A DNA stretch of 64,000 bases. It comes from Marinobacter sp. GTDB lineage: Bacteria > Pseudomonadota > Gammaproteobacteria > Pseudomonadales > Oleiphilaceae. The stretch lies in the NCBI GenBank assembly GCA_018402255.1, contig JAGYIS010000005.1:186001-250000 (forward strand), read 5' to 3'. How positions within the stretch are numbered: position 1 is the stretch's first letter; each line of letters starts with the position of its first letter. The position numbers were made by a program, and so were the translations under genes. Under the pieces are notes generated by a model, which had not been told where the DNA came from, did not search any database, and saw only the letters and a list, made by a program, of their open reading frames with translations. Positions 1 through 64,000 of the stretch are shown piece after piece.

Positions 1-278
1 CCGGTACAACGAACCTTCTGGCCTTCGGCCAGACCTTCGAAGTCGCCCAGTACCACGGCGCCGACAGAGTCCCGCTCCAGGTTCAGCGCCATACCGAACG
101 TGCCGTTGGCAAATTCGATCATCTCGCCGTACATAACGTCGGCCAGACCGTGGATCAGTACGATACCGTCAGAAACCGACAGGATCGTACCTTCGTTTTT
201 TGCTTCGGAAGAGATATCGAGCTTCTCGATTCTCTTCTTGATGATGTCACTGATCTCGGATGGATTCAGTTGCTGCAT
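1..278 (-). CDS. atpA: ATP synthase F1 subunit alpha (partial, N-terminal part)
   Basis: Only the first ~92 codons are present; the gene runs off the left edge. The reading begins [18 protein letters not shown] and continues through the beta-barrel N-terminal domain typical of the alpha subunit ([19 protein letters not shown]). Alpha is the non-catalytic nucleotide-binding subunit of the F1 hexamer. The gene follows atpH after a short gap of 28 bases, as in the standard order I-B-E-F-H-A-G-D-C, so gamma, beta and epsilon genes are expected beyond the edge. Confidence 0.95.
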
Positions 279-306
279 GCCTTTGTCCTCAAACCTTGTG
301 CTGAAA

Positions 307-843
307 TCAGGAGCCCAGAGCCTTGGCCATTCTGGCCAGTTTGCCACGGACTGAAGCGTCGATAACCAGGTCGCCTGTGCGTACTACCACGCCGCCGATC
401 AGGGTCTGATCAACTGCGGTTTCAAGCTCTACCTTGCGCTCCAGCTTTTCGGACAATGCCTTGATCAGTTTCTGCTGTTCGTCGGCAGACAGTTCAAACG
501 CGGTATTGACCGTCAGTTTGACGGAGCGTTCGAGATCTGCACGATACATACTGAACAGTTTAGAAACTTCCGGCAGCAGTGCCAGGCGCTTGTTTTCAGC
601 TAGAATCAACAGGAAATTTCTGAGCGCTTCAGGCAGGGGCTCTTCAAAACAATCAGCGAAGAGTTCTGCTTTGCGTTGCTCAGACAGGCCAGGATTGGCC
701 AGAATGTTCGCTACCTCTTGGTCAGCCGCGACCAGACCTGCAAAAGCCAGAGCCTGATCCCACTGATCAACAGCGTTCTGGTCCTTTGCGGCATCGAATA
801 CGGCTTTCGCGTAGGGTCGGGCTAACGTAGTCAGTTGTGCCAT
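307..843 (-). CDS. atpH: ATP synthase F1 subunit delta
   Basis: This 178-residue protein has the length and pattern of the delta subunit, which links the F1 head to the peripheral stalk made by subunit b. The N-terminal helical domain starts with [15 protein letters not shown], a family hallmark, and the C-terminal part ends with the conserved stretch around [20 protein letters not shown]. It lies between atpF and atpA in the operon, with only 12 bases to atpF. Nothing is unusual about it. Confidence 0.95.
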
Positions 844-855
844 GATGACCCTCGT

Positions 856-1326
856 TTAGAGTTCTGCGGCCAGCTTGTCCAGCATCTCGCTGTGAGCTTT
901 GGCATCTACAGAGGTTTCCAGAATCTTCTCGGCACCGGCGATGGCAAGAACTGCCACTTCTTTACGCAGTGCGTCGCGAGCCTGAACACGCTCCTGTTGA
1001 ATTTCGGCCCTGGCCTGCTCAATCAGCTTGTCACCCTCTTTGCGAGCATCGTCTTTTGATGCTTCAACGATCTGGGCGGCACGCTTATTGGCCTGGTCAA
1101 TCAGGACTGCAGCTTCCTGTTTTGCTTTTTGCAATTCTTTGGAGGCTTTTTCCTGCGCAAGTTCCAGATCGAGTGAAGCCCGATCTGCGGCAGAAAGGCC
1201 GTCCGCAATTTTCTTCTGGCGCGCTTCCATGGCTGCCGTAATCGGCGGCCACACAAATTTGACGCAGAACCAGACGAAAATAGCGAAGGCAATCGCTTGC
1301 CCTATCAACGTAAGGTTTATATTCAC
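856..1326 (-). CDS. atpF: ATP synthase Fo subunit b
   Basis: This 156-residue protein has one N-terminal membrane segment (about residues 5-25, [20 protein letters not shown]) followed by a long charged helix rich in Ala, Glu, Lys and Gln. That is the architecture of subunit b, the dimeric peripheral stalk that holds F1 against the Fo ring. It sits between atpE and atpH in the usual order. Length matches the bacterial family (about 156 residues). Confidence 0.95.
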
Positions 1327-1422
1327 GGCAATATACCTCTTGCTATTCGTTGCGTCCTGGTTTCCGGAAAACCGGGCGCGGCTTCAACTCGAGTGAGCAG
1401 CGCCCAGGTTTTTCGGGTGTAA

Positions 1423-1650
1423 TTAACCAGCTACAACGAAGATCAGGTACATCGCGATACCAACACCGATCATTGGAACAGCGTCAAGCAGACCAGCCAT
1501 GATGAAGGTTTTGGTTTGCAGCTGCGGAGCCATTTCTGGCTGACGCGCAGAGGATTCGAGCAGCTTGCCGCCCAGCAGAGCAAAGCCAATGCCGGTGGCC
1601 AGAGCGCCAGAACCCAGGATGATAGCAGCTGCGATGTATACGATTTCCAT
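1423..1650 (-). CDS. atpE: ATP synthase Fo subunit c
   Basis: A 75-residue hydrophobic hairpin protein with two membrane helices joined by the polar loop ARQPE (residues 35-39), which is diagnostic for the c-ring subunit. The ion-carrying carboxylate is Asp56 in the second helix (GLLDAVPMI). The sequence lacks the extra Ser/Thr ligand next to the carboxylate seen in Na+-type rings, so a proton ring is inferred. It lies between atpB and atpF. Confidence 0.95.
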
Positions 1651-1732
1651 TTAAAACTCCTTAGCTTTCAGTTTATTAAAGGTTGATTTTGGATTTCACA
1701 ATCCAGGTTTTCTGAAACTTCTATTGTGTTCG

Positions 1733-2620
<888 letters not shown>

Positions 2621-3028
2621 CTATAGCTGTCTTTGAGGCTGAATCAGGAAGCGCAAAGCACCGCCCAGAACAACCATTACAGCAAAAGTGAATAACAGAG
2701 CCGGTACGTGTACTGGCTCCATCAAGATGAAAACTGCCGCAAAACCGACTGCGGTAAGGGCTAGCTTTATGCCTTCTGCCCTGAACATGTTGCCCACCAT
2801 GACAGGCGCCTGCCGAGCGCCCTGGTACCGGTACATCCGGTGAGCAAAATACGCGTTTGGTATGACAAAAATAAGACCGCCGATGAACGCGGAATACCCT
2901 GCCAAACGACTTTCAAACATCCACAACAGACTGAGGGTGATCACTACCGCCATCTCGATAACCAGCCACTTCAAGAGTGGTAAACGCATGATGGCTTTTG
3001 TTGAACGAGTCATGTCACCTGCTGTCAT
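2621..3028 (-). CDS. atpI: ATP synthase accessory protein I
   Basis: A 135-residue protein with four predicted membrane segments at the head of the ATP synthase operon, the normal place of atpI. AtpI proteins help c-ring assembly and possibly Mg2+ supply; they are poorly conserved, so the call rests mainly on size, topology and position. The first ATG is at 3028. A second ATG at 3013 follows the better ribosome-binding sequence GCAGGTG and may be the true start. The promoter of the operon should lie in the ~200 bases up to parB. Confidence 0.85.
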   Translation of the reverse strand: MTAGDMTRSTKAIMRLPLLKWLVIEMAVVITLSLLWMFESRLAGYSAFIGGLIFVIPNAYFAHRMYRYQGARQAPVMVGNMFRAEGIKLALTAVGFAAVFILMEPVHVPALLFTFAVMVVLGGALRFLIQPQRQL

Positions 3029-3230
3029 TCCAAGCGCGCGGAATTATATGTGTTAACCGATAGCTGTTCAACACAACTCGCTCGAAAAATTGTTGATTTT
3101 TTAAACAGTTCAAGCAGTTCATTCGTCGCATTTCACACAAGTTGTGTTTTGCAACCTGTTTGGCAACCACATGTGGTGTTTGGTGCAAAATGCGCGACTT
3201 TTGGATGATTTTTCCGGAAACACTCAAGAT

Positions 3231-4118
3231 CTAGCGGATATGGCCCAGAATACCATCCAGCTCATCCAGCGAGCTGTACTCGATAACCACTTTGCCCTTG
3301 CCGCGTTTGCCGTGATTGATCGCGACCCTGGCACCCAGGCGCTCCGAAAGGTCGTCCTGAAGGCTTCGAATATTCGGGTCCAGGGCCTTGTTGCCAGAGT
3401 CTTCATCGGCGGGCTTTTCCTGCTGGATTTTGCGCACCAGCGCTTCGGTCTGACGAACAGAGAGTGATTTAGCCACCACCTGACGGGCCACCTGCATCTG
3501 TTGTTCCGGCGGCAGGGTCAGCATGGCGCGGCCATGGCCCATTTCCAGATCACCGTGTTCGAGCATGGTACGCACGTCTTCGCTCAAGCCAATCAGACGC
3601 AGCAGGTTGGTGATGGTGGTGCGTGATTTGCCGACCGCTTCCGCCACCTGGGCCTGGGTGAGGCCAAATTCTTCCTGCAAGCGCTGCAGGGCGAAGGCTT
3701 CTTCAATGGGATTGAGGTTTTCGCGCTGAATGTTCTCAATCAACGCCATGGCGATGGCGGCTTCGTCCGGCACGTTCCGGATAATGGCCGGAATACTGTC
3801 GAGCTCGGCCAGTTGGGTGGCGCGCCAGCGGCGTTCGCCAGCGATCAACTCGTAGCGACCCTCGGCTATCGGTCTCACCACGACGGGTTGCATGACGCCT
3901 TGCTGACGAATGGAATCGGCCAGTTCCTGCAGGGCCGTTGGATCCATGTCCCGGCGCGGCTGATAACGGCCACGCTGGATCAGATCAACGGGAATGTCTC
4001 GCATTTCACGATCGTGGTCGGTGGCTTCCTGATTCAGGTTCACCTTGGAACCCTGTAGCAGAGCCCCCAGACCGCGTTCGCCCAAGCCTCGTTTCTTCGC
4101 CGCCATGGTATTTGTCAT
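3231..4118 (-). CDS. parB: Chromosome partitioning protein ParB
   Basis: A 295-residue ParB/Spo0J protein. It has the N-terminal KKRGLGERGLGALL leader that contacts ParA, the CTP-binding ParB/Srx-type domain with GERRWRA and ENIQRENLNPIEEA, then a helix-turn-helix region (LTQAQVAEAVGKSRTTITNLLRL) that reads parS, and a C-terminal dimer domain. ParB loads on parS, slides as a CTP-dependent clamp and helps place the origin. Two perfect parS sites lie in recF of this window. The gene follows parA by 48 bases. ATG 4118 is used; ATG 4106 is possible. Confidence 0.96.
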   Translation of the reverse strand: MTNTMAAKKRGLGERGLGALLQGSKVNLNQEATDHDREMRDIPVDLIQRGRYQPRRDMDPTALQELADSIRQQGVMQPVVVRPIAEGRYELIAGERRWRATQLAELDSIPAIIRNVPDEAAIAMALIENIQRENLNPIEEAFALQRLQEEFGLTQAQVAEAVGKSRTTITNLLRLIGLSEDVRTMLEHGDLEMGHGRAMLTLPPEQQMQVARQVVAKSLSVRQTEALVRKIQQEKPADEDSGNKALDPNIRSLQDDLSERLGARVAINHGKRGKGKVVIEYSSLDELDGILGHIR

Positions 4119-4166
4119 TCTTCCCGTTGAATTGGTTGCTGCATGGTTGCCTGAGAGCGGGTCATG

Positions 4167-4961
4167 TTACACCGCCAGGGCGGCGGATGTCTTTTTTGAT
4201 CCGTGCCGGCGGACCATTTCCCCGGCCAGCGCCAGGTATGCCACCGCGCCTTTGGAGGCACGATCATAAGCCAGCGCCGGCATGCCATAACTGGGGGCTT
4301 CCGCCAGACGCACATTGCGAGGAATCACAGCACGATAGACCTTGTCGCCAAAAAACTCGCTGAGCTGACTGGACACATCGAGAGTCAGACTGTTGCGCGG
4401 GTCGTACATGGTGCGCAGGATGCCCTCGACTTCCAGGTTCGGGTTCACCGTCTCCTGAATCTGCTCAACCGTGTTCATCAGTGCCGCCAGACCTTCCAGA
4501 GCGTAATACTCACACTGCATCGGAATGAGCACGGAATCCGCCGCAGAAAGGGCATTGACGGTCAGAAGGTTCAGTGACGGCGGGCAATCAATCAGGATGT
4601 AGTCGTAGTTCTCGCGAACCCCATTCAGGGTTAGCCGCAGCCGGTGTTCGCGACCAATCTCGTTCATCAGCTCGACTTCGGCCGCGGTCAGGTCGCCGTT
4701 GGCGGGCAGGATATCAAAGCCGGACGCCTCCGCACGGACGATTACCTCAGCCGGCGTGGCCCGTTTGGTCAGCACATCGTAGCCGGACAACTGCAGGGAG
4801 TTTTTATCAACACCGCTGCCCATGGTGGCGTTGCCCTGGGGATCCATGTCGACCAACAGCACCCGGCGCTTGGTCGCCGCCAGAGACGCCGCAAGATTGA
4901 CGCAGGTGGTGGTTTTGCCTACACCGCCTTTCTGATTGGTCACTGCAATCACGCGCGCCAT
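4167..4961 (-). CDS. parA: Chromosome partitioning ATPase ParA (Soj)
   Basis: A 264-residue ParA-type ATPase with the deviant Walker A motif KGGVGKTT (residues 11-18), the Walker A' box LLVDMDPQGNAT and the Walker B strand ILIDCPPSLNLL. It lacks an N-terminal helix-turn-helix, as expected for the small chromosomal Soj class. ParA binds DNA non-specifically as an ATP dimer and is stimulated by ParB. It is encoded downstream of rsmG by 23 bases and upstream of parB. Confidence 0.97.
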   Translation of the reverse strand: MARVIAVTNQKGGVGKTTTCVNLAASLAATKRRVLLVDMDPQGNATMGSGVDKNSLQLSGYDVLTKRATPAEVIVRAEASGFDILPANGDLTAAEVELMNEIGREHRLRLTLNGVRENYDYILIDCPPSLNLLTVNALSAADSVLIPMQCEYYALEGLAALMNTVEQIQETVNPNLEVEGILRTMYDPRNSLTLDVSSQLSEFFGDKVYRAVIPRNVRLAEAPSYGMPALAYDRASKGAVAYLALAGEMVRRHGSKKTSAALAV

Positions 4962-4984
4962 GCTTTGCCTCCTGCTGTTGCGGG

Positions 4985-5629
4985 TTACCGGGATTGTTCG
5001 CCCCGGGTGACGATCAGCAAGTGCCGTTCGCCGTCAGCACCGGGTACCTTCAGGGCATGACTGGATTCTACCTGCCAGCCAGCCGGAAGGGCAGCTGCTT
5101 CATCATCCGGATACTGACCTTTCATGGCAAGGAACTGGCCATCAGTTGCCAGCAGCTGGTCACACCAGGTCACCAGGTTAGCCAGTGCGGTAAAGGCCCG
5201 ACTGCTGATCTGGGTGAAGGGCTGATCTGGCTGGCAGTCTTCGGCCCGGCCATGAATCACCTCGACATTACTCAAACCAAGCTCCAGCACACACTGGTTC
5301 AGGAACCGGGTTTTCTTGCCGTTGCTGTCGAGCAGAGTGAAACGTTTGTCAGGACAGACAATGGCCAGTGGGATGCCTGGCAGACCGCCTCCCGCCCCGA
5401 CATCCAACAAGTGCCCGGTGGTAACCCACGGCAGGATGCTCAAGCTGTCCAGTAATTGTCGCGAGACCATCACCTGCTCGTCGCGCACGGCCGTCAGGTT
5501 GTAGGCCTTGTTCCATTTATTGAGCAATGCCAGAAAAGCCAGCAACTGTTGCTGCTGACTTTCGCTCAGAGAGAGATTCATCCCGGCCAGTCCGTCACGG
5601 AGCTGACTCGGCCACTGTGGATAAGTCAT
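4985..5629 (-). CDS. rsmG: 16S rRNA (guanine-N7) methyltransferase RsmG (GidB)
   Basis: A 214-residue Rossmann-fold methyltransferase with the S-adenosylmethionine motif LLDVGAGGGLPGIPLAI. RsmG methylates N7 of G527 (E. coli numbering) in 16S rRNA; loss gives low-level streptomycin resistance in several bacteria. The gene begins one base after the stop of mnmG, so the two are probably translationally coupled. The order mnmG-rsmG-parA-parB is the common origin-side arrangement. Confidence 0.96.
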   Translation of the reverse strand: MTYPQWPSQLRDGLAGMNLSLSESQQQQLLAFLALLNKWNKAYNLTAVRDEQVMVSRQLLDSLSILPWVTTGHLLDVGAGGGLPGIPLAIVCPDKRFTLLDSNGKKTRFLNQCVLELGLSNVEVIHGRAEDCQPDQPFTQISSRAFTALANLVTWCDQLLATDGQFLAMKGQYPDDEAAALPAGWQVESSHALKVPGADGERHLLIVTRGEQSR

Positions 5630-5630
5630 A

Positions 5631-7517
5631 TCAGGCGCTTTGTTTACGGATCAGATCCCGTTTTTTCAGGTGGACCAGAATCTGACTGACTGCGGCCGGA
5701 GTCACACCCTGAATGCGGGAGGCCTGGGCCACGGTTTCCGGGCGCACCGCCTGCAGTTTCTGCTTGATTTCATTGGACAGACCGCCGATCACTTCGTAAT
5801 CGAGATCGACCGGCAGGCAGGTATTCTCATTCCTGCGCAAGCGCTCAATCTCGTCGGACTGGCGGGAAATGTAGCCTTCGTATTTGATCTCGATTTCTAC
5901 CTGCTCGGCGACGTTGGGATCGTCCGCGTGCTGGGCACTGATCTCGGCGATGTGCTGGTAGGCGATCTCCGGGCGACGCAGCAGCTCGGCCAGGGACTGG
6001 TCACGGGTCATTGGCTGCTTCAGGTGTCCGTTGGCGCGCTCACCGGCGTCGGTGCCCGGATGAATGCGGGTGCCTTCGAGTCGGCTGCGCTCTTTGGTGA
6101 TCGCTTCGCTCTTGGTACTGAACTTCTGCCAGCGCTCATCATCCACCAGGCCCAGTTTACGGCCGGTTTCAGTCAGGCGCAGGTCGGCGTTGTCTTCGCG
6201 CAGGATCAACCGGTATTCGGCACGGCTGGTGAACATCCGGTAGGGTTCCTGAGTACCCATGGTAATCAGGTCATCCACCAACACGCCCAAATAGGCCTCG
6301 TCCCGGCGCGGGTACCATTCGTCTTTGTCCTGAGCGCGCAAGGCGGCATTGATTCCCGCCAGCAGGCCCTGGGCGCCGGCTTCTTCGTAACCGGTGGTGC
6401 CGTTGATCTGGCCGGCAAAGTAGAGGCCCTGGATAAACTTGGTTTCCAGGGTGTGGCGCAGGTCTTGTGGGTTCAGGTAATCGTATTCGATGGCGTATCC
6501 CGGGCGCAGGATGTGGGCATTCTCGAATCCAGGAATGGATTGCACAGCCTTCAACTGGATATCAAACGGCAGGCTGGTGGAAATGCCGTTGGGGTACAAC
6601 TCGTTGGTGGTCAGGCCTTCTGGTTCGACAAAGATCTGGTGCGAATCCTTATCCGCAAACCGATTGACCTTGTCTTCAATGGATGGGCAATAGCGCGGGC
6701 CCACGCCTTCAATGTTACCGGCAAACATCGGCGAACGATCAAAGCCACTGCGAATAATGTCGTGGGTTTCTGCCGTGGTGCGGGTGACGTAGCAACAGAT
6801 CTGCTCGGGATGCTCATCACGGCTGCCGATAAACGACATGACCGGAGTCGGGTCATCGCCCCATTGCTGCTGCATGGCAGAAAAATCCACGGTGCGGGCA
6901 TCAATGCGCGGTGGTGTGCCGGTTTTCAGACGGCCAACATTGAACGGCAGCTCCCGCAGGCGCTGGGCCAGGGCATTGGCGGGCGCATCACCGGCACGGC
7001 CGCCGGCATGGTGCTGCATACCAATGTGGATAACGCCGCCCAGAAAGGTGCCCGTGGTCAGCACGACAGTCTTGGCGTTGAAACGGATACCGGTCTGGGT
7101 AACCACCCCCACTACCTGATCGTTTTCCACAATCAGATCATCCGCCGCTTGCTGAAACAGGGTCAGGTTGGGCTGGTTTTCCAGGGTATGACGAATTGCC
7201 GCCTTGTACAGAATCCGGTCAGCCTGGGCGCGGGTCGCTCGCACAGCAGGGCCCTTACGACTGTTCAACACACGGAACTGGATGCCGGCCTTATCGGTGG
7301 CCCGGGCCATGGCGCCGCCCAACGCATCGATTTCCTTCACCAGGTGGCTCTTGCCGATCCCCCCGATAGCGGGGTTACAGGACATCTGCCCCAGAGTTTC
7401 AATGTTGTGGGTCAGCAGCAGGGTTTGTGAACCCATGCGTGCAGCCGCCAGCGCGGCTTCAGTCCCGGCATGACCACCACCAATAACAATGACATCGAAA
7501 CGGGTCGGAAACTCCAC
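5631..7517 (-). CDS. mnmG: tRNA uridine-5-carboxymethylaminomethyl modification enzyme MnmG (GidA)
   Basis: This 628-residue protein has the FAD-binding GGGHAG motif (residues 13-18), the family sequence [15 protein letters not shown] and the C-terminal helical domain that contacts MnmE. With MnmE it installs the carboxymethylaminomethyl group at wobble U34 of several tRNAs, using FAD, folate and GTP. Length equals the usual 625-632 residues. Its partner mnmE lies 13 kb away at 20888-22258. The DNA just upstream (7518-7852) carries DnaA boxes, as in E. coli where oriC borders this gene. Confidence 0.98.
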
Positions 7518-7852
7518 ACTACACCTCGGAAATCGGGGATAAAAACAGGGCGGCGAGTATAACGCCTCGCCCGGGAAATTACAGTCGGAATGTGCAAATT
7601 TTAACCAGAGTTAGGCGCGACGGAAAGACCGAAAGGGAACGGGCGAGCTAAAACCCTGTTAAAAAACGGATGTGACTAAGGAAAAACCGAAACTTTTTGC
7701 ATTTCAGTCGGTTGTGACACCCTGTTCAGAAAAGTTTTCAAGAAAGTTATCCACACAGATGATCACTTTTTATCACCCGAAATAAACTATTAACTTATTG
7801 TTTTTATTTGTATATATGGAATTAACCCACGGCTTATCCGTAGGTTTTCCCA
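7518..7852. other. mnmG-side candidate replication origin (DnaA boxes plus AT-rich tract)
   Basis: A 335-base gap without a convincing gene. It holds a perfect DnaA box TTATCCACA at 7747-7755, and a second perfect box of the same orientation at 7857-7865 just beyond it, inside the last codons of the neighbouring transporter. Between them lies a very AT-rich tract (about 7758-7823) starting at a GATC (GATCACTTTTTAT), which resembles a DNA unwinding element. E. coli and Vibrio have oriC at exactly this gene position. The promoter of the mnmG operon must also lie here. Origin activity is an inference. Confidence 0.5.
7747..7755 (+). promoter_or_regulatory. DnaA box (perfect)
   Basis: Exact TTATCCACA, the high-affinity DnaA binding sequence, next to the AT-rich tract upstream of mnmG. 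Confidence 0.75.
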
Positions 7853-9148
7853 CTAATTATCCACAGATTTATCGGCCCGCCGGCGCAACCCCAGCACACT
7901 CACCCACACCAGGGTATTCGCCACCGATAACATCAGAAAAAAGGCCGGTATGCCGAGCCCAAAATACCCAACACCACGATACCCACCAGTGCGCTGCACA
8001 CCATAAACAGTGAATTGATGACATTCAGGGCGGCAATGATTCGGGCCCGCTTGTGATCTGGCGTTTGGTGCTGGATAAAGGCGTACAAAGGCACGATAAA
8101 CAACCCACCACAAATGCCGATGCCCACCAGATCGAGCAGCACCCGGATATACACAGGCTCGGATGATCAGGCTCAGCCAGGTGGAAGGATCAGGGTCTGC
8201 AGGCACGGCAAAGAACAGGTCGATTCCCAACAAGGTCAGGCCAAGGGCCCCCCAGGGTACCGGCGACAGGGTAATCCGGTGTTTGGTCAGGCGCTCACAC
8301 AGCATCGAACCAATGGCAATGCCGACAATGAACATGGCCAGCAGCAGGGTAACCACCGTTTCGTCACCGGCCAACGAGGTTTTGGCAAAGTTGGGGAATT
8401 GCGTCAGGTAGGCGGCACCGAGAAACCAGAACCAGGAAATAGCCAGAATGGCCCAAAGTACCTGGCGCCGCTCTGCCGCGACGGCCATCAGTCGCCAGGT
8501 TTCCAGCAACGGTCGGAAATGCACTTTCACTTCCGGCGTTTCATCCCGGGTATTGGGAACCTGCCGGGCGGCCAGGTAGCCAAGCACCGCCATCACCACC
8601 ACAGCTATCGCAGTAATCCTTGCGGCCTGCTCGGTGGTCATAATCAGCCCGGCGGCGATGGTACCCAGCAGAATCGCCACAAAGGTGCCCATGCTCACCA
8701 ATCCGTTGCCGCCTACCAGTTCGTCGTCGGCCAGCACCCGGGGCAGAATGGAATACTTTACCGGACCAAAAAAGGTGGACTGGACTCCCATCAAAAATAA
8801 CAGCACCAGCAACCACTCGTACCAGCCGAACCACAGGCCCAACGCTGCCGCCAGCATGATGCCAATCTCTACCGCTTTGACGTTGCGAATGATGCGGGCT
8901 TTCTCGTAGCGGTCCGCCATTTGGCCGGCGATGCCCGAAAACAGAAAAAACGGCAGGATAAACAGAAAGGCGGCGATGTTGACCACCACATTCACCGATA
9001 ACCCCATCAGACCACCGGCCTGGAAGGTGATCAGCAGCAGCAGGGCATTCTTGTAGAGGTTGTCGTTGAACGCACCGGAGAACTGCGTCAGATAAAACGG
9101 TAAGAACCTGCGCTGGCCCAGTAACCGGAACTGGCTGTGTTTACTCAT
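7853..9148 (-). CDS. LplT-like MFS transporter (two apparent frameshifts)
   Basis: The N-terminal ~325 residues form a major facilitator membrane protein resembling the lysophospholipid transporter LplT and the N-terminal half of Aas fusions (LTQFSGAFNDNLYKNALLLL, GPVKYSILPRVL). About residue 330 the frame turns to nonsense. The expected residues (DLVGIGICGGLFIVPLYAF onward, ~70 residues) continue in another frame, and the original frame resumes with IPAFFLML to the stop. One extra base near the GG at 8161-8162 and one missing base near the CCC at 7958-7960 would restore a single 431-residue protein. LplT flips lysophospholipids inward for re-acylation; the acyltransferase is not beside it. 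Substrate is uncertain. Confidence 0.75.
   Translation of the reverse strand: MSKHSQFRLLGQRRFLPFYLTQFSGAFNDNLYKNALLLLITFQAGGLMGLSVNVVVNIAAFLFILPFFLFSGIAGQMADRYEKARIIRNVKAVEIGIMLAAALGLWFGWYEWLLVLLFLMGVQSTFFGPVKYSILPRVLADDELVGGNGLVSMGTFVAILLGTIAAGLIMTTEQAARITAIAVVVMAVLGYLAARQVPNTRDETPEVKVHFRPLLETWRLMAVAAERRQVLWAILAISWFWFLGAAYLTQFPNFAKTSLAGDETVVTLLLAMFIVGIAIGSMLCERLTKHRITLSPVPWGALGLTLLGIDLFFAVPADPDPSTWLSLIIRACVYPGAARSGGHRHLWWVVYRAFVRLYPAPNARSQAGPNHCRPECHQFTVYGVQRTGGYRGVGYFGLGIPAFFLMLSVANTLVWVSVLGLRRRADKSVDN
7857..7865 (+). promoter_or_regulatory. DnaA box (perfect) inside the end of the transporter gene
   Basis: Exact TTATCCACA. Read on the minus strand it encodes part of the last residues (Lys-Ser-Val-Asp-Asn) of the LplT-like transporter. 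Same orientation as the box at 7747-7755, 110 bases away start to start. Confidence 0.7.
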
Positions 9149-9373
9149 AAAAACCCTTGTTATGGTGCAAGTTACCCTTCCCGGGGCATTTTGTGCGCCC
9201 TGTTGGTGCAGTGCGCTGATAGCACTGAAACCCCCTCGGTCAAAGAATTGTGGCCACCGCAGGCCTCTGAATCTCTCTCAGGAGGTTGGCACAAAACTGG
9301 CTTGGTCAGTTGTCTTCACCTTTAACGATATCGGCCAGGACGGCTCCATAACTGCAGTATAGGGTTCCTGACC

Positions 9374-10639
9374 ATGAAAAATGTACTGAGGCTTGCCGAG
9401 CATCGGCAACAAAACTCAGGTAAGTCTGCCTGTTTTATAGAACACCACGATTTCAATTCGGTGTATCAACCTATCCTGAGCCCCACCCATCAGAAGCTGG
9501 TCGGTTACGAAGCGCTGGTTCGGGTAAAGCGCGGAAACCAGAATATTCCGCCGACCGAATTGTTCCATCAGGCATCCATTCAGGGCGTAACCACCGATCT
9601 TGACCGGCATTTGCTGAAATTGCATCTGGATAACTTCGGCCTGAAAACCAGCCCGGTCTGGCTGTTTATCAACATTAACCCAGACACACTGTTCCATCAT
9701 GCCGATTATCTGGGCCAGTTGGCCGACCAATGTCGGCAAGTGGGGCTGCACCCGGAACGCATCGTGCTGGAGCTGGTGGAAACGGCCACTCGAGACACCA
9801 ACACCTTGCTTGAATTCGTTCAGGAAGCCCGCGATTACGGTTTCCAGATTGCTATCGATGATTTTGGCATGGGCGATTCCAATTTCGAACGCCTGTGGCG
9901 CATCAACCCTCTGATCGTAAAGATAGATCGCAGCCTGTTGGCAAATGCGGAGAAACATCAACGGGCCCGTTTACTGTTGCACAGTCTGGTCAGGATGATC
10001 CGGGAAAGTGGCAGTCTGGTGCTGCTGGAGGGCATCGAAAATGACGCTCAGGCACGTATCGCCCTGGACACCGAAGCCGACCTGGTTCAAGGCTTTCTGT
10101 TTGCCCGACCAAAACAAAGCTCGCTGGAATGTACCGCCACCGCAGAAAACGTTTTGAAACAGATCATCTCGAAATCCGAGCAAAGCAGCCTGATGGGTTA
10201 CCGGAGTCAGGAAACCTTCCTGAAACTGCTGCGCTTCGAGATGATGGAGGCTTGCCATCAGCTGGTCAGAGGTGAATCCTTTGATAAAGTCTGCCGGACG
10301 CTACTGGAAGTAGAAGGCGTGAAACGGTGCTTCCTGCTCAACAGCGAAGGCGTGCAACAGGGGAGCGTGGCTCACCGCGGCCCGCTATCGGGCGAATACT
10401 TCAACCCGCTGTATCACTCATCAGGCGCCCGCTGGAGCCATCGGGAATACTTCCGCAATGCGCTGGAACGGCCCCAAAAAATCAACAGTTGCAGACCTTA
10501 TGTAGCTCTGCCCGATGCCCGCAGAACCGTCACCCTGTCTACCAGCCTGTCGAGCGCCGACGGCCAGACCATCTTTTGTGTGGATATACATCCGGACGAT
10601 GTGCTGGACGGTCAATTGCTGTTCCCGCCCATCCTCTGA
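9374..10639 (+). CDS. EAL-domain c-di-GMP phosphodiesterase with C-terminal YkuI_C-like sensor domain
   Basis: A 421-residue cytoplasmic protein. Residues ~25-260 form an EAL domain with the signature motif EALVR (46-50), metal-binding positions in NINP, ELVET and DDFG, the lysine in IVKIDRSL, the glutamate in LLEGIE and the QGFLFARP end. All key residues look intact, so hydrolysis of c-di-GMP to pGpG is likely. The last ~150 residues resemble the Cache/PAS-like domain that follows EAL in YkuI (RWSHREYFRNAL, a common Cache-fold stretch), so a small-molecule signal probably controls activity. No membrane segment is seen. It is a single gene with no GGDEF partner here. Confidence 0.85.
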   Translation: MKNVLRLAEHRQQNSGKSACFIEHHDFNSVYQPILSPTHQKLVGYEALVRVKRGNQNIPPTELFHQASIQGVTTDLDRHLLKLHLDNFGLKTSPVWLFININPDTLFHHADYLGQLADQCRQVGLHPERIVLELVETATRDTNTLLEFVQEARDYGFQIAIDDFGMGDSNFERLWRINPLIVKIDRSLLANAEKHQRARLLLHSLVRMIRESGSLVLLEGIENDAQARIALDTEADLVQGFLFARPKQSSLECTATAENVLKQIISKSEQSSLMGYRSQETFLKLLRFEMMEACHQLVRGESFDKVCRTLLEVEGVKRCFLLNSEGVQQGSVAHRGPLSGEYFNPLYHSSGARWSHREYFRNALERPQKINSCRPYVALPDARRTVTLSTSLSSADGQTIFCVDIHPDDVLDGQLLFPPIL

Positions 10640-10651
10640 CAATAACAAACA

Positions 10652-10683
10652 GCGAATCAGCCGGATTGCATCGGCTGATTCGC
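10652..10683 (-). terminator. Rho-independent terminator of the RND efflux operon
   Basis: Perfect 12-base stem (10652-10663 with 10672-10683) and 8-base loop directly after the stop of the RND pump gene. On the minus strand it is followed by a T-rich tail (TGTTTGTTATTG). It may also slow plus-strand transcription from the EAL gene, but no T-run follows on that side. Confidence 0.75.
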
Positions 10684-10688
10684 CTTAC

Positions 10689-13600
10689 TCAGAAGTCGTC
10701 GGCTTTCTTGGCCGGGCTGCTCGCCAGGCCTGAACCCCCGGCGGTGCCAGCAGCCAGTCGATCCAGCTCTTGCTCCACCGCGTTTGACGATTTGGCAAAG
10801 CGCGCAAGCAGGTTGTAGAGCACCGGGATGATGAACAGCGTTAACGTGGTTGCGAAGATCAGGCCGCCCAGTATCACCATGCCGATTGCCGCCCGGCTTT
10901 CAGCACCCGCACCGGTGGCGACCACCAGTGGCACCGCACCGAACACCGTAGAGATGGTGGTCATCAATACCGGCCGGAAACGCAGCGTGGCACCTTCCAG
11001 AATGGCTTCCCGCACTTCGTAGCCCTTGTCCCTCAGCTGGTTGGCAAATTCCACAATCAAGATCCCGTTCTTCGCCATCAATCCCAGCAACATGATGATG
11101 CCAATCTGACTGTAGATATTCAGACTGATGCCCGACCACGCCAGTGCGATCAAAGCCCCGGTGACGGCCAGGGGCACCGACAGCATGATGATCAGCGGAT
11201 GAATCCAGCTCTCAAACTGCGCTGCCAGCACCAGGAACACAATCACAAACGCCAGCCCGAAGGTCAGATAGATCGCCGCGGAGGAATCCTGGAACTCCCG
11301 GGACAGGCCTTTGTAACTGACCCGGGCCTCCGGCGGCAAGTTATCCACAGCGAGGTTGTTCAGGTAGGTCAGCGCCGACCCCAGGTCGTAGCCGTCGGCC
11401 AGTGAGGCGCTCACCACCACGGCCGGCAATCGGTCAATTCGCCTGAGATCAGGGTTGGCACCGATTTCTTCTACCGACACCAGCGCTTTGATCGGAATCA
11501 GGTCGCCTCCCGCTCTCGGGCGCAGGAAGATCTGTTCCAGATCCCCGGGCGTTGCCCGATCGGCGTCGTCGGCCTGGATAATGACGTCGTATTCCCGACC
11601 ACGATCCAGATACGTGGTCACGTTGCGGGAGGCCAACATGGTTTGCAGGGTAAGACCGACATCCTCGATCGTGATGTCCAGATCAGCGGCGCGATCCCGG
11701 TCGATATCCAGGCGTAATTCGGGCCGTGTCAGCTCGAAATCTGTGTCCAGATTGAACAGATTCGGATTCTCTTTTGCCCGCTCTACGATTTCTTCACTCC
11801 ACGCCTGAACCGATTCGTAGTCCGGACCCGCGACCACAAACTCCACTGGCTGGTTAAACCCTCTCTGGCCAAGGCCTGGCGGGTTTATCGCATTGATTCT
11901 GACGCCGGAAATATCACTGATTTTCTCGCGAATCTCGCTGGTAACCTGCTGCTGCTTGATTGTGCGTTGATCCCAGTGGGTCATCCCCATGATCATGAAG
12001 GCGTTGTCTTCCTCATCCCGGAAACCGACGATGGAAAGAAAACGTGCCGCAACACCCTCGTCAAGGTAAGGCAATAGTTCTGCCTCGGCCTGCCGGACAA
12101 AGTGATCGGTATACTCAACCGTTGACCCACGAGGCGCGCTGGTAGGCATGATAATCACACCGCGATCCTCAATCGGTGCCAGTTCCTGGGGCAGACGGGG
12201 GAAAATCACAACTGCGATGATCAATCCGACCACGCCCAGGCCCAGCAATAAACCGGGTTGGTTCAGGGAAAACACCAGCAACTTTTTGTAGCCGTTGGTC
12301 AAACCATTGAGAACCTTTTCGCTGAAGGCCCATAGACGATGGCCTTCCTCTGTTTCCGGACTGTGGCGGAGCCATTTGGAACACAGCATCGGAGCCAGGG
12401 TGAGTGCCACCAGGCTTGAGAAGATCACAGCTGCCGCCAGGGTAAAGCCAAACTCGGCAAACAACCGGCCAATGTTGCCGCCCATGAACGAAATCGGAAT
12501 AAACACAGCCACCAGTGTCAGCGTGGTGGCGATCACCGCAAAGGCCACCTGTTTGGCACCGCGATAGGCCGCCAACAGGGGTGGTTCGCCTTCGTCTATT
12601 CGGCGTTGAATGTTTTCGAGCATGACGATGGCGTCATCCACCACCAGCCCGATGGCCAGAATGATCGCCAGCAGCGTCAGTACGTTGATGGAAAAACCGA
12701 GAAAACCCAACCCGATAAAGGCGCCAATGACGGCTACAGGAATGGTCACTGCCGGGATCAGCGTCGCCCGCCAGGAACGCAGGAACATGAAGATCACCAG
12801 GATAACCAACGACACCGCAATCGCCAGGGTGATCAACACTTCCTTGATGGAGGCCCGGATAAAGATGGATTCGTCATAGCTCTCTGCCAGCGACACTTCC
12901 GGCGGCAGCGTTTCCCGAATCTGTTCGAGCTCGGCACGCACGGCATCGGACACGGCTACGGTGTTGGCCTTGGATTGCCGGATGATGCCCATGCCGATGG
13001 CGGTCTTACCGTTAGCCCGCAACCGGCTGACATCAGACTCCACCCCCATCTGCACGTTGGCCACTTCACCCAGTCGCAACAGATCGTTGCCATCCCGCCG
13101 GACTACCAGATTCCGGAATTCCTCAACCGTCGATAAACGGCCTTCCGCCCTGACGGTAAAATTGCGCGTAGATGACTCTACCTGGCCCGCCGGCAACTCC
13201 ACGTTATTGGCTCTGAGCGCACGCTCTACCTCGGCTACCGTGATATTGCGTGCGGCCAGGCGTTCCCTGTCCAGCCAAACCCGAATGGCGTAACGGCGTT
13301 CACCGCCGATTCGCACATCCGCGACACCGTCCAGTACCGATAACCGATCGGCCAACGCCCGATCCGCAAAATCGCTGAGTTCTGCACTGTCCCAGACATC
13401 GCTGATCAGGGTTACCCACATCATCGGTCGTGCGTCTGAGTCGGCCTTCCGAACCACCGGTGGATCGGCCTCGTCCGGTAACTGATTCAGCACGCGGGAT
13501 ACCGCATCCCTGACATCATTCGCGGCGATATCAATATCCCTGGATGTATTGAACTCGATAGACGTTCGGGATTCGCCCTGCTCGGTAGACGATTCAATAG

Positions 13601-13835
13601 ACCGAATACCCTCGATGCCACTGATGGCGCCTTCAATGATCTGGGTAATCTGGGTATCAACCACCTCTGCGGCCGCACCCGTGTAATCGGTCGACACCGA
13701 GACTACGGGTGGGTCGATGTCCGGGTACTCACGAACCGGCAATCCAAGCAGCGCGGTTATGCCAAACACCACAATCAGCAGACTGAGTACCGTGGCAAAA
13801 ACCGGGCGCTTGATGGAAACATCGGACAGGATCAT
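10689..13835 (-). CDS. RND efflux pump, inner-membrane transporter
   Basis: A 1048-residue resistance-nodulation-division permease of the hydrophobe/amphiphile efflux class (AcrB/MexF type). It starts MILSDVSIKRPVFATVLS, has two large periplasmic loops and twelve membrane helices, and keeps the proton-relay Asp pair in the fourth helix (LVVDDAIVML, about residues 400-401). The C-terminal helix motif NGILIVEFANQLRD is also present. It would export drugs, solvents or metabolites with the adaptor encoded 3 bases upstream. No outer-membrane channel gene and no regulator are adjacent, so it probably borrows a TolC/OprM-like channel. Substrate cannot be told from sequence. Confidence 0.93.
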   Translation of the reverse strand: MILSDVSIKRPVFATVLSLLIVVFGITALLGLPVREYPDIDPPVVSVSTDYTGAAAEVVDTQITQIIEGAISGIEGIRSIESSTEQGESRTSIEFNTSRDIDIAANDVRDAVSRVLNQLPDEADPPVVRKADSDARPMMWVTLISDVWDSAELSDFADRALADRLSVLDGVADVRIGGERRYAIRVWLDRERLAARNITVAEVERALRANNVELPAGQVESSTRNFTVRAEGRLSTVEEFRNLVVRRDGNDLLRLGEVANVQMGVESDVSRLRANGKTAIGMGIIRQSKANTVAVSDAVRAELEQIRETLPPEVSLAESYDESIFIRASIKEVLITLAIAVSLVILVIFMFLRSWRATLIPAVTIPVAVIGAFIGLGFLGFSINVLTLLAIILAIGLVVDDAIVMLENIQRRIDEGEPPLLAAYRGAKQVAFAVIATTLTLVAVFIPISFMGGNIGRLFAEFGFTLAAAVIFSSLVALTLAPMLCSKWLRHSPETEEGHRLWAFSEKVLNGLTNGYKKLLVFSLNQPGLLLGLGVVGLIIAVVIFPRLPQELAPIEDRGVIIMPTSAPRGSTVEYTDHFVRQAEAELLPYLDEGVAARFLSIVGFRDEEDNAFMIMGMTHWDQRTIKQQQVTSEIREKISDISGVRINAINPPGLGQRGFNQPVEFVVAGPDYESVQAWSEEIVERAKENPNLFNLDTDFELTRPELRLDIDRDRAADLDITIEDVGLTLQTMLASRNVTTYLDRGREYDVIIQADDADRATPGDLEQIFLRPRAGGDLIPIKALVSVEEIGANPDLRRIDRLPAVVVSASLADGYDLGSALTYLNNLAVDNLPPEARVSYKGLSREFQDSSAAIYLTFGLAFVIVFLVLAAQFESWIHPLIIMLSVPLAVTGALIALAWSGISLNIYSQIGIIMLLGLMAKNGILIVEFANQLRDKGYEVREAILEGATLRFRPVLMTTISTVFGAVPLVVATGAGAESRAAIGMVILGGLIFATTLTLFIIPVLYNLLARFAKSSNAVEQELDRLAAGTAGGSGLASSPAKKADDF

Positions 13836-13838
13836 GGA

Positions 13839-14942
13839 TCAGGACTCCCGGCTGGTGATAAACCGGTTCTCGGGTATCGCCAGATCAGACTCCAGTAATC
13901 GGATTCGGTCACCGGTACTCAAACGATCCTGACCCGTCACAATCACCTGGTCTTCTTCGCTCAGCCCATCCACGATTTCCACCATACCGGGCATACGGGA
14001 GCCGGTCTGAACAGACACCCGCCGGGCGACACCGTCATCGGCTACAAACACGTATTTCTGGTCGCCACGCAGCATCACTGCCTGCTCCGGAACTACCAGA
14101 CCCTCGCGCTCCCGCAAGGTCAGCGACGCCGACATAAACTGACCTGGCCGCAACCGGCCTTCCGCGTTATCGATTAGCGCCCGTACCGTCAACGTGCGGC
14201 TCAGCTCGTTGATACGACTGCCGAGTTCGATCAACTCGCCTTCAAAACTTTCACCCGGAAAAGCCGGTGAGGTAGCCCGCACCATCTGGCCCACGCGCAC
14301 CTGGCCAATAAACCGTTCGGGCACGGCAAAACTCAGCTCCATCCGGTCGCTGGTATCCAGGGTGGTAATCGTAGTGCCGGCCTGCAGGTAGGCGCCGATG
14401 CTGACATCAGACAATCCGACCACGCCGGCAAACGGTGCTTCAATCCGGTGGTTCTCCAAACGAACCTGAGCCGCCTGGCGCTGTGCCATGGCAACATCGA
14501 CGGAGGTTCTCAACTCATCTACCTGAGACTGGGAGACACTGTTGTTCGCGCGCAGGCGCTGGGCCCGCTCAAACTGCCGACGGGCATCAGACAACTGGGC
14601 TTCGATCACAGCCAGGTCGGCACGGGCCTGGCGGTCGTCCAGGCGCAACAGAACGGCGCCCTGCGGCACCTGTGCACCCGGAGCAAGATTGATTTCGATA
14701 ACACGGCCACTGACTTCTGTTGTCAGTTCCACCGCATTGAGCGCTTGCAGGCTGGCAACCGCGCCCACATCGTCCCGAACCTGCTGCCGCTCCGGTGTGA
14801 TGACATTGACGCCACTCGCCTGAGCCTCACCACCGCCCTGGTCCTCTGCGTCTTGCTCCAAGCCGGTGTATATAGCAGCGCCAGCCGCAACGGCGACGAC
14901 CAGAACAATTGCGATCACCCATTGTTTCCACATGGAATTCAT
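13839..14942 (-). CDS. RND efflux periplasmic adaptor (membrane fusion protein)
   Basis: A 367-residue protein with an N-terminal membrane anchor (about residues 5-25), a lipoyl/barrel-sandwich half (LTTEVSGRVIEINLAPGAQV), a short coiled-coil hairpin (AEVIEA...RRQFERAQRLR region), the second lipoyl half (IEAPFAGVVGL) and beta-barrel and membrane-proximal domains. This is the HlyD/MexA-like adaptor that bridges the RND pump to the outer-membrane channel. It overlaps nothing and is followed after 3 bases by the pump gene, so the two are one operon. ATG 14933 is an alternative start. Confidence 0.92.
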   Translation of the reverse strand: MNSMWKQWVIAIVLVVAVAAGAAIYTGLEQDAEDQGGGEAQASGVNVITPERQQVRDDVGAVASLQALNAVELTTEVSGRVIEINLAPGAQVPQGAVLLRLDDRQARADLAVIEAQLSDARRQFERAQRLRANNSVSQSQVDELRTSVDVAMAQRQAAQVRLENHRIEAPFAGVVGLSDVSIGAYLQAGTTITTLDTSDRMELSFAVPERFIGQVRVGQMVRATSPAFPGESFEGELIELGSRINELSRTLTVRALIDNAEGRLRPGQFMSASLTLREREGLVVPEQAVMLRGDQKYVFVADDGVARRVSVQTGSRMPGMVEIVDGLSEEDQVIVTGQDRLSTGDRIRLLESDLAIPENRFITSRES

Positions 14943-14962
14943 TTGCCTGTTTGTTGTCAGAT

Positions 14963-15540
14963 TTAGGAGCCGTGCCCGTGCTCAAGTTTTTGAATAACCA
15001 GCACTACTTCACCGACCTCTATACCCCATTTGCTCATGGTGGTCTGATTGATCAGCGTGTCTGGGGTAATCAGGTACATCCAGTCATCCATTCGGACATC
15101 GATGGTGCCATCACCGTATGACACCCGGAGGACATAATTCATATGAATGGCATTACCCTGCCATTGCATGCTGCCCGGCTCGACCACGTCGCCCGCCGTC
15201 GCGTGATAGCTGTCACCCGCGGGCGTCAGTGTCCAGACCCGGGTCTGAACTTCACCGTCATCAAACCGGAAGACCTCATCAAGAGTACCCACGCCGTCGT
15301 CGTCCCAGCTGGCAACAATGTCCGCATCAAAGGTGCGAATCACCTGGCCAGAGAAATTCTTGACCACGCCGCGGGCAGAAAGTTCGCCCTGAAAAACTCC
15401 TCAGGCACCAGCTCCGGGCCAGCATCCCGATAATCATCCAGCGATGGGCCAGCACAGCCGACGATAGCCAGTGCCATCAACAGTATAAGACTGCTCCGTG
15501 AGAAAACACTGGTCCGACTCGGGATCACCCTGCTTTGCAT
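14963..15540 (-). CDS. DUF3833-family lipoprotein (apparent frameshift)
   Basis: The first part, from ATG 15540 after a GTGGAG ribosome-binding site, has a signal peptide with lipobox IVGC and then DDYRDAGPELVPEEFF. The second part, in another frame, reads VVKNFSGQVIRTFDADI through to the C-terminus and matches the DUF3833 pattern (SWDDDGVGTLDEVFRFDDGE). Adding one base to the run of five A at 15392-15396 joins them as EEFFQGELSARGVVKNFSGQ, giving ~192 residues. Function of DUF3833 lipoproteins is unknown. The gene is upstream of the RND operon by 20 bases and may be co-transcribed with it. Confidence 0.75.
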
Positions 15541-15774
15541 GACTTTTACACTCCACTTGCTGGCCTGAGATATGGCGTAACACCGCAAACACTTACGGGC
15601 CCGATTCCGGATCCGATCAGAAATATTCTGAATACGTCATTTCGGCCAATTGTCTATTCTGACACACCCTCAAGCGCTTTCCGTCAATGGCAGCCAGCAA
15701 AGAATGCCGTAAAACTGCTGTCACTGAGGCTTTCATGCCTGATCAGATCAGCTAACCGTATATGAGGACTGGCC

Positions 15775-17594
15775 ATGCCTGTGTATAAAGCGCCCCTGCG
15801 CGACATGAAATTTCTGATCAACGATGTGTTTGATTATCCGGGCCACTACCAGACCCTCGCTTCCGGCGAGAATGCGACGCCGGATATTGTGGACGCCATT
15901 CTGACCGAATGCGGCCGGTTCAGCGAAGAAGTATTGAGCCCCCTGTACCAGAGTGGCGATGAAGAGGGCTGTCGCCTTGAAAATGGCGACGTGATCACGC
16001 CCAAAGGCTACAAAGACGCCTATAACCAGTATGTGATGGGCGGCTGGCAGGGGCTTTCAGCACCAGAAGAATACGGCGGTCAGGGCTTGCCAGCATCCAT
16101 GGGCCTGTTCAAGCAGGAAATGATGGGCACCGCTAACTGGTCCTTCTCCATGTATCCCGGGCTGTCTATCGGTGCCATGAACACCATTTTCCTGCATGGC
16201 ACCGAAGATCAGAAACAGACCTATCTGGTGCCCCTGACCGAAGGCCGTTGGGGCGGCACCATGTGCCTGACCGAACCTCAGTGTGGTACCGATCTTGGCC
16301 AGGTGAAAACTAAAGCCGAGCCCCAGGCGGATGGCAGCTATCGGTTGACCGGCACCAAAATTTTCATTTCCTCCGGTGAACATGATCTGACCGAGAACAT
16401 TGTTCATGTTGTCCTGGCCCGGTTGCCGGATGCCCCGAAAGGCACCAGAGGCATCAGCCTGTTCATTGTGCCCAAGTTCCTGCCCACTGACGATGGCGCT
16501 GTGGGAGAGCGTAACGCGGTAAACTGCGGCGCCCTGGAAAGAAAATGGGCATCAAAGCCTCGGCCACCTGCGTGATGAACTTTGACGCAGCCACCGGTTA
16601 CCTGATTGGCCCGGAGAACGAAGGCCTGGAGTGCATGTTCACGTTTATGAACACCGCTCGGATCGGCACAGCGATCCAGGGCGTAGGTCCGGCTGAGCTG
16701 TCGTACCAGTGGGCCCTGGCTTACGCCAAAGAACGTCGGTCGATGCGGGCGTTGTCGGGCAAGAAAGATCCGGAACAGGTAGCAGACAGCCTGATTCACC
16801 ATGCCGATGTGCGCCGGATGCTACTGACCCAAAAGGCCTTCGCCGAGGGTGGCCGGGCCATGCTCTATTACGCAGCCAAGCTGGCCGATCACATGGTAGA
16901 AGCCTATGCCGAAGGTGATGAAAAGAAAGCCGAAAAGTACGATGACAAGCTTGGTTTCCTGACGCCGGTACTCAAAGGCTTCCTGACCGAGCTGGGTAAT
17001 GAAGCCGCAAACCTGGGGGTGCAGGTGTTTGGCGGCCACGGTTACATCCGTGAACATGGCATGGAACAGATTGTCCGGGACACCCGGATCGCGACGCTCT
17101 ACGAGGGCACCACCGGTATTCAGGCACTGGATCTGCTTGGCCGGAAAGTCTTGTTGATGACTCAGGGCGGGGCGGTGCGGGAATTCACCCTGAAGATCGC
17201 CAACTTTGCCCGCAAACACCTGACCACCAAACCGCTTCGGCCGATGGCCATCGAGCTTCTGAAACTGACCGCACAGTGGAACCTGTTGACGGTCCGGGTC
17301 ATGCTCGCCGCGCGCAAAGACCGGGACGTGGTCAGCGCCGCTGCCCACGACTTCCTGATGTACAGCGGCTACATCTCCATGGCGTATATGTGGCTGCGCC
17401 AGGCGGCCGTTGCCCAGGACAAGCTGGCACACGGCGGTGACGAATCCGAAGCCTTTTACCAGACCAAACAGGCAACCGCTGAATTCTATTACGAGCGCCT
17501 GTTACCCCGGGCCCAGGCCCACGCCACCAGCATGCTCAGCCCGACCCGTCATCTAATGCAGGTAGAACCTGACAATATGGCCTTTACCGGGTAA
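15775..17594 (+). CDS. Acyl-CoA dehydrogenase, ~600-residue type (apparent frameshift)
   Basis: Two overlapping frames together encode one ~606-residue acyl-CoA dehydrogenase. Frame one (from ATG 15775, GAGGA ribosome-binding site) gives the N-terminal and middle domains with MCLTEPQCGTDLGQVKTKA and KIFISSGEHDLTEN. Frame two starts at KMGIKASATCVMNFD and carries the C-terminal FAD-binding helical domain (GGHGYIREHGMEQIVRDTRI, LYEGTTGIQALDLLGRK) with the likely catalytic Glu in YEGTTGIQ. One A is missing from the AAAA run at 16542-16545. The enzyme oxidises acyl-CoA in fatty-acid beta-oxidation; chain length is not predictable. A single-gene unit with its own terminator. Confidence 0.88.
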
Positions 17595-17609
17595 GCCCCG
17601 GTAATTTTC

Positions 17610-17636
17610 ATCCGGGGTAACCCCGGGATTTTTTTA
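17610..17636 (+). terminator. Rho-independent terminator after the acyl-CoA dehydrogenase gene
   Basis: GC-rich hairpin (TCCGGGGTAACCCCGGGA region) followed by seven T, 16 bases after the stop codon. Confidence 0.8.
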
Positions 17637-17652
17637 CTCTGCAACAACGGAA

Positions 17653-18402
17653 TTACAGACCGTACTTGGTCTCGATCGCCTCGTACATCCCGTTATTTTT
17701 GATCGCCTCCAGACCCTGTCGGAGCTTGCGCATTACTTCTTCGGAGGTGTCCAGATTCATCGCCAGGTACAGCTCGGTGTCGTTAAAGGAGAACACCGGC
17801 TCGAGGCCCTCAACGTCCTGCAGAGAGGCAAAGTACGGCCCGGCGAGTCGATCCGCAATCCACAGATCAACCTGGCCCAGTTCCAGTCGCTTGGGGTTCA
17901 GGTCATCACTGTCCATGGCGGACACTTTGTATCCCCGTTCAAGCAGATACTCGGTCATGACATCGCCGCGATAGCCGGCATACAACATACCTCGGGTGTC
18001 TTCGAGTTTTTCAATCTGAAGATCGGTGCCCGGGGGTGCAAAAATGGTCCACAGGTTTTTGGTCAACGGCCCGATCCATTTGAACTGGGAGGCCCGGTTG
18101 TCTGTGTAAGTGGTGCAGAAAATACCGTGGTTCTTCTTGTTCAGGGCCCGGTTGTAACCGAAATCCCAATTACGGAGCTTGATCACGTAATCCAGGCCGG
18201 AGGCATCCAGGATACCTTTGACCATTTCGGTACAAAGGCCATCGATATCGTCACCATTGTGCTCAAACGCGCGGCCAGTGGCACTCATGTTGTAGGGCGG
18301 GAAATTCTCGGTATAGACGTAGATTCGTTCAGATGCAGACACCGGCAGTGACACACCGACAAGCGCAAAAATAACAGCAGTAAGGCAAACCAGCTTACGC
18401 AC
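17653..18402 (-). CDS. Periplasmic solute-binding protein, family 3
   Basis: A 249-residue protein with an N-terminal signal peptide (cleavage likely after VSAS) and the extracellular solute-binding family 3 fold: YTENFPPYNM near the N-terminus, DGLCTEMVKGIL, and the C-terminal segment ending in AIETKYGL. Such proteins bind amino acids or similar small polar ligands. No permease or ATPase gene is adjacent, so it is an orphan. Similar orphans are seen near signalling genes in marine gammaproteobacteria. Ligand unknown. Confidence 0.82.
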   Translation of the reverse strand: MRKLVCLTAVIFALVGVSLPVSASERIYVYTENFPPYNMSATGRAFEHNGDDIDGLCTEMVKGILDASGLDYVIKLRNWDFGYNRALNKKNHGIFCTTYTDNRASQFKWIGPLTKNLWTIFAPPGTDLQIEKLEDTRGMLYAGYRGDVMTEYLLERGYKVSAMDSDDLNPKRLELGQVDLWIADRLAGPYFASLQDVEGLEPVFSFNDTELYLAMNLDTSEEVMRKLRQGLEAIKNNGMYEAIETKYGL

Positions 18403-18572
18403 AGGTTATCTCCTTTAACACCAATAGCGTTAAGCCGCCGTGACGACGACCCCAATAGACGTAAGCGGAGTTTACCCGAGGCTTTAACGGTGTTTTACAA
18501 CTAAACTGTTTGTTTTCGTAATGAAAACCAACAGGCCACCGACGGTCACGGCGGCCTGTTCTTGTGGATAAC

Positions 18573-20765
18573 TCAGAAATCGACGGTGGCGGAGAGCCAC
18601 AGGCGCCGGCCCTCCTCAACGGTGCCGCCGCTGGCCATGCCCCGGAAAATGTATGTGTAGTCAGACGCCCAGGCGTCCACCTGATTGCCGTTGTTATCAA
18701 CATAGGAGTAGTCGCTGCCAGACAGGAACTCCTTGTCGAACAGGTTGTAAATGGTCGCCGTCAGCTTGACCGTGTCCGTGGCCTGATAGGCCCCACCCAG
18801 GTGAAAGAGCGCATAGGCACTCAGATCACCCACCTGGTCGAACACAGCGGTTTCTTCTGCACTGAAGTTATCCCGGTTTTTGAGGTAACGGGTGCGCTCG
18901 CCACGGTATTCCCCGGACAGCCACAGATCCAGTTGTGAGGTTGCCTGCCAGTTCAGGCGGGCATGCACCACGTGCTCAGGGGTATTGGTCAATGGCGCAC
19001 CTTTGTTATCGCCGCTCTTCTGCTCGGTATCGGTATAGGTGTAGTTGCCCCGAACGCTCCAGTCCGGTGCAAAGCGCCAACTGGATGCCAACTCCAGCCC
19101 CCGCGTTTCAGCTTTGCCGATGTTGGCCAACTGATCGTAAGTGCCGTCCGGAATCATCGGATCACCACTGATGGTCACCGGATTGCCGCTGTCGATCTTG
19201 TCTTTGAACTGGGTAAAGAACACCGTGGCGTTGGCTTTGAAGCCGTCCAGGTTATCGAAATAGGCGCCAACTTCGTAGTTGGTGCTTTTCTCGGGTTCCA
19301 GATCCGGCGTACCAATGGTCAATTCCTCGCCCTGGCTGGTCACCCCATTGATGCCATTGTGCAGGTCATTGATGTCCGGCGTTTTATAACCCTGGCTGAC
19401 ACCGCCTTTCAGAGTCCAGTTAGGATTGGTGTTCCACACCAGGTAGGCTCGTGGGGTAAAGTGGCCGGAAAACGCATCATGATCTTCATAACGACCACCA
19501 AGGGTCAGGGCTAGATCGTCCATCAGGTACCACTCGTCTTCCGCAAACACCGCCCATGAATCCTGTTTAAAAGTGGTGTTGGAAAGGCTGTCCTCCAGGC
19601 GGGTATCCCGGTACTGGGCGCCCAGGGTAACAATATGGTTGTCGGTCGCCGGTGCGACCAACCGGGTATCGAATACCGTATCTTCCGACTCGAGCTTTCG
19701 ATTCTGCCCCCCCACCAGGTTCTGGTATGGCGCATCATAGGGTGCACCGATAGTGCCCGGAATAGTCCGGCCCTTGGTTTCGGTGACGTTATAAGTCAGG
19801 TCATTGCTCCAGGTACCAAAGCCAAGCTGACTGGCATGGCCCAGAGCAACCTGATCGCGATTGAATCGCAGCTCGTCCAGATAGCCATTAGCCGTCGAGG
19901 TATCCGCATTACAGGCCCGATTCTGCCCGTCCAGAGTTCCCAACTGGCAGCTGTCGTTGTTGTACACCTGGCGGCCCCGCTCAGCATCCAGATAGAATTC
20001 ATGGCCTTGGACCGGCACCAGCGTCAGTCGTGCGCCGATGTTGTGGTTACGCCCGTCAACCGGCGCAACACCGCGCTTGGGCGCTTCGCTGCCATCGTCA
20101 AAGTTGAGGTCGGCTGCGGACCGGTCAAACACGCTACCGCGCACCGCCAGCCCGAGTTTGTTATCAATCAGAGGGCCGCTGGTATAGAAGCTGGCTTTGC
20201 CGTTATCGCCATACTCCCGGTGTTCCTGAAAGGTATGTTCAACAGAGACCGAACCGATCCACTCGTCTGAAACCTTCTTGGTGATGATATTCACAACACC
20301 ACCGATCGCATCGGAGCCGTACAGGGTAGACATGGGACCGCGAATCACCTCGATTCGTTCTATCGAAGACAGCGGCGGGATAAAACTGGTGGAAGTATCA
20401 CCGAATCCGTTGGGAGTGACGTTACCCGGCGGATTCTGGCGACGACCATCGATGAGGATCAGAGTGTACTCACTGGGTAGACCACGGATACTGATGTTCA
20501 AACCACCGGTTTTGCCGGTACTTTGCCGGACATCCACCCCCTCAACCGTCTCCAGCGCTTCGGCCAGATTGGAAAACTGGCTTTGCTGCAAATTCTGCTG
20601 ATTAATGACGCTGATGCTGGCCGGAGCATCGGTTACCTTCTGCTCAAAACCGGCAGCAGAGACCACCAGTTCATCGAGCTGAACCGGTTGGGCTACCGCA
20701 GAAAGGGGGAATCCGGTTGAAATCACGGCGATTGACGTCGCCAGAACCGAGGGCTTGAAAACCAT
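18573..20765 (-). CDS. TonB-dependent outer-membrane receptor (CirA/FepA-like)
   Basis: A 730-residue receptor with a signal peptide (cleavage near AVAQ), a TonB-box-like LDELVVSA, a plug domain (ISIRGLPSEYTLILIDGRRQ, VIRGPMSTLYGSDAIGGVVN) and a 22-strand barrel ending in the aromatic-terminated SATVDF. The plug sequence is closest to catecholate siderophore receptors of the CirA/IrgA type. A Fur-like box lies just upstream, which supports iron-regulated siderophore uptake. Ligand is inferred, not shown. No siderophore genes are adjacent. Confidence 0.88.
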   Translation of the reverse strand: MVFKPSVLATSIAVISTGFPLSAVAQPVQLDELVVSAAGFEQKVTDAPASISVINQQNLQQSQFSNLAEALETVEGVDVRQSTGKTGGLNISIRGLPSEYTLILIDGRRQNPPGNVTPNGFGDTSTSFIPPLSSIERIEVIRGPMSTLYGSDAIGGVVNIITKKVSDEWIGSVSVEHTFQEHREYGDNGKASFYTSGPLIDNKLGLAVRGSVFDRSAADLNFDDGSEAPKRGVAPVDGRNHNIGARLTLVPVQGHEFYLDAERGRQVYNNDSCQLGTLDGQNRACNADTSTANGYLDELRFNRDQVALGHASQLGFGTWSNDLTYNVTETKGRTIPGTIGAPYDAPYQNLVGGQNRKLESEDTVFDTRLVAPATDNHIVTLGAQYRDTRLEDSLSNTTFKQDSWAVFAEDEWYLMDDLALTLGGRYEDHDAFSGHFTPRAYLVWNTNPNWTLKGGVSQGYKTPDINDLHNGINGVTSQGEELTIGTPDLEPEKSTNYEVGAYFDNLDGFKANATVFFTQFKDKIDSGNPVTISGDPMIPDGTYDQLANIGKAETRGLELASSWRFAPDWSVRGNYTYTDTEQKSGDNKGAPLTNTPEHVVHARLNWQATSQLDLWLSGEYRGERTRYLKNRDNFSAEETAVFDQVGDLSAYALFHLGGAYQATDTVKLTATIYNLFDKEFLSGSDYSYVDNNGNQVDAWASDYTYIFRGMASGGTVEEGRRLWLSATVDF

Positions 20766-20807
20766 GAGTCGCTCCTTGAAATTCAGGATCTGAAATTTAG
20801 GAGCGAA

Positions 20808-20822
20808 TGATATTCGTTATCG
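20808..20822. promoter_or_regulatory. Fur-like box upstream of the TonB receptor
   Basis: TGATATTCGTTATCG matches the 7-1-7 Fur consensus TGATAATnATTATCA with three mismatches and lies 43 bases before the receptor start, in an AT-rich promoter region. Repression by Fur-Fe2+ is inferred. Confidence 0.6.
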
Positions 20823-20887
20823 TTTAATAATTAAATGCATTTAACCTGCACGATGTGTTCCGTAAAGTGGAACAATCTTCGGCTTAT

Positions 20888-22258
20888 CTATTTGCCGATG
20901 CAGAAACTGCTGAAAATCTTACCCAATAGCTCATCGGGGGTGAGATAGCCGGTTATCTCGCCCAGGGCATCCTGAGCCGCGCGCAAATCTTCGGCCAGAA
21001 GCTCGCCAGCACCATATCCTTCAAGCTGACCTTGTCCTTGAACCAGCGAATCCCGGGCGCGTTCCAGGGCATCCAGATGCCGCCGTCGTGCCAAAAAGCC
21101 GCCCTCAGTGGTGCTGGCAAAGCCTATGCACTCTTTCAGGTGATTACGAAGCACATCCAGACCTTCGGACGCTTTTGCGGCGAGACGAACAACCGGTGCC
21201 GTCTGAGCTGATGCGGCGCTGATACCGACTGGCTCTGCAGACAGATCCACTTTGTTTCGAATAACGGTTACCGGTGCATTGGCAGGTAGCTGATCAATGA
21301 AATCCGGCCAGATTTCGTGGGGTTCGGTTTTGTCGGTAGTGGTGGCATCGACCATCAACAGGATGCGGTCCGCCTGCCGTATTTCTTCCCAGGCCCGGGC
21401 AATTCCGATCCGCTCCACTTCGTCCGGGCTGTCGCGCAAACCGGCGGTATCAATAACATGCAATGGCATGCCATCAATATGGATATGTTCCCGCAAGACA
21501 TCACGGGTGGTGCCCTCTATTGCCGTGACAATGGCCGCTTCCCGTCCAGCCAGCGCATTAAGCAGGCTGGACTTACCGGCGTTTGGTCTGCCGGCAATCA
21601 CCACTTTCATACCGTCTCTCAGAATGGTGCCCTGCTGGGCCTCTGAGAGAATCTGTTCCACTTGCTGTAACAACAACGCCAGATCGGAGGCCACTTTGCC
21701 GTCGGCCAGAAAATCGATTTCTTCTTCCGGAAAATCGATCGCGGCTTCCACATAGATGCGCAAATGGGTGACGGACTCTACCAGTTCATCGATCCGCCGG
21801 GAGAATACCCCCTGCATGGAACGCACGGCACAGCGTGCGGCCTGTTCAGAACTGCTCTCAATCAGGTCGGCGATGGCCTCAGCCTGAGCCAGGTCGAGTT
21901 TGTCATTCAGGAAGGCGCGTTCAGAGAACTCCCCCGGTCGGGCCAGCCGGGCTCCCTGGCTGCACACGGCCCGTAACAGTATGTCGAGAATGACGGTACC
22001 GCCATGGCCTTGGAGCTCAAATACATCTTCGCCAGTGAATGAATGCGGATTGGGGAAAAACAGACCGATACCCTCATCAATCAGATCTCCGCTTGCATCT
22101 TTGAACGGGCCGTAATGGGCATAGCGAGGTGTTGGCTCAAAGCCCAACATGGTGCGGGCAATGTCAGCGGCTTTGGGACCGGATACCCGGACAATCCCCA
22201 CGCCAGCCTGGCCCGGTGCGGTGGCTATCGCGGCGATGGTGTCTGAGGTTGGCTGCAT
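20888..22258 (-). CDS. mnmE: tRNA modification GTPase MnmE (TrmE)
   Basis: A 456-residue protein with an N-terminal folate-binding domain ([21 protein letters not shown]), a helical domain with an inserted G domain (Walker [10 protein letters not shown] around residue 225, G3 DTAGLR, G4 NKVD) and the C-terminal FCIGK motif whose Cys is conserved. It is the K+-activated GTPase partner of MnmG in wobble uridine modification. It is downstream of yidC, separated from it by a terminator-like hairpin. Confidence 0.98.
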
Positions 22259-22281
22259 GCTGTTTTATCCTGGGTAGAAAT

Positions 22282-22310
22282 GACAAAGGCTCCACAGTGG
22301 AGCCTTTGTC
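22282..22310 (-). terminator. Terminator-like hairpin between yidC and mnmE
   Basis: A nearly perfect 14-base inverted repeat (GACAAAGGCTCCAC and its complement) with almost no loop lies between the yidC stop and the mnmE start. No long T-run follows on the minus strand, so it may be an attenuator or a processing site rather than a strong terminator. Confidence 0.5.
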
Positions 22311-22330
22311 AGGTCAGAACTACCGGTTTA

Positions 22331-24034
22331 TCAGTACTTCTTGCCTGCGGTTTCCGCTTCGATCTTGCGAGTAATGTACCACTGCTGTGAGATCGAAAGA
22401 ATGTTGTTCACCAGCCAGTACAGTACCAGACCGGACGGGAACCACAGGAAGAAAATGGTAAACACCGGCGGCATCAACTTCATGATCTTGGCCTGCATGG
22501 GGTCCGGCGGTGTCGGGTTCAGGCTCATCTGGATGAACATACTGATGCCCATCAGGATCGGCAGGATGAAGTACGGATCCATCTGCGACAAATCCTGAAT
22601 CCAGAGCGCAAACGGTGCATGACGCAACTGCACACTTTCAAACAGTACCCAGTACAGGGCAATGAACACGGGCATTTGCACCAGAATCGGCAAACAACCA
22701 CCCAACGGGTTGATCTTCTCCCGCTTGTACAGAGCCATCATTTCCTGAGACATCCGCTGGCGATCATCGCCATGGAGTTCTTTCAGACGAGTCAGCTGTG
22801 GCGCAACTGCCCGCATTCTGGCCATCGAGCGATAACTGGTTGCGGACAGGTGGAAAAACACCGCTTTGACCAGGATTGTCAGAAGGATGATGGCAACACC
22901 CCAGTTACCCACCAGCCCGAAGAACCATTCCAGAATGAAGAACAATGGCAGCGAGATGAAGAACAACCAACCAAAATCGACGGTGCGGTCCAGGTTGGGT
23001 GCCAGTGCTTCCAGACGCTCAATAATCTTGGGGCCGACGTAAGCTGTGGCGCCCACTTCAACGGTTTCACCGGCTGCGACTGCGGTTGCTGGATAGACAA
23101 AGCCCATCACATGCAACTGATCCCGGCGAGTTGACTGAAATTGAGCGGTTTGCTCGCTGTCTGGAACCCAGGCGGTCAGAAAGTAGTGCTGAAGGAAAGC
23201 CATCCATCCGTTGGTGACGGACTGATTGATTCTCTGCTTGGTCAGATCGTCAAAATCGTATTTTTCATAGGGATCGTCTGGGGTGCTGACCACCATGCCC
23301 AGGTAGGCCCGAATACCCATAGAGGCCTGAGACGTAGGATCTGGGGCTTCGTCACGTACGATCTTGCCAGTAAAGTTACCCTGCCAGTCAGACTCGGACT
23401 GGTTTTCAATCAGGTAACGAACATCAAGTTGATAGCTGTCCCGACCCAGACGGTAACGCTTGGTTATGATAACGCCTTGATCTGTAGTCAGTTTCAGATC
23501 AACGGTGAGTTCGTCCTGGCCTTCGGTCAGTTCAAACTCTGAAGCTTCGGCCTGATATACCGGTGCCTGACCGGCGCTTCGGCTGTCTGGACCGTTGCGG
23601 CCAATCAAACCGCTTTCAAGCAGATAAGTGCGATTCTGAGTGTTGTTCAGAAGCTTCAGCGGCTGATTACTGTCCAGTGTTTCGTCGTATTGAAGCAATG
23701 AACTCTCAATGACGTTGCCACCGACTCGATCGATTTTCAGTTCAAGAACATCCGTTCTGACCGTAATGAACTGGTCAGTGATGCTTGCTTGGCCATCGGT
23801 GGAGGCAGACCTCAGTTCACCGGTATCCGGAGCAACAAATTCGTCATCGGATGCTGTTGTGCTGGAGGTGCTTTCAGGCAAAACCATGTCATCAACAGAG
23901 CCATTGGCGCCAGAGGTTTCGACTTGGGAAACCTGGGCGGTTTGTGGCTGGTTGTAGTCCTCATTCCAGGCAAGAACCATCAGATAACTGACGATAGCCA
24001 GGCCGGCAAACAAAACGATGCGTTGAATATCCAT
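22331..24034 (-). CDS. yidC: Membrane protein insertase YidC
   Basis: Starting at ATG 24034 (MDIQRIVLFAGLAIVSYLMV), the protein has 567 residues: an N-terminal membrane anchor, a ~290-residue periplasmic domain, and the conserved five-helix insertase core (FLHYFLTAWVP, YRSMARMRAVAPQLTRLKE, NPLGGCLPILVQMPVFIALY, FPSGLVLYWLVNN). It inserts membrane proteins with or without SecYEG, including subunits of the ATP synthase encoded nearby. The reading frame is open 31 codons upstream, but that extension overlaps yidD and lacks family similarity. The gene begins 5 bases after yidD. Confidence 0.97.
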   Translation of the reverse strand: MDIQRIVLFAGLAIVSYLMVLAWNEDYNQPQTAQVSQVETSGANGSVDDMVLPESTSSTTASDDEFVAPDTGELRSASTDGQASITDQFITVRTDVLELKIDRVGGNVIESSLLQYDETLDSNQPLKLLNNTQNRTYLLESGLIGRNGPDSRSAGQAPVYQAEASEFELTEGQDELTVDLKLTTDQGVIITKRYRLGRDSYQLDVRYLIENQSESDWQGNFTGKIVRDEAPDPTSQASMGIRAYLGMVVSTPDDPYEKYDFDDLTKQRINQSVTNGWMAFLQHYFLTAWVPDSEQTAQFQSTRRDQLHVMGFVYPATAVAAGETVEVGATAYVGPKIIERLEALAPNLDRTVDFGWLFFISLPLFFILEWFFGLVGNWGVAIILLTILVKAVFFHLSATSYRSMARMRAVAPQLTRLKELHGDDRQRMSQEMMALYKREKINPLGGCLPILVQMPVFIALYWVLFESVQLRHAPFALWIQDLSQMDPYFILPILMGISMFIQMSLNPTPPDPMQAKIMKLMPPVFTIFFLWFPSGLVLYWLVNNILSISQQWYITRKIEAETAGKKY

Positions 24035-24039
24035 AAACG

Positions 24040-24294
24040 TTAGTGTCTGGTTCGAGTGTTGGTCGGAGAGTATTGGGCGTCTGTACCTGGCACCGGATCG
24101 TAACCGCCTTCGGCCCAGGGATGACACCTTAACAGCCGGCGAGTAGCGAGGTAAGAACCCTTAGCGGCTCCGTGGTGTTGAATTGCTTCAACCGCATACT
24201 GGGAGCACGTAGGGAAATGACGGCAATGGCTGGCCATCATCGGACTGATGGCGTACTGATAAAACCGGATAGGCAGTAACAGAATCTGTCGCAT
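24040..24294 (-). CDS. yidD: Membrane protein insertion efficiency factor YidD
   Basis: An 84-residue protein with the YidD family pattern: an amphipathic N-terminal helix ([15 protein letters not shown]), three conserved cysteines in [11 protein letters not shown] and LLRCHPW, and the GGYDPVP end. It assists YidC-dependent insertion. Its start codon overlaps the rnpA stop by one base (TAATG), a standard coupling. Confidence 0.96.
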
Positions 24295-24692
24295 TAACTC
24301 GTACCTTTAGAATTCACAACCGTTTGATCGGCTGAGGATTGATGGTACTTCTTTCTGACACGACGCCAAAGATCGTTGAGCGACGATTTTACTGACGCGT
24401 TATCCAGTTGAGCCAATCCCTGTCTGCCAAGAACAATGATGTCGAGGCCGGGCAGATCCTTCTGAACTCTGAAAGTCTCTCTGATCTGGCGCTTGATCCG
24501 GTTGCGCTGGACCGCCAGTTTGAGATTCTTTTTGGAAAATATCAGTCCGACCCTGGCGTGACCAAGATTGTTTGGTGCGGCCAGGATCAGAAAATTCCTG
24601 TGCGGAACTTTCAGCTGCACATCATCGAAGACTTTGCTGTAGTCCGAAGGCCGCAGCAATCTGTGAGACTTTGGAAACGTCAAAGCCTTCAT
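24294..24692 (-). CDS. rnpA: Ribonuclease P protein component
   Basis: A 132-residue basic protein with the RNR motif region [15 protein letters not shown], which contacts the RNase P RNA and the 5' leader of pre-tRNA. It starts with the family sequence [19 protein letters not shown]. It lies 15 bases downstream of rpmH and overlaps yidD. Length is typical (110-135 residues). Confidence 0.97.
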
Positions 24693-24707
24693 GAGGCAAA
24701 CATCAGG

Positions 24708-24842
24708 TTACGCAGACAGACGTGCGCGGCCTTTGGCACGACGACGGGAAATAACCTTACGGCCGTTCGCAGTAGCCATACGGGCACGGAAGCCGTGAAC
24801 ACGCTTGCGCTTCAGGACGCTTGGTTGAAATGTTCTTTTCAT
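24708..24842 (-). CDS. rpmH: 50S ribosomal protein L34
   Basis: A 44-residue highly basic protein, [20 protein letters not shown] to the end RLSA, which is a textbook L34 sequence. It is too short for a length-filtered gene list. It heads the rpmH-rnpA-yidD-yidC operon and has a clear sigma-70-type promoter at 24915-24943. Confidence 0.98.
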
Positions 24843-24914
24843 GGTGAAGGTCTCACAAATCGTCTATGGACATTGATAACTGGCTGGAAAATAGACAGCC
24901 AAAACAGGAGCGGC

Positions 24915-24943
24915 ATTCTAGTCAGATCTGCTTGCAATTTCAA
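24915..24943 (-). promoter_or_regulatory. Sigma-70 promoter of the rpmH operon
   Basis: On the minus strand TTGAAA, a 17-base spacer and TAGAAT. The predicted start of transcription is near 24908, giving a leader of about 65 bases before rpmH. Confidence 0.7.
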
Positions 24944-25073
24944 TGTCTGTACATGGGAAGAACGAAGTTTTCGTTATGGGTAGTAACCACCATGGTGACT
25001 AATAGATTCAGTAGTTCTTTTTTTTAAGTTCTCTTAAAGATTATATATTACTGTTATTAGGCAGGCGTTTTTC

Positions 25074-25082
25074 TGTGGATAA
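25074..25082 (-). promoter_or_regulatory. DnaA box (perfect)
   Basis: TGTGGATAA on the plus strand, TTATCCACA on the minus strand, 14 bases after the AT-rich stretch. Confidence 0.75.
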
Positions 25083-25268
25083 TGGATAATTAGTCATAAG
25101 AATCAATATTTTGGAGCAATGACAAACCCTTTGACAGGTGGTCCTGTGGCCTGTGGACGAAAGGGTGTTGAATTGTGAACAACTTGCCGGTGGCTGATGT
25201 TTTGGAGTTATTCATGGTTGGGTCAACCGGTTTCACACAGGGTTGGGGGTGGTTTGTGCACAAAGCGC

Positions 25269-25277
25269 TGTGGGTAA
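25269..25277 (-). promoter_or_regulatory. DnaA box (one mismatch)
   Basis: TGTGGGTAA (TTACCCACA on the minus strand) differs from the consensus at one base and has the same orientation as the perfect box. Confidence 0.5.
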
Positions 25278-25484
25278 CTATTTTTCAGGTGTTTTCTGTA
25301 CACAAGCCTGTAGATATGTCTGGAACAGATTGAAAGTTAATAGGAAATGTTTCCACAGCCTGTTCACTACTTCGCTTTTCGGTCTTTTACTGATGACCTC
25401 GTCGGAGTAGAATCCTGTGTCACCTTGAGCAGCGGGAAAACGTTTTTCGTTGTGAGAAAAGTCAGGTTTCGGGAGCGGGCGGTC

Positions 25485-26936
25485 GTGCCTAACAGTATGT
25501 GGCATCAATGTCTTGAAGTACTCAGGGATGAATTTCCTGCACAACAATTTAATACCTGGTTAAGACCCCTTCAGTCGGATCTCCGTGAAGGTCAGTTGAT
25601 GCTGTTTGCACCCAACCGGTTTGTGATGGACTGGGTGAACGAAAAATACCTGCGTCGTATAGAAGAAGTGCTTAAGGATCTGAACGGCGGTCAGGCTCCC
25701 AGGGTGCATATGAAGGTGGGCTCTGCGCCTCGGGAGAGCGAGCCCGTGGGCAGATCTGTTGCTGAGACATCGGATGAGACGGGGCACAGCGTTACCGAAG
25801 AAGAAAAGAGTGTTGCGGTAACCGTCTCCGGTTCCGTTGCCGGTCACAGCAATGGTCCCTCCAACAAGCTTAACGGCCAGCGCCGGTCGGTGCAGGTCGA
25901 GGGCGATATCAAGCATCAGAGCTTTCTGAACGAAACCTTTACCTTTGATACGTTTGTTGAGGGCAAGTCGAACCAGCTGGCGCGAGCGGCGTCGATGCAG
26001 GTGGCGGAAAACCCGGGTGGCGCCTACAACCCATTGTTTCTTTATGGTGGTGTCGGTCTGGGTAAGACCCACCTGATGCATGCCATCGGGAATGACATTG
26101 TCCGCCGGAACCCTAAGGCCAAAGTGGCTTATTTGCGTTCGGAACGTTTTGTCGCGGATATGGTGAAAGCGTTGCAGTTGAACGCCATCAATGAATTCAA
26201 GCGGTACTATCGATCGGTCGATGCGCTGCTGATTGACGATATTCAGTTTTTCGCCCGGAAAGAACGTTCCCAGGAGGAGTTCTTCCATACCTTTAATGCG
26301 TTGCTTGAAGGTGGTCAGCAGGTAATCGTGACCTGCGACCGGTTTCCGAAAGAAATCGTCGACATGGAAGAACGTTTGAAATCCCGGTTTGGATGGGGGC
26401 TGACGGTGATGGTAGAACCGCCAGAGCTGGAAACCCGGGTAGCGATCCTGATGAAAAAGGCCGATCAGGCGAATGTAAAACTGAGCAGTGAAGCCGCGTT
26501 TTTTATCGCTCAGAAAATCCGGTCAAATGTGAGAGAGTTAGAGGGTGCACTGCGTTTGGTGATAGCGAATGCTCACTTCACCGGGTCAGAGATTACCCCT
26601 CCTTTCATCCGGGAGAGTCTGAAAGATCTGTTGGCCCTGCACGAAAAGCAGGTCAGTATGGACAACATCCAGCGTACCGTTGCGGAGTATTACAAGATCA
26701 AGGTATCGGATCTATTGTCCAAGCGACGCACACGAACGGTGACACGCCCCCGGCAGGTTGCCATGTCGTTGTCGAAAGAACTGACTAACCACAGTTTGCC
26801 TGAAATTGGTGATGCCTTTGGCGGGCGTGATCACACCACGGTGTTGCACGCCTGCAAAAAAATCAGAGAACTCCAGGAGACCGATCCCGGAATCCGGGAG
26901 GACTACCAGAATTTTATGAGATTGCTGACCACCTGA
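25485..26936 (+). CDS. dnaA: Chromosomal replication initiator protein DnaA
   Basis: A 483-residue protein. Domain I begins [21 protein letters not shown]. Domain II is a linker rich in Ser, Glu and Gly. Domain III has Walker [14 protein letters not shown] and Walker [11 protein letters not shown]. Domain IV binds DNA with the signature [11 protein letters not shown]. The GTG at 25485 is chosen because family members begin at this point and a GGGAG lies just before it. The frame is open for 46 more codons upstream, but these match no DnaA and cover origin-side DNA. It starts a dnaA-dnaN-kinase unit. Confidence 0.97.
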
Positions 26937-26994
26937 TCATCGATGGGCGTGTTAACCCATCAACATTCACTTCCGACAATTGAAGCCGAGTGCC

Positions 26995-28098
26995 ATGAAA
27001 CTGACCATCAGCCGTGAATCCCTGATTACTCCGCTGCAAAGTATTGCTGGCGTTGTTGAAAAGAAACAGACCATGCCAGTTCTCTCCAACGTGTTGCTGG
27101 AGGCTGAAGACAATACCCTTACTCTCACCGGCACCAATATGGAAGTCGAGTTGGTGGGCCGGGTAACGCCTGTGCATGTGGATCAACCAGGACGGATTAC
27201 GGTCCCGGCGCGCAAACTGTCGGATATCTGTCGGGCACTGGGTGATGAAGCCCCCATTGATCTGGCACTGGAAGGTGATCGGTTGCATGTGCGCGCGGGC
27301 AATTCCCATTTTACGCTGTCGACTTTGCCGGCCGAGCATTTTCCCAATGTGGAAGACGAGCCAGAGAGTTTTCGTCTTGAGTTGCCGCAGAAAGAACTTG
27401 GCCGAATGCTGGACGCCACCGCTTTCGCCATGGCTCAGCAGGATGTGCGTTATTACCTGAACGGCTTGTTGCTTGAAGTCGATAGCAGTCACGTGCGGGT
27501 GGTGGCGACTGATGGGCATCGCCTGGCCATGGCCCATTGCGATATGCAAACCGGCTGCCCCGAACCGCGCCAGGTAATTGTACCGAGAAAGGGTGTGTTG
27601 GAACTTGCCCGGTTGCTGGACGACGTGGAATCGCCGGTAACCCTGGTGATTGGTGACAACCATCTGCGAGCCACGGTCGGTGCTTACACGTTTACCTCCA
27701 AGCTGATCGAAGGCAAGTTCCCGGACTATAACCGGGTGATCCCGCGCGGTGGGGACAAGTTTGTGCTGGCCGATCGCGCTACCCTCAAGAATACGCTGCA
27801 ACGTGCAGGTATTTTGTCCCATGAGAATATCCGCGGAGTTCGGTTGAACCTGTCACCGGGCCAGTTGCAGGTATTTGCCAACAACCCGGATCAGGAACAG
27901 GCCGAAGATACACTGCCCGTCGATTATCAGGGCGAATCCCTTCAGATCGGTTTTAATGTAGGCTACCTGATTGATGTGATGAACGCACTGGATGACGCGC
28001 AGGTGAAACTCACTTTGTCGAATCCGAACAGCAGTGCGTTGATCGAAGCAGAGAATGACGGCGGCTGTTTGTACGTCGTCATGCCCATGCGACTGTAA
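26995..28098 (+). CDS. dnaN: DNA polymerase III beta sliding clamp
   Basis: A 367-residue protein from ATG 26995 (MKLTISRESLITPLQ), with three repeated clamp domains and the conserved C-terminal VMPMRL that closes the ring. It tethers DNA polymerases to DNA. The frame also allows a TTG start five codons earlier, which is less likely. It lies 58 bases after dnaA; a short GATGGG/CCCATC hairpin sits between them without a T-run. Confidence 0.97.
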   Translation: MKLTISRESLITPLQSIAGVVEKKQTMPVLSNVLLEAEDNTLTLTGTNMEVELVGRVTPVHVDQPGRITVPARKLSDICRALGDEAPIDLALEGDRLHVRAGNSHFTLSTLPAEHFPNVEDEPESFRLELPQKELGRMLDATAFAMAQQDVRYYLNGLLLEVDSSHVRVVATDGHRLAMAHCDMQTGCPEPRQVIVPRKGVLELARLLDDVESPVTLVIGDNHLRATVGAYTFTSKLIEGKFPDYNRVIPRGGDKFVLADRATLKNTLQRAGILSHENIRGVRLNLSPGQLQVFANNPDQEQAEDTLPVDYQGESLQIGFNVGYLIDVMNALDDAQVKLTLSNPNSSALIEAENDGGCLYVVMPMRL

Positions 28099-28116
28099 TT
28101 GTTCCCGGAGGAATCG

Positions 28117-29388
28117 ATGGGTGCCGTAACGAACGGAATCAAAGGTGCATTCAGAATCGGCCAGACCATTTCGGTGCTTGGCCGCACTGGCGTTAACTGG
28201 GTTCGGGGGGATCGCCCGCCGACGCCCCAGCTGCTGCGTCAGACATTTGAAAACCTGGGCGCGACCTACATCAAGCTGGGCCAGTTTATCGCCAGCTCGC
28301 CGACCTTTTTCCCGAAGGAGTATGTGGAGGAGTTCCAGTTCTGCCTGGATCGAACTCCCAACCTGCCGTTTGGTGTCATTAAACGGATCATCCGGGATGA
28401 ACTGGGTAAGCCTATTGATCAGGTGTTCGCCGAGATCGATCCGGTTGCTTTGGCCTCAGCGTCTATAGCGCAGGTTCATGCGGCCAGGTTGGTGACCGGT
28501 GAAGATGTGGTGATCAAGGTGCAAAAGCCGGGTGTCGAGAACATTCTGCTGACCGATCTCAACTTCCTCTACCTGTCCGCCCGAATTCTGGAAACCCTGG
28601 CACCAAAGCTTTCGTGGACGTCGCTGTCGGGCATTGTTGAAGAAATTCAACAGACCATGATGGAAGAATGCGACTTTATCAAAGAAGCGAATAACCTGAA
28701 GGTGTTCCGCGAGTTTCTTCATAACACGCACAATGACGATGCCACGGTGCCAAGGGTGTACGAGCACTGCAGTAGTCGTCGTATTCTGACCATGGAACGG
28801 TTTTACGGTGTGTCATTGACGGATATGGAGAGCATTCGCGAGTACTCCAACGATCCCGAACGGACGTTGATTACCGCGATGAACACCTGGTTTGCCAGTC
28901 TGACCAAGTGCGAATTCTTCCATGCTGACGTTCACGCCGGAAATTTGATGGTTCTGAAAGATGGCCGAATCGGATTCATCGATTTTGGCATTGTCGGGAG
29001 AATCAAGCCGGACACCTGGCAGGCGGTCAGTGATTTCATTTCTGCCATCATGGTGGGAAATTTCGAAGGCATGGCAGATGCCATGATCCGTATCGGCGTT
29101 ACCCGCCGCACCGTAAAGGTAGACGACCTGGCGGCGGACCTGCAACGACTTTACCGTCAGATGGATCACATGGTACCCGACGATGTGCCCTACGAGATGG
29201 GCCAGGCGGATGAGGATGTGAACAACATCCTGATGGACATGGTGAAGGTTGGCGAAAGTCATGGCCTCCACTTTCCCAGGGAGTTCGCGCTGCTACTCAA
29301 ACAGTTTCTGTATTTTGATCGTTATGTTCATATCCTGGCGCCTGAAATGGATGTGTTTATGGATGAGCGTCTTACGATGCTGCATTAA
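28117..29388 (+). CDS. ABC1/AarF/UbiB-like atypical kinase between dnaN and recF
   Basis: A 423-residue protein of the ABC1 (ADCK/UbiB) atypical kinase family. Family motifs are clear: KLGQ in YIKLGQFIASSP, the alanine-rich loop ASASIAQVHAA that replaces the glycine loop, the lysine in VVIKVQKPGV, the catalytic HADVHAGNLMV and the metal-binding FIDFGIVGRI. ATG 28117 is chosen for its GGAGGA ribosome-binding site. Members act in ubiquinone synthesis or lipid homeostasis. It lacks clear C-terminal membrane helices of UbiB itself, so it is probably a paralogue, and its role beside dnaN is unknown. A strong terminator follows it. Confidence 0.85.
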   Translation: MGAVTNGIKGAFRIGQTISVLGRTGVNWVRGDRPPTPQLLRQTFENLGATYIKLGQFIASSPTFFPKEYVEEFQFCLDRTPNLPFGVIKRIIRDELGKPIDQVFAEIDPVALASASIAQVHAARLVTGEDVVIKVQKPGVENILLTDLNFLYLSARILETLAPKLSWTSLSGIVEEIQQTMMEECDFIKEANNLKVFREFLHNTHNDDATVPRVYEHCSSRRILTMERFYGVSLTDMESIREYSNDPERTLITAMNTWFASLTKCEFFHADVHAGNLMVLKDGRIGFIDFGIVGRIKPDTWQAVSDFISAIMVGNFEGMADAMIRIGVTRRTVKVDDLAADLQRLYRQMDHMVPDDVPYEMGQADEDVNNILMDMVKVGESHGLHFPREFALLLKQFLYFDRYVHILAPEMDVFMDERLTMLH

Positions 29389-29418
29389 CGAGCGTAGCGT
29401 CAGCGCATCTTGTACACT

Positions 29419-29455
29419 AAGGCAATGTCGGGCTCCGGCATTGCCTTTTCTTTTT
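29419..29455 (+). terminator. Rho-independent terminator between the kinase gene and recF
   Basis: A 13-base stem (29419-29431 with 29435-29447, one G-T pair) with a 3-base loop, followed by TTTTCTTTTTC, 31 bases after the kinase stop codon. It should end the dnaA-dnaN-kinase transcript before recF. Confidence 0.8.
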
Positions 29456-29489
29456 CTGGTTCGTATCCGGTATCGAGAACTCCCCTGTT

Positions 29490-30635
29490 ATGGCGCTCGT
29501 TAAACTCCAGACTCAGTATTTTAGAAACCTGGCGCCTGATCCTATCGGTTTTTCTCCGTCTTTCAATTTTCTGTACGGTGCCAATGGCAGCGGTAAATCC
29601 AGTGTGTTGGAAGCCATCGGTTATCTGGGGCTCGGTCGATCGTTTCGTGTTGGTCGTCATCAGGCGGTGGTGAGCCACGGTCTGAACAAGCTGACGGTGT
29701 TCGGTGCGCTGGACAAAGGTGTGCTGGGTGTCCCAGAACAATTCGGCGCAAACAAAGATGATGTTGCGCATCGGCTGGGTATATCACGAGACGTCACGGC
29801 GAAAGAGACATCGTTGAGAGTCGACGGTGAAGCCGTTCGCAGTTTGTCCTTTCTGGCCCGACATCTACCGGTATCGGTGATTGATCCTGGCGTTTTCGAT
29901 ATTGTCGCGGGAGGTCCGGGCAAACGCCGGCAATTTCTGGATTGGTTAGTGTTCCACGTGGAACCTTCCTTTTCGTCATCGTGGCAACAATGCCAGAGAG
30001 TGACATCACAGCGGAATCAAACGCTGAGAAATGGTAGAATCGACGAATCGTTGATGCGGGTGTGGGATAACCAGTTTGGAGCCCTTGCAGAATCTCTGAG
30101 CGATACCAGAGCGCAGGTATTTGAAAGGTTCAAAAAGGCCTTTGACGAGATACTCACGGAGCTTGATGCGGGTTGGACCGACGGTTTGAAGCTCGAGTTC
30201 TACCCGGGTTGGGATCGTTCGCAATCGCTGGTTGAGGTTCTGGCCAAGCATCGGGAACAGGAACGTCGAATGGGCCACACCTTGTACGGTCCAAATCGTG
30301 CGGATATCCGGCTCAAGTTTGGCGGTCGGCCTGTCGCCGAGACCTTTTCCCGCGGTCAGCAGAAGACCCTGGTGATCCTGATGAAGATAGCCCAGGGCAA
30401 AGTTTTAAGTGACCTGGGAAAGCAGGTGACCTTTTTGCTGGATGATATTAATGCCGAGCTGGATGTCCGACACCGGATCATGTTGGCGCGCAAGCTTCAG
30501 GATTTACGTTGTCAGGTGTTTATTACCTCCATCGAACACCCGGAACCGGAAGTGTTATGGGCAGATGGACAAGCACCGGAATACAGAATGTTCCACGTGG
30601 AACATGGAAAATTGACGGAAGAACAGACGGGGTAA
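29490..30635 (+). CDS. recF: DNA replication and repair protein RecF
   Basis: A 381-residue SMC-like ATPase with Walker A GANGSGKSSVLEAI (about residues 31-43), the signature FSRGQQKTLVI and Walker B VTFLLDDINAELD. RecF with RecO and RecR loads RecA at gaps. Two perfect parS sites lie inside the gene, where they encode FHVE in both places (VFHVEPS and MFHVEHG). A terminator separates it from the upstream kinase gene, so it probably has its own promoter in the preceding ~40-100 bases. Confidence 0.97.
   Translation: MALVKLQTQYFRNLAPDPIGFSPSFNFLYGANGSGKSSVLEAIGYLGLGRSFRVGRHQAVVSHGLNKLTVFGALDKGVLGVPEQFGANKDDVAHRLGISRDVTAKETSLRVDGEAVRSLSFLARHLPVSVIDPGVFDIVAGGPGKRRQFLDWLVFHVEPSFSSSWQQCQRVTSQRNQTLRNGRIDESLMRVWDNQFGALAESLSDTRAQVFERFKKAFDEILTELDAGWTDGLKLEFYPGWDRSQSLVEVLAKHREQERRMGHTLYGPNRADIRLKFGGRPVAETFSRGQQKTLVILMKIAQGKVLSDLGKQVTFLLDDINAELDVRHRIMLARKLQDLRCQVFITSIEHPEPEVLWADGQAPEYRMFHVEHGKLTEEQTG
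29950..29965 (+). promoter_or_regulatory. parS site 1 (ParB binding)
   Basis: TGTTCCACGTGGAACC, identical to the parS consensus known from Pseudomonas, inside recF. Confidence 0.92.
30589..30604 (+). promoter_or_regulatory. parS site 2 (ParB binding)
   Basis: TGTTCCACGTGGAACA, a perfect 16-base palindrome, near the end of recF, 639 bases from site 1. Confidence 0.93.
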
Positions 30636-33117
<2,482 letters not shown>

Positions 33118-33135
33118 AGCTCCTGATTGGCAGCC

Positions 33136-33173
33136 AAAAAAAACGGTGGTTCCGCAAGGAACCACCGTTTTTT
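33136..33173. terminator. Bidirectional Rho-independent terminator after gyrB
   Basis: A perfect stem (ACGGTGGTTCC, loop GCAA, complement) flanked by A-runs on the left and T-runs on the right lies between gyrB and the convergent membrane-protein gene, so it can serve both. Confidence 0.93.
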
Positions 33174-33208
33174 GTTATCAGAAAGGAAATTTTATTCCAT
33201 GAGGGCGA

Positions 33209-33970
33209 TTACTCGGAAGACTCCGCCCGCTTCTGTTCTTTCTCTTTTTCTTTCTCGACCAGGTGCGGTGCCATCACTTCTTCCAGAGTGTGCCCGGTGA
33301 GTCGACGGATGGTGCGCCACAAGTAATAGAAAATCAGCATCATCATGATCATGGATGGAATGGCGATCATCGGATAGCTGACCAGTGTCATGCGCCCCAG
33401 CTCTTCATTGAAGGCCTGGGTACCTGAAGGACTGACCACAATCCATTTCGCCAGTACGTAATTCATGATGGATGAAAACAGGAAGGTACCGGCAAAGAAA
33501 TAACTGGCCTTGAGCAACCGGTCTTCAAATTCTGCCACACAGCCCCGTTCTTCAAGTGACTCATGGATCTTATCCACATCCAGCACGTTCGGGTTGTACA
33601 GGAGGGTGCGAACCAGTGGGTATTTGGTGCGGGTAGAAATCAAGACCGCGAGGCCAATCACCGCAGGTACCGCCGCTTCCTTGATGGCTAGCCATCCGGC
33701 GTCCAGTTCCAGTAAACCAATACCGCCGGTCAGGCCAACACTGATCAGGCCCAACAAGGCGATGAAGTTTTTCTTACGGTAACGGATCAGCTCAAACAGA
33801 CCCCAGCCAAGCGGAAACGCCAGGCCGATAATCAGGGCATTCACACTGCCAAGATGCTCGTCGCCGCTGAATTTCATCAGAATCACCGAAGGGATGATGA
33901 TACTGACCAGTAAGTCGATCCAGGGCCTGGGCTTGTGTTCCGGAATGGTGGAGGAATTCGCAGAGGTCAT
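33209..33970 (-). CDS. Conserved inner-membrane protein (VC0807-like)
   Basis: About 253 residues with five to six membrane segments (for example LLVSIIIPSVILMKF, NALIIGLAFPLGWGLFELI, AAVPAVIGLAVLIST, TFLFSSIMNYVLA, MIAIPSMIMMMLIFYYLWR) and a charged C-terminal tail rich in Lys and Glu. It resembles the uncharacterised VC0807 family; the name is from memory of family character and is not proven. ATG 33970 is preferred over the GTG at 34012, because the latter would overlap a hairpin. It is convergent with gyrB. Confidence 0.65.
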   Translation of the reverse strand: MTSANSSTIPEHKPRPWIDLLVSIIIPSVILMKFSGDEHLGSVNALIIGLAFPLGWGLFELIRYRKKNFIALLGLISVGLTGGIGLLELDAGWLAIKEAAVPAVIGLAVLISTRTKYPLVRTLLYNPNVLDVDKIHESLEERGCVAEFEDRLLKASYFFAGTFLFSSIMNYVLAKWIVVSPSGTQAFNEELGRMTLVSYPMIAIPSMIMMMLIFYYLWRTIRRLTGHTLEEVMAPHLVEKEKEKEQKRAESSE

Positions 33971-34010
33971 GGGATAGCCTGATTGGTGAAACAACAGCAG
34001 GCTGGAAGGC

Positions 34011-34037
34011 ACTGCCGGAAAAATGTCTTCCGGCAGT
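34011..34037. repeat. Hairpin upstream of the membrane-protein gene
   Basis: A perfect 10-base inverted repeat (ACTGCCGGAA and complement) with a 7-base loop, between the two minus-strand genes. Role unknown; no T-run on either side. Confidence 0.5.
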
Positions 34038-34057
34038 ATACGATGAATCCCGAGGTT

Positions 34058-34088
34058 AACGTAAGCGCAGCGGGGCTGCGCTTACGTT
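34058..34088 (-). terminator. Hairpin after the aminotransferase gene, probable terminator
   Basis: A perfect 13-base stem (AACGTAAGCGCAG and complement) with loop of five, six bases after the stop codon at 34094. The following bases on the minus strand are only weakly T-rich. Confidence 0.6.
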
Positions 34089-34093
34089 GTCGG

Positions 34094-35371
34094 TCAGGCG
34101 CCGACTTCTTTCAGGCATTCCTCGACAATCGCCAGTCCTTCCTCGAGAACCGCGTCCTCAATGGTGACCGGCATCAGGAACCGAAGAGTGTTGCCGTACA
34201 TGCCACAGCTCAGCAGAATCAGGCCCTTTTCTTTGGCCTTCTTGGTGACCGCGGCGGCCAATTCTGGCTTGGGCGTACGACTGGCTTTGCTTTCAACCAG
34301 TTCAAACGCGGCCATCGGGCCAAGATTGCGGACGTTATCCACATGTTCGAACTGTTCCTGCCACTGGCTAAAGCGCTTGTTCAGCTTGTTGCCAAGGGTA
34401 ACGGCCTTGCCAAGGATGTCTTCGTCCTTGAACACCTCGAACACCGCCAGGGCCGCTGCACAGGCCGTCGGGCTGCCGGTATAGGTGCCACCCAGAGAGT
34501 TCGGGCCAGAAGCGTCCATGATCTTGTCGGTACCAACAATGGCCGAAATCGGCATGCCATCGGCCATACTCTTGGCCATGGTCATCATGTCTGGCTCGAT
34601 GCCGCTGTGCTCGATGGCGAACATCTTGCCAGTCCGGCCGAAGCCGCTCTGCACTTCGTCCACTACCATCAGGATGTTGTTTTCATCGCAGATCTTGCGG
34701 ATTTCTTTCAGGAAGCTGGTTGGTGCTGCGTAAAAGCCACCCTCACCCAACACTGGCTCAATCACGATGGCGGCCGTGTTGTTGGCCGGTGAATCTGCCT
34801 TCATGGTCATCTTCAGGCCGCGCAGCGCTTCGTCTTCGCTGACGCCGTGATACGGCACCGGATAGGGCGCGCGGAACACGTTGCCCGGCATGGGCCCGAA
34901 ATCGGTCTGATAAGGCGCCGCCTTGCCGTTCATCGCCATGGTGTAGAAGGTACGGCCGTGATAACCGCCGTCAAAGCAGATCACGTTGGTTTTGCCGGTG
35001 GCCGCCCGGGCGATCTTCATGGCGTTTTCCAGTGCTTCTGCACCGGAGTTGGCCAGCATTACCTTTGCGTGGCCGCGTACCGGAACCACGCCACTGAGCT
35101 TCTCCGCCAGCTTTACATAGCCCTCATAGGGCATCACCGTCTGACAGGTGTGCATCAGCTTGTCGAGCTGGGCCTTGACCGCTTCCACCACTTTCGGGTG
35201 GCGATGGCCAATGTTAAGTACACCGATGCCGCCGGCAAAATCGATCATGCGTTTGCCGTCTGCATCCCACAATTCCGCATTGGTTGCGTGGTCGGCAAAT
35301 TGTTCATTGGGACTTGCCGCGCCCGCCGCAACGTAGCGTTCTTTGAGTGCCTGCAATTCTTTATTGCTCAC
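34094..35371 (-). CDS. gabT: 4-aminobutyrate aminotransferase-like class III PLP enzyme
   Basis: A 425-residue class III aminotransferase. It has the substrate-side IDFAGGIGVLNIGHRHPKV, the cofactor strand LANSGAEALENAMKIARA, FDGGYHGRTFYTM, the Asp of VVDEVQSGFGRTGKMFA, and the PLP-binding Lys267 in TMAKSMADGMPI. This set is close to GabT, which converts GABA and 2-oxoglutarate to succinic semialdehyde and glutamate. A role with 5-aminovalerate or other omega-amino acids is also possible. No gabD is next to it. Confidence 0.85.
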   Translation of the reverse strand: MSNKELQALKERYVAAGAASPNEQFADHATNAELWDADGKRMIDFAGGIGVLNIGHRHPKVVEAVKAQLDKLMHTCQTVMPYEGYVKLAEKLSGVVPVRGHAKVMLANSGAEALENAMKIARAATGKTNVICFDGGYHGRTFYTMAMNGKAAPYQTDFGPMPGNVFRAPYPVPYHGVSEDEALRGLKMTMKADSPANNTAAIVIEPVLGEGGFYAAPTSFLKEIRKICDENNILMVVDEVQSGFGRTGKMFAIEHSGIEPDMMTMAKSMADGMPISAIVGTDKIMDASGPNSLGGTYTGSPTACAAALAVFEVFKDEDILGKAVTLGNKLNKRFSQWQEQFEHVDNVRNLGPMAAFELVESKASRTPKPELAAAVTKKAKEKGLILLSCGMYGNTLRFLMPVTIEDAVLEEGLAIVEECLKEVGA

Positions 35372-35459
35372 TTTGCCATTCTCCCTGGGTTCAGGTTCGA
35401 AAGTTTCACTAACAGTGTAAGTAGTACGGTGGCAGGAAACAAATTGACTATAGTCGCTA

Positions 35460-37214
35460 TCAGCCCGTTTCTTCCCGAAACTGCAGTTTTGCCAGCCGCT
35501 GATACAGACTGTTTTCCCGCATCAACTCGTCGTGTGTACCGACTGCCAACAGCCGCCCCTGGTCCAGCACCGCGATCCGATCGGCGTCTCTGACCGTGGC
35601 CAGGCGGTGGGCGATCACCAGCGTGGTGCGCCCGGTGGTGAGTGCCGGCATGGCCTGCTGAATCAGGTTTTCGCTTTCCGCATCGAGGGCACTGGTGGCC
35701 TCGTCCAGCAACAATATGGGCGCGTCAGCCAGCAGCGCCCGGGCAATGGCCAGCCGCTGTTTCTGGCCGCCAGACAGGCCAAGACCGGCGTCCCCCAGGG
35801 GCGTGTCGTAGCCTTGGGGTAGGTTTTGAATAAACTCGTGTGCGTGGGCCACGCGCGCGGCCTGCTCCACATCGGCGTCGCTGGCGTCCGGCCGGGCGTA
35901 GCGAATGTTGTCTGCCACCGTGCCATGGAACAGCGCCGGGTTCTGTGGCACCAGGGCGAAGCACCGGCGCAAGGATTCCAGTGAGAGTTTGGCGGTATCC
36001 ACACCGTCAATCAGAATGCGACCGTCACCCGGCTGGTAAAAATGCAGCAACAGATCGAACAGGGTGGATTTGCCCGCCCCCGACGGGCCGACCAGCGCGA
36101 GGGTTTCACCGGCTTTGACGGTGAGCGAAAAATCCGTCAGTGCCGGTTGTTGGCTGCGTCCGGGATAACTGAACCCAAGACGCTCCAGGCATATTTCTCC
36201 CTGGATGGGCTGTGGAAGTGACGTATGGCTCTGCTCCCGCACAAACTCCGGCTCGGTCTGCAACAACTCGAACAGTCGTGCTGCTGAGCCCGCCGCTCGT
36301 TGCAGTTCGCCGATGACCTCGCTGATGGCACCGGCGGCCACACCCACCAGCAGGCTATAGAACACAAACGCCGCCAGCTCGCCGGGGCTGATGCGGCCGT
36401 GAATGACATCCAGCCCGCCGATCCAGATCACGATGCCCACCGCCCCCATGACCAGGGTAATGGCCAGCGTGGTCAGCCAGGCGCGTTGACGGATGCGGTC
36501 CCGGGCGATGTCGAAGGCCCGCTCCGACACCTCGGCGAAAAAGCGCCGGTCATGGGGTTGGTGATTAAACGCCTGCACGGTTTTTATCTGGGTCAGGTTC
36601 TCCCCCACATAACTGCCGACATCTGCAACCCGATCCTGGCTCAACCGCGACAGTTGCCGCACTCGCCGACCAAAGAACAGAATCGGCGCGATCACCAGCG
36701 GAAAACCCAACAGGATGATACTGGCCAGCTTGGCGTTGGTGATGAATAACAACAGCAAGCCACCAATCAGCATCAATGTGTTGCGCAAGGCAATGGACAC
36801 GGTGGAGCCGATCACCGATTGCAGCACGGTGGTGTCGGCGGTAAACCGGGACTGGATTTCCAGCGCACGGTTCTGCTCGAAAAAGCCGGGGTGCAGATCA
36901 ATCAGGTGGTTGAACACTTTTTTGCGAATGTCTGCGACCACCCGTTCACCGATCCAGGACACCAGATAAAAGCGGGCAAACGAGCCAAACGCCAGCCCCA
37001 GCACCAGCACAAAAAACAGGCCGATGGCTCTGGCCAGATTTTCCGGAGACTCCGTGGCTAATCCCTGATCGACAAGAATACGTAAACCCTGGCCTAGCCC
37101 CAGCGTTATGCCTGCGGTAAAGACCAGGGCCACCAAAGCACCGGCTACGGCTTTCCGATAGGGGCTGATGAATTCAATGACCAGGTTCAGGGCCTTGCGA
37201 TGACGGGTTTTAAT
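35460..37214 (-). CDS. MsbA-like ABC exporter half-transporter, apparent ATT start
   Basis: An ABCB-type half-transporter: six membrane helices (ALVALVFTAGITLGLGQGLR first) then the ATPase domain with Walker A GPSGAGKST, signature LSGGQKQRLAIARAL and Walker B PILLLDEATSALD. No ATG, GTG or TTG starts the full protein. The in-frame ATT at 37214 lies six bases after a perfect AGGAGG and gives 584 residues, with N-terminus KTRHRKALNLVIEFISPYRK, as expected for the family. The first ordinary start is TTG 37136, which would cut into the first helix. It may export lipids or drugs. It is divergent from the second ABC gene. Confidence 0.85.
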   Translation of the reverse strand: MKTRHRKALNLVIEFISPYRKAVAGALVALVFTAGITLGLGQGLRILVDQGLATESPENLARAIGLFFVLVLGLAFGSFARFYLVSWIGERVVADIRKKVFNHLIDLHPGFFEQNRALEIQSRFTADTTVLQSVIGSTVSIALRNTLMLIGGLLLLFITNAKLASIILLGFPLVIAPILFFGRRVRQLSRLSQDRVADVGSYVGENLTQIKTVQAFNHQPHDRRFFAEVSERAFDIARDRIRQRAWLTTLAITLVMGAVGIVIWIGGLDVIHGRISPGELAAFVFYSLLVGVAAGAISEVIGELQRAAGSAARLFELLQTEPEFVREQSHTSLPQPIQGEICLERLGFSYPGRSQQPALTDFSLTVKAGETLALVGPSGAGKSTLFDLLLHFYQPGDGRILIDGVDTAKLSLESLRRCFALVPQNPALFHGTVADNIRYARPDASDADVEQAARVAHAHEFIQNLPQGYDTPLGDAGLGLSGGQKQRLAIARALLADAPILLLDEATSALDAESENLIQQAMPALTTGRTTLVIAHRLATVRDADRIAVLDQGRLLAVGTHDELMRENSLYQRLAKLQFREETG

Positions 37215-37304
37215 GGTGTGCCTCCTGGGTACGGACTGCTGTAAACTCCGGCAACTAGACGATTTGTACTACGAACAAGACCTATCATACATCCGGGCAG
37301 AGCC

Positions 37305-37412
37305 CGCGTGGGTGTTAGGGCCTTCCGGGACACGCTGTAAATACGTCCCTGTACGCTCGTCAAAAGCCATCCATGGCTTTTGACGGTCCCGGAAGGCCCT
37401 AACACCCACGCG
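37305..37412. repeat. Intergenic cruciform-type repeat, copy 1
   Basis: A perfect 26-base inverted repeat (37305-37330 with 37387-37412) encloses a core that starts CACGCTGTAAATACGTCC (37331-37358) and an inner perfect 12-base hairpin (37359-37370 with 37373-37384, GTCAAAAGCCAT and complement). Copy 2 lies at 39229-39333. It sits between the two divergent ABC genes and so in the promoter region. Confidence 0.85.
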
Positions 37413-37440
37413 AGCTCCCCAACTTTGGAGCTGTGACTAA

Positions 37441-39234
37441 GTGCAATCCTACGCTGACAACGATTACCCTGCTGACCACAAACCAGACTGGAAGGTGATT
37501 TCTGGCTTGTGGCCTTACTTGGCGGAATTCCGGGGTCGTGTGGTTATTGCTCTGGCTCTGCTGGTACTGGCCAAACTGGCCACCGTGGCCACGCCTGTGG
37601 CTCTGAAATACATTGTGGATTACCTGGATCAGAACCGTGGTGCGGACATGCTGCTGTGGGTTCCGATTATCCTGGTGGTGGCTTACGGCTCGCTGCGTTT
37701 TGGCGCCACACTGTTCAATGAACTGCGAGATGCGGTGTTCGCGCGGGTGGCCGAACGGGCGATGCGGCGGGTGTCGTTGCGCATTTTTGAACACTTGCAT
37801 CAGCGGGAGTTGGGTTTCCATCTTGATCGCAAAACCGGCGGCCTGGCCCGCGACATCGAACGGGGCACCAACGGCATCAGCTTTCTGCTGCGGTTTACCC
37901 TGTTCAACATCGTGCCTACGATTCTGGAAATCCTGATGGTCGCCGGCATTCTGCTGGTGGTGTTCAACGTTGGTTACGTGCTGGCGATTCTGGTCGCGGT
38001 GGTGGTGTACGTGGTCTATTCCATCAAGATTACCGAGTGGCGGACCAAGTTCGTGCGAGAGGCCAACGCCCGGGATAACCAGTCCAACTCGCGGGCGATC
38101 GACAGCCTGCTGAACTACGAAACCGTCAAATACTTCAATAACGAACGCTACGAAGCGCAACTGTACGACCAGAATCTGGACGATTGGGAGCAGGCGCGGC
38201 TGAAAAACCGCCTGTCGTTGGCCACACTCAACGCCGGTCAGGCGCTGATCATTGGTTTGGCGATGATTGCGATCATGGCGATGGCCGTGGGCGAAGTGGC
38301 CAGCGGTGAGATTACCCTGGGCGACTTCACCATGATCAACGCCTACCTGTTGCAGCTGTTCATTCCCCTGAATGCTCTGGGGTTTGTGTATCGGGAAATC
38401 CGCCAGGCGCTGGTGAATGTCGAACGCCTGTTCAAACTGCTGGGCGACAAACCGGCCATTCAGGATGCGCCGGATGCCACCGAGCTGGTAGTGACGAATG
38501 CCGAGGTGCGTTTTGACCACATACACTTTGCCTACCGGTCGGATCGTCCCATTTTGCAGGATGTGAATTTTACCATTCCGGCCGGTCATACCGTGGCGGT
38601 CGTGGGCGCCAGCGGCGCCGGGAAGTCTACCCTCGCCCGCCTGTTGTTTCGATTCTATGAGGTCGATCAGGGCGCTATCCGTATCGACGGTCAGGATATC
38701 CGCCAAGTGACACAGAACAGCCTGCGTTCGGCTATTGGCGTGGTGCCTCAGGATACGGTGCTGTTCAACGATACTCTGTATCGCAATCTGGCCTACGGCA
38801 ACCCGGCGGCCAGTGAGGAACAGGTTTACCGGGCAGCACGCCTGGCCCACCTGGAAGATTTTATCCACAGCCTGCCGGATGGTTACGAAACCAAGGTAGG
38901 CGAGCGCGGTTTGAAGTTATCCGGTGGCGAGAAACAACGGGTGGCCATTGCCCGGGTGATCCTGAAAAACCCGCCCTTGCTGATTCTCGACGAGGCGACG
39001 TCATCGCTTGATTCGTTATCAGAGCAGGCGATTCTGAGCGCGTTGAAAGAAGTCAGTCAACAGCGCACTACTCTGGTGATCGCCCACCGGTTGTCCACCA
39101 TTCGGGATGCCAACACCATTTTAGTGATGGATGGTGGCCGGATTGTCGAGAGTGGCAGCCACAACGAGTTGCTGGCTCTAGGTGGCCATTACGCCCATCT
39201 TTGGGAGCAGCAGCATCGGAGTGGCGAACAGTAA
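37441..39234 (+). CDS. ATM1-type ABC exporter
   Basis: A 597-residue half-transporter with six membrane helices and an ATPase domain (Walker A GASGAGKST, signature LSGGEKQRVAIARVI, Walker B LLILDEATSSLD). The sequence pattern, including the matrix of LDRKTGGLARDIERGTNGI and SLLNYETVKYFNNERYE, is typical of ATM1/HMT1 exporters that move glutathione conjugates or heavy-metal complexes. The start is GTG 37441; a stop codon directly precedes it and GGAG lies ~11 bases upstream. Its stop codon lies in the arm of repeat copy 2. Confidence 0.88.
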   Translation: MQSYADNDYPADHKPDWKVISGLWPYLAEFRGRVVIALALLVLAKLATVATPVALKYIVDYLDQNRGADMLLWVPIILVVAYGSLRFGATLFNELRDAVFARVAERAMRRVSLRIFEHLHQRELGFHLDRKTGGLARDIERGTNGISFLLRFTLFNIVPTILEILMVAGILLVVFNVGYVLAILVAVVVYVVYSIKITEWRTKFVREANARDNQSNSRAIDSLLNYETVKYFNNERYEAQLYDQNLDDWEQARLKNRLSLATLNAGQALIIGLAMIAIMAMAVGEVASGEITLGDFTMINAYLLQLFIPLNALGFVYREIRQALVNVERLFKLLGDKPAIQDAPDATELVVTNAEVRFDHIHFAYRSDRPILQDVNFTIPAGHTVAVVGASGAGKSTLARLLFRFYEVDQGAIRIDGQDIRQVTQNSLRSAIGVVPQDTVLFNDTLYRNLAYGNPAASEEQVYRAARLAHLEDFIHSLPDGYETKVGERGLKLSGGEKQRVAIARVILKNPPLLILDEATSSLDSLSEQAILSALKEVSQQRTTLVIAHRLSTIRDANTILVMDGGRIVESGSHNELLALGGHYAHLWEQQHRSGEQ

Positions 39235-39333
39235 GGGGGAGGCCCTCCCAAAACACGCTGTAAATACGTCCGTGTACGCTCTGCTCCGCCATCCATGGCT
39301 CCGCAAGGTTTTGGAAGGGCCTCCCCCTTACTG
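39229..39333. repeat. Intergenic cruciform-type repeat, copy 2 (also terminator-like)
   Basis: A 26-base inverted repeat with one mismatch (39229-39254 with 39308-39333) around a core that matches copy 1 at 27 of 28 bases (39254-39281), then an inner imperfect hairpin with the shared GCCATCCATGGC. The arms differ from copy 1 except for a GGCC-TTCC patch. It overlaps the stop codon of the ABC gene and lies before the recD stop, so it may end transcription from both sides. Confidence 0.85.
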
Positions 39334-39351
39334 TCGCATCAAGCTTGGGTG

Positions 39352-41649
39352 TTAATGTTCTCCAAGCCGAAGCGCCAGCCCTGAGGCTCGAACCACCTGC
39401 TGCCCCACGCTGTCTCTAAACACATGAGCGTCACCGGTGATCAGGCTGAACCAGTTTTTGGCCCGGGTGATGCCGGTGTATACCAGCTCCTTGGTGAGCA
39501 CTGGGCTGAGCCGGTCTGGCAACACCAGGCAGGTGTGGTTGAACTCCGAACCCTGGGATTTGTGCACCGTCATGGCGTAGACGGTTTCCAGCTGCTGCAG
39601 CCGGCTGGGCGAGATCCAGCGGATGCCGCCGGTGCTGTCAGCGCTCGGGAAGGCCACGCGCAGGGTGTCTTTCGGCTCGCCGGTGGCGGTTTTGTCCCAG
39701 GGCAGGCTGAAAGTAATGCCGATATCGCCGTTCATCAGGCCCAGGTTGTAGTCGTTGCCGGTAACCAGCACAGGGCGACCGGGGTACCAGCCTTCGGATC
39801 TCGGGATCAGTTTTTCTGCCAACAGATGCCTTGCCATTTGATCATTCAATCCTTCCACACCCCAGGGGCCTTTGCGTAACGCGCAGAGAATCTGGAAATC
39901 GTTGAACGCCTCCAGTACCTCAAGCGCCAGCGCGTCCCAATCTGCGCGGGGGCTGGTCGCGGTCAGGCCGTGATTCCGTAGCCGTTCGAGATAATGCCGG
40001 TAACCGACAGGAGGCTTCAGTGGCTGACTGTTCACCACTCGCCCTTGGCCAGCGTTGCGGAAGGCTTCCGGTGTGCCGGTGGTGGCGTGGCGGCAGATCT
40101 GTGCCAGGGTGTGTTCCAGCTCCGGTCTTGGGGTGTGGCCATTGAGCCAGATCACGTCATCGAAATCCGCGTTGCGGATCTGCTCTAAGACAGCCTTGTC
40201 CAATGTGTTGGAATTGACGGCTTCAGCCAGCTGGCGAATGCCGCTGTCCTGCTGGAACCGGTAGCTCTTGCGCAGCATGGCGACCGCCTGGTCCATGGCC
40301 TGGCCGTTGGGATCGACCAGGCCAGCCGGCACCTGGGATCCGGTGATGGTACTCAGCCATCGGGCGGTGGCCGGGGTGTAGTGAGCATCGAAAGCCCGCT
40401 GGCACAGCTCACCCAGCACCGCGCCGGCATCCACTGAGGCCAGCTGGTCCTTGTCGCCCAGCAGGATCAATTGGGCGTTGGTGGGCAGGGCGTCGAATAC
40501 CGAGGCCATCAGGTCGACATCGACCATCGAGGCTTCGTCGATCACCAGAATGTCCACCAACAGCGGGTTGTCCTTGTGATGGCGGAACTGGCGGGTATCC
40601 GGCCGGCTGCCCAGCAGGCGGTGCAGGGTGGTGACCTTGGTGGGGATGTCCTCCAGTGTTACGCCACCCGGCAGCTCGGTAAGGGGCAGTCGGTTGACGG
40701 CGCCGCCGATGGATTCGTTCAATCTGGCTGCGGCTTTACCGGTGGGCGCAGCCAGGCGGATGCGGTATTTACGCCCTGCCCGGGCCGGGTCGTCTGCAGC
40801 TACGGCCTGCAAGGCGGCCAGCAGGTTGACCACGGTGGTGGTTTTGCCGGTCCCGGGGCCGCCGGTGATCACGGCAAAGCGATTGCGGGCAGCGAGCGCG
40901 CAGGCCAGCTTCTGGTAATCCACCGATTCTGCAGCCGGGAACAAGGTGGCCAACGCCTGTGACAGGGTTTTCGCCGGAGCGCAGTCGGGGTCGGCCAGTG
41001 GCGATGGCAAGGCCAGGCGCTGCAAGATGCCCTCGGCAATGCGCTGTTCATAGCGCCAGAACCGGCGCAGGTACAGCCGGTTTTCGTTTAAAACGAGGGG
41101 TGTAGTAAGTGAGCCATCACTTACGGCCAGGGATCTGTCAAGAGAGGCTTTGCATTCCTCCAGGCTGGTCCGTGCAAACAAATCAGAGGGCTTCAGCTGA
41201 GTCAATTCGGCGGCTTCGGATTCGCTGAGACTGCTGTGAACGGGCTCCTCCGGCGGCAGCGATAAGGTGTTGCCGGCATCCGTCAGCAGGTTACTCAGAT
41301 CAATACAGACGTGGCCACGGCCGACCTGATGTGAGGCCAGCGCCGCCAGGAGCAACACCAGGGGTTGCGGGCGCTCGCCCTGCTCTTCTGACAAGTCACG
41401 GATCAAGCGGGCAAAGCCGACATCCAGCGGTCGAATCCACTGGGCCTGTTGCCACTGTTGCAGCAGGGCGTCGGTCTGTTCCAGGCTGGTCAACAAGGCA
41501 GAGTTATCCACAGCCCTTGGTGGGGTTTCTGGCACCGATGCTGTCGATAGCATCTTATCTACAGAATCGTCTGGAGCGCCGCCTTGTGTGTCGTCGCCCA
41601 GGTCCAGGGTAATCTGGTTGTCAGAATGGCCTTTGCGGGAACGGCTCAT
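39352..41649 (-). CDS. recD: Exodeoxyribonuclease V subunit alpha (RecD)
   Basis: A 765-residue SF1B helicase: N-terminal domain, Walker A ITGGPGTGKTTTVVNLLA near residue 260, Walker B LVIDEASMVDVDLMASVF, and the C-terminal helicase end TVHKSQGSEFNHTCLVLP and VYTGITRAKNWFSLI. It is the 5'-3' motor of RecBCD. Its ATG overlaps the recB stop (ATGA). Order recC-recB-recD on the minus strand, without the ptrA gene that separates recC and recB in E. coli. Confidence 0.95.
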   Translation of the reverse strand: MSRSRKGHSDNQITLDLGDDTQGGAPDDSVDKMLSTASVPETPPRAVDNSALLTSLEQTDALLQQWQQAQWIRPLDVGFARLIRDLSEEQGERPQPLVLLLAALASHQVGRGHVCIDLSNLLTDAGNTLSLPPEEPVHSSLSESEAAELTQLKPSDLFARTSLEECKASLDRSLAVSDGSLTTPLVLNENRLYLRRFWRYEQRIAEGILQRLALPSPLADPDCAPAKTLSQALATLFPAAESVDYQKLACALAARNRFAVITGGPGTGKTTTVVNLLAALQAVAADDPARAGRKYRIRLAAPTGKAAARLNESIGGAVNRLPLTELPGGVTLEDIPTKVTTLHRLLGSRPDTRQFRHHKDNPLLVDILVIDEASMVDVDLMASVFDALPTNAQLILLGDKDQLASVDAGAVLGELCQRAFDAHYTPATARWLSTITGSQVPAGLVDPNGQAMDQAVAMLRKSYRFQQDSGIRQLAEAVNSNTLDKAVLEQIRNADFDDVIWLNGHTPRPELEHTLAQICRHATTGTPEAFRNAGQGRVVNSQPLKPPVGYRHYLERLRNHGLTATSPRADWDALALEVLEAFNDFQILCALRKGPWGVEGLNDQMARHLLAEKLIPRSEGWYPGRPVLVTGNDYNLGLMNGDIGITFSLPWDKTATGEPKDTLRVAFPSADSTGGIRWISPSRLQQLETVYAMTVHKSQGSEFNHTCLVLPDRLSPVLTKELVYTGITRAKNWFSLITGDAHVFRDSVGQQVVRASGLALRLGEH

Positions 41650-44600
41650 GCGGCCACCTCCCCTGATCCGGGCTCGCCGTCAAACAAGGCATCCAGCTGT
41701 TCGATCAACACTTTCGGTGGTTTGTCGGTAAAGGCACCGCCGTTGGCTGCATTCACGCCACGGAGGAACAGGTAGACCGCGCCGCCGATGTGCTGATCGT
41801 AGTCGTAGCTGGGCAAGCGTGCCTTCAGCAGGCGATGCAGGGCCAGCAGGTAGAGCACGTATTGCAGGTCGTAGCGTTTGTCCAGAATGGCATCCCCCAT
41901 GGCCTGATCGGTGTAGGCGCTGTCGTCGTCACCCAGGGTATTGGATTTGTAGTCGAGCACGTAATACTGACCGTTGTGCTCGAACACCAGATCGATAAAG
42001 CCCTTGATCATTCCGTTGAAGCGGTTTTCCTCCACCTGCGGCCGGTCAGCGCTGTTCAGGGTATGACTGGTGATCAGCCGGTCGAGGGTGCGAACGTTGA
42101 CGTTGCGGCTTTCAAACCAGAACTCCAGTTCCGGGCGCAGGGTGGCCAGGCCCAGCAGACTGATGCTGTCTGTGCTGGCGCGTTGCAGTTGCAGTGGCCG
42201 CTGGATCAGTGCCAGTAGCCAATGTTCCAGTGGTTCAACCCAGTCTTGCCAGCCCCGCGTGCCGCAGCGGCGTGTGAGCTGTTCCCGCAGCATGGCGGGG
42301 TTATCCACAATCTGTTGAAAGCCGTGTTGGCTGCACCATTCCAGCAGCTCATGCAGGAAGGTACCGGGGCCAGCGCCCTTGGGGAAGTTGTGGTGGTTGC
42401 GGGCGTCTGGCATCGGCGTGGTGCCTTCTTCCTGATCCTGTGTACTTTCTTCCAGCAGGTTCTGGGTCTGGGCGTCTTCTACCTCGCCGGTGAAGGCGAT
42501 GCCGGTGCCGGCCATACCGGTGTATTCGATCGACGAGTAGCTGGCAATCCACCAGTCCTCTTTGGCGGCACGACTGGACAGCAACGCCGGCCCCAGGGCG
42601 TCGGGTGTGGGTGCCGTGTACTGGCTGGCGCTGGATTCGGGCAGCGGGCCTACGGTGATTTCCGGTCGGCCTTCGGCCAATCGGGCCAGGCAATCGGTGA
42701 TCCGGCTGTCTGCGTTGCCGGCGATCAGGTAACCCAGGCCGCTTAGGTGCCAGTTGTCCAGCGCCGCCGCGCCGACCCAGGTGGCAAACCGAGCCCGGGT
42801 CAGAGCCACGTAGAGTTTGCGGATGTCTTCGCCGAGGCGTTCCTGGTCAGCATGGGCGACGTCATCGGGGGTCGGATCGAACACCGTGATCAGTTTGCCC
42901 TGGGGATCGTGGTAGCGCACAAAAGCCTGCTTTTCGCTTTCGCTGCGGAACGCCGTGCCAAAGGGTAGAAACACCAGCGGGTATTCCAGGCCCTTGGACT
43001 TGTGCACGGTGATGACCTTCACCAGCCCGGCGTCGCTTTCCAGGCGCAGGGTGCGGTGTTCGTCTTCTTCGTCCGCCGCCCGCAGAATCTGGGTGAAGTG
43101 ATGCACCAGCGCGTGTTCACCGTCCAGTTGCAAGCTGTCCTGTTGCAGCAGTTCGGCGATGTGCAGGATGTCGGTCAGCCGGCGTTCGCCGTCGGCTCGC
43201 TGCAGCAACCGCCCGGGTACTTCAAAGTCCATCAGGAAACTGCGCAGCATGGGTAGCACACCCTGGTTCTGCCACTGCTGCTGGTAGTTTTGAAAGCGCT
43301 CGATTTCCCGTTCCAGCACCAGCTCATCGGTCAGCAACAGGTCCATCGCTTGCCAGGACTGACCCAGCGTGGGCGTGGCCAGAGCGGCGCGGGTGTAGGC
43401 CAGTTGCCGGGGCTCGGCAAAGGCTCGCAGCCAGCACAGCACTTCTTTGGCTTCCTGCGAAGTCAGCACCGAGTCCCGATCCGACAGATACACGCTTTTG
43501 ATGCGTCGTTGGCTCAGGGCATCCCGCACGGCGGCGGCTTCATTACGGTTATTGACCAGCACAGCAATATCATTGGGCGCGACCGGTTGCAGATCCGTCG
43601 GGTCGTCTGGCAGGGCAAAACCTGCCTGCCCGGTCTGGCCCAGCGTCAGCAGCCGGGCAATCTCGCTGGCGCAGGTTTCCGCCACATCGGCGGTGGCGGT
43701 GCCTTTGGCCAGGGCTTTCGGATTACCGTCTTTGTCCTCTTCCGACGATTCGTGGGTCCAGAACATCAGGCTGGGTTGCTGCTCGCCGTTCACCGACCAC
43801 AGGCGTTTGGTGCCGTTGGCATCCACGCCCTGAAACGGAAGCGGTGAGGTGTCGCCTTTGCCAAACAGGAAGGCACCCCGGGTGCTGTGCTGGTCGCTGT
43901 AGTCAAACACCCGGTTGACCGCATCCACCATGGACCTGGCGGAACGGAAATTCTTGCCCAGGGTGTAGGTGCGTTCCTTGACGCCCTGGCGGGCCTGCAG
44001 ATAGGTGTAAATGTCCGCGCCACGGAAGCCGTAGATGGCCTGTTTCGGGTCGCCGATCATCAGCAGGCAGGTGCTGGGGTCGCCCTCCGCCACGTTATAG
44101 ATCCGGTCGAAAATGCGGTATTGCACCGGGTCCGTATCCTGGAACTCGTCGATCAGTGCCACCGGGAACTGACGGCGGATGGTAGCCGCCAGCTGTTCGC
44201 CCCGGGGACCGTGCAGAGCGTCGTCCAGGCGGGTGAGCAGGTCGTCAAAACCCATCTCCGAACGTTGCTGTTTTTCCGTTTCCAGGCGTGTGGCAACCCA
44301 GTGGCTGGCATGGCGCAGAATGTCGGATTTGGCGCTGGGCTGGTTCTGGCCGAACGCCATCAGCGCTGCGATAGCCTCAAAAGCCGGATGGTCGGGAGCC
44401 GGATCATCCCCTTTGAGAATGTTGTCCAGGCCTTCCGGGGTCTGGTTCTTGAACCCGGCAGCGCTGTCGAGTTTTTCGGGCAACAAATCATCTGAGTCGG
44501 TCCAGGCGATCAGCGAGTCCCAGACCTTGAGCATGGCATTCTTGCTGCCACCGTGCAGCCGTTTGCTCTTGTTCAGTTCGTTCAGCAGGTCAGTCACTTC

Positions 44601-45374
44601 GCCCTGCCACCCGGCCCAGGGCTGAGCTTTGAGTTCCTGTGACTGTGTCAGTCGTTCGCTGACCACCTTATTGATGGCCTGGTGCACGTTGTCCGGGGGC
44701 GTACCCAGGGACTCGGGATCATCAATCAGGTTGCGCACAGCCTTGCGCAGGTCGGTGGGGGTTTTCCAGTGGCTCAGGGCCTCGTCCATCAGCGCCGGTG
44801 GCAGTGGGTACACAAAGGTACGCCAGTAATCACGGGCCACGTCATCCAGCAGCTCGCTCTGGTCGGTTTCCAGGGTCAGCTTGAACAGGCTGCCGCTGTC
44901 GAAGGCGTGCTCGCTCAACATGCGATTGCAGAAGCCGTGAATGGTAGACACCGCCGCCTCGTCCATCCATTCGGCGGCCAGTAGCAGCTTTTTCCGGCAC
45001 TCAGGCCAGGTTGACCGGTCCGGATAGCTGTCATTTCTCAACTGATAGATCAGCGCGGTTTCCGCGGGCGGCGCGGGCTCGTCCGGTGTCTCCGAGAACA
45101 CCTCCGCTGCTTGCGTCAGCCGGGTGCGAATACGGTCCCGCAGCTCTTTGGTAGCCGCTTCAGTGAAAGTGACCACCAGCAGATTGGGCGGCAGCAGGTC
45201 TTTCGGCAGCGGGCTGTCAGCGGGCTGGCCGTGGCCCAGCACCAGGCGCACATACAGAATGGCAATGGTGAAGGTCTTACCAGTGCCGGCGCTGGCCTCA
45301 ATCAGGGCACTGCCGTTCAGGGGTAACGCCAGTGGGTCAAGATCAGGATTGAAGTTGCTCATTGGATCACTCAT
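41646..45374 (-). CDS. recB: Exodeoxyribonuclease V subunit beta (RecB)
   Basis: A 1242-residue subunit: N-terminal SF1A helicase with Walker A ASAGTGKT (residues 27-34), ALIDEFQDTDPVQYRIFDR, the C-terminal helicase motif ITVHKSKGLEYPLVFLPF, and a RecB nuclease domain with FIDLVFEHNGQYYVLDYKSN, whose Asp and Lys are catalytic. It starts at ATG 45374, which overlaps the recC stop; a longer open frame of 17 codons upstream is inside recC and unlikely. Confidence 0.95.
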   Translation of the reverse strand: MSDPMSNFNPDLDPLALPLNGSALIEASAGTGKTFTIAILYVRLVLGHGQPADSPLPKDLLPPNLLVVTFTEAATKELRDRIRTRLTQAAEVFSETPDEPAPPAETALIYQLRNDSYPDRSTWPECRKKLLLAAEWMDEAAVSTIHGFCNRMLSEHAFDSGSLFKLTLETDQSELLDDVARDYWRTFVYPLPPALMDEALSHWKTPTDLRKAVRNLIDDPESLGTPPDNVHQAINKVVSERLTQSQELKAQPWAGWQGEVTDLLNELNKSKRLHGGSKNAMLKVWDSLIAWTDSDDLLPEKLDSAAGFKNQTPEGLDNILKGDDPAPDHPAFEAIAALMAFGQNQPSAKSDILRHASHWVATRLETEKQQRSEMGFDDLLTRLDDALHGPRGEQLAATIRRQFPVALIDEFQDTDPVQYRIFDRIYNVAEGDPSTCLLMIGDPKQAIYGFRGADIYTYLQARQGVKERTYTLGKNFRSARSMVDAVNRVFDYSDQHSTRGAFLFGKGDTSPLPFQGVDANGTKRLWSVNGEQQPSLMFWTHESSEEDKDGNPKALAKGTATADVAETCASEIARLLTLGQTGQAGFALPDDPTDLQPVAPNDIAVLVNNRNEAAAVRDALSQRRIKSVYLSDRDSVLTSQEAKEVLCWLRAFAEPRQLAYTRAALATPTLGQSWQAMDLLLTDELVLEREIERFQNYQQQWQNQGVLPMLRSFLMDFEVPGRLLQRADGERRLTDILHIAELLQQDSLQLDGEHALVHHFTQILRAADEEDEHRTLRLESDAGLVKVITVHKSKGLEYPLVFLPFGTAFRSESEKQAFVRYHDPQGKLITVFDPTPDDVAHADQERLGEDIRKLYVALTRARFATWVGAAALDNWHLSGLGYLIAGNADSRITDCLARLAEGRPEITVGPLPESSASQYTAPTPDALGPALLSSRAAKEDWWIASYSSIEYTGMAGTGIAFTGEVEDAQTQNLLEESTQDQEEGTTPMPDARNHHNFPKGAGPGTFLHELLEWCSQHGFQQIVDNPAMLREQLTRRCGTRGWQDWVEPLEHWLLALIQRPLQLQRASTDSISLLGLATLRPELEFWFESRNVNVRTLDRLITSHTLNSADRPQVEENRFNGMIKGFIDLVFEHNGQYYVLDYKSNTLGDDDSAYTDQAMGDAILDKRYDLQYVLYLLALHRLLKARLPSYDYDQHIGGAVYLFLRGVNAANGGAFTDKPPKVLIEQLDALFDGEPGSGEVAA

Positions 45375-48300
45375 TCCAGCCCTCCGATCTGCTCGGCCGC
45401 GGATTTGCCCTGCTCGGCTTCCCACAATGGTACATAGAGCTGGTGTAGTAAGGCTTCAAACTCGCCGCTGGCCAGCAGCATCTCGGCGTTTTCATAGGCG
45501 CCGCGAAGGTAGCCCGTGTCCCGCTCCAGGGCGGTGCTGAAGTGTTGCTCCGCATCGCTGATGGCCCGTTCATGGTCACCGCGGAGGTTCTTGCTTTGGT
45601 AAAAGCTGTAAATCCAGGCAAAGCCGGCCTCGCAGTGAATGGGCAGGGCCCGGGTGGTGGCCTCCATCCAGCGGCTCAGAATGGCGTCGAAATGCCTCTG
45701 AGCCTGCTCTGGGGCCATCGGGGCAAAGCGGAATTTGCGGCCTTCTTCCTTGCCCAGAATCAGGGTCTCAAAGGGCTGACCGCTCAGCTGGCCGGCCAAA
45801 TGAATCACCCAGTCCCGCATCAGGTTGGCGTAGCGTACTTTCTTGCTGTAACCGGCGCCGGTCAGCAGGCCCGAGCTGGCCACCACCAGCCGGCATAACT
45901 GGCCTGCGGGGTTGCTGCGCAGGCCGTCGACCAAGTCCACCACGTCCACGGTGCCGAGGGCGTTCTCAAACCGGAGATCAAAAGGCAAAGGCTCGGCCAC
46001 CGCTTCCGGCCATTCGGCCAGGGCACCGTGGTAGCGCTCGAACAGATCCGGCAAGCGCCCGGACAGCTCTGAGCGCAGCCGGTGTTCGGTCACGCCCATG
46101 CCCAGATCGCCGCGGCGGGCCATGCGGTCGAGGGTGGTTTCCAGCCGCTGGTGCAATTCCGCCTCAGAGCCCGCTTTCAACACGCTTTGCTGAATCAGCT
46201 CGTTATCCAGACGCCATCGATCGAGGCCGTTCAGGTCGAAGTTTTCGTTGTCGGTGTCTTCGTCTTCTACCTCCTCAAAGCGCACCTGCAGCCGGCGCTG
46301 GTAAAAGGTGTCGATGGGTTTTTTCAGGAAGCTGGCCAGATCGTTCAGGGTGATGGGTTCTTCCGGGGTCTGGTAAGGCAAAGCCTCTTGCGTGCGCTGC
46401 GCCGCCTCAAGGCCATGGGCGCTGCGCCATTCCCGCTCGTAGGTGAACAGCTGGCGGGCTTGCAATACTTCGGCCAGAGGTTTCGGAACGGCGTCTTCGC
46501 CCTCGCCCAGACCGTTGGCTTTCGGGAAGTAATCCCGGCTGAACGGTTGCAGCGGGTGCTGGGTGGTCAGGGCTTTGATAACCCCGGTGTCCGTGTTGCC
46601 CGCGACTGTCCACAGGCTGTCCAGATGATCCTGCAGCTGGCCGACCAGGACTGACGGTGGCCGTTCGGAGTCGTCCTTGATACTGCGCCCTACCCAGCTG
46701 ATGTACAGCTGTTCACGGGCCGACAGCAGGGCTTCCAGGAACAGATAGCGGTCGTCTTCCCGGCGGGAGCGGTCCCCGGGCCGGTAATCCTGAGCCATCA
46801 GGTCGAAATCCACCGGTGGCCGGGAGCGTGGGTAGTCGCCGTCGTTCATACCCAGCAGGCATACCTTGCGGAAGGGTATGGCCCGCATCGGCATCAGGGT
46901 GGCAAAATTGACTTTGCCGGCCAGAAAGCGCTGGTTCAGGCCGCCCTCATCCAGGCCTTGCAAGAGCACGTCTTTGACGATGTTCAGGGGCAGCGTTTGC
47001 GACTCCAGGCCGGCCGCCAGTGCATCTTCCAGCCATTGTTCCAGCTGGCGGCGGAACCGGTTGAGCAACAGCAGATCGCTGCCCTCGACTTTCTCGAAAA
47101 ACTGCCCGAGCATGCCCGAGAACAAGCTGTCCCAATCGCCGGGCGTGCGGCTGCTTTGCAGCGCCTGCCATAACACTTCCAGCTGGTGCACGAACTCGCT
47201 CAAGCGACCGGCCAGGCTGGCCTGCAGGCCGCCGATTTCGCCGTAAGGTTCCACCCCGGCCCAGGGCTCGTCCTCGCCCATGCCGTAACCCAACAGCATG
47301 GATCGCAAGCCGGATTGCCAGGTGTTGCGATCCAGCTCCGCCGGCAGCGCCAAGCTCTCCCGGTGCTGGCCGTGCAGGCCCCAGCGGATGTTGGCGCCTT
47401 CCACCCAGCGCCGGGCCAGGGGAATTTCGTCTTCAGTGATGGCAAAGCGGTCGCGAATACCGGGCACTTCCAGCAGGCTGATAATCTCGCTCACCCCAAA
47501 GCGACTGCGGGGCAACGACATCAGGGTTTCCAGAGCAATCAGCACCGGCTCGTGGTGGCGCTGGCCCTGGTCGGAAATGGTGAATGGAATGTGGCGCTTG
47601 CGCCCTGGCTGATAGCGGCCGAACACCGCCTGAATGTGGGCGGCGTAGACGTTGATGTCGGGCACCATGACAATCACATCCCGGGGTCGCAGGGAGGGGT
47701 CGGCATTGAATGCGGCGAGCAGCTGGTCGTGCAGGATTTCCACTTCCCGCTGGGGTCCGTGAGCATTGTGGAACACCACGGAATGATCCTGGGTCAGGTC
47801 CAGCTGGCGCTGCTGGTCGCGGATTTCCTGTAGCGGCGTCAGGTTGTGAATGTCATTTTGCAGTTGGTGCAGCAGACAGGGCGCTTCACCGGCACCGTGT
47901 TCCGAGAAAATATCGATCTTCTGGCCGGGGGTCTGGAAGCTGCTGCGGTAGTCGTCCGGATTGTCGAATTCGTCCAGCAGGCGGATGTAGTCCCGGCCCT
48001 GTTTGCCCCAGGCCGCCAGCAGCGGGTTGGCGTGCTGGTGCAGCTGGTCCGGGTCGTCAATCTGCGACAGCACCGGATGCGCCATGCCCCGTTTGCGTTC
48101 GGCTTTCAGCAGCTCGCGGTCGCTGATGATATCGGCCCAGTAAAACTGGCAGGGGTTGTGCACGCACAGCACCACCTGGCTGAAGCGACTCAAAACCGAC
48201 AGTGCTTCCAGCGCCTGGCGGGGCAGCGACGACACCCCGAACACCACGAAGCGTTTGGGCAACCGGCCCGGATTGGCCGGCGCGTTGATGCGTTGGCCCT

Positions 48301-48964
48301 GCTCCATAAAACGGGTGTGGATTTGCGAACGGCTGGTGTGGGCCTCGTTGCCTACGTCCTCGACCAGCTTGCGCCAGAGCAGCGGCTGCCAGCGGGTTTC
48401 CGGATCCAGGGCTTTATGTTCGCCGCGGGCGGTGATGACGATGTCTTTGCCCTGCTCCCAGGCCGCCAGCCAGTCGGCGCGGAACACCTGGTACTGGTCA
48501 AACAGGTCCGCCACTTTTTCGGCCAGCTGGAAGTTGCGCAGATCGGTGTCGCTGCCATCCAGAAACCGCGCCAGTGGCGTGAAGGCCTCATCCTGCCCGA
48601 CCAGTTCCGGCAACAACCGGTACAGCCGCCAGACCAGCCGGCGTTTGTCGAACGGGGACTGCTCCGGCACCTCGCCATCCGGCAGCACCGCACGATAGGC
48701 CTGCCAGATAAACCGCGCCGGAAACAGGAAATCCATGCCGGCGGCAATGCCCAGGCCGCCGTCCACGCCATCCTCTGTGCGCTTTTCCGCGAGGGCCAGC
48801 TTCAGCCACTGGGCAATGCCGTTACTCTGCACCAGAAAGGTCTCGCTCTGCAGCGGCGGCATCGGGTTTTGCCGGCAGATGTACACCACCGCCCGGCGCA
48901 GGTCTTCCAGATGATTGGCGTGGATGGCGTGAAAGCCGGGTTCAATGGTGGATGAGGCCGCCAT
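45371..48964 (-). CDS. recC: Exodeoxyribonuclease V subunit gamma (RecC)
   Basis: A 1197-residue protein of the RecC family, with the typical FLVQSNGIAQWLKLALAE, RFVVFGVSSLPRQALEALSVL and CLLGMNDGDYPRSRPPVDFDLM. RecC holds the inactive nuclease-like fold that recognises Chi and the pins that split the duplex. It is the first gene of the recCBD operon. Length exceeds the E. coli protein (1122), which is within family range. Confidence 0.95.
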   Translation of the reverse strand: MAASSTIEPGFHAIHANHLEDLRRAVVYICRQNPMPPLQSETFLVQSNGIAQWLKLALAEKRTEDGVDGGLGIAAGMDFLFPARFIWQAYRAVLPDGEVPEQSPFDKRRLVWRLYRLLPELVGQDEAFTPLARFLDGSDTDLRNFQLAEKVADLFDQYQVFRADWLAAWEQGKDIVITARGEHKALDPETRWQPLLWRKLVEDVGNEAHTSRSQIHTRFMEQGQRINAPANPGRLPKRFVVFGVSSLPRQALEALSVLSRFSQVVLCVHNPCQFYWADIISDRELLKAERKRGMAHPVLSQIDDPDQLHQHANPLLAAWGKQGRDYIRLLDEFDNPDDYRSSFQTPGQKIDIFSEHGAGEAPCLLHQLQNDIHNLTPLQEIRDQQRQLDLTQDHSVVFHNAHGPQREVEILHDQLLAAFNADPSLRPRDVIVMVPDINVYAAHIQAVFGRYQPGRKRHIPFTISDQGQRHHEPVLIALETLMSLPRSRFGVSEIISLLEVPGIRDRFAITEDEIPLARRWVEGANIRWGLHGQHRESLALPAELDRNTWQSGLRSMLLGYGMGEDEPWAGVEPYGEIGGLQASLAGRLSEFVHQLEVLWQALQSSRTPGDWDSLFSGMLGQFFEKVEGSDLLLLNRFRRQLEQWLEDALAAGLESQTLPLNIVKDVLLQGLDEGGLNQRFLAGKVNFATLMPMRAIPFRKVCLLGMNDGDYPRSRPPVDFDLMAQDYRPGDRSRREDDRYLFLEALLSAREQLYISWVGRSIKDDSERPPSVLVGQLQDHLDSLWTVAGNTDTGVIKALTTQHPLQPFSRDYFPKANGLGEGEDAVPKPLAEVLQARQLFTYEREWRSAHGLEAAQRTQEALPYQTPEEPITLNDLASFLKKPIDTFYQRRLQVRFEEVEDEDTDNENFDLNGLDRWRLDNELIQQSVLKAGSEAELHQRLETTLDRMARRGDLGMGVTEHRLRSELSGRLPDLFERYHGALAEWPEAVAEPLPFDLRFENALGTVDVVDLVDGLRSNPAGQLCRLVVASSGLLTGAGYSKKVRYANLMRDWVIHLAGQLSGQPFETLILGKEEGRKFRFAPMAPEQAQRHFDAILSRWMEATTRALPIHCEAGFAWIYSFYQSKNLRGDHERAISDAEQHFSTALERDTGYLRGAYENAEMLLASGEFEALLHQLYVPLWEAEQGKSAAEQIGGLE

Positions 48965-49175
48965 GGGATTCCTTGTCTGGTACTCGAGTCAATCCTGATG
49001 GTACAGGTTACCGTATGTGACATCAGAAACAGATCGTTTGAAACGAGAGATCGCCTGAAATACTAGCGGAACGAAACGACAAATTGTGTCGCAGGCGTCC
49101 AATAGTGGGAGTGATGACATATGAGGTTTGATTGCTGGTGCAGACGATGTCAAACAGAGCTATCAGTGACCAACG

Positions 49176-49604
49176 ATGAACAAGATTGAACTGGTCCGCG
49201 CAGCGGTAGAGCAGCAGCTGAGTGATATCTACGATCTCTTGGCCATGCGGCTGCTGTTTGCGCCGGAATGGGTTGAGGTCACGATCGAGAAAGAGATCCG
49301 CGATCTGTTTGTCTACCCGGAACGACTGGAAACCAGCTACCGCCATGAATGGGCGTCTCTCGCGACCAGGGCTCTTTACAATCAGGGCTTTACCGATCAT
49401 TGGCGAACGGAACAGGACAACCTCGACCGGTACCTCCGATTTCTCAAGCAGCAGGCGATCCCGCGCTGTATCCACAACCACGTTGGACTTTTCCAGATGT
49501 TGGGCGAGGCTATTGCGGTACAACGCTCGGACAACACCCTTGCCTTCCCTGATCCCAGGCGCTGTGCCCTGATGCGAATGATCTGGCCTGAAACGCCAGA
49601 TTGA
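49176..49604 (+). CDS. Hypothetical protein
   Basis: A 142-residue acidic, mostly helical protein without signal peptide or membrane segment (MNKIELVRAAVEQQLSDIYD to MIWPETPD). I recognise no domain. It is a single gene, divergent from recC, and precedes the DUF4864 gene by 65 bases. The long reverse frame in this place has no such coding character. Confidence 0.55.
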   Translation: MNKIELVRAAVEQQLSDIYDLLAMRLLFAPEWVEVTIEKEIRDLFVYPERLETSYRHEWASLATRALYNQGFTDHWRTEQDNLDRYLRFLKQQAIPRCIHNHVGLFQMLGEAIAVQRSDNTLAFPDPRRCALMRMIWPETPD

Positions 49605-49669
49605 TAAACGAATCTACCTGGCGTGTTACACCGTATTGATTAAATATTGAACAGCTAAAGGTGCTCGTC

Positions 49670-50110
49670 ATGGGGCTCAAGGAAAGCAATATCAGTAAAG
49701 CGGCGGTCCTGGCGGTCATCGGTGTTGTGGCATTGGCCTTGCTATGGTCGCCAAGGCCTATGGCGAGCGACGCCGATGCGCAAATTAGGGATGCGATCCT
49801 CAGTCAGATTGAAGCGTTCGCCAATAACGACGGTGATCAGGCGTGGGCTCATGCCTCCGAAGGTATCCAGCGCCGGTTTGGTTCTTCGCAGGTGTTTCTC
49901 AACATGGTTCGCGAGGCCTACCCGGCGGTACACAGCGCAACCGCCATCGAATTCACCGAGCGTGTGCCGCACGGCTCGTTTGATATCCAGACCGTTCGAT
50001 TGCAGGGGCCCGAGGGCAAACGCTGGGACGCCTATTATCGTATGGAACAGGGCGATGGTTCCTGGAAGATCGCAGGCGTACGCTTGCAACCGGCCGATCC
50101 AGGTATCTGA
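49670..50110 (+). CDS. DUF4864-like protein with N-terminal membrane anchor
   Basis: From ATG 49670, 146 residues: an N-terminal hydrophobic helix (AAVLAVIGVVALALLW) that is an uncleaved anchor or signal peptide, then a small NTF2-like domain matching the DUF4864 pattern (IRDAILSQIEAFANNDGDQAWAHAS, RFGSSQVFLNMVREAYP). Such domains are probably periplasmic and of unknown function. It is read in the same direction as the preceding hypothetical gene. Confidence 0.7.
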   Translation: MGLKESNISKAAVLAVIGVVALALLWSPRPMASDADAQIRDAILSQIEAFANNDGDQAWAHASEGIQRRFGSSQVFLNMVREAYPAVHSATAIEFTERVPHGSFDIQTVRLQGPEGKRWDAYYRMEQGDGSWKIAGVRLQPADPGI

Positions 50111-50132
50111 GGTCTTGGGACAGTGCCCGGCT

Positions 50133-50360
50133 TCAACGGGTGCGCAGGCAGTCTAATAACAGGTCTTTGACAGCCTGTAGCGTTGCTTCATCGTTGCAGG
50201 AGAAAGCTTCTATGTGAAGTTGCTTGCTTGTGATCAGCCGAGCCAGACAATCGAAATCGATGCTTATGCACACGCGATCCGAGGGTTTCCAGCCCCGCCA
50301 GGGTATGTGCTCCGTTTGACTGTTCTGAGAGGCGCCCGGGTAATTAAAGGCCATTCCCAT
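50133..50360 (-). CDS. Small hypothetical protein under Fur-box control (second gene)
   Basis: A 75-residue protein from ATG 50360, which has a very good AGGAGG ribosome-binding site; a longer frame upstream overlaps the preceding gene. It is mostly polar, with a central segment VCISIDFDCLARLIT. Family not recognised. It follows the 156-residue unknown gene by 14 bases, so the two should be one transcript. Confidence 0.6.
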   Translation of the reverse strand: MGMAFNYPGASQNSQTEHIPWRGWKPSDRVCISIDFDCLARLITSKQLHIEAFSCNDEATLQAVKDLLLDCLRTR

Positions 50361-50374
50361 AACTCCTCCTGAGT

Positions 50375-50845
50375 TTAGTGAGAGACCATTGTTGAGTACT
50401 GTGGTCGAGGCGCCAGCGGCGTTGTCGGCCAATTCAGGTATTCCGCGAAAAAACCCGATTGTCGGGACGTGTCCAACAGCACCTCAATACATTGATCTGT
50501 ACTGCATCCGCCGCTCGGGCTTGTATAGCGAGGGGCTACAGACTGCAGGCTTTCCAGGGCACTGAACAACACATAGTCGGCCGCCGTATAATCGCCACGA
50601 TCCCGCAAGGCACGGCAGACCAGAATGGCGGATAGCGTTAACTCCACATGCATGCAATCCGGGTGCTCGGCTCTGGCCAGGCAGGCCAGGTCAAAGGCGC
50701 TGCCAGTGGCGACAAGCATTTTTTCCGTCTGTTCGGTTTCGCTGAAGGTAAAGGCGTATTCCATCCAGAACATCCACAGATCGTTCTGCTCATTGAGGGA
50801 AAGGTTGGCAAACATTCGGCGGTGGCGTGGGCAGAGAAATTTCAT
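50375..50845 (-). CDS. Hypothetical protein downstream of a Fur box (first gene)
   Basis: A 156-residue soluble protein from ATG 50845 (MKFLCPRHRRMFANLSLNEQ), with a GAGGACGCC-type ribosome-binding region upstream. It contains Cys5, Cys and His residues that could bind metal (CPRH near the start) but no known motif; helices dominate, and a TPR-like character is possible. A strong Fur box lies 24 bases upstream, so iron-limited expression is inferred. Function unknown. Confidence 0.7.
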   Translation of the reverse strand: MKFLCPRHRRMFANLSLNEQNDLWMFWMEYAFTFSETEQTEKMLVATGSAFDLACLARAEHPDCMHVELTLSAILVCRALRDRGDYTAADYVLFSALESLQSVAPRYTSPSGGCSTDQCIEVLLDTSRQSGFFAEYLNWPTTPLAPRPQYSTMVSH

Positions 50846-50868
50846 GGCGTCCTCCTTGTCTTGATGCA

Positions 50869-50887
50869 AATGATAATAGTTATCATT
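50869..50887. promoter_or_regulatory. Fur box between an unknown gene pair and the FAN1 gene
   Basis: AATGATAATAGTTATCATT contains TGATAAT-A-GTTATCA, one mismatch from the 7-1-7 Fur consensus, and is nearly a perfect palindrome. It lies between the divergent starts at 50845 and 50926. Confidence 0.82.
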
Positions 50888-50925
50888 AAGGAGTTTGGCA
50901 AGGCAGTGATGATTAATTTTTGTGC

Positions 50926-52665
50926 ATGGATTACAGTTCCAGCCCTATGAGCACCGAATCCACCAGCCAACGCCCTCAAGTAGCGAACCTTGAAGACCCC
51001 CTGTATTACCTGAGCAATATGGATACGGTGGTGTCCTGGGTGGCCGCTCATCACGCCGATTTGTTGACGGAGCAGGAACAACATCGTCTGGCAGCGTTTG
51101 CCGATCTGGATATAGGTCCCCGGGCGCTGCTTACCCGCATGGTGATGCGCACCGGCGAGCTGTTCCGGGCCGACAAGCTGAGCTACCCCGAATTGCCGGT
51201 GCCGGAAGCCGAAGCGCTCCAAGTATTGGTCACAGAAGGCTGGTTGGATAACGAGCCGGCCTTGAGCCTGGATGACCTGTTCCGGTTGTTTACCCTGGCG
51301 GACCTGAAACCCGTGTTCGGCCCCTGGTTGCAGCAACAGGGTCATCCGAAAACCCTGGGTAAAGCCCGGATGCGTGAGATTCTGGCGCAATCTTCCTGTG
51401 AGCCAAGGCCATTGCACAACTGGCTTGCCGAAGCGGAGACAGACTTAGCCCCGCGCGTTGTGCAGTTGCAGGACATGGCCCTGTTTGACCGCATCCGCCT
51501 GATGTTCTTCGGCAATCTGCGCCAGAGCTGGACCGATTTTGTACTGGTCGAACTGGGCGTGCAGCAATTTGAGCCAGTGCCGTTCACTCCGCAATCCCGG
51601 GCTTTCCACCAGCGGGCGGATGTGGATTGCTACCTGCAAATGCATCAGTGCCGCCAACGACTCGATGCCGGTGAAGTGGCGGCCGAAGTCTGGGCGGATG
51701 TACCTCCCCCTGTGGATAACCCCTGGCTCGCCAGCCGTCGGGACCGCCTGTTGCTGGAATTGGGTCGACAGGCCGAGCGCCAGGGTGATCAGCCGCTGGC
51801 GCTGCAGGTCTGGGCGGCCAGCCACCACCGGGAAGCGCGGCTCAAGCAACTGCGATTACTGGAACGGATGAAGCGCTTTGACGATGCCTGGGCCATCGCC
51901 TGCGAGTGGCAAACCGGTGAGCTGAGCGATGCCGAAGCCCAGGGTCTGGGCCGACTACTGAAACGGTTGGCGGCCAAGGTGGGCGAACCCAGGCCCACTG
52001 AAACGCCGATACCGGCGATCCGGGAGTTTGCGGTCACTTTGCCCAAACCGGAGACGGGCAGTGTTGAGTGGGCGGCGTTGCAGCATCTCGGTACCGAGGA
52101 TGCGCCGGTATTTTATGTGGAAAATACTCTGATCAACGCCCTGTTCGGCCTGCTGTGCTGGCCGGTGATTTTCAAAGCCATCCCCGGAGCCTTTTTTCAC
52201 CCTTTCCACATCGGCCCCGCAGATTTGATGCGGGAGGATTTTGTCGCCCGGCGCCAGCAAGATCTTGATCGCTGCTTCGAGTTGCTTGAGAGCGGCGACT
52301 ACCGGCGGTGCATTCTCGATACCTATCGGGAAAAACAAGGCATCGCCAATCCGTTCGTGGTCTGGCCGGTGTTGTCTGAAGAACTTCTGGAACTTGCCAT
52401 GGACTGCCTTCCGGCCTCGCATCTGGCGGCCCTGTTTAACCGATTAGTGAATAATCTGAAGGAGCACCGCAGCGGCTTTCCGGATCTCATCCGCTTTCTT
52501 CCTGCTGCTGACGATCCCGGACAGCGCTACGAGATGATCGAAATCAAAGGCCCCGGCGACCGCCTGCAGGATCATCAGCGCCGCTGGCTGCATTTCTTTG
52601 CCCGGGAAGGCCTGCCTGCGAGCGTGTGTTATGTGCGCTGGCAAGACGGTGATGAGACGGCATGA
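50926..52665 (+). CDS. FAN1-type VRR-NUC nuclease
   Basis: A 579-residue protein with the helical, SAP-like and TPR-like regions of bacterial FAN1 homologues and a C-terminal VRR-NUC domain of the PD-(D/E)XK fold: GFPDLIRF then YEMIEIKGPGDRLQDHQRRW, whose Asp, Glu and Lys are the metal-binding set. FAN1 is a structure-specific 5' flap and exonuclease that processes interstrand crosslinks in humans and Pseudomonas. ATG 50926 and ATG 50947 are both possible starts; neither has a good ribosome-binding site. The helicase gene follows at once. Confidence 0.88.
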   Translation: MDYSSSPMSTESTSQRPQVANLEDPLYYLSNMDTVVSWVAAHHADLLTEQEQHRLAAFADLDIGPRALLTRMVMRTGELFRADKLSYPELPVPEAEALQVLVTEGWLDNEPALSLDDLFRLFTLADLKPVFGPWLQQQGHPKTLGKARMREILAQSSCEPRPLHNWLAEAETDLAPRVVQLQDMALFDRIRLMFFGNLRQSWTDFVLVELGVQQFEPVPFTPQSRAFHQRADVDCYLQMHQCRQRLDAGEVAAEVWADVPPPVDNPWLASRRDRLLLELGRQAERQGDQPLALQVWAASHHREARLKQLRLLERMKRFDDAWAIACEWQTGELSDAEAQGLGRLLKRLAAKVGEPRPTETPIPAIREFAVTLPKPETGSVEWAALQHLGTEDAPVFYVENTLINALFGLLCWPVIFKAIPGAFFHPFHIGPADLMREDFVARRQQDLDRCFELLESGDYRRCILDTYREKQGIANPFVVWPVLSEELLELAMDCLPASHLAALFNRLVNNLKEHRSGFPDLIRFLPAADDPGQRYEMIEIKGPGDRLQDHQRRWLHFFAREGLPASVCYVRWQDGDETA

Positions 52666-52675
52666 GGGCGGCCCC

Positions 52676-54946
52676 GTGAAAGTCGCCGTTCGCACTCTGT
52701 GCGAATTCGCCGCCCGCCGCGGCGATCTGGACTTCCGTTACACCCCGGCGCCCAGCAGCGACGAGGGCATCGCCGGCCATCAGGCCCTGCAGGCTCGTCG
52801 GGGTTACGGCTACCAAAGTGAATACGCTCTGAGTGGACATTGCCAGGGACTGGCGCTGTCGGGCCGGGCGGATGGCTACAACCCGCATAAGGGCCGGCTG
52901 GAGGAAATCAAAACCCATCGGGGCGATCTGTCTCGTATCCGGCCCCATCAGCGCGCACTGCATCGGGCGCAACTCCGGGCCTACGGCGCCTTGTTGTGCC
53001 GGCAGGAAAACCGCAAAACCATCGAACTGGCCCTGACCTATTACGACACCGGCAACGACAAGGAAACCCCGGTACTGGAAACCGCTAATGCCGAGCAATT
53101 GTGGCAGGAGCTGGAGGCCCTGTGTGGCCTCTACAAAGTCTGGGCCGAACAGGAACAACATCACCGGGAACAGCGGGATGCTCTGCTGGGTAACCTGCGT
53201 TTTCCGTTCCCGGACTTTCGCCCCCAGCAGCGGCGACTGGCGGAAACCGTCTACAAGAACTCCGTTAAAGGCGGCACCTTGCTGCTCGAGGCCCCTACGG
53301 GTCTGGGTAAAACCCTGGGCACCCTGTTCCCGGCCCTGATGGCATTGGCGGCCGCAAAGCAGGACCGGCTGTTCTACCTCACCTGCCGAAACACCGCCCG
53401 ACAACTGGCGCTGGAGGCTGTGGATAAATTGCGTTCGGCGCAGGATGAGCTCCAGCCCTGGCCTCTGCGCACCCTGGAACTGGTCTCTAAAGACGACGCC
53501 TGCGAACACCCGGACAAAGCCTGCCATGGCGACTCCTGCCCGCTCGCCAAAGGCTTCTTTGATCGCCTGCCCGATGCCAGGGCGGAAGCGGCCCAGACCC
53601 AAGGCAGCCTGAACCAGGAAGCCCTGGCAAAGATTGCCGCAGGTCATGACCTTTGCCCCTACTTTCTCGCCCAGGAAATGGCCCGCTGGAGTGACCTGGT
53701 GGTGGGCGACGTCAACCGCCTGTTTGATCAGTCCGCGTTGCTCCATGGCCTGATCCGTCAGAATAACTGGCAAGCCAGCGTGCTGGTGGATGAAGCCCAC
53801 AACCTGGTGGACCGGGCCCGAGGCATGTATTCCGTGCGGCTGGATCAGCAGCGCCTGCTGGCAACCAGGAAAACCGCCCCCAAGCCTGTGAAAGCCGCGC
53901 TCGACCGCACGGCCCGGGCCTGGCAAAGCCTGATTCGAGATCACGGCGAACGGGACCAACCGGTGTTTCTGGAGGCCCTGCCCACCCAACTGCCCGGCGC
54001 CCTGCAAGGCATGGTATCTACCCTCACCGATTACCTGGCCGATAATCCGCCCGACCTGGCATTGCAGGAGCTGATGTTTGAAAGCGTTGCCTTTTTGAAG
54101 CTGGCGGACAGCTTTGGCGATCACTCCCTGTGCGAGTTTCAGCGCGTTGGCCGGGGCCGCGCCAGCCTGACCCTTCAGAACCTGATCCCGGCGGATTTCC
54201 TGAAAGATCGCTTTGCTGCTGCCCAGTCGGTCTTGCTGTTTTCCGCCACCCTCAGTCCTGGCCTCTATTCCCGGGATTTGCTCGGCCTGCCGGAAGATAC
54301 CCGCTTTACCTCCCTGCCCAGTCCGTTCAGTGCCGATCAGTTGCAGGTGCAATTCACCCCCGGCATCAGCACTCGCCAGGCGCACCGGGAAAGCTCCTTA
54401 AAACCGATTGCCGATCTGATTGCCCAGCAATACCGGGAAAGGCCGGGTCATTATCTGGCGTTTTTCAGCAGCTTCAAATACGCCAGGGAGGTCAGTGATG
54501 CCCTGGCCCGACAGGCCCCGGACATTCCCCAACGCTCCCAGCAGCCGGGCATGAGCCCAGAGCAGCGGCGGGAATTTCTGGCGGGCTTTCAGAAACCCGA
54601 GGGTTGCGTGGCATTTGCGGTTTTGGGTGGCGTGTTCAGCGAGGGTATCGACCTGCCCGGTGATCAACTGATCGGTGCGTTTGTGGCCACCCTCGGCCTG
54701 CCACCGTTCGATCCCTGGCACGAAATACTGAAGTCCCGCCTGCAGCAGCGTTTTGGCGAAGGCTACAACTACACCTACCTGATTCCCGGCCTGCAGAAAG
54801 TGGCTCAGGCCGCTGGGCGGGTGATCCGAACCCCGGATGACCGGGGCGTGATCTGGCTGATCGACGACCGCTTTATACAGCCGTCGGTCAACCGGTTGTT
54901 ACCGGGCTGGTGGTTTTCTGGCGCCCCGGTGCGGGAGGCCAGATAA
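52676..54946 (+). CDS. XPD/DinG-like iron-sulfur helicase with N-terminal PD-(D/E)XK nuclease-like domain
   Basis: A 756-residue protein. Residues ~40-110 carry a PD-(D/E)XK pattern (LSGRADGYNPHKGRLEEIKTH, then HQRALHRAQLRAYG). Then follows an SF2 helicase with Walker A APTGLGKT (about residues 205-212), four Cys for an Fe-S cluster (CEHPDKACHGDSCP and later DLCPYF), DEAH in VLVDEAHNLVDRARG, and the C-terminal half with GVFSEGIDLPGDQLIG and QAAGRVIRTPDDRG. GTG 52676 with a GAGGG before it is chosen; ATG 52652 within the FAN1 end is possible. Gene order with FAN1 suggests joint DNA repair. Confidence 0.88.
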   Translation: MKVAVRTLCEFAARRGDLDFRYTPAPSSDEGIAGHQALQARRGYGYQSEYALSGHCQGLALSGRADGYNPHKGRLEEIKTHRGDLSRIRPHQRALHRAQLRAYGALLCRQENRKTIELALTYYDTGNDKETPVLETANAEQLWQELEALCGLYKVWAEQEQHHREQRDALLGNLRFPFPDFRPQQRRLAETVYKNSVKGGTLLLEAPTGLGKTLGTLFPALMALAAAKQDRLFYLTCRNTARQLALEAVDKLRSAQDELQPWPLRTLELVSKDDACEHPDKACHGDSCPLAKGFFDRLPDARAEAAQTQGSLNQEALAKIAAGHDLCPYFLAQEMARWSDLVVGDVNRLFDQSALLHGLIRQNNWQASVLVDEAHNLVDRARGMYSVRLDQQRLLATRKTAPKPVKAALDRTARAWQSLIRDHGERDQPVFLEALPTQLPGALQGMVSTLTDYLADNPPDLALQELMFESVAFLKLADSFGDHSLCEFQRVGRGRASLTLQNLIPADFLKDRFAAAQSVLLFSATLSPGLYSRDLLGLPEDTRFTSLPSPFSADQLQVQFTPGISTRQAHRESSLKPIADLIAQQYRERPGHYLAFFSSFKYAREVSDALARQAPDIPQRSQQPGMSPEQRREFLAGFQKPEGCVAFAVLGGVFSEGIDLPGDQLIGAFVATLGLPPFDPWHEILKSRLQQRFGEGYNYTYLIPGLQKVAQAAGRVIRTPDDRGVIWLIDDRFIQPSVNRLLPGWWFSGAPVREAR

Positions 54947-54947
54947 A

Positions 54948-56855
54948 TCAGTTGCTATCACCTTCCCAGCGAGCAATTTTTTCACGGTCTGCATCGGGGG
55001 TGACCATCTCAGACTCAAGTACTGGCTGTTGGGGAGCCACCATGCCCTGTGCGGTCAGATCACCTGTCCGGCGGGCTTCTTGTTCCTGACGGATGTAATC
55101 GAGCCGTTGCTCCCGGTCGACTCGTTTTTCGTTCTGAATCTCATCGTTCCGATGGCGGAACTGATCCTCCAGATCGCCCATGACACTGTTCATGAACCCG
55201 TCGCAGGGGTTCATGGATAACACGTAGCGAGGCTGCTCCAGATTATACTGGCCAGACACTGCGAAGGTTGAGCTCACGGTGTCGGCGGCCAAAGCAAAAT
55301 ACGTTGCGTCGAATGTAAAAACATCCTGCTCGCTGGAAGCGCTGTGGCGGTCTGCCCCGCGAAAATGAGTGGCCCGCATAACGGTGCCCTCGCAATGAAA
55401 ATCAAAAATCCTGGAGCGGAAGAAAATCTCGGCCCAGAACATGTGACAGATTCTGTCCAGCGTGCGGCCAAAGCCCATCAGCAAAAGACCCGCAAGCAAA
55501 GTGGCTGCGGTCGCACCAACAGGCACCAACAGCTGACTGACCACGGTTTCAATATCCGCACTCTGGCTGACCAGTTGATGCCATGTATCCACATGGGGCA
55601 ACACGCTTTGAACTCCCAGCCAGAACAATACCGCACCCAGTAACATAAAGACCTGGGCCAATACGGTTCCGCCGATCCGTGAGTAGCGCATAACAGCGGA
55701 TTCAGGAATATCCTCGACCACTGGCTGAATTTCAGTAATCAAGTCGCCGTTAAATTGCTCGTTATCCCGGTTAGCCTGGCCGGTGTCGTTTTCATCCAGA
55801 TACATGCGATTCGGAAGTTCCTGCTCCCGCTTTCCCATCAGGACCAGATCTCTCAGCGTGGTGAAGATTTGCCTTGGGTGCAGGTCGTAGCGCCAGCTAC
55901 TGTTTTTCTCCGAGCTACTGGTTTTGATCTCAACCATCCGAATACGTGCGCGAATCATCAACACGGCAATGGCCGCAAGAACAGCGGCACAAACCAGCGT
56001 CAGCGTGAGCAATGTTCCGGTGTAAAAGACCGGCTCGAGCAGGGGCAACAATTCAACAAATTCGGCGCGGCTTCCAGGGCGCAGTTCCGTCCAGAGCGCA
56101 ATCCAGCCCTGGGCAACCAATACCGGAACAACGATTGCGCCGATAACCACCAGGGCAAGCCCGCCACTGGAGTAGGTGTGCAGTTTGGTCATGTTTTGGC
56201 GAGTGAGTGGATTGCCCAGCTTCACCCAAATCAAGCCGAGATAGACCAGCAATACGACCTGAAAGACCAACGACACCACAACGCTGCCCGCTTCTCCGCC
56301 GGCAGTGCCGGAGAACACCATCACCACCACCAGGGAGGCGATCAGGAATGCGCATAAAGCGATAAGGCTCCGCGTGATCTTCATCACCAGCGTTTTGGCA
56401 ATGTTCCGGATGGGCCAGGGCGTGACGATCAGCCCAGGAAATACCGAATGCACGGCGCGGGCAAACCACCCCTGGGGTTCAGTGAAGGTAGGGTTACTTT
56501 TGCTCATCAGCATGTTGTGTATGCTGCGTGCGGTGTAGAGCGTTGGTTCTTTCTCCTGAACCGCCTCTCGGGCGACGTTGCCGGTCAGCGAGGCGGGGGC
56601 GGCCCGGCCCACGAAAAAGCGCATAACCTGAAAAAGTCCGATGCCCAGAGCTTTGAAACCACCGATCACAAATAGACCACCGATTACCAGATTCACCCAG
56701 GCCTGGGTTTTATCTGTGGAGAGCAGTGGCTGGATCTGCAACAGGAGATAAACGCCGATCGCCGCCAGCACAAGACCTCGAACAGACCGGACAAGCCCTT
56801 CAAACCGGAACGGGTTCCGGATGTTGAGTTTCTGGGTACCGTATTCAAACGCCAT
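54948..56855 (-). CDS. Large unknown multi-span membrane protein
   Basis: A 635-residue protein with about nine or ten predicted membrane helices in three groups: two near the N-terminus (VLAAIGVYLLLQI, LVIGGLFVIGGFKALGIGL), four to five in the middle (LIALCAFLIASLVVVMVFS, VVVSLVFQVVLLVYLGLIW, LALVVIGAIVVPVLVA, LLTLTLVCAAVLAAIAVLM) and two near residue 400-460 (LAQVFMLLGAVLFWLGV, LLVPVGATAATLLAGLLLM). A charged C-terminal tail of ~100 residues follows. No known domain is recognised. It is convergent with the helicase gene, one base apart between stops. Confidence 0.7.
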   Translation of the reverse strand: MAFEYGTQKLNIRNPFRFEGLVRSVRGLVLAAIGVYLLLQIQPLLSTDKTQAWVNLVIGGLFVIGGFKALGIGLFQVMRFFVGRAAPASLTGNVAREAVQEKEPTLYTARSIHNMLMSKSNPTFTEPQGWFARAVHSVFPGLIVTPWPIRNIAKTLVMKITRSLIALCAFLIASLVVVMVFSGTAGGEAGSVVVSLVFQVVLLVYLGLIWVKLGNPLTRQNMTKLHTYSSGGLALVVIGAIVVPVLVAQGWIALWTELRPGSRAEFVELLPLLEPVFYTGTLLTLTLVCAAVLAAIAVLMIRARIRMVEIKTSSSEKNSSWRYDLHPRQIFTTLRDLVLMGKREQELPNRMYLDENDTGQANRDNEQFNGDLITEIQPVVEDIPESAVMRYSRIGGTVLAQVFMLLGAVLFWLGVQSVLPHVDTWHQLVSQSADIETVVSQLLVPVGATAATLLAGLLLMGFGRTLDRICHMFWAEIFFRSRIFDFHCEGTVMRATHFRGADRHSASSEQDVFTFDATYFALAADTVSSTFAVSGQYNLEQPRYVLSMNPCDGFMNSVMGDLEDQFRHRNDEIQNEKRVDREQRLDYIRQEQEARRTGDLTAQGMVAPQQPVLESEMVTPDADREKIARWEGDSN

Positions 56856-57140
56856 TCGTTAGTTCCTTAACGTGGTTCCTGGGTATTTGCCGGCAAGTCT
56901 ATCGCAAACCTGGCTTGGCGAAGTTGTTTTGAGAGTTCGTTTTACATTCTTTTGCTATGCAGAATTCAACAACTGGAGGTTCTGTTCAGGTCGGTTCGGA
57001 ATACCCTTTGCCACGGCCAGCGTCATATTGTCGCAGATGGCGTCAGTTGTGGCATGTCGCTATAGATCTATTTGTTTGCTTGCTTACAATCCACGCTCTC
57101 CTTCGACCATTCCGAATTTTTTCAAGGACAATCCCCGCAA

Positions 57141-57533
57141 ATGACTCCCACGGATCTTGTATTTCAGAGCTATGGCCGCTGCTGCCGGAAAGATGAATTC
57201 TTCGTCGATTTCTATGACTTCTTCATGGCCAGTTCCGAGGCCATCCGCAACCGGTTTGTCGATACCGATATGCCTGCCCAGCGACACTTGCTGCGCAATG
57301 GCGTTATGCAGATCATTCTGGTGGCTCGAGGTATGTCAGACCGTAAACTTCGGGATCTTGGCCACAGTCACAATCGCAGCAACTACAACATCCAGCCGGA
57401 ATGGTATGGCCTGTGGGAAGAGTCTCTGTTAAAAACTGTGCAGGTACACGATCCTGAATACACACCGGAGTTGCGTGCAGCCTGGCGGGAAGTGCTAAAA
57501 CCGGGGATTGATCTGATTCGTGGCGCTTACTGA
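57141..57533 (+). CDS. Globin
   Basis: A 130-residue single-domain globin. The helical pattern is FVDFYDFFMASSEAIRNRF (A-B-C region), RHLLRNGVMQIILVARG (E region) and LRDLGHSHNRSNYNIQPEWY (F region), where His77 is the likely proximal haem ligand and His75 an alternative. ATG 57141 is preferred; a longer frame upstream has no globin character. Possible roles are oxygen or NO sensing or scavenging. It ends at a bidirectional terminator. Confidence 0.82.
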   Translation: MTPTDLVFQSYGRCCRKDEFFVDFYDFFMASSEAIRNRFVDTDMPAQRHLLRNGVMQIILVARGMSDRKLRDLGHSHNRSNYNIQPEWYGLWEESLLKTVQVHDPEYTPELRAAWREVLKPGIDLIRGAY

Positions 57534-57571
57534 CCAGGAGCGAAGCGCGACACTGAGCATCGACTCAAACA

Positions 57572-57596
57572 AAAAGGCCCCAAGACGGGGCCTTTT
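57572..57596. terminator. Bidirectional terminator between globin and glyoxalase-fold genes
   Basis: AAAAGGCCCC, five-base loop, GGGGCCTTTT: a 10-base stem flanked by A and T tracts between two convergent genes. Confidence 0.9.
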
Positions 57597-57602
57597 GCGT
57601 CA

Positions 57603-57974
57603 TCAGCCGAACTGGAAAAACGCCAGTTTGTTGCCGTCCGGATCGCGCACGTAAGCGCCGTAGAACATGTCCGGAATACGCTGGCCTGGTTCACCGTCGC
57701 AGGTAGCGCCCAGCTCGATCGCCTTGTGATAGAACTTGTCGACCGCCTCTTTTGAGCCCGGCTGAAGGGCCAACATGTTGCCGTTGCCCGGGTGGTTCGG
57801 CTCACCATTGAACGGTGTGCAGACCGCCAGCATGGGTGAGCCCATGTCTTTGCCGATAAACGCAATGCGCTCCATGTCCAGCAATACCTTGCCACCCAAC
57901 TCGCCCAGCAAGTCGCTGTAAAACTGCTTGGCCTTGTTCATGTCGCTGACGCCAAGGGTTACGTATCCGATCAT
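57603..57974 (-). CDS. VOC/glyoxalase-bleomycin resistance family protein
   Basis: A 123-residue protein with the vicinal-oxygen-chelate fold: GYVTLGVSDMNKAKQFYSDLLGELG at the start and the end DPDGNKLAFFQFG. It is one domain, so it would dimerise. The residues of classic glyoxalase I metal sites are not all clear, so the substrate is unknown. Single gene. Confidence 0.85.
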   Translation of the reverse strand: MIGYVTLGVSDMNKAKQFYSDLLGELGGKVLLDMERIAFIGKDMGSPMLAVCTPFNGEPNHPGNGNMLALQPGSKEAVDKFYHKAIELGATCDGEPGQRIPDMFYGAYVRDPDGNKLAFFQFG

Positions 57975-58109
57975 AGCGGTTCTCCGTTGTGGATTGAGGT
58001 TCAGTATACGAAGGCTTCTGCCGTTCAGAGCAAAAGCCTTGGTAGCGGTGTTTTGTTCGCCGGTTTGCTATGGTTTCTGCTGCATCTACCCATTTCAGGA
58101 ACACGCCCT

Positions 58110-58622
58110 ATGAAGCTCTCGGCATTGCTGACCACATTACTCCTGTTATTGGCCGGTTGCACCGGCCTGCCCAACAACATTGAGCCGGTTACCGGTTTCG
58201 ACCAGGACCGCTACCTGGGCACCTGGTACGAAATCGCACGGCTGGACCATTCCTTTGAGCGGGGCCTGAGCCAGGTGAGTGCCGAATACACCCTGAACGA
58301 AGACGGTAGCATCAAAGTCATCAACCGTGGTTACAACGAAGAAGACGGCGAGTGGAACGAAGCCGAAGGCCGGGCGGTGTTTGTGGGTGACAGCGATGTG
58401 GGCCACTTGAAGGTCTCTTTCTTCGGGCCGTTCTATGCCTCCTATGTGGTGTTTGGGCTGGATGACGATTACACCACCGCCTACATCACCGGCTACAACC
58501 GGGATTACCTGTGGCTGATGTCGCGCACGCCGGAGGTGAGTGATGAGGTGCTGGCGGCGTTCAGGAAACGGGCTGAGGCGCAGGGGTTTGAGCTTGGGGA
58601 GTTGATCGTGGTGGAGCAGTAA
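58110..58622 (+). CDS. blc: Outer-membrane lipoprotein, lipocalin family (Blc-like)
   Basis: From ATG 58110, 170 residues. Signal peptide with lipobox LAGC, then the lipocalin signature YLGTWYEIARLDHSFERG and the strands through TAYITGYNRDYLWLMSRTP. Blc binds lysophospholipids and fatty acids and helps membrane repair. The frame is open upstream but the signal peptide fixes the start. Confidence 0.9.
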   Translation: MKLSALLTTLLLLLAGCTGLPNNIEPVTGFDQDRYLGTWYEIARLDHSFERGLSQVSAEYTLNEDGSIKVINRGYNEEDGEWNEAEGRAVFVGDSDVGHLKVSFFGPFYASYVVFGLDDDYTTAYITGYNRDYLWLMSRTPEVSDEVLAAFRKRAEAQGFELGELIVVEQ

Positions 58623-58700
58623 CGCAGGGCGAAATTTTGATGCCGCTCACAGCGTCAGGTTTTGCAGTTGCTTTGGACCGACCGCCAACTGTATATTCCG

Positions 58701-58720
58701 CCGGCACTTTGGAGTGCCGG
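58701..58720. repeat. Short hairpin between the lipocalin and DUF2628 genes
   Basis: CCGGCACT, four-base loop, AGTGCCGG. No T-run follows on the plus strand, so it is a weak terminator at best. Confidence 0.4.
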
Positions 58721-58777
58721 ACCGAGGTTGGTTGATGCCCGGTCATGAAACATGGAAGACATTAAAAGGATAAGGAC

Positions 58778-59155
58778 ATGAAGCAGTACAAAATCTTCAC
58801 GCACCCGTCAGGCCAACAAGAAGCGGTAAAACAGGGCTGGTCCTGGCCGGGATTCTGTTTTGGCGGGTTCTGGGCGCTGGTCAAGAAAATGTGGGGCCTG
58901 GCCGCGCTGATTCTGATTGGCGGCTTTAGCATTGGTTTCCTTATGGGCGTCATCATGCCCCTGGAAACTGCCAACCTGGTTACCAACATTATTGCCTTGG
59001 GTATTGCCATCGCCATTGGCATGAATGGCAATCAGCTCCGCGAGCAGAACCTCCTTTCTCGGGGCTACCAGGTAAGTGGCGAGCTTGTTGATGCCAAGAA
59101 TCCCGACGGCGCTGTCGCTCGATTCCTGGAAAACGAAACTTCAGTAGCTGCTTAA
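58778..59155 (+). CDS. DUF2628 family membrane protein
   Basis: A 125-residue protein starting MKQYKIFTHPSGQQEAVKQG after an AAGGA ribosome-binding site. It has the DUF2628 motif WSWPGFCFGGFWAL, two to three membrane helices and a polar C-terminus. Function unknown; such proteins often occur with zinc-ribbon domains. Confidence 0.82.
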   Translation: MKQYKIFTHPSGQQEAVKQGWSWPGFCFGGFWALVKKMWGLAALILIGGFSIGFLMGVIMPLETANLVTNIIALGIAIAIGMNGNQLREQNLLSRGYQVSGELVDAKNPDGAVARFLENETSVAA

Positions 59156-59195
59156 GGGCACCAGCGGTCCGGAAATTCTAAGTGGACAGTATCTG

Positions 59196-59226
59196 AGCCC
59201 CGGTGAGTGTCACCGGGGCTTTTTGG
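59196..59226 (+). terminator. Rho-independent terminator after the DUF2628 gene
   Basis: AGCCCCGGTGA with its complement, three-base loop and a T-rich tail, 40 bases after the stop codon. Confidence 0.9.
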
Positions 59227-59325
59227 TTTTGCCGATAGCTTCGACGCTACCTCACTCGTTCCAGTCTTTGTGCTCTGCCGGGCCCTTGCCCTATGCGGAA
59301 CAAACGCAAGCATGACGTGCTGGGG

Positions 59326-60153
59326 TCACAAACGGAAGTCCGGCAGCAATGCCTGCTTCCACCGCCACACCAGCAACCCCGCAGCAAGGTACATGAACAA
59401 ACCAAATGCCAACAGGGTGTTCAGACCAGCGGTTGATGATGATGTAAGCGCCAACAAACTCAGCGCCAGGCTCAGGTTTCGAACCACGGTGATCAGGGTT
59501 ATGGTTCGCCGAAAGCGCCAGTCTGGCTCAAGTAATGGTGGCAGCACCAGGATCAGTGTCAGTATCACGCCCGCCAGAAGCGGCTCACCCGGGCCGCTGA
59601 GGATGTCTGCACCGTAGCGGGCCGCCAACGAAATCACCAACAGTATCACTAAAAGGCTGCCCAGCTTTTCTATCTTGGGTTGCCAGGTTGCGGTGACGTC
59701 TGGCAACAAAAAAAGCAGGACTTTACCGGTTAACAGGGGTAACAGGGTTAGTGCGAGCAGGATGCATCCGAGTGCTGTCAGTGACCCGTTGCCGAGCGGA
59801 ACCAAACCGAGTTGGGTGAACGCGCCAATCATTATCAGGCTTGCGATCAGCAACAGGATGAACAGCCGAACGGCGAGCCCGGGCAGACCTTGAACAGCAC
59901 CGACAAAGGCGCCTGCAGATGTGCCGCCAGCGGCAGCAACGCAAAGTGACAGGGCTGCCAGGGTATTCGTGCCGAAGATTCCGTATGCATAGAATAAGGC
60001 CAGGGCCACCGACGGCAGTGCAATGTTGTAGAGCAAGACGGCACGCAACAAGCCCGCAACGGGAATGTTAGCTGGCGTTGGCGCCCGCATGCCCAGCGCG
60101 AGCATGATCACGACGGTGTTGGCCATTGCCCAGTACTCTGACAACGCACTCAT
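59326..60153 (-). CDS. BASS/BART-superfamily transporter-like protein
   Basis: A 275-residue protein with about nine membrane helices. It resembles the bile acid:sodium symporter (BASS) group by TVVIMLALGMRAPT, SLCVAAAGGTSAGAFVGAVQ and RRTITLITVVRNLSLALSLLA. It is shorter than ACR3 arsenite pumps of the same superfamily. Start ATG 60153 overlaps the stop of the monooxygenase gene (ATGA), so it is the last gene of that operon. Substrate unknown; transport of the monooxygenase product or substrate is inferred. Confidence 0.75.
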   Translation of the reverse strand: MSALSEYWAMANTVVIMLALGMRAPTPANIPVAGLLRAVLLYNIALPSVALALFYAYGIFGTNTLAALSLCVAAAGGTSAGAFVGAVQGLPGLAVRLFILLLIASLIMIGAFTQLGLVPLGNGSLTALGCILLALTLLPLLTGKVLLFLLPDVTATWQPKIEKLGSLLVILLVISLAARYGADILSGPGEPLLAGVILTLILVLPPLLEPDWRFRRTITLITVVRNLSLALSLLALTSSSTAGLNTLLAFGLFMYLAAGLLVWRWKQALLPDFRL

Positions 60154-61232
60154 GCGCAGCAACCCCTGGCCTGTTTGGCGCCCCATATGGGTTGTTCATG
60201 ACTCGATAGAATGTTCTTTACGACGTAGGCGGCATCGGCACCAACCCCCCGAAGTGTGGCGGAGGCATGTGATCGTTGCCAGGGCTGGCCTACGAAATAG
60301 AGGCCGGAAATGTGGGTGGCCACGCCGCCTTTGTGCCTGCTGGCCGTTGCCCGGTCGAGGCCGTCCAGACCTTCCAGAAACCGGGGTGCGGAATGAAACC
60401 CCGTGGCCAGCAACAAGGTATCGAACGGGACGGTGTCGTCTTGCCAGCGTAATCCGTGGTTCGTCACCGCATCAAACAGACTCCGCTGGGCCAGCCGCCC
60501 GCTGGTCAGTGCCGCCCGGTATTCGCCGTTGTCCAGCACCGGCGTTGCCGGTTGCCGGTTCAGCCAGCGCCCTATCGGCAGCGTATCAATGCCGCTGTAG
60601 GTCATCCATGCATGTATATCAACGCCCAGTGGTCGTTGGGACAGGAATTTGGGCGGGTTACGTGATATCAGGGTCACCTTGTGGGTTGCCGACAGTTCAT
60701 GGGCAATTTGCACGGCTGAGTTTCCTGCCCCGATTACGGCGACCCGATCCCCTGCGATGTCGGATGGCGAATGATAGGCCGAGGAATGCAGAAGCTTGCC
60801 GTGGTAGTGCTCGAGCCCAGGGAAGTCCGGAATATTGGGCTGGCTGTAAGGGCCGCTGGCGACGATCAATGCTCGGGTTGCCAGGCAATCACCGGTTGAG
60901 GTGTGCAGTTTGAAGCCATTGCCTTCGCGTTCAACCCGGGTGACGGGGGTATTGAAACGTATCGGAAAATCGAAGTGGCGGGCGTAGCTTTGCAGGTAGC
61001 TCACTACCTCATCGCGACTGGGGTATCGTGCCGGGTTACCGGGGAAAGGCAGGCCTGGCAGGCTGGAAAATCTGGCTGGTGAAAACAGTTTGAGGCTGTT
61101 GTAGTACTGGGGCCAGGAGCCCGAGGCTTGCTGGCCGGCCTCGACAACAAGATAGTTCAGACCGGTGCGATCAAGCGCATAACCTGCGGCAAGACCGGCT
61201 TGGCCTGCGCCGACAACAATGACGTCGTACAT
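60150..61232 (-). CDS. FAD-dependent monooxygenase (ArsO-like flavoprotein)
   Basis: A 360-residue two-dinucleotide-binding flavoprotein. FAD motif VVGAGQAGLAAGYAL (residues 6-20), NAD(P)H motif AVIGAGNSAVQIAHEL (about residues 167-182), and the ATG-like TLLLATGFHSAPRF before the C-terminal part. This is the pattern of single-component flavin monooxygenases, including ArsO of arsenic operons. The C-terminus carries a Cys-Cys pair (ARGCCA). It overlaps the transporter gene and follows the ArsR-type gene by 71 bases. Its substrate is unknown. Confidence 0.85.
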   Translation of the reverse strand: MYDVIVVGAGQAGLAAGYALDRTGLNYLVVEAGQQASGSWPQYYNSLKLFSPARFSSLPGLPFPGNPARYPSRDEVVSYLQSYARHFDFPIRFNTPVTRVEREGNGFKLHTSTGDCLATRALIVASGPYSQPNIPDFPGLEHYHGKLLHSSAYHSPSDIAGDRVAVIGAGNSAVQIAHELSATHKVTLISRNPPKFLSQRPLGVDIHAWMTYSGIDTLPIGRWLNRQPATPVLDNGEYRAALTSGRLAQRSLFDAVTNHGLRWQDDTVPFDTLLLATGFHSAPRFLEGLDGLDRATASRHKGGVATHISGLYFVGQPWQRSHASATLRGVGADAAYVVKNILSSHEQPIWGAKQARGCCA

Positions 61233-61262
61233 GATGAGTCCCCTTGTGATTAAATCCTTTAA

Positions 61263-61278
61263 TTCGGGAAATGACGAA
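61263..61278. promoter_or_regulatory. Operator-like inverted repeat before the monooxygenase gene
   Basis: TTCGGGAAATGACGAA lies 31 bases upstream of the start at 61232 and resembles the repeat at 61598-61613. Binding by the ArsR-type regulator is inferred. Confidence 0.5.
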
Positions 61279-61303
61279 ATATAGGCTCAAAAACAATTCC
61301 GGA

Positions 61304-61597
61304 TTAACAGCACTGGCCAAGAAACCCGTTCAGTTGGTTGAGCAGATCCTGGATCCGGGAAACATTGACCCGATACTCCACTTCCTTGCCGACCTTGTTG
61401 GCGTTGAGCAATCCGGCTTCTCGTAATTGCTTGAGGTGCTCAGACACCGTCGACATGCCCAGCTCGGTACGAATCGCCACGTCACCCACTGTGAGCACAG
61501 GCTGATCTGCGAACAGCAGCATGATGCGCTGTCGGTTGGGGTTGCTGAGCGCCTGTAAGAACTTCTGTATATCGTTTGAGAGTGTCATATCATTCAC
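61304..61597 (-). CDS. ArsR/SmtB-family transcriptional regulator with C-terminal Cys-Cys
   Basis: A 97-residue winged-helix repressor (FLQALSNPNRQRIMLLFAD, MSTVSEHLKQLREAGLLNANK, EVEYRVNVSRIQ). The usual arsenic-binding CVCDL of helix 3 is replaced by TVGDVA, but the protein ends in QCC. A C-terminal Cys pair serves arsenite sensing in some ArsR types, so As(III) is one possibility, and other thiophilic or redox signals are also open. ATG 61588 may be the real start. It is first in the operon with the monooxygenase and transporter. Confidence 0.88.
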   Translation of the reverse strand: MNDMTLSNDIQKFLQALSNPNRQRIMLLFADQPVLTVGDVAIRTELGMSTVSEHLKQLREAGLLNANKVGKEVEYRVNVSRIQDLLNQLNGFLGQCC

Positions 61598-61613
61598 TTC
61601 GGATTTTACCGAA
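61598..61613. promoter_or_regulatory. Operator-like inverted repeat before the ArsR-type gene
   Basis: TTCGGATTTTACCGAA: perfect five-base arms with a six-base spacer, directly next to the first ATG. Likely autoregulatory site. Confidence 0.6.
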
Positions 61614-61754
61614 ATGTATGTTGAGTGAGACGTGTTGTCAAGATCTGGTGACGGTAAAACGGAGCAGTGGAAATAGTGGCCGATACCTGGCCGGGGAAAC
61701 CCTGATGGATCAATAGTCGCGTACGGGCGTGACTTGGGCTTTTAGGCGGGAAAG

Positions 61755-61831
<77 letters not shown>

Positions 61832-61844
61832 ATCAACGGCCAGC

Positions 61845-61850
61845 ATTATA
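61845..61850 (-). promoter_or_regulatory. -10 box of the tRNA-Pro promoter
   Basis: A perfect TATAAT on the minus strand 14 bases upstream of the tRNA, with a GC-rich stretch (GCTGGCC) after it, as in stringently controlled stable-RNA promoters. The -35 hexamer is poor. Confidence 0.65.
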
Positions 61851-61918
61851 CGGATTGCCGGCCGTTTTACTAGCCCCGTCCCTGGGGTAGTTACCTCCTA
61901 TAACCGTGAAGCGCCCTG

Positions 61919-64000
61919 TTACCCGGCGGTGGGCAGCAGGGAAATATCGGCTACCCGGAGGAACAGGTTACGCAGGCGATTGAGCAGTGCCAGCCGGTTG
62001 TTGCGCACGGCTTCGTCGTCTGCCATCACCATGACTTCGTCGAAGAAGGTGTCGACCGGTTCGCGCAGGTTGGCCAGAGAGGTCAGCGCGCTGGCGTAGT
62101 CGCCCTGCTCGAACAGCGGCAGTACTTTGTCTGCCAGCTCGTCCACTTTGGCCGCCAGAGTTTTCTCGGAGGCATCCTGCAGCAGTGCGGTATCAACGGA
62201 CTCGCCAATGCTGTCACCACCCTGTTTGGTCAGGATGTTGGAAACCCGTTTGTTGGCGCCGGCCAGGGCCTGGGCTTCTGGTAGCTGGCGGAAGGTTTCC
62301 ACGGCTTTTACCCGGCGGTCGAAGTCGAGCGGGCGGGTTGGGCGGCGGGCGTGTACGGCCAGGTACACTTCGGCGCCGATGCCCTGCTCGTCGTAATGGG
62401 CGCGGAAGCGCTCCAGCATGTAGTCCACCACGGTGCTGGCGGTGTTGTTCTCAGTCAGCACGGTGAAGTTCTGCTCGGCCCACTCACACACCGTTTGCAG
62501 GTCCAGCGGCAGCTGCCGTTCGATGATGATGCGCAGCACACCCAGTGAGGCGCGGCGCAACGCGAACGGATCACGGGTACCGGACGGCGGTTGGTTGATA
62601 CCGAACAGGCCCACCAGGGAGTCGATGCGGTCAGCAATGGCGACGGCGCAACCGGTCAGAGTGGTGGGCAGGTTGTCACCGGCAAAACGCGGCATGTACT
62701 GCTCGTTCAGGGCCTTGGCCACGTCGGCGTGTTCACCGTCGTTGGTGGCGTAGTACTGGCCCATGATGCCCTGAAGGTCGGTGAACTCCAGCACCATTTC
62801 AGTGACCAGGTCGGTCTTGGCCAGCATGGCGGCGCGCTCGGCCAGCGCCGGATCGCCGTTGATGGCGTTGGCGATCTTCCCGGCCAGGGCGGCCACACGC
62901 ACGGATTTGTCGTAAATGCTGCCCAGTTTGTCCTGGAACACGATGGGCTTGAGGGCCTCGATACGATCTTCCAGTTTGGTCTTGCGGTCAGTTTCATAGA
63001 AGAAGGCCGCGTCTGACAGACGCGGACGGATGACCTTCTCGTTGCCGGAAATGACCTGGGCCGGGTCTTTGCTTTCCAGGTTGGCCACGGTAATGAACAG
63101 CGGCAACATGCGATTGTTGCTGTCGACCACGTGGAAGTACTTCTGATGCTCCTTCATGGACGAGATCAGAGCTTCGGCGGGTACTTCCAGAAAGCGCTCC
63201 TCGAAACGCCCCATCAGCGGGACCGGCCACTCGTTCAGAGCGGTCACTTCGTCCAGCAGGTCTTCGTCGATCACCGCTTTACCTTGGGCTTCTTTCTCAG
63301 CGAGGGCGTTAACGCCGGCGCGGATCTGTTCACGGCGCTCGGCGAAATCGGCCAGTACATAGCCTTCCTGCTTGAGCACCACTTCGTAGTCAGCCGGGGT
63401 GGGTACGATCAGTTCTTTCGCGCAGTGGAACCGATGGCCGCGGGTTTTGTTGCCGGGCTTGAGGTTCATCACCGGGGTGTCGATCACCTTGTTGCCGTAC
63501 AGCATGATCAGCCAGTGTACCGGGCGCACAAATTCCGTGCGGTGGGCGCCCCAGCGCATGCGCTTGGGGATCGGCAACGCGGCCAGCGACTGATCTATCA
63601 GCTCTGGCAGCAGCTCCACGGTTGGCTTGCCCTTCTCTACGGTACGGTAAACAACCCAGGCACCTTTGTCGGTTTCCAGGGTGTCGAGCTGGTCTGGCGT
63701 AATGCCCAATGAGGTGGCAAAGCCGGTCAGTGCGCGGGTCGGGTTTCCGGCGTCGTCAAAGGCCGCTTGCACGGCCGGGCCACGCTTTTCCACCGACTTG
63801 TCCGGCTGGGCGTTGGCCAGGTCACGGATACGCACGGCCAGGCGACGTGGGGCCGCAAAGGCTTCCACTTTGCCAAAGCTTACGCCTGCGTCTTCCAGGC
63901 CTTTGGTAATACCCTGAGTGAAGGCATCAGACAGCGGTTTGAGAGCTTTTGGCGGCAGCTCCTCAGTACCCAGTTCAACCAGAAAATCCTGTGTAGCCAT
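61919..64000 (-). CDS. glyS: Glycyl-tRNA synthetase beta subunit
   Basis: A 693-residue protein that begins exactly at the right edge of the window (ATG 64000) with [20 protein letters not shown], the conserved start of GlyS, and contains [33 protein letters not shown] and the C-terminal anticodon-side domain. With GlyQ (expected just beyond the edge) it forms the bacterial alpha2beta2 glycyl-tRNA synthetase. The frame appears complete. Confidence 0.97.

Follow-up and report, generated by a model that had tools for sequence, protein, structure and literature searches.

A dispersed intergenic repeat of Marinobacter with variable paired arms and two predicted CsrA-type loops

Two inverted repeats flank one ABC exporter gene in a Marinobacter genome, and their near-identical cores stand between arms that differ in sequence yet are paired. 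The locus raises the question of what keeps such arms paired and on which strand the repeat is to be read. In the window, the whole 64,000-nt stretch that was analysed, the two copies are located as claimed in an earlier note on this DNA, with the following features.

Two copies in the window and their family

37300..37417, minus (the GGA strand): copy 1, whole module, from an inverted-repeat search; fold -92.6 kcal/mol, z -13.0
37300..37331, strandless: arm of copy 1, 32 nt, the 3' arm of the GGA-strand RNA
37386..37417, strandless: arm of copy 1, 32 nt, the 5' arm of the GGA-strand RNA
37344..37351, minus: hairpin A loop of copy 1, CAGGGACG, of the form CANGGANG
37359..37384, minus: hairpin B of copy 1, with the loop CATGGATG at 37368-37375
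39228..39334, minus (the GGA strand): copy 2, whole module; fold -65.5 kcal/mol, z -8.1
39228..39254, strandless: arm of copy 2, 27 nt, containing the ABC gene stop codon at 39232-39234
39308..39334, strandless: arm of copy 2, 27 nt
39267..39274, minus: hairpin A loop of copy 2, CACGGACG
39290..39297, minus: hairpin B loop of copy 2, CATGGATG
37441..39234, plus: ABC exporter gene between both copies (PF00664, PF00005)
39352..41649, minus: RecD-like helicase gene, convergent with the ABC gene (PF21185, PF13245)

The arms are 97% complementary and 54 nt apart in copy 1, and 96% complementary and 53 nt apart in copy 2. They had been described as exactly 26 bases long in both copies; we measured 32 and 27 nt, and 26 nt is approximately the paired length that the two share. 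A 29-letter core pattern with one free position fits both copies with 0 mismatches and, with up to 3 mismatches allowed, matches nowhere else in the window; 100 shuffles gave none. The shared inner hairpin sequence GCCATCCATGGC is indeed present in both copies, at 37366-37377 and 39288-39299. No other inverted repeat in the window whose arms lie up to 150 nt apart combines such length with such pairing. Copy 1 lies in a divergent gap and copy 2 in the convergent gap shared with the RecD-like gene; the copies flank the ABC gene and copy 2 includes its stop codon, as the earlier note had it; the codon lies within the first arm.

The family extends far beyond these two copies. A loose core pattern gave 46 matches in the same genome versus 1 for a reversed control, and paired arms of 15-33 nt are present in 43 of the 44 matches inspected (L045 had been dropped beforehand as a chance match, and C7:472006 has no locus of its own), so that the possibility of a unique core, or of other copies without paired arms, falls away. 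The view of the repeats as a family with a near-constant core and differing paired arms was thus right. The sole armless match among the 44 is a half copy in L009 (~1450-1651; G000:C4:7436-7586), which lacks the second arm and directly precedes a full copy; a half copy and a full copy are arranged in the same way in L124. In other genomes some core matches have no arms, and 143 of 176 matches, own and other genomes together, reach the arm score. We built a covariance model, R1, on 43 of 45 copies (L019 and L035 were excluded for length). Its search of the own genome returned 107 rows that reduce to 95 places, after 10 opposite-strand rows and 2 rows from one 74-nt match were dropped. The genome thus holds ~95 intergenic copies, 94 of which were analysed further (C3:660764 lies outside the loci searched). 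Two nearby 74-nt matches at G000:C4:353287-353360 (L261 1058-1131 and 1188-1261) score about equally on the two strands.

R1 matches are present in 28 of 38 genomes of relatives and in 43 of the 274 genomes sampled from the class, the own genome included in both counts; the latter represent 38 of 222 genera, with up to 14 candidates scored per genome. One exact form of the core occurs, among the matches listed, in Marinobacter, Microbulbifer, Zobellella, Rheinheimera, Sedimenticola, and Oceanisphaera. In a Saccharophagus MAG, two copies follow each other in direct tandem ~153 bp apart (L048 2154-2407), and a third core match stands where the locus ends. MAGs labelled Klebsiella pneumoniae (L055, L057, L070, and L079), a label that looks doubtful, contain several copies in which the long arm pattern is distinct.

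The earlier note missed which strand is informative. Read on the minus strand, each window copy is a long stem enclosing two hairpins with loops of the form CANGGANG, which is the CsrA/RsmA consensus, and both loops have this form in 93 of the 94 own-genome copies. Among the 143 pattern matches kept from the 176 after removal of 33 with poor arms, hairpin A reads CANGGAN in all 143 (its last letter lies outside the cut stretch) and hairpin B carries CANGGANG in 134. The 52 copies from records not titled Marinobacter have two CANGGANG loops in 40 cases and one in 12; the two-loop rule is looser outside the genus. A high-affinity CsrA/RsmE site is described as an ANGGAX hexaloop placed directly on a stem (PMC4005645), and the two freely varying loop positions of both hairpins are the two free positions of ANGGAX. 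The genome has one csrA gene, the product of which matches CsrA/RsmE structures. From the loop consensus and this close relation to solved structures, the module is predicted to bind CsrA. We consider it fairly probable that the repeat is a mobile, partly domesticated, predicted CsrA-binding module, a long stem of nearly free sequence that carries two CANGGANG hairpins and is spread by small elements.

Orthologous sites, mobility and gene context

Thirty-eight genomes of the genus have an orthologous ABC gene, and 30 loci, the own one included, were examined. The module is present at site 1 in 11 of the 30 loci and at site 2 in 9; one more site 1 copy with poor arms is visible in L170, and L191 at site 2 is of a different type and was excluded from the divergence count. 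The mean pairwise divergence at site 1 was 0.035 in the core, 0.34 in the arms, and 0.45 at four-fold sites of the ABC gene; the corresponding values at site 2 were 0.125, 0.29, and 0.44. The higher core divergence at site 2 arises because the type of hairpin A differs between species. The core type switches there between species and the arms stay alike, hence recombination between copies also acts. At site 1, double changes were found in 19 of 28 arm pairs, and the inner 22 stem pairs contain 0 half-changed pairs across 10 distinct sequences. The orientation of the module at site 1 also differs between species, with 5 loci one way and 6 the other, so that no role tied to one strand is preserved at this site. 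Only shreds of the site 1 arms are left in the relatives L164 and L168, which we read as deletions; alternatively, L168 possibly shows the state of the site before insertion.

Other genomes show the module inside small mobile elements. In G096, 8 of 10 fetched copies lie inside an element of ~200-215 bp with terminal repeats like CTAAATACGTGTTCCGAAT; in G128, 6 of 10 fetched copies lie inside an element of ~225-232 bp with a 30-33-nt terminal repeat beginning GTTTTCAATGAGGCC. Since the two kinds of terminal repeat have no relation to each other, one module is carried by different miniature transposons. Among nine like copies in G128, seven share both arms, L270 has a paired change, and L271 has a one-sided change; the module is inverted relative to the element ends in 3 of the 9. 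Across six G096 copies the arms differ at 0-5 positions, and the changes almost always affect both sides jointly; the exception is one left-only change common to L277 and L278. Of the six cores, five are identical, and the flanks differ at up to 14 of 41 positions. We considered that the arms might derive from the target or be made anew with every insertion, and rejected this for the mobile copies seen because seven of the nine like G128 copies share both arms.

In the own genome, the longest direct repeat across the flanks of the 94 copies has a mean length of 5.46 nt versus 5.53 nt in mismatched controls, giving no sign of a target-site duplication; old copies could have lost theirs. The 3' flanks of some copies, such as L231, L235, and L241, have CAGGCTAGGGCC-like ends, possibly the terminal repeats of an older MITE family. 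The earlier note suggested looking for an associated REP-type transposase (RAYT), and no such link was found: the genome has a single Y1_Tnp gene, at C7:550528, and even the closest of the listed copies (C7:517158 and C7:666441) are over 30 kb away from it, so the candidate was rejected.

Copies less than 300 nt apart have a common geometry. All 12 such pairs in the own genome are arranged head to head with the GGA strands outward, as are, by eye, all 5 close pairs in G022 and all 8 close inverted pairs in further records. Three more close pairs in those records run in the same direction, one of them with a partial match, and no inward pair was seen there by eye. Inspection by eye showed neither a conserved spacer nor a shared promoter in the head-to-head pairs. 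CTAGCC stands on both sides of 3 of the 12 own-genome pairs, by which a composite element is only suggested.

These observations bear on the possibility that the repeat is a mobile element recognized as folded single-stranded DNA, in the manner of integron attC or IS200/REP, and that the CsrA consensus is coincidental. Such an element would fit arms that are free in sequence yet paired, the strand asymmetry described below, the flips at site 1 and inside the G128 element, and the geometry shared by all 25 close inverted pairs. However, the conserved and the free loop positions in both hairpins are those of the CsrA/RsmE hexaloop, and the moving ends in G096 and G128 are different, unrelated terminal repeats with the arms and core inside them. 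The flanks lack a direct-repeat signal, and the only Y1 transposase gene is not near any listed copy. We regard this explanation as unlikely.

The gene context was determined with codon-scored gene calls, which replaced a poorer first calling in which 44 of 143 copies had seemed to lie inside open reading frames. None of the 94 copies lies inside a called gene. Tandem gaps hold 32 and 27 copies in the two orientations, convergent gaps 19, and divergent gaps 13, with 3 at a locus edge. Copies in the tandem gaps lie a median of 46 nt from the upstream stop and 79 nt from the downstream start, and the stop is the nearer of the two for 40 of the 59 copies, which bears out a proposed position near gene ends. 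The 32 versus 27 tandem sites show no orientation bias relative to the flanking genes; within 80 nt of a stop, 25 copies are in GGA sense and 39 in antisense. Both this lack of bias and the inversion seen between species make a simple cis role less likely. A U-tract follows the stem in 0 and 5 of the 94 copies on the two strands, the 0 being that of the GGA strand, versus background counts of 4 and 4; the module is therefore not an intrinsic terminator, and this candidate was rejected.

A long 3' hairpin that merely protects or ends transcripts, so that pairing matters and CsrA does not, would suit the very stable folds, the absence of all 94 copies from called genes, and the proximity to upstream stops in tandem gaps. 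Against it, conservation at site 1 is about tenfold higher in the core than in the arms, which give the stability, the U-tract is lacking, and the loops are conserved as CANGGANG. This makes a purely protective or terminating hairpin quite improbable.

Pairing of the arms and the RNA strand

The outer helix of 26 bp is 98.0% paired in the 43 copies of the alignment, with two-sided changes at 25 of its 26 pairs. For the structure as a whole, the covariation score was 0.648, compared with 0.175 in shuffled and at most 0.141 in slid alignments of these 43 copies. The outer stem retains some letter preference, for GG at pairs 9-10 and, close to the core, for TTCC. In alignment A1, the GG at pairs 9-10 and a TTTCC at pairs 17-21 are separated by about one helical turn; a double-strand binding protein or RNase III might recognize these positions.

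The mismatches in the arms are distributed unequally between the two strands. In the 94 own copies, G-U pairs number 66 on the GGA strand and 21 on the other (p 1.4e-6; 35 other mismatches, 2649 cells), in counts that treat related copies as independent. The same direction was found in 143 copies gathered without the covariance model (156 versus 65) and in the 52 copies from records not titled Marinobacter, which were drawn by record title from 122 rows (66 versus 19). Bootstraps over copies in the set of 94 and over loci in the set of 52 reversed the asymmetry in 0 of 5000 resamplings. The wobble asymmetry therefore points to the GGA-strand RNA as the object of selection; a weaker alternative is that transcription of the GGA strand makes mutation strand-biased.

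The earlier note had offered two causes for the paired arms, selection for the structure or a copying process that rebuilds the second arm, and both have some support. Selection for the structure is supported by the wobble asymmetry on one RNA strand. Of the copying process, arm-to-arm copying at the DNA level fits both the lack of half-changed inner-stem pairs at site 1 and the paired arm changes in MITE-borne copies; rebuilding at each insertion does not stand for the mobile copies seen. In 23 own-genome copy pairs with identical cores, the arms are alike at 8.9 of 18 letters versus 7.9 in the background, which we read as drift after insertion, and rebuilding is possible there too. A DNA palindrome kept perfect by arm-onto-arm copying at replication, with no selection on RNA structure, would agree with the double-changed and never half-changed inner 22 pairs of site 1, the joint arm variation of the six G096 copies (one left-only change excepted), and the inversion observed, but it is very improbable, as DNA copying is blind to the RNA strand and the mismatches run ~3 to 1 in favor of GGA-strand G-U, which speaks against such copying as the sole cause, and as it leaves the slow core and loops unexplained.

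On the preferred reading of a mobile CsrA-binding module, each copy would present, on one RNA strand, two predicted CsrA sites on a rigid stem, and one copy is predicted to bind one CsrA/RsmA dimer. CsrA may thus be tethered to, or titrated by, any transcript that crosses a module on its minus strand, provided that transcripts reach the copies, as we assume. The copies occur in both orientations and are able to invert, so a common pool is more likely than control of each neighboring gene, and the main effect would be that of a shared pool of ~190 sites. The arms are likely kept paired by arm-to-arm DNA copying together with selection on the RNA stem. In the window, a transcript that runs leftward beyond the RecD-like gene would contain the CsrA form of copy 2, and the ABC transcript would carry the non-GGA strand of copy 2.

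A wider version can be put forward tentatively, and we hold it to be rather doubtful: a class-wide mobile CsrA sponge, in which unrelated MITEs carry the module, dozens to ~100 copies are under purifying selection, the pool of sites sets the working level of CsrA, and the copies invert as on/off units. If the CsrA reading is true, transposable elements would shape both the targets and the free level of a global post-transcriptional regulator, with ~190 predicted high-affinity sites within a 3.5 Mb genome. It would also tie the YPAL-type repeats to CsrA, suggest a role for a widespread class of bacterial cruciform repeats, and provide a natural system in which the stem sequence is almost free and the pairing and loops are kept.

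Relation to known repeats and RNA motifs

Among known repeats, YPAL/RU-2 of Yersinia has the same core on the GGA strand. Its local alignment score is 35 to the best copy here, and 24 and 28 to copies 1 and 2 of the window; shuffled copies score no higher than 14 and opposite-strand copies no higher than 11. The published 168-nt sequence (Table 1b of PMC2759123) folds into a long stem that bears hairpins at CAAGGATG and CATGGATG, and both repeats are intergenic and dispersed (PMC2229807, PMC2759123). According to PMC2229807, YPAL is 168 bp long, has target duplications of 3-26 bp, inserts in or beside dyad symmetry, and has moved recently. In contrast, the arms here are unrelated and vary between copies, and the flanks have no direct-repeat signal corresponding to the YPAL duplications.

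In the case of TwoAYGGAY (RF01731), the model matches copy 1 on the same strand at 37.0 bits (E 0.0011), under the gathering cut-off of 43 bits, and gives no match to copy 2 at E up to 10. It has 11 matches in the own genome, one of them above the cut-off (43.8 bits), and the 9 listed own-genome matches coincide in place and strand with R1 matches. Matches occur in 31 of 58 genomes and exceed the cut-off in 6 of the 58, the own genome included in both counts, and are absent from all 14 control genomes. Both TwoAYGGAY and the module have two GGA-loop hairpins upon an outer stem on the same strand; here two CANGGANG loops are present in 93 of 94 copies and the outer stem is 98% paired in the 43. 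TwoAYGGAY was predicted from motif matches to bind CsrA and is described as having a poorly conserved external stem (PMC4333381); it was recorded from the human gut, gamma-Proteobacteria, and Clostridiales (PMC2864571). It differs in being a model of 168 positions, and the parts of its descriptions cited here contain no high-copy, MITE-borne repeat with drifting paired arms.

CsrB/RsmZ RNAs likewise carry several GGA hairpins, which there can sequester CsrA, as stated in PMC4005645 and PMC4383904. The module differs from these in having two sites per copy in ~95 dispersed copies and in not being one expressed sRNA gene; no promoter (by eye) or terminator of its own was seen.

In the literature searched, we found no paper on these repeats in Marinobacter or Microbulbifer or as a variable stem, and none naming both CsrA and YPAL. 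CsrA and TwoAYGGAY were named together in two papers, in the second of them in unrelated sentences, and a tie among YPAL, TwoAYGGAY, the high-copy family of the own genome, and several MITEs was not met there. REP/RAYT and ERIC-type repeats are short, palindromic, intergenic, and at times arranged in inverted pairs. The module here differs from them in its length of more than 100 nt and the lack of a linked RAYT, and their core is presumably different from the present one. Finally, the Yersinia sRNA Ysr224 in Rfam weakly matches (E 0.37) the plus strand of the window at 37283-37389, opposite to the GGA strand, and the Ysr224 consensus seems to contain the same core as the window repeats.
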